28,328 bases of DNA from a virus: IMG/VR virus record IMGVR_UViG_3300029787_000134, positions 9,716-38,043 of that record; one strand, written 5' to 3'. Made by a program: the position numbers and the translations under genes. Shown here one piece after another: positions 1-28,328 of this stretch (position 1 is its first letter; every line of letters starts with the position of its first letter). The notes under the pieces were generated by a model. The model had not been told where the DNA came from. It worked only from the letters and a program-made list of their open reading frames with translations, and did not search any database.

Positions 1-3000
1 TATCGCATCGACTGTATTCTGTGGTACATCTAGTTTAAACACTAGATCAATGCCCTCTGTTTTAACAGAAGGCTGCGACATTGGTTCTGCTGCAGGTTCA
101 GCTGCTATATCTCTACCAGCTTCTTTTAATGCTTCAATAGATGTAGTAGACGTAGTTCTAGCCATGTCAACACCTAGACCCTTAAGTATATTACCTGTTC
201 TTAACTGAAGCGTATTAGGCAGCTGTAAATAAGCGCCAAACTCTACTCCTTTATTAGCTTCTCCTCTGTTTCTATACGTGTTAAATAACTTTAAAAACTC
301 AGTGTTATACACATAGTCTTTAAACATGTCTCTAGTTAAGTTAGAGCCAGGTATATCTTTATATGTTTTGTTTATATAGTTTTCTAATATACCTTCGTTG
401 TTGTTTCTAATTTGCTCAAATTTTCTAGACATTTTAAGTCTGTCAACTTCAGTAGCGTTTTCTAAATTAGCTTCAGATTCTAATATATCGTACTCCTTCA
501 TGAGCTCAACATTTTTTTCTGCAGCTTCAATATTCTTAGTTAGGTCTTGTATTTTAACAGTATTTGCTTTAGCTTTTTCTAAGTAGCCTTCAGGTTTGTT
601 TTTAACTAAATCTAAGTTTTCATTTTTAAGAGCATCACGTTCTGCTCTTAAGTCTCTAGACGCCATAACTTCAGGCTTAGTAGCATCTACATATTCAATA
701 CCTAAAAACGAAACATCTTGCAAATTAGCTAGCTTCTTAATCTTACCTTTAATACCTATACCTCTAGACGCGTCTGAGCCCATACGGCCTAGTAAATCTA
801 TAAAATCTTTAGCAGACATATCTTTCGTCATGTCTCTGCTAAACATCTTATCTATACCAGGCAACGTCTCTTCCATAAAGCTTTTAAACTCAGCTTTAGC
901 GTTCTTCATAAAAGTATTGTTTACTTGAGAGTAATATACTTCAGGATTAGATATAAACTCAGCTAGATTAGCTAGATACTCTTCTTGCCTCAACTCCATT
1001 TCTCTACGCTGAAAGTCTTGCAAGCTTTCGCCTTTTCTTTGCTCAGCTTTGTAACCTTTAAAAACAGCTGCTGAAAGACCTCCTTCTCCATAGAAATCGC
1101 TCATCATATCTTTGAGACCTTTACCGTAAGCTTCTTCAAACACTTGATCTAAACGTTCTTTAAACTTAACTTCTAACCTGTTGCCACTTTTACCTTTAAA
1201 CACCTGACGTAGCGCCATATGTATTAACTCGTGATTAGATTTACCTGATGTGTACTGTGATTTGTCAAATATAAGCTCGTTAGTAGCTGGATCAAACTCG
1301 GCTAAGTTACCTTCCTCCATAACTCTTCTAGCTTCTTTACCTTCTACAAATCTAACTGTAACTGGTTTTTGACCAGGGTTAGCTCTTTGCAACACGGCAT
1401 TAATAGGATCGAGTATTATTTTCTTATAATTAGCTTCAAAGTTTTTGTTAGGCGTACCGTCTGGATTTTTAACTGTTAGTGCTTTATCTCTTGTTTGAGC
1501 TGCAAAAAGATGATTAACGCTTTGAAGAGTTTCAGATAAATCTTTGACCCTTCTTTTCTGTATCGGGTTAAGATCTTTTAGTTCCATGTAGTTACTTTTA
1601 TTAGATTTTATTTCGTTTATATTAAAATCTAATAAAGTTTTTTCCATTTCATACTTAGCTTCGCTAATATTACCGTCTTTGTAATCTTTTACTAACTTAT
1701 CTCTTTCTTTTGTAAGCTCAACAAACTCTCTTTGAACTTCTGGCTTGCGCATTGCAGCGTCAATTTTATCAGATAAATTATTTCTAAGTCTAAGTTTAGC
1801 TGGAGCCGTTATATAAAAGTCTTGTGCTTTTAATCTATGCTTACCCATATTACCGGCAACAGAAAAAACAAGAGCATTAGTTATAACTCTTTGCTCAACC
1901 TCGTCCATATCTCCGTATAGTTCGTTAAGATGAAAATCAAAGTCTTTTTCACCCATAGCTGATTCAATAGCTAGCTCTGTAACACCTGCTAACTCACCTG
2001 ATGCGGCACCTACTACACCAGCCTTAACAGTCTTGTTCCATATAGCGTCAAAACCTTTTAGTCTTTTACTTAAAAAGCTAGGTCTAAACCAAGGCGTAGC
2101 TGCTCCACCAGCATAGAAAGCAGCTCCAGAACCTGTTTTAAATCCAGCTACTTTCATTTTAGCCTCTTCAATAGCTAGTTGAGCCATATGGTACTGAAGT
2201 TTTCCCCATATACCAGAGCTTTTTAAACGAGTTAAATATACACCCGCTCTACTTGCAGTTAAAACACCATTTGTAGCAACTGTAATAGCAGCTAACTCAA
2301 CTAATGTAGGCACAAACTCTCCAACTCCTACAGCTACGTTTTCACCTAAGTTTCTTTCAAAAGACTCAGCTTGATCTTCAGTCCAATTAAGCTGCGTCAT
2401 TTCACCTTTTTCTATAGCCTCTTTATTGTCTGCATTAAAGTCTATAGCTGCAGACTGTAGCGCGTCTAAAGTTCTTCTACGTCCAGCTCCACTGTACGCA
2501 CCAGTTGATTCTCTTGCTTCTCTTTCACTGTAGTCAAGCCATTGCGTTTTTACGGCTATAGTTCCTTCATCTATAATCCTCTCAACAAAAGAAACAGGTC
2601 CTGTAACTTTAGCTTCTATATCTTCTGGATCTATATCCAAGTAAGCCATATCAAATGCGGCTTTTCTTCTACCGTAATTTTCGTCTACAGCGTTTTCGTG
2701 AGATGATAAAGCTAACAAATCTTCTTCACTAAGTATAGCAAAAGACTTATCACCATCACCAACATCTCCATGAAGAATAGCAGTTGCAGCGTCTCTAATT
2801 ACAGCACTACCACCTGTAAAATATCTTGGATCAAAGCCTAAATCAAGCATTACGCCTACTGGCACTTCTAATCCTTTCCACGATCCATCGGTGTTAGTAG
2901 ATGTTCCATAAGCTTTATATCTTTCGTCGTCCCAATTTAAGTTAGGATTAGCATCTCTATGCCAGTCAATAATTCTTTGTCTACCAGCACCAGTCATATT

Positions 3001-4857
3001 ACTTAAGTTAACATTAACTGTACGCTCTGAGCCTGAGCTTTGTATAACTTGCTCTTCTAGTATTAAGTCTTCGTACCATTGAGACATTGCTTCACGCTGA
3101 GTCATGCCTGGGTTATTCTGCATAATAGCAGCAATCTCACTTTCTTTGTTTACCTCTGCATCTTTATACGCAGCTGCAACAGCTTTAGCTCTTTCCTCAC
3201 TAATACTAGCATCTTCTGAATCTCCACCTTCAAACAATCTACTAGCTAATTCCTCTTCGCCAATACCTAAAAAACTTTCAGCTGCATTTTCTGTTATGCG
3301 TCTGTCTATAACAGCTAAGCTTTTGTTAACTTCAGCTAGCTCTTTTTTCATGTCAGCTATAGCTCTTTTAGATAACGGTTTTGGATTATCACCTAAGCTA
3401 TAACCCGAGTCTATCATAGCCTGTAAATTTTTTCTTTTGTTTTCTAGTGGCCTAGCTTCCTGCACTAGCTCTACTTTATTTCTTTCAAGGTCTCTAGGTA
3501 GATCATCAAGCATGGATTGATGTGATTCATTTCTAAAATCTACATCAACCTCAGTGTTATCTTTAATGTTTTGAGAACGTTCTATTTTAAAGACCGTGCT
3601 CATAGCGTTTATTTCGTTTTCTAAAAAAGGACGGCCGTCTCCCATCAAAGCGTCAAACTGACTTCGACTTATCAGAAACCCAAACTCATTGTCTTCACGG
3701 TTTATTTTTTTAAAAACGTCTTCGTATAGTTTATCTTTTTCTTCGTCGCTAATCTCTAGTCTAGTACCTGCTTGGCTATTAAAAAGCTTTCTTATTTCTT
3801 GTCTAATAGTTTGTTTAGTAAAGTCTACGACTTCATTAAGCTCGCCAGGAGTTGCTGTTCGTTGTGCTTCTTCAATACGAACGTTCATTTCGTTACCTTG
3901 GCCAAAACTTCCTATATAACCACCTGTACCATCAGTTTGATCAAACGCCGATTGAAAGAAAGATCCGCGCATACCTGAGCTAGTAAACCCTTGAACACCC
4001 TGAGTTCCTTTAGGTATGATAGTTACTTTAGTTGTTGCAAGAGCGTCGTTGCCTGCTTTAGCGCCTGCTTCTTTTCTTTTAGCCCAACCTTCATCTTCAC
4101 CTTCAGCATCAGAGCTTTCAATAAAATCTATTATTTCTTGAAAATTTTCTATATCACCAGCGCCTCTAGTCCAGTCCATGTCAAGCGTTCTACCAAAACC
4201 CGAAGTAAATACTTTATATTTACCGTTTTTCTTATTACGCACTTTTATAGCGGCAACTCCTGGTGCCATAGCTTCAAACGTAAACCCTTCATTTGGATCG
4301 TCTGACCCGTATACTTCTTCTAAGTTTTCTATTCTTCCACTCTCTGAAAACCCAAAGCTATAATCATTATACTCCTCTTCAGTTATATGTCCTCTATTGC
4401 CTGTGTAATATTTGTTGTTAGCCTTTTCTTCTTTCTTTTTGTCTTGAGTCTCTACAACTTTACCTGATAAAGCTTTGTAGTCGATTTTGTCATTAACAAA
4501 ATCCTGCGCTACTTCAAGATCTATACCAAGAGCGTTTGCTATGGCCTGAGAGTTTTTGTTTTTCTTGTTTGTTATTACACCTGTAACAATACTTGGTTCA
4601 ACCCTAAGCATCCTAGCCATTTCAGCAGCCTGTTGCTTTTCTTCTTTACTTAACTCTAACGCAGAGGAAGGCTCTTCTCCATCTGACGCCCCTTGCTCCC
4701 CACTTGACGCTGGCTCTTCCGACCCAGTCCCTGCGTCTTGCTGTGGATCGTTTGCTTTTTTTGTGTTGTATCTCTCTATGGCTTGCTTAATTTCTTCAGG
4801 TCCGCCGCCTTGCTCTCTCACAGCATTAATTAATTGTTCTAATATAGGATCTGGCAT
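1..4857 (-). CDS. Giant virion/ejection protein with zincin-type metallopeptidase motif (C-terminus beyond window)
   Basis: The frame starts at the ATG at 4855-4857, one base after the TAA of the 434-residue gene, and stays open to base 1, giving 1619 residues and no stop. Residues 1-75 are acidic and Pro/Gln/Ser-rich. An Ala/Gly/Val-rich hydrophobic stretch lies near residues 843-870, with another around 943-965. A zincin-type HELIH sits at residues 1209-1213 (bases 1219-1233). A Glu-rich helix, QEEYLANLAEF at 1291-1301, could give the third zinc ligand. Residues about 1395-1490 look like a coiled coil. Giant internal proteins with zincin domains are known among crAss-like virion proteins and phage polyvalent proteins. 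The position after the gp14-like gene supports a protein packaged in the head and injected with DNA. Peptidase activity is inferred from the motif alone. The missing C-terminus may hold further domains, for example an RNA polymerase. Confidence 0.72.
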   Translation of the reverse strand, partial: MPDPILEQLINAVREQGGGPEEIKQAIERYNTKKANDPQQDAGTGSEEPASSGEQGASDGEEPSSALELSKEEKQQAAEMARMLRVEPSIVTGVITNKKNKNSQAIANALGIDLEVAQDFVNDKIDYKALSGKVVETQDKKKEEKANNKYYTGNRGHITEEEYNDYSFGFSESGRIENLEEVYGSDDPNEGFTFEAMAPGVAAIKVRNKKNGKYKVFTSGFGRTLDMDWTRGAGDIENFQEIIDFIESSDAEGEDEGWAKRKEAGAKAGNDALATTKVTIIPKGTQGVQGFTSSGMRGSFFQSAFDQTDGTGGYIGSFGQGNEMNVRIEEAQRTATPGELNEVVDFTKQTIRQEIRKLFNSQAGTRLEISDEEKDKLYEDVFKKINREDNEFGFLISRSQFDALMGDGRPFLENEINAMSTVFKIERSQNIKDNTEVDVDFRNESHQSMLDDLPRDLERNKVELVQEARPLENKRKNLQAMIDSGYSLGDNPKPLSKRAIADMKKELAEVNKSLAVIDRRITENAAESFLGIGEEELASRLFEGGDSEDASISEERAKAVAAAYKDAEVNKESEIAAIMQNNPGMTQREAMSQWYEDLILEEQVIQSSGSERTVNVNLSNMTGAGRQRIIDWHRDANPNLNWDDERYKAYGTSTNTDGSWKGLEVPVGVMLDLGFDPRYFTGGSAVIRDAATAILHGDVGDGDKSFAILSEEDLLALSSHENAVDENYGRRKAAFDMAYLDIDPEDIEAKVTGPVSFVERIIDEGTIAVKTQWLDYSEREARESTGAYSGAGRRRTLDALQSAAIDFNADNKEAIEKGEMTQLNWTEDQAESFERNLGENVAVGVGEFVPTLVELAAITVATNGVLTASRAGVYLTRLKSSGIWGKLQYHMAQLAIEEAKMKVAGFKTGSGAAFYAGGAATPWFRPSFLSKRLKGFDAIWNKTVKAGVVGAASGELAGVTELAIESAMGEKDFDFHLNELYGDMDEVEQRVITNALVFSVAGNMGKHRLKAQDFYITAPAKLRLRNNLSDKIDAAMRKPEVQREFVELTKERDKLVKDYKDGNISEAKYEMEKTLLDFNINEIKSNKSNYMELKDLNPIQKRRVKDLSETLQSVNHLFAAQTRDKALTVKNPDGTPNKNFEANYKKIILDPINAVLQRANPGQKPVTVRFVEGKEARRVMEEGNLAEFDPATNELIFDKSQYTSGKSNHELIHMALRQVFKGKSGNRLEVKFKERLDQVFEEAYGKGLKDMMSDFYGEGGLSAAVFKGYKAEQRKGESLQDFQRREMELRQEEYLANLAEFISNPEVYYSQVNNTFMKNAKAEFKSFMEETLPGIDKMFSRDMTKDMSAKDFIDLLGRMGSDASRGIGIKGKIKKLANLQDVSFLGIEYVDATKPEVMASRDLRAERDALKNENLDLVKNKPEGYLEKAKANTVKIQDLTKNIEAAEKNVELMKEYDILESEANLENATEVDRLKMSRKFEQIRNNNEGILENYINKTYKDIPGSNLTRDMFKDYVYNTEFLKLFNTYRNRGEANKGVEFGAYLQLPNTLQLRTGNILKGLGVDMARTTSTTSIEALKEAGRDIAAEPAAEPMSQPSVKTEGIDLVFKLDVPQNTVDAI

Positions 4858-4858
4858 A

Positions 4859-6163
4859 TTAACTTGCTTTTAATTCTCCGTTTGCAATCATCGCGTTAAC
4901 AACACTTTGCCCTACTTGAGCAACCATATCGGCCATGTCTGTGTAGCCGTACTGCTCAGGCGTATATGCTGTTTTTGTAGGAGCATTAGTTCGTTTTTTC
5001 TTTTCTTCTTTTGTTTCGTAAACAATCGTAGGTGTTGGAGGTCTACCTGCTCCGTTTTGAACTTGTATATCAGTGAGGTATGATCCAGCTAAAGCTGCTA
5101 AAGTTTTCTTGTGAACAAGCTTACCGTCATCACCTCTCTCTTCAAGAAGCACGTCAAATATTGCGTTTAACGCAGGCCCATCTAAACCTACTAAGTCTTC
5201 AGCATTAAAAACCCCATCATCATTTTTATCTAATACTTCGTTGTCAGTCTTTCCAAAATCAATATCTGCACCAACGTTAGCAGCGCTAACAACGTTTGGA
5301 TCATCACTTTCTACAAAAACAACTTTGCCATCAGAATTAACAGTAGCCCCAGTAAAAGCTTGAATCAAATCGTCTTTTAATGTTGATGCGCCACCAAACT
5401 GACCTTTATCAGTAAAAGTCTGAAGTAGTATATCTTCTTTTTCGTAGGCCTTTATGTTATTAGCTAGCGCTACATTGTAATTCCAGTTTTCAGGAAACGG
5501 ACCTGCAACAGCGTCTACAGAAGTTGTCATACCTGCTTGCGCTACTATTTCGTCGATGTCTCTAGTATAAACGTCTCTTTGCTCTCCGTTAACTGTCATA
5601 GTAAAATACATTTCACCTTGATCATTAAACTTTGGTTCTAGCGCGTTGCCACTACCATCTTGCTGAGATACCATTTGCTTCATTATATCAGAAGCTTCTG
5701 GGTGGTTTTTTAAATAGCCCTGGCTAAATAACTCACTACCGTGCATCTGAGCCATTATATCATAAGACTCTTTCCAGTCTACTAACGAAGCGCTTTGAGC
5801 TTTGTTTAAGTCAAGAAGCCTTGCTTGTTCTTGCGTGTCGCCATCTTGTACGGCTTGTAAGTATGCCTCTTGTCCATCTTGCTGAATCTGTATAACACTT
5901 TCTAAAGTTCCTCGCTTAGTCCAGTCAGATGTTCCGTCTAAATTTTGAGCTAACACTTGGTTAAGCTCATCAAGAGCTACGTCTTTAGCTTTCTCTCTTG
6001 TCTCTACACCAGTCTCTATTGTTTCAAGGCCTGAAATAGCTGTGTCAAAAATAGTTTTATCTCCTTCTTTTAATCGACCAGCTTCGTTGGCTCCTTTAAT
6101 TCTGTCAAGAGTTTTATCTCTTAATCCAAAGCGTAGTGTTGGTGATGATGCTTCTTTTGCCAT
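4859..6163 (-). CDS. Internal virion protein with EF-hand-like calcium loop
   Basis: This 434-residue acidic protein is mostly helical in its first 160 residues, without signal peptide or clear membrane helix. Residues 312-323 (DKNDDGVFNAED) match a canonical 12-residue EF-hand/dockerin calcium loop, with Asp/Asn at positions 1, 3 and 5, Gly at 6 and Asp at 12. Residues 384-391 form a short Lys/Glu-rich patch, followed by a Tyr-containing helical C-terminus. Its ATG overlaps the stop of the gp14-like gene by one base (TAATG at 6161-6165), so translation is probably coupled. It sits between two probable ejection proteins, which suggests a head-internal or ejected protein. I do not recognise a family over its whole length, and calcium binding is a motif-based inference. 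Confidence 0.65.
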   Translation of the reverse strand: MAKEASSPTLRFGLRDKTLDRIKGANEAGRLKEGDKTIFDTAISGLETIETGVETREKAKDVALDELNQVLAQNLDGTSDWTKRGTLESVIQIQQDGQEAYLQAVQDGDTQEQARLLDLNKAQSASLVDWKESYDIMAQMHGSELFSQGYLKNHPEASDIMKQMVSQQDGSGNALEPKFNDQGEMYFTMTVNGEQRDVYTRDIDEIVAQAGMTTSVDAVAGPFPENWNYNVALANNIKAYEKEDILLQTFTDKGQFGGASTLKDDLIQAFTGATVNSDGKVVFVESDDPNVVSAANVGADIDFGKTDNEVLDKNDDGVFNAEDLVGLDGPALNAIFDVLLEERGDDGKLVHKKTLAALAGSYLTDIQVQNGAGRPPTPTIVYETKEEKKKRTNAPTKTAYTPEQYGYTDMADMVAQVGQSVVNAMIANGELKAS

Positions 6164-6876
6164 TATGATGTAAATAGATTTTTAATTCCTGAAAACAATC
6201 CTCCGCTGCTATCAAAGTTTTTAATACCACTAAATAGATTTCCCATGCCTCCAGTGTTTCCAGCCATGTCATTAGCAGCGCTAAACATATTGCCTAATTG
6301 GCCTTGTCTTTGTTGGCCAAATAGTCTAGCATTTTCAGCTGATACAGCTTGTTGATCTGCAGATAGTCCCATTTGACTTTCAAGTATATCAAACTCAGCT
6401 TGTCTACTCATAATATCTCCAGACCTTTCAAGATCTTGTATTCTTCCAGCTTCCTTTAATGATTTTTCTTGTATCGAAGCCTCTTGCTTACCTATACTTG
6501 CAGCTGCTTTTTGCGCGTCTATACTACCTTGGTTTGCTAGCTGTTGCGCTAGCGCTGCTACTCCAGAAGCACCGGCACTTTGCCTGAGTCTATCTAATAT
6601 ATTAGCTCTACTTTGACCCTGCTGTTGGCGCATAAACTCTGCCTCTTGCTGGTTTATAGTCATGTCTTCATACATGTTCTCCATATTCATATATGGATTG
6701 CTTGTGTCCAGCATAGCATACTGATCCTGAAAGTCTTGAACTTTTTGTTTTTGTAAAGCTGCTTCTGCTGCCGCTGCTTTGGCTTTTTTCTTAGCTTTAC
6801 GGCTACCGAAAAAACCAAATATAGCTTTACCTATAGATATAGCTGCCTTGACCGTTGCTGGATTTACTGGTGCCAT
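6163..6876 (-). CDS. Putative internal core / DNA-ejection protein (T7 gp14-like in character)
   Basis: The protein has 237 residues. A short hydrophobic/amphipathic N-terminal helix (about residues 8-24, AAISIGKAIFGFFGS) is followed by a Lys/Ala-rich stretch, then a long Gln/Ala-rich helical body. The C-terminus is Gly/Ser/Phe-rich and carries the heptad LFSGIKN twice (residues 214-220 and 227-233). This composition is typical of small internal virion proteins that help form the trans-envelope channel in podoviruses. It starts downstream of a 55-base AT-rich gap holding an inverted repeat, and ends overlapping the next gene as TAATG. There is no Shine-Dalgarno sequence before the ATG. The role is inferred from composition and position, not from a catalytic motif. 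Confidence 0.6.
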   Translation of the reverse strand: MAPVNPATVKAAISIGKAIFGFFGSRKAKKKAKAAAAEAALQKQKVQDFQDQYAMLDTSNPYMNMENMYEDMTINQQEAEFMRQQQGQSRANILDRLRQSAGASGVAALAQQLANQGSIDAQKAAASIGKQEASIQEKSLKEAGRIQDLERSGDIMSRQAEFDILESQMGLSADQQAVSAENARLFGQQRQGQLGNMFSAANDMAGNTGGMGNLFSGIKNFDSSGGLFSGIKNLFTS

Positions 6877-6892
6877 GGTTGATTTATTTTAA

Positions 6893-6913
6893 ATATATTA
6901 CTAGTTAATATAT
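6893..6913. repeat. AT-only inverted repeat in a 55-base intergenic gap
   Basis: Two perfect 8-base arms (ATATATTA and its reverse complement) are separated by the 5-base spacer CTAGT on the plus strand. The gap 6877-6931 lies between the 124-residue structural gene and the gp14-like gene, one of the longer gaps in the window. It could be a weak hairpin or a DNA-binding site ahead of the ejection-protein genes. Such a palindrome can also arise by chance in AT-rich DNA, and I see no clear promoter boxes beside it. Confidence 0.3.
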
Positions 6914-6931
6914 AGTTACACTTTTTCATAC

Positions 6932-7306
6932 TTATTTACTGCTTTCAACAGCTTCTACACCTATACCAAAAAGCTCAGACTCAATAAGAGAGTTGTTTAC
7001 AAACTTTATATTAGCATGATATCCTAATATAGAAGTTAAGTTTGCTTTGTTGTCTTTGCTAAACAATATAAATTTTGCAGGGCTGTTACTAATGTTACCT
7101 GGTATTGTATCCTCGTTGTGGCATATAATACTTGACTGACTACCGTTCCATCTAGTTAGTTGTCTTATCTGACCTATCTCTACAACTGGGTCTGCGTTAA
7201 TATTAAAGCCACCAGATGCCGCGGTTTCTACGTAGTAAGCTGTGTCGCCTACTTGACAAGATACATTGAGAGGAGCTGCGAAGGTTAATGTTATTGATGA
7301 TGCCAT
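6932..7306 (-). CDS. Small conserved virion structural protein
   Basis: This 124-residue protein is predicted to be mostly beta strands, with two Cys residues (17 and 62) and a hydrophobic N-terminal strand but no cleavable signal pattern. The C-terminal half, with FSKDNKANL and a VNNS followed by an ELFGIGVE segment, follows a pattern I recall in small uncharacterised structural proteins of marine phages. It starts two bases after the stop of the 762-residue beta-rich gene. That placement suggests a partner of that protein or a tail/neck accessory component. The exact function is unknown. Confidence 0.6.
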   Translation of the reverse strand: MASSITLTFAAPLNVSCQVGDTAYYVETAASGGFNINADPVVEIGQIRQLTRWNGSQSSIICHNEDTIPGNISNSPAKFILFSKDNKANLTSILGYHANIKFVNNSLIESELFGIGVEAVESSK

Positions 7307-7308
7307 GA

Positions 7309-9597
7309 TTAGTCTGTTCCTACTAAGTTGTCTATTATTAAAGATACAACGCTTGATTTCACTATTTCTTTTACTAGCAAATAACCTGTTACTCTAGCTA
7401 TTGTAAATGTCAATGTTCCATCTGTAACTGATCCACCGGTTGTGCTTGCTGAAAGCTCAAAGGTAGTAGCGTCTGTTATAGTAGACACAGTTGCGCCGCT
7501 AGGTATACCAGTTCCTGAAACGCTTAAGCCTGCTACAATTGCTGCGTTAGCGTCGTGAGTTATTGTTGGGTCATTATTGTAATCGCATGTTGCGTCAGTG
7601 AACGTTTCTATATCTGCTTGAGCGTGTATAAGCTCTACGTCATTTGTGGATGTAGGGCTAAAGTTTAAAAACTGTTTAACTCCATCCGCAAGCGCTGGCA
7701 CTGTAAAGGCTTGACTTGCCGTGAAGCTGTTGCCATTTCTATTAATAGCAGTTACTGTTGTGCCAGTTGGAACCGTTGGGCCTGATACAGTCATACCAAC
7801 CTCTATGCCTTCTAGCTTACTTGTTTCCATATTCACAGTTGTGCTTGCGCTAACACCTGCGTCTGCAACTTGCCTAACAACTGAAGTTAACCCGTATATA
7901 GCGTCTTTAGATGTACCTATTTGAGTAGATCCAAATGACAATGTATTACCACCTGTCTGCACGGCGAATGAAAATGGAACTAAAGCAGTGTTGTTTAAGT
8001 CAAATCGAACTCTTTGGTTTTGAGCTATCGTAGCATTGGCGCTGAGTGTAACTCTATTTTCTTTAACTTTGACAACTGTTGTTAAGTGAGGCACTCCATT
8101 ACCTGCGAAAGGTACAACCACGCTCATACCTGGCTTAATGTCTGGGTTAGGTCTTTTTAACACAAGCGTAGTTCCAGCTGTTAAAGCTTTTGCACATATA
8201 GCTTGCACTGATACTGTTTTTGTTCTAGACATTTTACTTGAAGAATATCTAAACGGTCTTGAAGCTATATTCACTTGCGATGGCAAAGTTCCGTATTTAG
8301 TCGCGTCTGCTCTGTCTGGAGCAAGAATTAAATTTCTCATTCCGTATTGAGTAACTTTTGCTTGACCAAATCTTATAGGAACACCCGAAGCTAGAGTAGT
8401 ACCTGTTTCAGCGCCTACCACTATATCATATCTGTTATCAGCCGTACTTGTTGGAAACTTAACATAATGCAAGCTTTTGCCTAAAGAGTTAGTTTTAAAT
8501 ACTTGAGGTTTAGATGGTGAAGTGTCAAACTTACCTGTAACAAAATTATAAAAACTTGTTGCACCGAATAATTCTTTAGCTCCACTACCTATAACGCTTA
8601 GGTTGTAACTTGTATTAGCAGATCCGTTTACTTCTATAACATTAGTGCCTCCGTTCATATTAACTTCAGACTCAAACGCAACTGTGTTAATTTGGTTAGA
8701 CACGTTTATGCCTGTGCTCTCTGCTGGCGTGCGCATCTCAAATTTAATTTGTACTCCATGGTTAAGATCACAAAAATCATCTTCTAAAATAGGGTCAAAC
8801 TCTTGTGGAGGATTATAAAAAACTTTGTAATTAAAAGACGTGTATGCTTGAGGACCAGAGCTACCTTCTATAAAACCAACTGTTGGCGTTATTAGATCAG
8901 TATAAAAACCTGAGTAAGTTCCGATGTTGTTTAAATTTAAAAAAGCGCCGCCAATAGAGCCCTCAAAGTCTCCATAGCCTGCAAAGTAATTACTTGCAGA
9001 TCTAGTAAACGTAATATCTGCTATGCAAGCCTGCGAGTTTGCGTCAATAGTTCCTTGGTGCTTTACTTTAACCATACCTGATCCAGGAGTAGTGGTAGTG
9101 GTTCCGTTATTTATTAAAGTGCCTGCTGCTATTGCAGAGTCTGGATTATTTATAGTGTAAGTATATCCAGTTCCAGCATCTCCAGAGGATGTACCAGCGG
9201 TTCCAACACCTTCAAAATTAAATAACCACTCAGTTATAAAACACACGGATCTTTCGTCAGACTCTATAGGCGGATTAGTGGTGCTTTCGTCGATATCAAC
9301 GTAAACTGTAGTGTTAGCAGAAAATGTAATAAAAGATTTTAAATAAACCTTTGCGTTAACAGTGTTAAGTGAGTTTCCAGCGCTATCAAAATTGTTACTG
9401 AATACTACATAGTCTACTTGAGAATCTACATTGCCGCCAGTCCAGGTGTTTGTAGAGGTTTCGGTGGCTCCGCCAATTTTAAAATTAGCAGCATTAAGAA
9501 TATATTCACCACCTTGCACATTAGATATAGTTAAATCGACCACGTTAAGTAGAGATCCAATAGCTGTATCTGCTGTAGATACTGTCCAGTTTGCCAT
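7309..9597 (-). CDS. Beta-rich virion protein with repeated VGMxVSG-type modules (tail/appendage candidate)
   Basis: The protein has 762 residues, is rich in Thr, Ser, Val, Asn and Gly, and has few charged or helical segments, which is typical of phage tail or adhesin beta structures. The last 280 residues contain at least three copies of a 45-60 residue module, near residues 485-530, 595-645 and 686-735. Each opens with (V/P/A)G(M/L)(T/S)V, continues through a (G)xPxGTTVxxI-like turn, and ends in an LSxxxT strand. The module also appears in the muzzle protein upstream. The gene begins 9 bases after that gene's stop, so the two are probably co-translated and may assemble together. A receptor-binding or tail-hub role is plausible but not shown. 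There is no enzymatic motif. Confidence 0.62.
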   Translation of the reverse strand: MANWTVSTADTAIGSLLNVVDLTISNVQGGEYILNAANFKIGGATETSTNTWTGGNVDSQVDYVVFSNNFDSAGNSLNTVNAKVYLKSFITFSANTTVYVDIDESTTNPPIESDERSVCFITEWLFNFEGVGTAGTSSGDAGTGYTYTINNPDSAIAAGTLINNGTTTTTPGSGMVKVKHQGTIDANSQACIADITFTRSASNYFAGYGDFEGSIGGAFLNLNNIGTYSGFYTDLITPTVGFIEGSSGPQAYTSFNYKVFYNPPQEFDPILEDDFCDLNHGVQIKFEMRTPAESTGINVSNQINTVAFESEVNMNGGTNVIEVNGSANTSYNLSVIGSGAKELFGATSFYNFVTGKFDTSPSKPQVFKTNSLGKSLHYVKFPTSTADNRYDIVVGAETGTTLASGVPIRFGQAKVTQYGMRNLILAPDRADATKYGTLPSQVNIASRPFRYSSSKMSRTKTVSVQAICAKALTAGTTLVLKRPNPDIKPGMSVVVPFAGNGVPHLTTVVKVKENRVTLSANATIAQNQRVRFDLNNTALVPFSFAVQTGGNTLSFGSTQIGTSKDAIYGLTSVVRQVADAGVSASTTVNMETSKLEGIEVGMTVSGPTVPTGTTVTAINRNGNSFTASQAFTVPALADGVKQFLNFSPTSTNDVELIHAQADIETFTDATCDYNNDPTITHDANAAIVAGLSVSGTGIPSGATVSTITDATTFELSASTTGGSVTDGTLTFTIARVTGYLLVKEIVKSSVVSLIIDNLVGTD

Positions 9598-9606
9598 TTT
9601 ATTTAT

Positions 9607-12600
9607 TTAATCAGGTGTAGAGTCCCACGGTGTAGTAAGCCCTATGTTTCCAGAGTACGTAGTGCTAACGTTGTTAGCAACAGTTATAGTTAGAGGTAAA
9701 GTAAACCCAGTGTTTTCGTGAGTTATACCGGATGCTAAACCAATACCTTGAACAGAAAATTCTTTTTCATCTAAGTTATTTACAGTGGTTGAAGATCCTG
9801 TTGGAAAACCAAACCATTTGTTTTCTTTATTTATAAACTCTACGTTTTCACAGCTCTGTAAATTTGTTTCAATGCTTTCTATATACCAACCAAGCCTAGG
9901 ATTAAGATTAAAGTACTCGCCATCAGTTAAGTTAGTTGAGGCGTTAAGACCGTCGCTAGCTCCTGCAGTTGTACTAGTGTAATTGTTGTTTAAAAGCTGA
10001 GCCGCTTGTGTATCCCACTCGCTAACTCTAGCCTGTGATCCTTCGTACTCTACAGCTGTAAAGCTTTTTACAGAGCTAGGCATATCATTGAATATAACTG
10101 TTACATCTGAGTCGTATTGTACTCCGTAAAAGTTATTTCTTGGAGTTGAAAACTCTAATGTTTGAGCGTGGAACGTATCTTCTAAAGCCTTGCTTATAGT
10201 TATAGTGCTAGCACTTATAGATGTTATAACAGATCCATCAGAAACACCTTTACCTACTACAACCATACCTACTTTTATGTCTGCAGTTTGATTAACAGTA
10301 AACGTGTTAGTACTAGACCCTATTGGAGAAGCGGCTCTAGATATTACAGCATCATCGTGGTGTTGATAAATACAGCCGTTGTTAAATGTGTAGTAATTGT
10401 TGTTTATGCTAACACCATGTTCTGGTGTAAATGATTTAAAACTAGACCAGCCATTGACAGATTCGCTGAAGCTAACTGTTTCTTTAGTAGGAACAACTTG
10501 TGTAGCGTTTTCTTTTTTAAACGTAGTTACGTTGTATTCTTTTTTTCTTGTGTCGTAAGTGCCTAAAGCTTTAAAAACGTTTGAGCTAAACTTATCGTTA
10601 AAATAATCTCTCATACCTAAATTAGATATAGATCTAACACCTTCACCTGATAAAGATAATACTTCGCCTCTAACAACGTCTGTAAAGTAAGTTCTGTAAG
10701 GCGTAGAAACTAACGACTCTGGATTTTTAGATATACCAAAGTTTCCTTGATAAGCTCTTACATCTCCTATAACAGTGTTACTAGAAACCAATTGAGGTTT
10801 TCCATCAGCATTATACAAAGCGTCTTTGTTGGTAACAGCTCTTAGAACTTTATCTTCACAAAACATAACGAGAGATTGATCTCTAGTTTTAAGGGCTTGT
10901 ATACTGCCATGTATAGGGTTTAACTCTTTTGTTATACCTTCGGCAATAATAAACTGATTAGTATTGTTAGTTCCATTTATAGTATTGTATATACCAGAGT
11001 ATATTATTCCGTGCTTTCTTCTTTCTTCTTTGATCTGTGGATCAGCTGTTACGGTAGAAGCTTTAACTCCGTTATCAAGCTGAGGAGCGTTAAAGTCATC
11101 TCTAATTCTATCTGACTCTAAGCCATTACCAAAGCACCAGCAATTACTCCAATCAAGCACGTGTGTCTGATGAACTGGTTGGAAAACAGTAGGTGTAGTA
11201 CTCAAGTTCCCGTGCAGCGTCATCTCATCTATAGTGTTTAAACTATTTTCTGTGGTATTAGTAAGCTCTTGTGTAGTGTTGTAGTAATTACCTGTTAAAG
11301 AATAGTAATCTCTTTTTGTAAACGTTATATCATCGTTTTGAAATATAAAGCTTTCAGTTGTACCTGCGGGCGTAAACTTAAATTTGTTAGCACCAGTCCA
11401 CTCAGTTATAGCATGCGAAGTCGCTGCTTGAGCACCGTTAGGAGTTGTTGCATCATAATCATTTTTAATTTCAAACGAAGTACCTATAGGTAATAACTCT
11501 TCGTTAGTATAATCGTTTACGTTGATAGGTATTAAACCACTGGCTTGATAATATATATCTAGGTCAACAGAGTCTTTAGGTTCAGTTTCCCATATGCCAG
11601 GGTTTTCAACATACTGACCGCCAGCGTCATTTGATAAATCTGCTTTAAGTATTTGAATAGACTCTAAGGAGTCTCCTATTTGAGTACCGTCGTGTCTTAA
11701 CGCTCTCCTAAAGTTGTTATCTGTAGTTGCTGGACCAGTACTAGGATGAGTTCCATGTATAGGATTATATCCAGAATCGGTGCTACCTATTTTAGGAGTT
11801 ACCTTTAGAGTCCATCTCTGTCTAGCATTGTAGCCTCTGTATTGCCAGTGGTCGTCTAATGTGTAAAAGTTTCTTATACCCCACGCGCCTGTCCAGTAAG
11901 TAATATACTCATTGTCCCAAGGACCATTTGGAAATACCATTCCATATCCAAACTCTGCTTGGTTTTCAAAGCTTAACACCGTATAAATAGTAGCGTCTGG
12001 ATCTCTTTTAAACTTAAATTTAGTTCCAGGTGTAGTTAACTGCTTTATAAACAACCAATGGCTTTCATAGTTCTGAGGGTCTAAACTAGACATAGACTCT
12101 AGTCTCAAAGGAAAAGGCCAGCCTAATATAGCCTGGTTTGTACTAAAGCTTAAGTCATCTGTTGGGTCATCAGGCGTGTTGTTTATGTCTTCATTATAGC
12201 CAGACCCCATACCGCTCCATGATATATCTATAAGAGAAAACGAATCATTAGTTCCCCATATACCTCTGCTTGGCTGACCTTTACCCGTGTTGAAAGCGCC
12301 TGGCTTTGCACCTAAGTTAGCAAAGTCTTCTGAAAAATACGGTAAATCCCCTGCTTCACCTAAACCCATCACCGATCCACCTAGTGGATTCAAACCACCG
12401 TTATCAGGGTTAGGAGTATCTACGTGCCAGTCTCTCCAGAACTGATCTACCTGATATACTGGACCTTCGTTTGAACTTGCTGGAACTGTTAAGTCATTAA
12501 GTGGTAATCCAAATGTTTCACCACCAGGTTCTGTTGAAGTAAAATCGTACTCATTACCAGGATAATCACCATCTTTACTAGTCAATGAATACGCGGTACA

Positions 12601-15600
12601 GGCATCAATAAAGAATTGACCTTCATTCACGCACTTGCTAGCAATGTCTTTCCAAAAATCTTTTATATCATCATATGACTCGTAAGCATTGCCATATCCG
12701 TTTAAGGCTTTAACTGGATGCTTTCTAACGTGAGCGCCAGTTACGCCAACTACATCGTTTCCAGTGGTGTTTACGTTACTAGCGTTTGCGTCAGTTCCGT
12801 TGCCCCAGTAGTAAGAAGTTTGACCGCCCCAAGTGTACTCTGTTGGGTGCTTGTCTAAGTCGTTGTCGTCATAGTTAGGGGTTCTAGGATTTAAATATCT
12901 TGGATGCACGTTACAAACCCCATCAGCTCCACCACCTGTTATGGTGCCTGAGTTCATGTAACCATTGTTATTTATATACCCTAACGGTGTAGCCTTATCT
13001 ATTAACGTATAGTTATTAGTACCTGTAGTAAGTATAACGTTATCTATAATATCAATGTCTCTATGTATTTTAACAAAGAACTTTCCTTCAAATTCAGGCT
13101 TGTTTTCAACTTCTTTTTTAAATATATCTATAGAAAAACCACCATCAGTAACGTTTGAACCAGCTGTTTGATCGAACTGTATCCAAGCTGTATCCTCACC
13201 AAATTCTTTTCTTAAAGTAATTTTATAACCTTCTGCGTCTGAGATAAAGCTTATTTTAACTATTTCATAGTCCTCTGTAGTTTCTCCATCTCCTCCAATA
13301 AACTTAATAAACGTTTTCTTTGGCTGCTCAGGTATTGCCCACTGAAAACCACCACCATCAAGCTGTGTTCCATACGCGCTTTCAAACTCAGTTGCAGGTA
13401 TAGTAATTACTTTTGATCCAATCATAGAAGAGCTATCAGCTAATGGATTAGTTATAGCACTAGTTTCATCAACAATTCCAAAGCTCGCAATAAAAGTTTT
13501 AAGCACGTCAGGTGCCTCGTTTTCTATGGCTAGTATCTTATATCTAGCTTTGCTAGTAACAGGTGAGTTGACACCATGCTTACCTTTTAAGGTTATGAAA
13601 GTATTTTCGTCAACCTTGTTTCTTTCAGAAGAAGGAAACGATATCCATATATTTCCGTCTTCAGCATTGTACCACCTGTCCATAATAAGTGTGTAATACT
13701 CAGCTGAAGTTTCTTTTACATAAAAAGAATAATGAGTGGCCCAGTTTGGTATAGAACCTGTTGGACTTAGCTTTACCTTTAATCTATTTCTTTTTGCGCA
13801 ATAAGATTTAGGCACTCTAATAGAGGATTTTTTACTAGTAAGCACTGGTGTTTCTCTACCGTATTTATCACTAAACACTACACCAACTTGATATGAGCGC
13901 ATAGACTTAACAGATGGTAGTGCATAATTAGAGCCTTGTTCGTACAAAGAACTTCCTTCGATGCTTAGTAAAAGATTAGGATCTCCTAGCGTGTTATAGT
14001 TTTGCAAGTAGTTACCGTATATTAAACGGTTAGCAGATATCTCTTGCGCCAAAGCTTTACGCGGAACATTGTCAAAGACTCTAAGCAACTGGTCACTAGG
14101 TACAACAGCGTGGATCATGTCTGTAGTAACTTCAAAAGAACCTCGATTATGGGGATACTCTGCTAAATCTGGCCAAGAAGGATTTCCGTCTATGCTTTTA
14201 ATAGTCTTTACAGTATAGACTGCTGGGCTGTTTGTTTCTTTGTAAAGAAGATCGATCTCAACTACGTCGTGAGGCATAGCTAATTCTTTAGCGTAATACC
14301 CTTTTAGAGTTAAGCCTCTTAGTTGATTAGACATGCCTAAATTATAACCATTTTCATGGTCATAAGAAAAGCTGTCAGGTAAAAAAGCTACTTGAGAAAA
14401 CGGAGCAAACGTAGAGTATTCGCCATCTTGATACTTGTATCTATAAGAAAACCTAGGAAACTTGTATTCAAACAAAGGCTCTTTACCTTCTATTCTAACA
14501 TACCAAGAAGTAGTTGTACTTGTTACAGCTTCGTTTAGCTCTTGTATTTCTATAACAAAACCTTCAAAGTGTAAAGTGTTCGGGTCTGAAACTGGACTAG
14601 CTATTACTAACGCCCTTATAACATAATCATCTTCGTTTGCGGCATCTGTATTAGTTTCATTTGGGCTAAACAATAACACGTCTCCAACTCGTATGTCAAC
14701 TAAAGTTGTAAACGTATTGATAGTAAATATAGATCCAGCGGTTGGTAATATACCTGTTATATCTGACTCTTCAAAAAAGTTAAAAGGATTTACTTCAAGC
14801 TCAGATATAGGATTAATAGTTCCGTCTTCTTGAGTTCTTGGCGTTTCTGTCCTACTCATAACCAGCTCTAGCGGTTGAGTAGGAGATATTCTAATAACAG
14901 TAGCGTGTTTCTCTTCTACGTATACAGCTCGCTTTTTATCTGCAAAAGTAACAACGTTATATTCGCTTGCGAATTCTTGAGAGCTTATTACTAGTCTAGT
15001 GTGAAAATAATCAGTGTCTCCTATAAACGTATTACTAGTGTCAGTCGTAGTAGCAGAGGCAAAACCTGCTGTACCACCTCCAATTAAATATTCTGTACCA
15101 CCAGTTCCTAATATAGATCTTGTAATACTTATTTTCTTAGGCTCGCAAAAGTTATCTGTCCAAAAAATAAAGTCATCAAGAATATTTAATCCAGTTATTA
15201 ACCTATCTTTTTTAAAGTTTAATACTCGATCTTTTGATTTAAAATGTATAGTAGTAGTAGCGTCAGGTATAGCCACTGACTCGCTAAGCGTAACCTCCCA
15301 GTTGTTTGAAGTGTATCTTATACTAGTGACTGTTATGTTGTCACTTAAAGAAATGTTTTGAGAAGAACAAGTATAATGCATACCTATTCTTATACCTGTT
15401 TTATTTATACTTACACCTGCTCCAGCAGAGACATTGAAAGTAGTTCCAGTTACTGAGCCTGTGGCAGTAGTCTTAACGTCGTATATATCTACAAAGACAT
15501 ATTTAAGAGTTTCTTTGTTAAAGTCATATTCAAGTATATAATCTTTACGTAAGTCTACAAAAGTATTAGAGTTGTTTTTATCTCCAGCAGATACGAAATA

Positions 15601-15858
15601 ATATATTTTATCTTTATCAGGGGCTGCAATCGAGCCCACGCATGTAGCCGTATCAGGTACGCCATAATGACCATCTGGGTTATCCATGGCATTGTGCTTA
15701 ACATTACCTAAAAGAGTTTGCAATGCTCCTACATCGTCGTTATCTGATGTTGCTACTTGTATATTTTTAGCATCTCTATATTCGCCTTTTGAAATAATCC
15801 TCTCATCGAGGTCTTTATTCATCTTGCCTTTAGAGAAGTTAGTTGTTAACTTCGCCAT
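9607..15858 (-). CDS. Giant tail stabilisation / 'muzzle' protein (P22 gp10-like position, crAss-like)
   Basis: This 2083-residue protein is the largest complete gene in the window. The N-terminus contains NKDLDERIISKGEYRDAKN (residues 14-32), a pattern I associate with tail-closure/stabilisation proteins of crAss-like and related podoviruses. Most of the rest is beta-rich and Asn/Thr/Ser/Gly-rich with many aromatics. A conserved-looking core around residues 1570-1760 includes WSNCWCFGNG and a segment reading like propeller blades (KVLRAVTNKDALY, YFTDVVRGEVLSLSG). Two VGMxV-type modules occur near residues 150-210 and 1858-1900. It begins three bases after the stop of the second connector gene, the usual place for the protein that caps the connector and forms the short tail nozzle. 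It is large for this role, and residues about 950-1550 may be insertions. The identification rests on motif, size and order. Confidence 0.65.
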   Translation of the reverse strand: MAKLTTNFSKGKMNKDLDERIISKGEYRDAKNIQVATSDNDDVGALQTLLGNVKHNAMDNPDGHYGVPDTATCVGSIAAPDKDKIYYFVSAGDKNNSNTFVDLRKDYILEYDFNKETLKYVFVDIYDVKTTATGSVTGTTFNVSAGAGVSINKTGIRIGMHYTCSSQNISLSDNITVTSIRYTSNNWEVTLSESVAIPDATTTIHFKSKDRVLNFKKDRLITGLNILDDFIFWTDNFCEPKKISITRSILGTGGTEYLIGGGTAGFASATTTDTSNTFIGDTDYFHTRLVISSQEFASEYNVVTFADKKRAVYVEEKHATVIRISPTQPLELVMSRTETPRTQEDGTINPISELEVNPFNFFEESDITGILPTAGSIFTINTFTTLVDIRVGDVLLFSPNETNTDAANEDDYVIRALVIASPVSDPNTLHFEGFVIEIQELNEAVTSTTTSWYVRIEGKEPLFEYKFPRFSYRYKYQDGEYSTFAPFSQVAFLPDSFSYDHENGYNLGMSNQLRGLTLKGYYAKELAMPHDVVEIDLLYKETNSPAVYTVKTIKSIDGNPSWPDLAEYPHNRGSFEVTTDMIHAVVPSDQLLRVFDNVPRKALAQEISANRLIYGNYLQNYNTLGDPNLLLSIEGSSLYEQGSNYALPSVKSMRSYQVGVVFSDKYGRETPVLTSKKSSIRVPKSYCAKRNRLKVKLSPTGSIPNWATHYSFYVKETSAEYYTLIMDRWYNAEDGNIWISFPSSERNKVDENTFITLKGKHGVNSPVTSKARYKILAIENEAPDVLKTFIASFGIVDETSAITNPLADSSSMIGSKVITIPATEFESAYGTQLDGGGFQWAIPEQPKKTFIKFIGGDGETTEDYEIVKISFISDAEGYKITLRKEFGEDTAWIQFDQTAGSNVTDGGFSIDIFKKEVENKPEFEGKFFVKIHRDIDIIDNVILTTGTNNYTLIDKATPLGYINNNGYMNSGTITGGGADGVCNVHPRYLNPRTPNYDDNDLDKHPTEYTWGGQTSYYWGNGTDANASNVNTTGNDVVGVTGAHVRKHPVKALNGYGNAYESYDDIKDFWKDIASKCVNEGQFFIDACTAYSLTSKDGDYPGNEYDFTSTEPGGETFGLPLNDLTVPASSNEGPVYQVDQFWRDWHVDTPNPDNGGLNPLGGSVMGLGEAGDLPYFSEDFANLGAKPGAFNTGKGQPSRGIWGTNDSFSLIDISWSGMGSGYNEDINNTPDDPTDDLSFSTNQAILGWPFPLRLESMSSLDPQNYESHWLFIKQLTTPGTKFKFKRDPDATIYTVLSFENQAEFGYGMVFPNGPWDNEYITYWTGAWGIRNFYTLDDHWQYRGYNARQRWTLKVTPKIGSTDSGYNPIHGTHPSTGPATTDNNFRRALRHDGTQIGDSLESIQILKADLSNDAGGQYVENPGIWETEPKDSVDLDIYYQASGLIPINVNDYTNEELLPIGTSFEIKNDYDATTPNGAQAATSHAITEWTGANKFKFTPAGTTESFIFQNDDITFTKRDYYSLTGNYYNTTQELTNTTENSLNTIDEMTLHGNLSTTPTVFQPVHQTHVLDWSNCWCFGNGLESDRIRDDFNAPQLDNGVKASTVTADPQIKEERRKHGIIYSGIYNTINGTNNTNQFIIAEGITKELNPIHGSIQALKTRDQSLVMFCEDKVLRAVTNKDALYNADGKPQLVSSNTVIGDVRAYQGNFGISKNPESLVSTPYRTYFTDVVRGEVLSLSGEGVRSISNLGMRDYFNDKFSSNVFKALGTYDTRKKEYNVTTFKKENATQVVPTKETVSFSESVNGWSSFKSFTPEHGVSINNNYYTFNNGCIYQHHDDAVISRAASPIGSSTNTFTVNQTADIKVGMVVVGKGVSDGSVITSISASTITISKALEDTFHAQTLEFSTPRNNFYGVQYDSDVTVIFNDMPSSVKSFTAVEYEGSQARVSEWDTQAAQLLNNNYTSTTAGASDGLNASTNLTDGEYFNLNPRLGWYIESIETNLQSCENVEFINKENKWFGFPTGSSTTVNNLDEKEFSVQGIGLASGITHENTGFTLPLTITVANNVSTTYSGNIGLTTPWDSTPD

Positions 15859-15861
15859 GTA

Positions 15862-16803
15862 TTAGTGCTTAATTATTTTAGAGCTTCCTCTAAGTACTTG
15901 AGTTAATTCTTCTAGCTTAATGTTTGAAAGCCTAAGCTTAGCTTTTCTAGTTTCTGCAAACCTCTCTTTTTTAATAAGAGCTAGCATGCCAGGATTAGTA
16001 TCTACTCTTGCGGATAAAACACCATATAATATGTGTTTGTATATAGCTTCTTCAGCTAATTTAGGAACTAGCGTCTGAGCAAACTGAACTCCAGTAGTAC
16101 TAGTCTGTAGTCCTCCAGAAAGATATTTCAAAACAACTGTTTTTCCAGAAATATTAGAGCTAAAGTGAAACTTACCTTTAACTTCGTCTATAAAAAATGT
16201 TCCGTTAGCTTGAGCATATTGTGGATCTATTCCATATCTTTCACCCGTAATATTCCCGTATATATTGTCAAACTCATCAGCATCTAAATTACCAACTCCT
16301 GAGCTAGCACTTTGAGATCTAAACCCGTCAGCGGTTTGAGATATATAGTTGTTGTCAGAATCTGCGGTCTCATTGTAACCATCTGAATCACCATCATCTA
16401 AACCGCCATGACTTGCGATAGTATCATTTATTTTAAAAGGATTACCGCTTTTAGAAGTTGGATACAGCCTTCTTAGTATGCCGTTAGTGTCTGTCCAAGA
16501 TACACTTACGTAGTTGATGTAATTGTTTGGCATTACGTACACTAAAGTAGAAGGAACCTGAAACTCGACAGACTTAGTGCAAATCAATGTATCATACGCT
16601 AGCTCCTGCATAGCTCTAGTAGCATGAAACGTTATATCGTTTTGCAATACGTTATTACAAAGTTTTCCTTCACCTACATACGTAGCTTCAAAGGCATTAA
16701 TAACTTCTTCTAAAGATATGTATCTATAGTGACCGTATATACCATCGTTATCTGATCCATTAGAATCGTAGTAAGTGGCTGAATTAGAAAGATATAAACC
16801 CAT
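15862..16803 (-). CDS. Connector / tail tubular (ring) protein
   Basis: The protein has 313 residues. The N-terminal third has the helical segment ISLEEVINAFEATYVGEGK (residues 29-47), followed by LQNDITFHATRAMQEL, then beta strands with PSTLVYVMPNNYINY. This arrangement is seen in neck/ring proteins that stack under the portal. The middle, about residues 130-180, is an Asp/Gly/Ser-rich low-complexity insertion. The C-terminal part is helical, holding LAEEAIYKHILYGVL and a basic tail. The ATG is two bases past the stop of the preceding connector gene and the stop is three bases before the muzzle gene, so it sits between head closure and nozzle. I infer a T7 gp11-like or crAss ring-type role, without a recognised Pfam motif. 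Confidence 0.66.
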   Translation of the reverse strand: MGLYLSNSATYYDSNGSDNDGIYGHYRYISLEEVINAFEATYVGEGKLCNNVLQNDITFHATRAMQELAYDTLICTKSVEFQVPSTLVYVMPNNYINYVSVSWTDTNGILRRLYPTSKSGNPFKINDTIASHGGLDDGDSDGYNETADSDNNYISQTADGFRSQSASSGVGNLDADEFDNIYGNITGERYGIDPQYAQANGTFFIDEVKGKFHFSSNISGKTVVLKYLSGGLQTSTTGVQFAQTLVPKLAEEAIYKHILYGVLSARVDTNPGMLALIKKERFAETRKAKLRLSNIKLEELTQVLRGSSKIIKH

Positions 16804-16805
16804 AT

Positions 16806-17558
16806 TTACTGATTTTGAATTTGTGTTTCACTACTTAGCATGCTTCCAGCGAACTGCGTTAGATCTGGTTTTCCTATAGTTACACCTGCTAGAGCTAGTA
16901 TTAAGTTTACAAGAGTGTCTTCTTCTGACCTGTGCAGCTCAAAATCTTGACCTGAAGTATCACTACCGTTATACAAAGCTTTACCGTTAACTACTACGTA
17001 AGTCCAATTTACAGGTATTGGAACCCTAAAAAGCTCTACCGTTACACCTGATGTTCTGGCTGCAGTACTACCAGCATACAAAAGTATATCAGTCTCATCT
17101 GCATTGTTGTCAGTGTACACAGGGTTTTGGCCAGCAACGCCAAAATGTCTAGAGCTTCTTATAAACCTTTGAGCTTCGTTAATAGATATTTTTTTAGCAA
17201 CCTCATTAGCAAAATAAACATTGCCTGTATGGAATACATCGTATGCTACGCTGTCAACAGTCACAGTAGTAGGAAACGTATTACCACCTGTAACTGTTGC
17301 TACTCGTCTAAACGGAGACAATTGCCCCGAGCTTAATTTAGCAGCTATTAACTCTGATAAATCAGTCTCATCAACTTCGTTAGATCTTATAGGTTCTTTT
17401 CTATCTCTTAAATTTTTTGCATAAAAATAAGACTCAAATATTGTCATTTGAGCCTGGTTTGACAACAAGTTAAACTCCTGCGGAGTAATATACCCACGCT
17501 GCTCTTTGTTTGCGAGAGCTAATACTCTTTGATATACTGTGTCTACACTTATTGCCAT
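16806..17558 (-). CDS. Head-tail connector / ring (adaptor) protein
   Basis: I place the start at the ATG at 17556-17558 (product begins MAISVDTVYQRVLALANKE), giving 250 residues. The frame runs about eight codons further upstream, but that would reach into the hairpin at 17581-17602, and a MAIS start matches its neighbours. The first 60 residues are helical with QRGYITPQEFNLLSNQAQ, a pattern typical of adaptor proteins next to portals in crAss-like and marine podoviruses. The rest is mixed beta, with VELFRVPIPVNWTYVVVNG and a helical C-terminus (EEDTLVNLILALAGVTIGK). It precedes the second connector and the muzzle gene, consistent with the first ring beneath the portal. Confidence 0.68.
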   Translation of the reverse strand: MAISVDTVYQRVLALANKEQRGYITPQEFNLLSNQAQMTIFESYFYAKNLRDRKEPIRSNEVDETDLSELIAAKLSSGQLSPFRRVATVTGGNTFPTTVTVDSVAYDVFHTGNVYFANEVAKKISINEAQRFIRSSRHFGVAGQNPVYTDNNADETDILLYAGSTAARTSGVTVELFRVPIPVNWTYVVVNGKALYNGSDTSGQDFELHRSEEDTLVNLILALAGVTIGKPDLTQFAGSMLSSETQIQNQ

Positions 17559-17580
17559 AATTCTTTTTTTGTAGTTTTGC

Positions 17581-17602
17581 AACCACCCCGAAGGGTAGTT
17601 GC
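17581..17602 (-). terminator. UUCG-tetraloop hairpin (terminator or RNA-processing element), copy 2
   Basis: On the minus strand a 9-bp stem (one G-U wobble) closes on C(UUCG)G, an exceptionally stable tetraloop. It lies between the stop of the 281-residue gene and the ATG of the connector gene. No strong U-tract follows (the next bases are mostly A), so complete intrinsic termination is doubtful; partial termination or mRNA 3'-end protection fits better. It closely resembles the hairpin at 18489-18518, sharing an upstream TGGTGA and the AACTACCC arm. Confidence 0.7.
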
Positions 17603-17616
17603 ATCACCATTGATTA

Positions 17617-18462
17617 TTATTTTAATCGTTTTTCTATATTGGAGTACACCTCCATTCCTTCGTCGGTTTTAAACCAAATAGCTAGTGCTGAATATGGATG
17701 CTCGTCAAAAGGTACTGTCATTAGTTTTCTACCAGTAGATCCCCAAGTAAAGTTACGTTGGTCACCTGATAGTTTTATAATACCATCTTCTACTGCTCTA
17801 ATGCCAAAATTTCTAAGCATCACGTTATCATCAGTAACAAGATCTAAGAACAACCTAGGATTGTTTCTTGCAAATAGCAACATATCTCTTTTAAGCTCTT
17901 TAGAATTCATCGTAGATACCTTAGAACCAATCTCAGCTCTCATAACAGCTTCTGCCAAATCAATATCTAAATCTTTAGCTACGCTAAGAGCTTCAACTTC
18001 CATCTCTAACCAGTCTAATTCATTTTCAGCGATCTCTACAGGCTTGTGCTCGTAAAATAAAACATCTTTATGAGGGTGGTATAAAGAAAGTAGTTTCTGT
18101 AAAACTGTTTTTTCTTTAGGAACATATAACGCTCCATTTTGAAATACAATGTGAGCTAATCTGTGATCACCTTGCATTTCATCTACAAACGGTGTTCTTT
18201 GATTTTCACAATACTTTAGTTCTCTTTCGTAACCTTTCTCTTCATCAAAGTAATATATGTTAGAAGATCGCATAGAATAAGATAAGGGCTTTCTTTTGTT
18301 CTTAAGATAGTAAACTCTATCTTTAAACTCCCATTTATTTTTATTCTTTGGTTCTTCTTTTACAACAACTTGCTTTGGTTTAGGTTGTTCAACAATTGCT
18401 TCAACTGCTTCAACCTGAGGTTGCTCAACAACCTCTTCTTTTTTTGTTTGCTTTTTAGCCAT
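17617..18462 (-). CDS. Unknown capsid-associated protein between MCP and connector genes
   Basis: This 281-residue product has a charged, Lys/Glu/Val/Pro-rich, probably disordered N-terminus (residues 1-45), then a globular part rich in aromatic and charged residues. Segments such as TPFVDEMQGDHRLAHIVFQ and RNFTWGSTGRKLMTVPFDEH look like well-packed domain cores. The middle, about residues 145-225, is helical. There is no signal peptide, membrane helix or enzyme motif that I can name. A UUCG hairpin lies on each side, so its transcript level may differ from the capsid gene upstream. The position directly after the major capsid gene suggests a head-completion, decoration or assembly protein. 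I do not recognise the family. Confidence 0.55.
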   Translation of the reverse strand: MAKKQTKKEEVVEQPQVEAVEAIVEQPKPKQVVVKEEPKNKNKWEFKDRVYYLKNKRKPLSYSMRSSNIYYFDEEKGYERELKYCENQRTPFVDEMQGDHRLAHIVFQNGALYVPKEKTVLQKLLSLYHPHKDVLFYEHKPVEIAENELDWLEMEVEALSVAKDLDIDLAEAVMRAEIGSKVSTMNSKELKRDMLLFARNNPRLFLDLVTDDNVMLRNFGIRAVEDGIIKLSGDQRNFTWGSTGRKLMTVPFDEHPYSALAIWFKTDEGMEVYSNIEKRLK

Positions 18463-18488
18463 AATATAATATAATAAAAGTTAATATA

Positions 18489-18518
18489 AAACTACCCCAC
18501 CCGAAGGTAGGGTAGTTT
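18489..18518 (-). terminator. UUCG-tetraloop hairpin after the capsid gene, copy 1
   Basis: Thirteen base pairs (one G-U wobble) close on a C(UUCG)G loop on the minus strand. The hairpin starts about 14 bases after the MCP stop. The 3' arm ends in GTTT and runs into TATATTAACTTTT, a loose U-rich stretch, so it could be a weak intrinsic terminator or a 3' stabiliser for the very abundant capsid mRNA. Together with copy 2 it brackets the 281-residue gene. Confidence 0.75.
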
Positions 18519-18532
18519 CACCAAATATAATC

Positions 18533-20050
18533 TTACTTCAATAACATGAAGTTGTTAGCTCCTTGAGTAATTAAGCAACGCTCAGAAAGCATATGTAGCT
18601 GCATAGCATCAAGAGATGATGTAGCTGCACCAACTGAACCTGTAACCCAAGTCTTTAAACGACGGTCGTCAGTAGCAGAAGCTCTGTAACGTACGTGTAA
18701 GAACGGGCGCTTCATGTTTCTACCTAACTGTTGATCGTAAACACTTGAAGTACCTGCTGGAATTACAACACCACGAATAGCGTTTGCAGCATTAGCAGCA
18801 TTAATACCTCCACGAGTAGCTTTGTCATTTAAGTAACGGAAGTCAGACTTATAGAAGTCGTAAGATCCGCGACGGAAACCTGAGAAGCCAAGGTTTAGAG
18901 CCATGTCTTCGTCATTGTCAAATACTCCGTAAGAAGTACCGCCAGCACCGTAAGAGTTCATAGACGCAAGCATATCATCAATAGCTAGAGAAGTAGCGCG
19001 GTTAAGGAAAAGCATGTTCTCCTCAATAGCACCTTGCTTATCAAACTCTGCTAGAATAGCGTCAAACTCAGCTAGGTCAGTAGCAGCGTTAACACCAGTT
19101 ACACCTGTAGAAATATTACCACGAGACTCAATAGCCGCGAATAAACCTTCAGTACCCACTTGGTTTCCAGCAGCTCCGTACATGCCGAAAGCACCTTCAA
19201 TAAGAGTGTCAGAACCGTCTAAAGCACTTAGTTCACTTTCAAGCATAGACATCTCTAAGTAGTCGTTAAAACGTGCACGAGTATCAGCTTCAGCTTTTAA
19301 GTACCATAGGTATCCTGATTGTCCATCTTCTGCAGAAACCTCTACCCAACCAATACGAGATGCATCAGATCCTGATACTTCGTAGTAGTCCTTAAGGATA
19401 ATAGGCTTGTTGCTGAATGACTTCATCTTAGGCTCGTTAGCACTATGGCTGTCAGATATTGCTGTACCCGCCATGTTAGTGTAAGACTTGCCTTTTGCGT
19501 ACTCAGAACCGTATACTAGAATAGTAGTATCGTTAGGGTTTGGGCTAGTACCTAGTGAATCAGTAGTGTAGCAAGCTACAGAGATTACATTGCCTAGCAC
19601 TTCTGTTACCATACACTTAAATACACCATTAGGATTAGAAACGATAACTGTGTCGTGGATTCTAACAGCGTGATCAACTACAGAACCTGAAGAAGTAACG
19701 TCAGCGCCGTCAATTTCTTTAGTAAGCGTAATCTCAGACGCGCTTGTTGGTACACCTGCTGTAGCTGCAGTAACTTGTCCTGTGTAAGATACGTGTAAAC
19801 GACCCTGCTCAGACCAAACAACTTGGTCAGACGTCATCGCCTCTTCAGCCCCTACTTGAGAAAGAAATCCTGATATTGTTCTTGGTCCGAACACTTCAGC
19901 CTCTTTTTCCATAAGGTCTGGTAAATACTGCTGAGCCCAAGTGTTAACACCTGCGCCAGTAGCTGTAAAGTCTAGGTAATTTGTGTTTAGCGTCTGCTTG
20001 TTTGGAGCTGGTACGCTATTCAAATTACCTCCTGGATTTGAAATTGCCAT
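18533..20050 (-). CDS. Major capsid protein
   Basis: At 505 residues this is within the usual range for crAss-like and T4/HK97-fold capsid proteins. The N-terminal segment (YLPDLMEKEAEVFGPRTIS, about residues 43-61) is followed by AMTSDQVVWSEQGRLHVSYT. An inserted beta region around residues 105-200 looks like an extra surface domain. Residues 215-280 have PIILKDYYEVSGSDASRIGW and a long helix beginning YLWYLKAEADTRARFNDYL, resembling the HK97 spine helix. The C-terminus, MLSERCLITQGANNFMLLK, has the pattern of marine phage capsid proteins. It follows the scaffold gene by 13 bases, the classic order, and is followed by a strong hairpin, as expected for the most abundant transcript. The ATG lacks a Shine-Dalgarno sequence and has an A-rich leader. 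Confidence 0.88.
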   Translation of the reverse strand: MAISNPGGNLNSVPAPNKQTLNTNYLDFTATGAGVNTWAQQYLPDLMEKEAEVFGPRTISGFLSQVGAEEAMTSDQVVWSEQGRLHVSYTGQVTAATAGVPTSASEITLTKEIDGADVTSSGSVVDHAVRIHDTVIVSNPNGVFKCMVTEVLGNVISVACYTTDSLGTSPNPNDTTILVYGSEYAKGKSYTNMAGTAISDSHSANEPKMKSFSNKPIILKDYYEVSGSDASRIGWVEVSAEDGQSGYLWYLKAEADTRARFNDYLEMSMLESELSALDGSDTLIEGAFGMYGAAGNQVGTEGLFAAIESRGNISTGVTGVNAATDLAEFDAILAEFDKQGAIEENMLFLNRATSLAIDDMLASMNSYGAGGTSYGVFDNDEDMALNLGFSGFRRGSYDFYKSDFRYLNDKATRGGINAANAANAIRGVVIPAGTSSVYDQQLGRNMKRPFLHVRYRASATDDRRLKTWVTGSVGAATSSLDAMQLHMLSERCLITQGANNFMLLK

Positions 20051-20063
20051 TTTTTCTTAATTT

Positions 20064-21263
20064 TTATTTTTTACTTTTCATTTTAAATTTAAAAGAGCTA
20101 GCATCATCGCCTAGCACTCGAACTTTCATACCACCTTGCATTTGACCTTGAGTAGATCTTGCGCTTGTGTTTATGTTTTTAGATTTAGCAACAGTATCTT
20201 TAATAGCGTCTGCTTTACCTTGTTCGTAAAAGTGTTGAGCGATAGCATCAGCGTTCATAGCAGTAAACAAACCTTTGTGGTAACCTTTAGCATCTTTCAA
20301 AGTACTATCTTCATTAAGAAACTTTCCCATGAAGTTATTAATATCACTCTGAGTCTGCTTTACCTGGTCTGTGTTTTTTACATTAAATCTAAACTTTTTC
20401 TCTCCAACGTTGTATTCAAAACCTTTGAACTTGTCGGTAAAAACCTTATTAGTTTTTTCTTTAAAAATAGACTTATGCCTTTCTAGCTGAACCTTGTTTT
20501 GCTTTTCCTCTTTATTGTATCGGTTGAAGAAATCAATTGCCTTCTGCTGCTCGGTTGAGAGCTTGCTTCCAGCTTTAATCTCTTCGTAGTATTTAGACTT
20601 TTGCCCGTCTAAGTAGGTCTTGGCCTCGGCAACTTGCTCTTTGAGGGCCAATTTTTTACGTTTAATATCGCGCTCTGTGTCTACGTCTTCATCGAAAGAA
20701 AAAGTATCTTCCATCATGAAACTTATTTCATCTGCAGTTAGATGAGGTTTTGTTTTTCTGTAGTATTCAGTTAACGCGTCTTGATCATCTAAACCACTAA
20801 CATCTCTGTTTAGTTTAACATAATCATTAATATCTCCACCAGTTTCTTCCATAAAGTCAACTAACTTTTGGATGTTTTCTGGAAGATCTCCACCAGTAGC
20901 TTGAGCCTCTTCAATAGCTTCAACTGCTTCTTCAGCTAAGGTTTCAGCTTCTTCAGTAATTTCTTCTAAAGCTGGTGTGTCTTCTTGTACTTCTCCTTGC
21001 GGTTGTACTTCTTCTTGTTCTTGTGCGGGCTCGGGACTTTCATCGCCTCCAGCCACTCGTGAGTCGTCAGAGTCACTTTCTTTAGTTTCATTAGTAGGTG
21101 GTTTACTTAAATCTACTTTAATGACTTGCTCGTCATCTTTGCTTTTAAATTTTTCTAAATCAAGCTCTGGAGCTTGCTCTTCTACAGCCTCTACTTGAGG
21201 CTCTTCGTTTTCAACCTCGTTGATTACTTCTTCAAGGTCTGTTTGATTTTCATCTTGCATCAT
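20064..21263 (-). CDS. Putative capsid scaffolding protein
   Basis: The protein has 399 residues. The first 150 are extremely acidic and Gln/Glu-rich with many Pro, hence probably disordered. Residues about 205-290 are charged helices of coiled-coil character. The last 25 residues turn strongly basic, ending FKFKMKSKK. An acidic helical body with a basic C-terminal hook that docks on the capsid lattice is the hallmark of scaffolding proteins. The gene lies between portal and major capsid genes, the standard scaffold position. Two ATGs stand in tandem at the start; the first is used here, the second would remove one residue. No protease domain is visible. Confidence 0.75.
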   Translation of the reverse strand: MMQDENQTDLEEVINEVENEEPQVEAVEEQAPELDLEKFKSKDDEQVIKVDLSKPPTNETKESDSDDSRVAGGDESPEPAQEQEEVQPQGEVQEDTPALEEITEEAETLAEEAVEAIEEAQATGGDLPENIQKLVDFMEETGGDINDYVKLNRDVSGLDDQDALTEYYRKTKPHLTADEISFMMEDTFSFDEDVDTERDIKRKKLALKEQVAEAKTYLDGQKSKYYEEIKAGSKLSTEQQKAIDFFNRYNKEEKQNKVQLERHKSIFKEKTNKVFTDKFKGFEYNVGEKKFRFNVKNTDQVKQTQSDINNFMGKFLNEDSTLKDAKGYHKGLFTAMNADAIAQHFYEQGKADAIKDTVAKSKNINTSARSTQGQMQGGMKVRVLGDDASSFKFKMKSKK

Positions 21264-21277
21264 AAAATATTATATAA

Positions 21278-23650
21278 TTAATTACCAATTTGTGGGTTGA
21301 ACTTATCTAAACCCATTCCGCCTCCTAGTATATCATTACCTGAAGACTCAAACTTTTTAGTGTCTTGCTTTGCTTTTTCTCTTTTATCTTTACCCTGCTC
21401 TTTCATGCCTTCAAGCATTTCTGTTGAAGCGCGCTCTTTATCGCGTAATTGATTGTTTAAATCAAACTCAAATTGCATCAACTCTCTTTTTAATCTAACC
21501 TCTTCTTGCAGGTGTCTGAGCTTTGTATCTGCTTTTAGTTGTTCTAGTTGAGTACCTATTTGAGCTTGCGCTTGTGACTTTTGCACCTCAGCTTGAGCAG
21601 CGGCTTGTTGAGCTTGCGCATTTGCTTGTGCTTGCGCTTGAATGTTTTGCTGTTGGATTTGTTGATCTCGTTCTTGCTTTTTCTTACGTTTTATTTTTAG
21701 CAACTGGTTTGCTAACTTAATGTTTTTAACCTCTCTAATATCTATAGCATCATCTAGATCTATTAACTGTTGAGATAGTGCTGTTTGAATATTATTTTCT
21801 AGTAATTGTTTTTCAGCTTCATCTGGCTCTAGCTCTAAGAATATTCCAAAGTCATATAGATATAGTTCAGACATTTCTTTTAATGTAGCTACGTTGTGAG
21901 CGCCTATAGCTTGAACAAACGCATCAGCGGTAGGTGAGTACTCTAGTATATCAGATATACGAAGAGATAAAGCTTCTGCCACCTCAGCTGTTAAAAACAT
22001 TGACCCAAGTAGTATGTGTCTTGTAGCTACGTTTGAGTTAGCTGCAGCAAGTTTTTGCACGCCAACCAAAGCGTTAGGATCTGGAACACTAGCATCTCTT
22101 GCTTCATTAAGACCCGTCACATCACGTATCATCTGCAAGTAGTAGTTGTACGTGTTGATTAAGCTACCAATTTTGTTTTGACCAGCGCCGTTAGATATTT
22201 GTTGAATAGGTATTTTACCAGGATTAGGATCGCCGTCTTGTGTAAACGATCTACCAATTACACTACCAGTTTGGAAGAACATATTAAGTGCTTCTTGCGG
22301 ATTGTAATTTGTACCGTTACCTAAATCAACTTCAGCAAGTCCATCAGCGTCAAGGTATACTCCATCAGGAACCATGCGCGACATTACTTGCTGTAACTTT
22401 AAGTGCGTCAGCTGAATCATATCAGCAAACCCAGTAATTCTACTAACTAAAGATTCAATACGACCTTCGTACATACGCGGTGCAACAAGAGAATAGTTCA
22501 TCTTAACTTTGTTAAAGTCAGACTTGCTGCGCATCATGTTTTCAGCTTTATTCCAGGCAAGCAGCTTGTCTGTACCTAAAACCATAGCTCCTTCAAAAAC
22601 ACACTCTACAGATCTTTGAACTCTTTCATATCCACCTTCTTTGTCTTTTGGTGGATTAAACGTATCTGGCTTTTCAATAGCTTTGTATCCACCAGTACCT
22701 GTTTTTTTCATTTTGTAAACATCGTTCATATAAGTCTTGTAATTAAAATACAATACTTGAACTTTGTTTTTATCTACCTCATACATACGTTTTCCTCGTA
22801 TGTTTCTTTTGCTAGAATTACTGTATATATCTTCTAAATCAGATTCAGTTAAGTGAGGAAACTCTTTAGCAAGTTCGTTAATAGGTATAGTTTTTATTTC
22901 ACCTATATAGTATATGTCGTCAAAATGTGGAGATTCACTATAAGAGTATACAATGTTTGCTGGATCTACGTATTTAACTCTAGCGCCTTCACTAAAATTA
23001 AAATCTGTTTTTACACAAGCAATACCTAAAACAGCTAAGTCATATATCAATCTACGTCTAGTCAAATGATAATCGTTGCCTTTTAGCAAATGCTCTATAG
23101 CTTGCTCTTCTGCTATTTCCACAGCCTGCTTGTACCCAAGCGTCATATGAAGATCTAGTTCTTCTTTAGTATCAGGTAGCTCTTGCTTAGGAGTTTCATA
23201 TAGGTTAATTCCCATTAACTCACTAACTTGGTCGTTGTAGTCTTTGGTCATCATGTCGCGCTGAATAGCCTCCATGTACTCAGTTCTTTTGCTTACTCCA
23301 TATTGATCTTGAGCATACGCGTTTACTTTAAACAACCTTTCAGACATACCGTTTACCACTATGTCTACAAACTTAGGTATAATAGGTACTGGCTTCCAGT
23401 CTAAGTTAAGATAAGACAAATCACCATTGATAGATAATTCGTCTTTATATTTTTGAACAGACTGCTCTCCTCTTGCATACAGCCTTAAGTTTCTAAACTT
23501 AATCTGAGAAGAGTTGTATCTATTGCCATACGAATCGTTAAACCACTCATGCTCGATAGCTCTACCTACTTTAAGGCCATACTCGGCGCTTACTTTCTCT
23601 AGGTCTGGTACAGCCTGAGACGGGAAATTAACATATACTGACTCAGCCAT
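21278..23650 (-). CDS. Portal protein
   Basis: The protein has 790 residues, the length expected for crAss-like portals. The N-terminal clip/wing region includes RNLRLYARGEQSVQKYKD and WKPVPIIPKFVDIVVNGM. Residues about 225-250 carry YVDPANIVYSYSESPHFDD, a portal-family pattern. The middle has helices such as LTHLKLQQVMSRMVPDGVYLD and RDVTGLNEARDASVPDPNAL, matching the portal stem and crown; DVTGLNEAR is particularly characteristic. The C-terminal 140 residues form a Gln/Ala-rich coiled-coil tail (about 650-765). The gene starts two bases after the terminase stop and is followed by the scaffold gene, so order and content agree. It is the dodecameric DNA channel at the capsid vertex. Confidence 0.88.
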   Translation of the reverse strand: MAESVYVNFPSQAVPDLEKVSAEYGLKVGRAIEHEWFNDSYGNRYNSSQIKFRNLRLYARGEQSVQKYKDELSINGDLSYLNLDWKPVPIIPKFVDIVVNGMSERLFKVNAYAQDQYGVSKRTEYMEAIQRDMMTKDYNDQVSELMGINLYETPKQELPDTKEELDLHMTLGYKQAVEIAEEQAIEHLLKGNDYHLTRRRLIYDLAVLGIACVKTDFNFSEGARVKYVDPANIVYSYSESPHFDDIYYIGEIKTIPINELAKEFPHLTESDLEDIYSNSSKRNIRGKRMYEVDKNKVQVLYFNYKTYMNDVYKMKKTGTGGYKAIEKPDTFNPPKDKEGGYERVQRSVECVFEGAMVLGTDKLLAWNKAENMMRSKSDFNKVKMNYSLVAPRMYEGRIESLVSRITGFADMIQLTHLKLQQVMSRMVPDGVYLDADGLAEVDLGNGTNYNPQEALNMFFQTGSVIGRSFTQDGDPNPGKIPIQQISNGAGQNKIGSLINTYNYYLQMIRDVTGLNEARDASVPDPNALVGVQKLAAANSNVATRHILLGSMFLTAEVAEALSLRISDILEYSPTADAFVQAIGAHNVATLKEMSELYLYDFGIFLELEPDEAEKQLLENNIQTALSQQLIDLDDAIDIREVKNIKLANQLLKIKRKKKQERDQQIQQQNIQAQAQANAQAQQAAAQAEVQKSQAQAQIGTQLEQLKADTKLRHLQEEVRLKRELMQFEFDLNNQLRDKERASTEMLEGMKEQGKDKREKAKQDTKKFESSGNDILGGGMGLDKFNPQIGN
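21561..21641 (-). repeat. Imperfect CAAGCN hexanucleotide repeat encoding the portal Gln-Ala tract
   Basis: On the coding strand CAAGCG, CAAGCA, CAAGCT and related hexamers recur imperfectly, giving the QAQAQANAQAQQAAAQA tract in the portal C-terminus. The repeat stays in frame, so length changes by slippage would alter only the tract length. Confidence 0.6.
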
Positions 23651-23652
23651 GC

Positions 23653-25869
23653 TTATTTAATTATCTGGGAGTTAAACCCATCGTTGTTATATTTTGATAT
23701 ACTCAAGTTCAAAGGTGTTTTTTGCACTTTAGGGTTTGGAGCGTATAAATGCTTATTGCAAGCCATTATAGCCAAACCAGTGCTTATTGATGCATCGTGC
23801 TTAGTTCTTTTATTAATGTCAAACTTAGCCCAGTCGTTTAGTGTTTCATTAAAATACATAGTGCCATACTCACCTTCTCCTATGTGGCCAACGTGTTGCT
23901 GGATATACATTTCAATAGCAGACGCGTGAGCTTGTTTAATGTCTTCACTAGAGTTTGGTATGCCACCTACTTCTTTTTCAGCCACCGATAGTTTTTTCCA
24001 AGCTTTGTCTGGCCTGTTCATACTGTAGCCTCTATAGCCTCTTCGACGTAAGTAGTATAGTAATCTTGGTTTGTTGTTCTCTGCAAGCAAAGGCATACCG
24101 TAAAATACCAATGCCATTAAAACGTCTTCAAAAAACATCTCTGCGGTTTGTGGTCTTGCTATGTATTCTAGGAAGAATGTGCTTGATGGCGCATCTTCCA
24201 TAGAGAATTTTGTTAATCCGTGTAAAGCGCCTTTCGAGCCGCGACCATCAACAGTACCACTAATGTCGTAACTATCACAGCCAAAGGCTCCAACATGTTC
24301 ATTGCCTGGAAACTTAACGCCATTTTTTATTATTTGTTTATTTTGCAAGTGAGATGGAGGTACCCAGCTTACTTTAAATCTACCTGTTGGATCTGGGTGA
24401 AATACTACGTGACTATCTTTTACGCCGTTAACCCAACCAAAACTACCAGTTGTAATGTGAGCAGCGTGTCGGCTGCCTTCGTTAAAATCTATTTGCTCGT
24501 ATATTTTAATTAGATTAAATATACTGTTTTTAGTCTCATCTCTAAACGCGTGTTCTTGTGTCCTAGGAAACTGGCGGTAAAATTCATTTAAAGCATCTTG
24601 ATCATCTTTTAATCCTTCAGCTTCATTTTCCCAATTAGTTATTACGCCAACATCTATTAGTTCACCGTCTGGTCCCAGTCGTTCATCATCACTTGGATTA
24701 TCAAAGACTGGAAGTCCGTACTCGTCAATAAATCCTTCATAGTTCCATTCCATTGGGATAAAGAGAGAATAAAGCCCAGACTTCGTTTGTCCATTAGCAT
24801 TTCGTCTTGATACGTCAGAATCATTGAATAGCTTTTTAAAATTATCTCCACCTTTATCTAATGCATTGCTAGTTGAACCCATCATGCATTTACCAACGAC
24901 TCTACTACCTAACCTTAAACAGGTTTTAGTAACTCGCCAGTTATTTAATATGTTATCTGGTCTTTCCCACTTGCCACTCTCATCATGAACTAGTAAACTT
25001 AGTTTTTCACCATCATAGCTATTGTCGCCAGTATTTTTCCAGTCTATAGTTGTATCAAGACCTGCTATCTCCTCAAGCTTCTCGTTTACTTGTATTTTCT
25101 TACGAGTAAACTTACTAGCAGGAACTCTATACGCAAGTTCGGATTTTGGACGATCCATACCATCTTGTATAGGTTTAAAAAAGAAAGGGTAGTTTATTGA
25201 TATAGGTACTACTTTATCAGTAAACATTTTCTTTGCATCGGCACCAGACTTAGAGAGTATCCCATATCTACTATCACTTGATATAGTGGCTAAGTTAACT
25301 GTTTCAGCTGATGACATAAACGAGAAACCTGAACGACGGTTCTTAAGGTAGCACATTCCATAGCATCTCTTATCAGCCTTGCAGGCTTCCCAGAATATAA
25401 AGAATAGTCTGTTCGCCTCTCTAAAGTCTGGAGCTCCAACATCAATTTTACTCCACTGTAAGTACATATAGTGACTACCTGTTATCCACGTAGCTTTACC
25501 GTTGTTTGTAAACCAAAAGCCTTCTTCTCTACGTTTAAACTCTTCGTCAATATAATCGTGCCACTTTTCTTTTTGTTCGTCTGGATACGATCTCCAATCA
25601 AATATATTTTTAATACGAGCTAGTTCTTTAGGGTACTCTGCTTTAACCCATTTATTCTTCTCGTGCTTAAACACATTTTTAGGTGGTTTAGGTAAAGCTA
25701 TCTTAAAACCTTGTATGTCGTAAATATCACCTATAACTCCATTATGGGAAAGAACAACTAAGTCGTGTTCTTTGTTGTAGCCATATTTCCACTTCTTGCC
25801 TCGGTTTAACCTGGTAAGTGTGGTTTTCTTTATAGGTTCTACTATCTTATATAAAGTCTGTTCGTACAT
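23653..25869 (-). CDS. terL: Terminase large subunit (ATPase-nuclease packaging motor)
   Basis: The protein has 738 residues. The ATPase domain shows a deviant Walker A KNRRSGFS (176-183), with the lysine at the front of the loop as in lambda gpA rather than before Ser/Thr. It also has a Walker B plus catalytic acid LLVHDE (292-297) and a coupling motif MGSTSN (330-335). The C-terminal RNase H-like nuclease has acidic residues D532 (GAFGCDSYD), E597 (MPLLAEN) and D692 (KHDASISTGLA). It pumps DNA into the procapsid through the portal and cuts the concatemer. Its ATG overlaps the TAA of the small-terminase candidate (TAATG at 25867-25871), and the portal gene follows two bases after its stop. 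Length and order match crAss-like terminases. Confidence 0.93.
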   Translation of the reverse strand: MYEQTLYKIVEPIKKTTLTRLNRGKKWKYGYNKEHDLVVLSHNGVIGDIYDIQGFKIALPKPPKNVFKHEKNKWVKAEYPKELARIKNIFDWRSYPDEQKEKWHDYIDEEFKRREEGFWFTNNGKATWITGSHYMYLQWSKIDVGAPDFREANRLFFIFWEACKADKRCYGMCYLKNRRSGFSFMSSAETVNLATISSDSRYGILSKSGADAKKMFTDKVVPISINYPFFFKPIQDGMDRPKSELAYRVPASKFTRKKIQVNEKLEEIAGLDTTIDWKNTGDNSYDGEKLSLLVHDESGKWERPDNILNNWRVTKTCLRLGSRVVGKCMMGSTSNALDKGGDNFKKLFNDSDVSRRNANGQTKSGLYSLFIPMEWNYEGFIDEYGLPVFDNPSDDERLGPDGELIDVGVITNWENEAEGLKDDQDALNEFYRQFPRTQEHAFRDETKNSIFNLIKIYEQIDFNEGSRHAAHITTGSFGWVNGVKDSHVVFHPDPTGRFKVSWVPPSHLQNKQIIKNGVKFPGNEHVGAFGCDSYDISGTVDGRGSKGALHGLTKFSMEDAPSSTFFLEYIARPQTAEMFFEDVLMALVFYGMPLLAENNKPRLLYYLRRRGYRGYSMNRPDKAWKKLSVAEKEVGGIPNSSEDIKQAHASAIEMYIQQHVGHIGEGEYGTMYFNETLNDWAKFDINKRTKHDASISTGLAIMACNKHLYAPNPKVQKTPLNLSISKYNNDGFNSQIIK

Positions 25870-26144
25870 TATTTAGATCTACCCTCAGCAAAACCCTTGA
25901 ATACTCTTTCTTTCTTTTCTTCAGGTGCTTTACCTTCTAAAAGATTCTCTTCTTCTTGGATTCTGTTTAATATCTCAAAGGCGTCGAAGATTGCAAGCTT
26001 TTTTGTGGCAGCGGCATTTTTAAGTCTGTCAGCTGATATATCGTCATCTGAATCAACAATAGCTTCTTTAGCTACTTTGATTAATTCCTCAACCGCTCTA
26101 TGCCCAGCTTGGATTATATTCTTCTTCGTCTCCTTGATATTCAT
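25869..26144 (-). CDS. Putative terminase small subunit
   Basis: I take the start at 26142-26144, giving 91 residues beginning MNIKETKKNIIQAG. A longer form with 17 extra residues would overlap the upstream gene even more. The product is entirely helical and charged, with ADRLKNAAATKKLAIFDAFE in the centre (about residues 38-57) resembling the helical oligomerisation core of small terminases, and a basic C-terminus. Its stop overlaps the large terminase ATG as TAATG, implying coupled translation. Small terminases recognise phage DNA and deliver it to the motor, and they usually sit just upstream of terL. A DNA-binding helix-turn-helix is not obvious, so the call leans on position. Confidence 0.5.
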   Translation of the reverse strand: MNIKETKKNIIQAGHRAVEELIKVAKEAIVDSDDDISADRLKNAAATKKLAIFDAFEILNRIQEEENLLEGKAPEEKKERVFKGFAEGRSK

Positions 26145-26679
26145 ATTTAATTGTAATAAATTGAGATGGTATTCGGTATAACCTTTTACCATCAACTACG
26201 AACTCACACTCTGTATTAGGTCTAAAACCTACAAGAGAGTTTAGCTCTGCTCTGCCATCAGTATGTTTTACAATACCAACTAAAGGTTGTTCAATATTAA
26301 CGCTTAGCTTGCTATTGTCTTTAATAGGTTGTACAAAGCAATAGCCTTTAGGACATATCCACTTATCATTACGCTTGTACAAAAATACCTGATCATCGTT
26401 TACAAAGTACTTGTTTTCTTCGTAGTATGATCTACTGTTGCGCTCTGCACCTTTAACATCATGCCAGCGCCTAAATACGTTAAAGTGAACTAGTACGGTA
26501 TCACCAACTTGTATTTCAGTATTACTTAACTTTGGTACAGATATAACTTTAGCAAGTCTATTGACGTGGTGATGATTAAATACGTCTGTGTTGAGTATTA
26601 ATTCTTTGTCACCAACCTTTGTAGAGTTATTGTATCTTTCACCTATAGGCTCTACAATAAAATTGTAAAGCGATTGCAT
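26098..26679 (-). CDS. GroES-like (Cpn10-fold) co-chaperonin candidate
   Basis: The protein has 193 residues. The opening, LYNFIVEPIGERYNNSTKVG (residues 4-23), followed by ELILNTDVFNHHHVNRLAKVISVP and IQVGDTVLVHFNVFR, mirrors the GroES layout: an initial strand, a loop where the mobile loop would be, a 'gxVxxVg' strand and a VxVGDxVLx strand. The second half (residues about 80-190) has another strand set with FVQPIKDN and a possible second barrel. Phage co-chaperonins such as T4 gp31 redirect host GroEL to fold the capsid protein, and the gene stands just upstream of the terminase and head genes. It starts on TGATG overlapping the 73-residue gene, and its last 47 bases overlap the small-terminase start. 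The fold call is from pattern only. Confidence 0.45.
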   Translation of the reverse strand: MQSLYNFIVEPIGERYNNSTKVGDKELILNTDVFNHHHVNRLAKVISVPKLSNTEIQVGDTVLVHFNVFRRWHDVKGAERNSRSYYEENKYFVNDDQVFLYKRNDKWICPKGYCFVQPIKDNSKLSVNIEQPLVGIVKHTDGRAELNSLVGFRPNTECEFVVDGKRLYRIPSQFITIKYEYQGDEEEYNPSWA

Positions 26680-26900
26680 CAGTATTCTAGGTTATATTCT
26701 ACAGATATAGCCATGTTCTTGTTAAAGTCTTTCCAAGGTATAACTGCTTTTTCTTTACGTATGTAAATAGAATATTTATCGTCTTCTTCTAGTATATCGC
26801 AAATAGTATGACCGCCATACACCTCTTGCCCAACGGCATAGTGCATAGCGTCATTTTTGTAGTCTTTACCTATTGTAATTTTACGAATCAGATGGCTCAT
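26679..26900 (-). CDS. Small conserved hypothetical protein (73 aa)
   Basis: The start is the ATG at 26898-26900, giving MSHLIRKITIGKDYKNDAMH. The frame is open further upstream, but that part runs antiframe through the coiled-coil gene and looks like non-protein (Cys/Leu-rich, no conserved look). The product is a compact beta-rich protein with YAVGQEVYGGHTICDI and IRKEKAVIPWKDF. It overlaps the end of the upstream gene by 20 bases, and its TGA overlaps the next ATG (TGATG at 26677-26681). Its function is unknown; location suggests a head-assembly or packaging accessory. Confidence 0.6.
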   Translation of the reverse strand: MSHLIRKITIGKDYKNDAMHYAVGQEVYGGHTICDILEEDDKYSIYIRKEKAVIPWKDFNKNMAISVEYNLEY

Positions 26901-27159
26901 CTTCTTTGTATTTAATTGAACCGTCTTGAACGTTAATGTCCGCAGTACCGTATTTTTTCTCAAGATCTTCTTGCACGGCTCTAAGCTGTTCATTGCCCTG
27001 TAATAGCATGTGCAGCATGTGATGCTTTTTAGCTTCAAGATCACCCATGTCAAACTTAAGCTTATTAATTGCAGACACAACGCCTTGCATTTGGCTAAGT
27101 TCTTGTTCTGATACTTTTTGTGGTTTAAGGTCCACCACCTTTTCTTTCTTTTTTCCCAT
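26881..27159 (-). CDS. Small coiled-coil protein
   Basis: This 92-residue product has a basic Lys-rich N-terminus. A long amphipathic helix (about residues 18-68) with regular hydrophobic spacing and a HHMLHMLLQG segment is typical of a coiled coil. The C-terminus is acidic (KEDEPSDS). It starts after a 26-base AT-rich gap without Shine-Dalgarno sequence. No family is recognised. A role in head assembly or as a small regulatory or structural oligomer is possible. Confidence 0.62.
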   Translation of the reverse strand: MGKKKEKVVDLKPQKVSEQELSQMQGVVSAINKLKFDMGDLEAKKHHMLHMLLQGNEQLRAVQEDLEKKYGTADINVQDGSIKYKEDEPSDS

Positions 27160-27185
27160 AATTAAATTGTATTAAATTAAATTGT

Positions 27186-27542
27186 TTATGATTTACACAC
27201 TGTTACAGCCGCAACTACACCTGTTCTATTTATTTCAAAACTTTGAAATAACACAAAGTTTGTTGTTTTATAGTGACCAGCTAGTAGTAAAAACTCTTCA
27301 CCAGCTCTTTGTGTAGAATATACCTTGTCTCCAACCTGCGGTAACGCTGCGCTACCGTCGTGGTAGTAAGACTCGGTGCATGCGCTTCTTGTATCAAGTG
27401 CACAAGCCGAAGAACGCTGTACAGTAGAAGCAGCTATTCGAGTGTAGTTTTTTGCGGTTACAATTTCTTTTCTTCGCTTTACTATTACAGGCTTATTTTT
27501 ACCCCTAGATTGAGCCGAAGTATTAGCGTTACCTAATGCCAT
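27186..27542 (-). CDS. Small virion-surface-like protein with YHDG motif
   Basis: I place the start at 27540-27542 (MALGNANTSAQSRGKNKP), where the ATG overlaps the TAA of the upstream gene as TAATG, giving 118 residues. A longer in-frame start six codons upstream is less likely. The first 40 residues are basic. Residues 47-63 hold two Cys followed by YYHDG, then ALPQVGDKVYSTQ and beta strands to a terminal VTVCKS. The Cys...YHDG...P.VGD.VY pattern is one I associate with repeats in Bacteroidota phage and surface proteins. With its neighbour it may form a capsid fibre or decoration. The function is inferred. Confidence 0.58.
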   Translation of the reverse strand: MALGNANTSAQSRGKNKPVIVKRRKEIVTAKNYTRIAASTVQRSSACALDTRSACTESYYHDGSAALPQVGDKVYSTQRAGEEFLLLAGHYKTTNFVLFQSFEINRTGVVAAVTVCKS

Positions 27543-28195
27543 TAGTGCCCGAAGTAACAAATTGCTCCATGAGCACTATTTTGAAACTCTGTCCACCTAC
27601 CGTATATTGTCATTCCAGCTGGATATACTGCTGCAGCAGCTGTTATTCCACCTGCACCTTGTTGAGGTCCCAAGAATATTAAATGTTGATTTGTAGCTGG
27701 AGTAATCTCGGTGTCTAATATGGGATCTCCATTTGCTGCAATTCCAGTAACAAACACGCCGCGTTTATTTGGTCCATTATATATTGGAGTTGGAGTTTCA
27801 GCATCAATAGTTAAGCCAGATCCTTCGTGATCAGCATCTAATACTAGTAATACAGCTTGACCTACTTTTATTGTACCAGTTGTGGCTGATACCGAAATAG
27901 CTGTTCCAGCTGGAACTGTACCTGCTTCGTCACAGTTAGCTTGCGCTGCACCATGAAAGTTTATGTAATCATCAGCCGCTCCAACAACGTCAGTTGTGCT
28001 TCCAGTTATACCAACAAAACCAGGTCCTCTATCATCTAGTTTTTCTGGTGTTAACACTGTTGGTGTACTAGCTTCTATAAATGTTATAGCGCATATAACC
28101 ATATCTTGTGGAGGTATGATTTTCTTTTCTAGATCTGAATAAGCGCTGCCCATTTGCCCAAAGTTATAAGCTACGCCTGTTGAATTAATTCCCAT
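27542..28195 (-). CDS. Virion structural protein (decoration/fibre-like candidate)
   Basis: The protein has 217 residues. A short N-terminal stretch (MGINSTGVAYNFGQMGSAYS) is followed by a beta-rich, Gly/Ala/Thr-rich body, and it ends with AGMTIYGRWTEFQNSAHGA and CYFGH. The GMTIYGRW ending resembles small trimeric head-decoration or fibre proteins seen in marine phages. An IKVGQAVLLVL segment near residues 110-120 echoes the VGMxV modules of the tail proteins. There is no signal peptide or enzyme motif. It starts one base after the stop of the small membrane gene and its TAA overlaps the next ATG. Confidence 0.62.
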   Translation of the reverse strand: MGINSTGVAYNFGQMGSAYSDLEKKIIPPQDMVICAITFIEASTPTVLTPEKLDDRGPGFVGITGSTTDVVGAADDYINFHGAAQANCDEAGTVPAGTAISVSATTGTIKVGQAVLLVLDADHEGSGLTIDAETPTPIYNGPNKRGVFVTGIAANGDPILDTEITPATNQHLIFLGPQQGAGGITAAAAVYPAGMTIYGRWTEFQNSAHGAICYFGH

Positions 28196-28196
28196 T

Positions 28197-28328
28197 TTAT
28201 TTTTTTACTTTTTCTATAGATCTACCAGCAAAGTATGCACCAAAAGCGGTTAGCATAAGTATCTGTAGTAAGTCTACATATGAATCTTTAACATTGAAAG
28301 GTAATGTATCTACGCTATCAAAAACCAT
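28197..28328 (-). CDS. Small single-helix membrane protein, holin-like candidate (start may lie outside window)
   Basis: An ATG sits exactly at the window edge (28326-28328) and opens a 43-residue frame ending in TAA at 28197-28199. Residues about 20-35 (LLQILMLTAFGAYFAG) make one membrane helix, followed by a basic RSIEKVKK tail. The edge ATG may be internal, so the true protein may be longer with additional helices. Short helices plus a Lys-rich tail are common in holins and small virion membrane proteins, but nothing here proves lysis function. Confidence 0.5.
   Translation of the reverse strand: MVFDSVDTLPFNVKDSYVDLLQILMLTAFGAYFAGRSIEKVKK

Follow-up and report, generated by a model that had tools for sequence, protein, structure and literature searches.

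In 2017, zincin domains were described within giant phage proteins that are injected; the vRNAP of phage N4 was a founding case, and autoproteolysis was proposed as a role for them (Iyer et al., 2017; PMC5512222). The main text of that study names neither crAss-like nor Cellulophaga phages. The N4 vRNAP, gp50 (NC_008720), is a 3500-aa protein encoded third in its ejection operon, and its zincin (the C1 domain; PMC12633501) has HELVH at residue 2228 and the corresponding Glu at residue 2310. N4 gp52, gp51, and gp50 together form an ejection channel and its cargo (PMC12633501). Giant ejection proteins are nevertheless among the least understood proteins of phages.

The window, i.e., the whole stretch of viral DNA that was analyzed (28,328 nt), makes up the right-hand three quarters of an IMG/VR record of 38,043 bases (IMGVR_UViG_3300029787_000134, labelled L002 or G000). 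Its terminase, portal, and capsid proteins matched PHROG structural families in profile searches, and a 2083-aa protein contains the C-terminal domain of the crAssvirus muzzle protein. The terminase has its relatives in Flavobacterium elemoviruses, in Cellulophaga, Tenacibaculum, and Maribacter phages, and in an uncultured podovirus from Manatee Spring; from these relatives, the hosts are most likely Bacteroidota. Within host-genome contigs, the C-terminus of the giant protein considered below found matches only in MAG contigs, many of Bacteroidota plus scattered phyla, which is suggestive and agrees loosely with such a host. Four genes of the window, given in window coordinates, are needed here.

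9607-15858, minus strand: crAss-type muzzle-like tail protein, the synteny anchor (Pfam PF25729, E 3.4e-8; phrog_14478)
6163-6876, minus strand: 237-aa gene, the "small" member of the presumed ejection triad (homologous to phi18:3 gp120, elemovirus gp20, and phi38:1 gp99)
4859-6163, minus strand: 434-aa gene directly upstream of the giant gene, the presumed "medium" member of the triad, from gene order
1-4857, minus strand: N-terminal 1619 residues of the giant protein, whose ORF starts at 4857

The first-pass annotation had put the giant at more than 1619 residues, and rightly so: when the flank of the same record is added, the complete ORF extends to 3213 residues (L002/G000:4931-14572, minus strand). 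The gene crosses a 10-N scaffold gap (L002:9706-9715) exactly at the window edge, and its continuity across this gap is credible because a relative, L126, has a single unbroken ORF of 3247 aa that aligns with the window giant over its full length (55.6%). With the 1619-residue part as the query, neither tblastn against phages nor a single-protein scan of viral contigs returned a match. Split giant genes are seen in L137, L145, and L156; we rejected these splits as evidence of natural cleavage sites because L137 duplicates the same residues at both break ends and L160 carries the L156 protein unbroken, as expected of assembly errors. A second 10-N gap lies at L002:1372-1381. The region left of the window that adjoins the giant gene (L002:710-4949) encodes a protein whose C-terminal tail resembles a T9SS sorting domain, together with a secreted protein of beta-barrel-like type and a thioredoxin-like protein, and may represent either host-like cargo or a scaffolding chimera.

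The genes that precede the giant lie in the order small, medium, giant, which is also the order of gp14-gp15-gp16 in T7 and of gp52-gp51-gp50 in N4. The 237-aa protein matched phi18:3 gp120 (E 1e-40), elemovirus gp20 (3e-34), and phi38:1 gp99 (3e-32), and phi18:3 gp120 is noted in its annotation as a virion protein detected by MS/MS; the 434-aa protein showed no sequence link to the reference proteins. The N4-like gene order and the homology to phi18:3 gp120 support the DNA-ejection position that had been claimed for the giant. The virion evidence consists of MS notes on syntenic, non-alignable giants of relatives, and we infer packaging and ejection of the window giant.

The putative catalytic domain of the giant is defined by the following features, again in window coordinates.

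826-1467, minus strand: predicted zincin-like metallopeptidase domain, residues 1131-1344 (AlphaFold2 model; alignment A5)
1219-1233, minus strand: HELIH, residues 1209-1213, with two predicted zinc-ligand His and the general-base Glu (from the sequence; HELVH in L126 and L131)
955-984, minus strand: EEYLANLAEF helix, residues 1292-1301 (from the sequence; helix 149-173 of the A5 model corresponds to residues 1279-1303)
979-981, minus strand: E1293, the predicted third zinc ligand (invariant in 57/57 aligned domains)
958-960, minus strand: E1300, in the same helix, seven residues past E1293 (acidic, E or D, in 55/56 domains)

HELIH is found at the residues and on the strand where the first-pass annotation had read it. 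The EEYLANLAEF helix had been placed about 80 residues downstream, which agrees with a spacing of 84 residues between H1209 and E1293 (82 in N4 vRNAP), but the edge given for it, position 976, has to be corrected, as the helix extends slightly outside it. E1300 is probably a second-shell residue. The corresponding motifs read HELVHAALRQV...EEFLANLAEF in L126 and HELVHAALRQV...EEFLSNLAEF in L131, whose domains are 49% and 40% identical to that of the window, respectively.

AlphaFold2 modelled residues 1131-1344 from 47 family sequences with a pLDDT of 85 and a pTM of 0.76. In A5 numbering, the model runs from a helix (10-29) through three strands (37-41, 56-59, and 64-68) to the helix that carries the motif (74-89, with HELIH at 79-83), then through a helical insert to a helix (149-173) with the Glu at 163; the N-terminal helix and three-stranded sheet before the HExxH helix are thus present, and a longer construct gave the same core. 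The modelled topology is the published order for the zincin-like MPTases of polyvalent proteins, namely N-terminal helix, three-stranded sheet, HEXXH helix, variable insert, and ligand-Glu helix (PMC5512222). Foldseek found nothing at E<=0.001 in the PDB, where the zincins IrrE/PprI, jannalysin/selecase, and collagenase G were among the weak top matches. In the viral library, giant phage proteins ranked highest, among them a large-polyvalent-domain protein and, at probability 1.00, a structural protein of an elemovirus. The earlier reading of a gluzincin-like HExxH...E site, with the Glu that it had pointed out, is supported by the invariant E1293 and by the three-strand, two-helix zincin topology of the model. 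Judging from sequence and model together, the window giant very probably carries a zinc-protease domain of the zincin-like, gluzincin type.

No significant match to the zincin domain was found among Pfam, PHROG, and PDB-sequence profiles, and its relatives were recognized by profiles built from the family itself. A profile made from part of the family found the domain in full records that had not been used for training (G005, G008, G014, G024, G027, and G033) at E values of 1e-15 to 1e-60, and family profiles also recognized the zincin in elemovirus gp18 (HEIFH; hhalign 95%) and in the giant of MW202828 (90%). When the window was left out of the profile, its protein was unlisted at E<=10 in the full multi-sequence search; when the window was searched alone with the same profile, the HELIH region was the best domain (i-E 4e-5; hhalign 89.5%). 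By its sequence, the window domain is divergent, and its link to the family rests on the intermediates L126, L131, and L137.

A scan with the muzzle protein retrieved 80 relatives, in which the giant ORF downstream of the muzzle gene nearly always has one HExxH, though the giants barely align by BLASTP. The motif was present in 35 of 40 homologous or syntenic giants, against 0.61 expected from composition (the sequences are related and so no p-value is given), and the expectation for the window giant is 0.016; as a control, none of the 78 muzzle-like proteins from these phages carries it, against 1.66 expected. The five negatives in the set of 40 include L121, which is probably a muzzle protein, and L120, which is cut by the record end. 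In an independent scan that started from the C-terminus of the giant, 29 of the 38 loci retrieved have HExxH; the other nine are three truncated loci, L137 with HEMIGH, L143, L152, and L153 with EExxH, and L144 and L149, which have no such domain. The closest full-length homologues thus keep the motif pair (HELVH...EEF in L126 and L131), and it is at the fringe of the family that the domain is altered or missing. Because L144 and L149 have no domain and three giants have EExxH, the zincin appears to be dispensable in some lineages. The HEMIGH of L137, whose giant shares 29% identity with that of the window, is an HExxxH form. The EExxH variants read EELFH and EEVFH, with the first His replaced by Glu, and that of L152 keeps the downstream Glu; their metal sites would be either inactive or altered.

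Outside the conserved C-terminus the giants are strongly diverged, and most N-terminal halves barely align. The domains were picked by HExxH, so that the H, E, and H columns are invariant by construction, and E1293 lies outside this selection; its invariance comes from an L-INS-i alignment in which row L140 may be misaligned at the Glu. In alignment A5, with 47 trimmed domains, the only invariant columns are H79, E80, H83, and E163, in a family with a mean column identity of 15-18%. By these counts, the HELIH motif is beyond chance.

A C-terminal module of about 670 residues (2426-3103 in the window giant) is common to the giants; in the IMG/VR set, nearly all of the complete ones matched it with E values below 1e-200. 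The module had no significant match in Pfam or PHROG, and its HMM found no match in phi18:3, phi38:1, crAss001, or phi14:2; by its sequence, it seems to be an undescribed domain, better conserved than the remainder of the giant. There are 77 near-invariant residues within residues 2425-3110 (L002:5243-7300, minus strand, outside the window). Upstream of this module, many members have a HAD-like DFDDT motif (residue 2282 in the window giant, also outside the window), which reads WDFDDTLA in the window giant and FDFDETLI in many relatives; the segment weakly matched the polynucleotide kinase family phrog_415 (E 0.001) and is probably a second enzyme in the giant. After the module, some giants have paired CxxxxxxG..C..C..H fingers. 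At the 3' end of the window giant (about residues 3140-3213), two tandem CxxxxxxGxxC...C..H fingers resemble DUF5763 and are absent from some relatives. Nearly every giant has exactly one zincin domain, which always precedes the HAD-like segment and the C-terminal module in those giants that contain them.

Compared with L126, the window giant is 84-92% identical towards the C-terminus, 36-48% identical in the segments that cover the zincin, and 18-32% identical over its first 900 residues. In a comparison of four close relatives, the zincin had a dN/dS of 0.12-0.24, the sequence upstream of it 0.31-0.38, and the C-terminus 0.07-0.09; on these codon comparisons the zincin domain is under purifying selection. 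From the identity gradient and the dN/dS values together, the catalytic quartet appears to be retained in a changing part of the giant. In L127-L130, the C-terminal 950 residues are 71% identical to those of the window giant and the N-terminal two thirds about 20%, a pattern suggesting module exchange near residue 2240.

We propose that the giant is the third and largest ejection protein of a podovirus, in the position of T7 gp16 and N4 gp50, and that it would be packaged and then delivered with the genome via a channel of the small and medium proteins. Residues ~1131-1344 would form a gluzincin-type metallopeptidase, with H1209, H1213, and E1293 as ligands and E1210 as the general base, which would work during or after delivery. 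As our first choice, cleavage in cis would detach the conserved C-terminal half of the giant from its variable N-terminal half, and the released half would contain the HAD-like segment, the 670-residue module, and the zinc fingers. In our judgment, it is somewhat more probable than not that the domain works as a metalloprotease, either during entry or after it; we infer metal binding, activity, and substrate. A different substrate is possible, although we give it well under an even chance as a complete account: the giant could stay intact as an ejected effector whose domain cleaves a cytoplasmic or envelope protein of the host early in infection. The domain sits in the fast-evolving N-terminal part, its surfaces diverge while the catalytic quartet is fixed, as expected for a host-facing protease, and a few lineages lack the domain or have an altered form of it, as would suit an accessory function; an effector role has also been proposed for polyvalent MPTases generally (PMC5512222). 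However, a single domain per giant, always before the HAD-like segment and the C-terminal module, fits an intraprotein role at least equally well. As targets taken by themselves, host-protein cleavage is nearly as likely as cleavage in cis.

The protease might also act earlier and cut the giant or other ejection proteins within the procapsid, either ahead of packaging or in its course. Such a role has been proposed for P1 DdrB, which undergoes processing prior to packaging and bears an MPTase at its C-terminus (PMC5512222). We consider this quite unlikely: N4 vRNAP also has a domain of this kind, yet is encapsidated full length and unprocessed (PMC5512222), which argues against obligatory self-cleavage before packaging, and the split genes, which look like assembly errors, do not help it. 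Slightly less improbable is a catalytically retired domain, whose zincin fold would serve packaging or regulation of the giant in the manner of the C-terminal region of N4 vRNAP: the MPTase-bearing region of the N4 protein is needed for encapsidation (PMC5512222), its CTD is autoinhibitory (PMC12633501), and EExxH variants exist in the present family. The strict invariance of four catalytic residues in about 57 highly diverged domains is, however, hard to explain without metal chemistry. That HExxH arose by chance in a large alpha-helical protein is barely credible, even given the shortness of the motif and the lack of a significant family match for the window sequence by itself; we rejected it on the conservation counts (35/40 versus 0.61 expected), the invariance of E1293 (57/57), the HELVH...EEF of L126 and L131, and the fold topology.

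Compared with the polyvalent-protein MPTases, the working metalloprotease proposed here likewise lies within giant multidomain phage proteins thought to be injected, and HEXXXH variants, here represented by L137, have also been described among them (PMC5512222). As to the polyvalent-protein trait of several unrelated enzymatic domains in one injected polypeptide, the window giant has the predicted zincin and the HAD-like DFDDT motif with its weak phrog_415 match. Unlike those MPTases, the window family adds the E/D seven residues past the ligand Glu and has no significant match in Pfam or PHROG. With N4 vRNAP, profile similarity is confined to the 17-residue motif helix (hhalign 2-7%), and no RNA polymerase domain was matched in the 3213-aa giant in Pfam or PHROGs, unlike N4 vRNAP. 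In the Crassvirales, crAss001 gp47 (HEAFH at 2157) and phi14:2 g065 (HEIMH at 245) are large virion cargo proteins detected by MS with one HExxH each; their similarity to the window domain is again confined to the motif helix, and common descent of these motifs with the window domain found no support in profile comparisons. Giant proteins are also encoded by the last gene of the same virion block in phi18:3 (gp123; Pachyviridae) and phi38:1 (gp101; Pervagoviridae), annotated from MS/MS directly or via similarity, but unlike the window giant these have no HExxH and no zincin profile match. Elemovirus gp18 and the giant of MW202828 (UOF82488) are syntenic giants beside homologous tail genes; the zincin is recognized in both, and they have no detectable 670-residue C-terminal module.

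The window family therefore looks, from its sequences, like a new and broad branch of a known kind of zincin, with the domain in most related giants, and its predicted active site is almost the sole strictly conserved feature of the fast-evolving part of the giant in many, mostly marine, Bacteroidota-type phages. As a tentative and rather doubtful extension, the zincin may be a general and ancient part of the third ejection protein in phages with short tails (elemoviruses, crAssviruses, N4-like phages, and the present group), kept through near-complete sequence turnover for a common step of genome entry; if so, this step could be one in which the C-terminal enzyme module is set free from the portion of the giant that is bound to the membrane. 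The cultured elemoviruses of Flavobacterium sp. BAL314 make the old proposal testable, namely that phage zincins process or deploy injected polyproteins.
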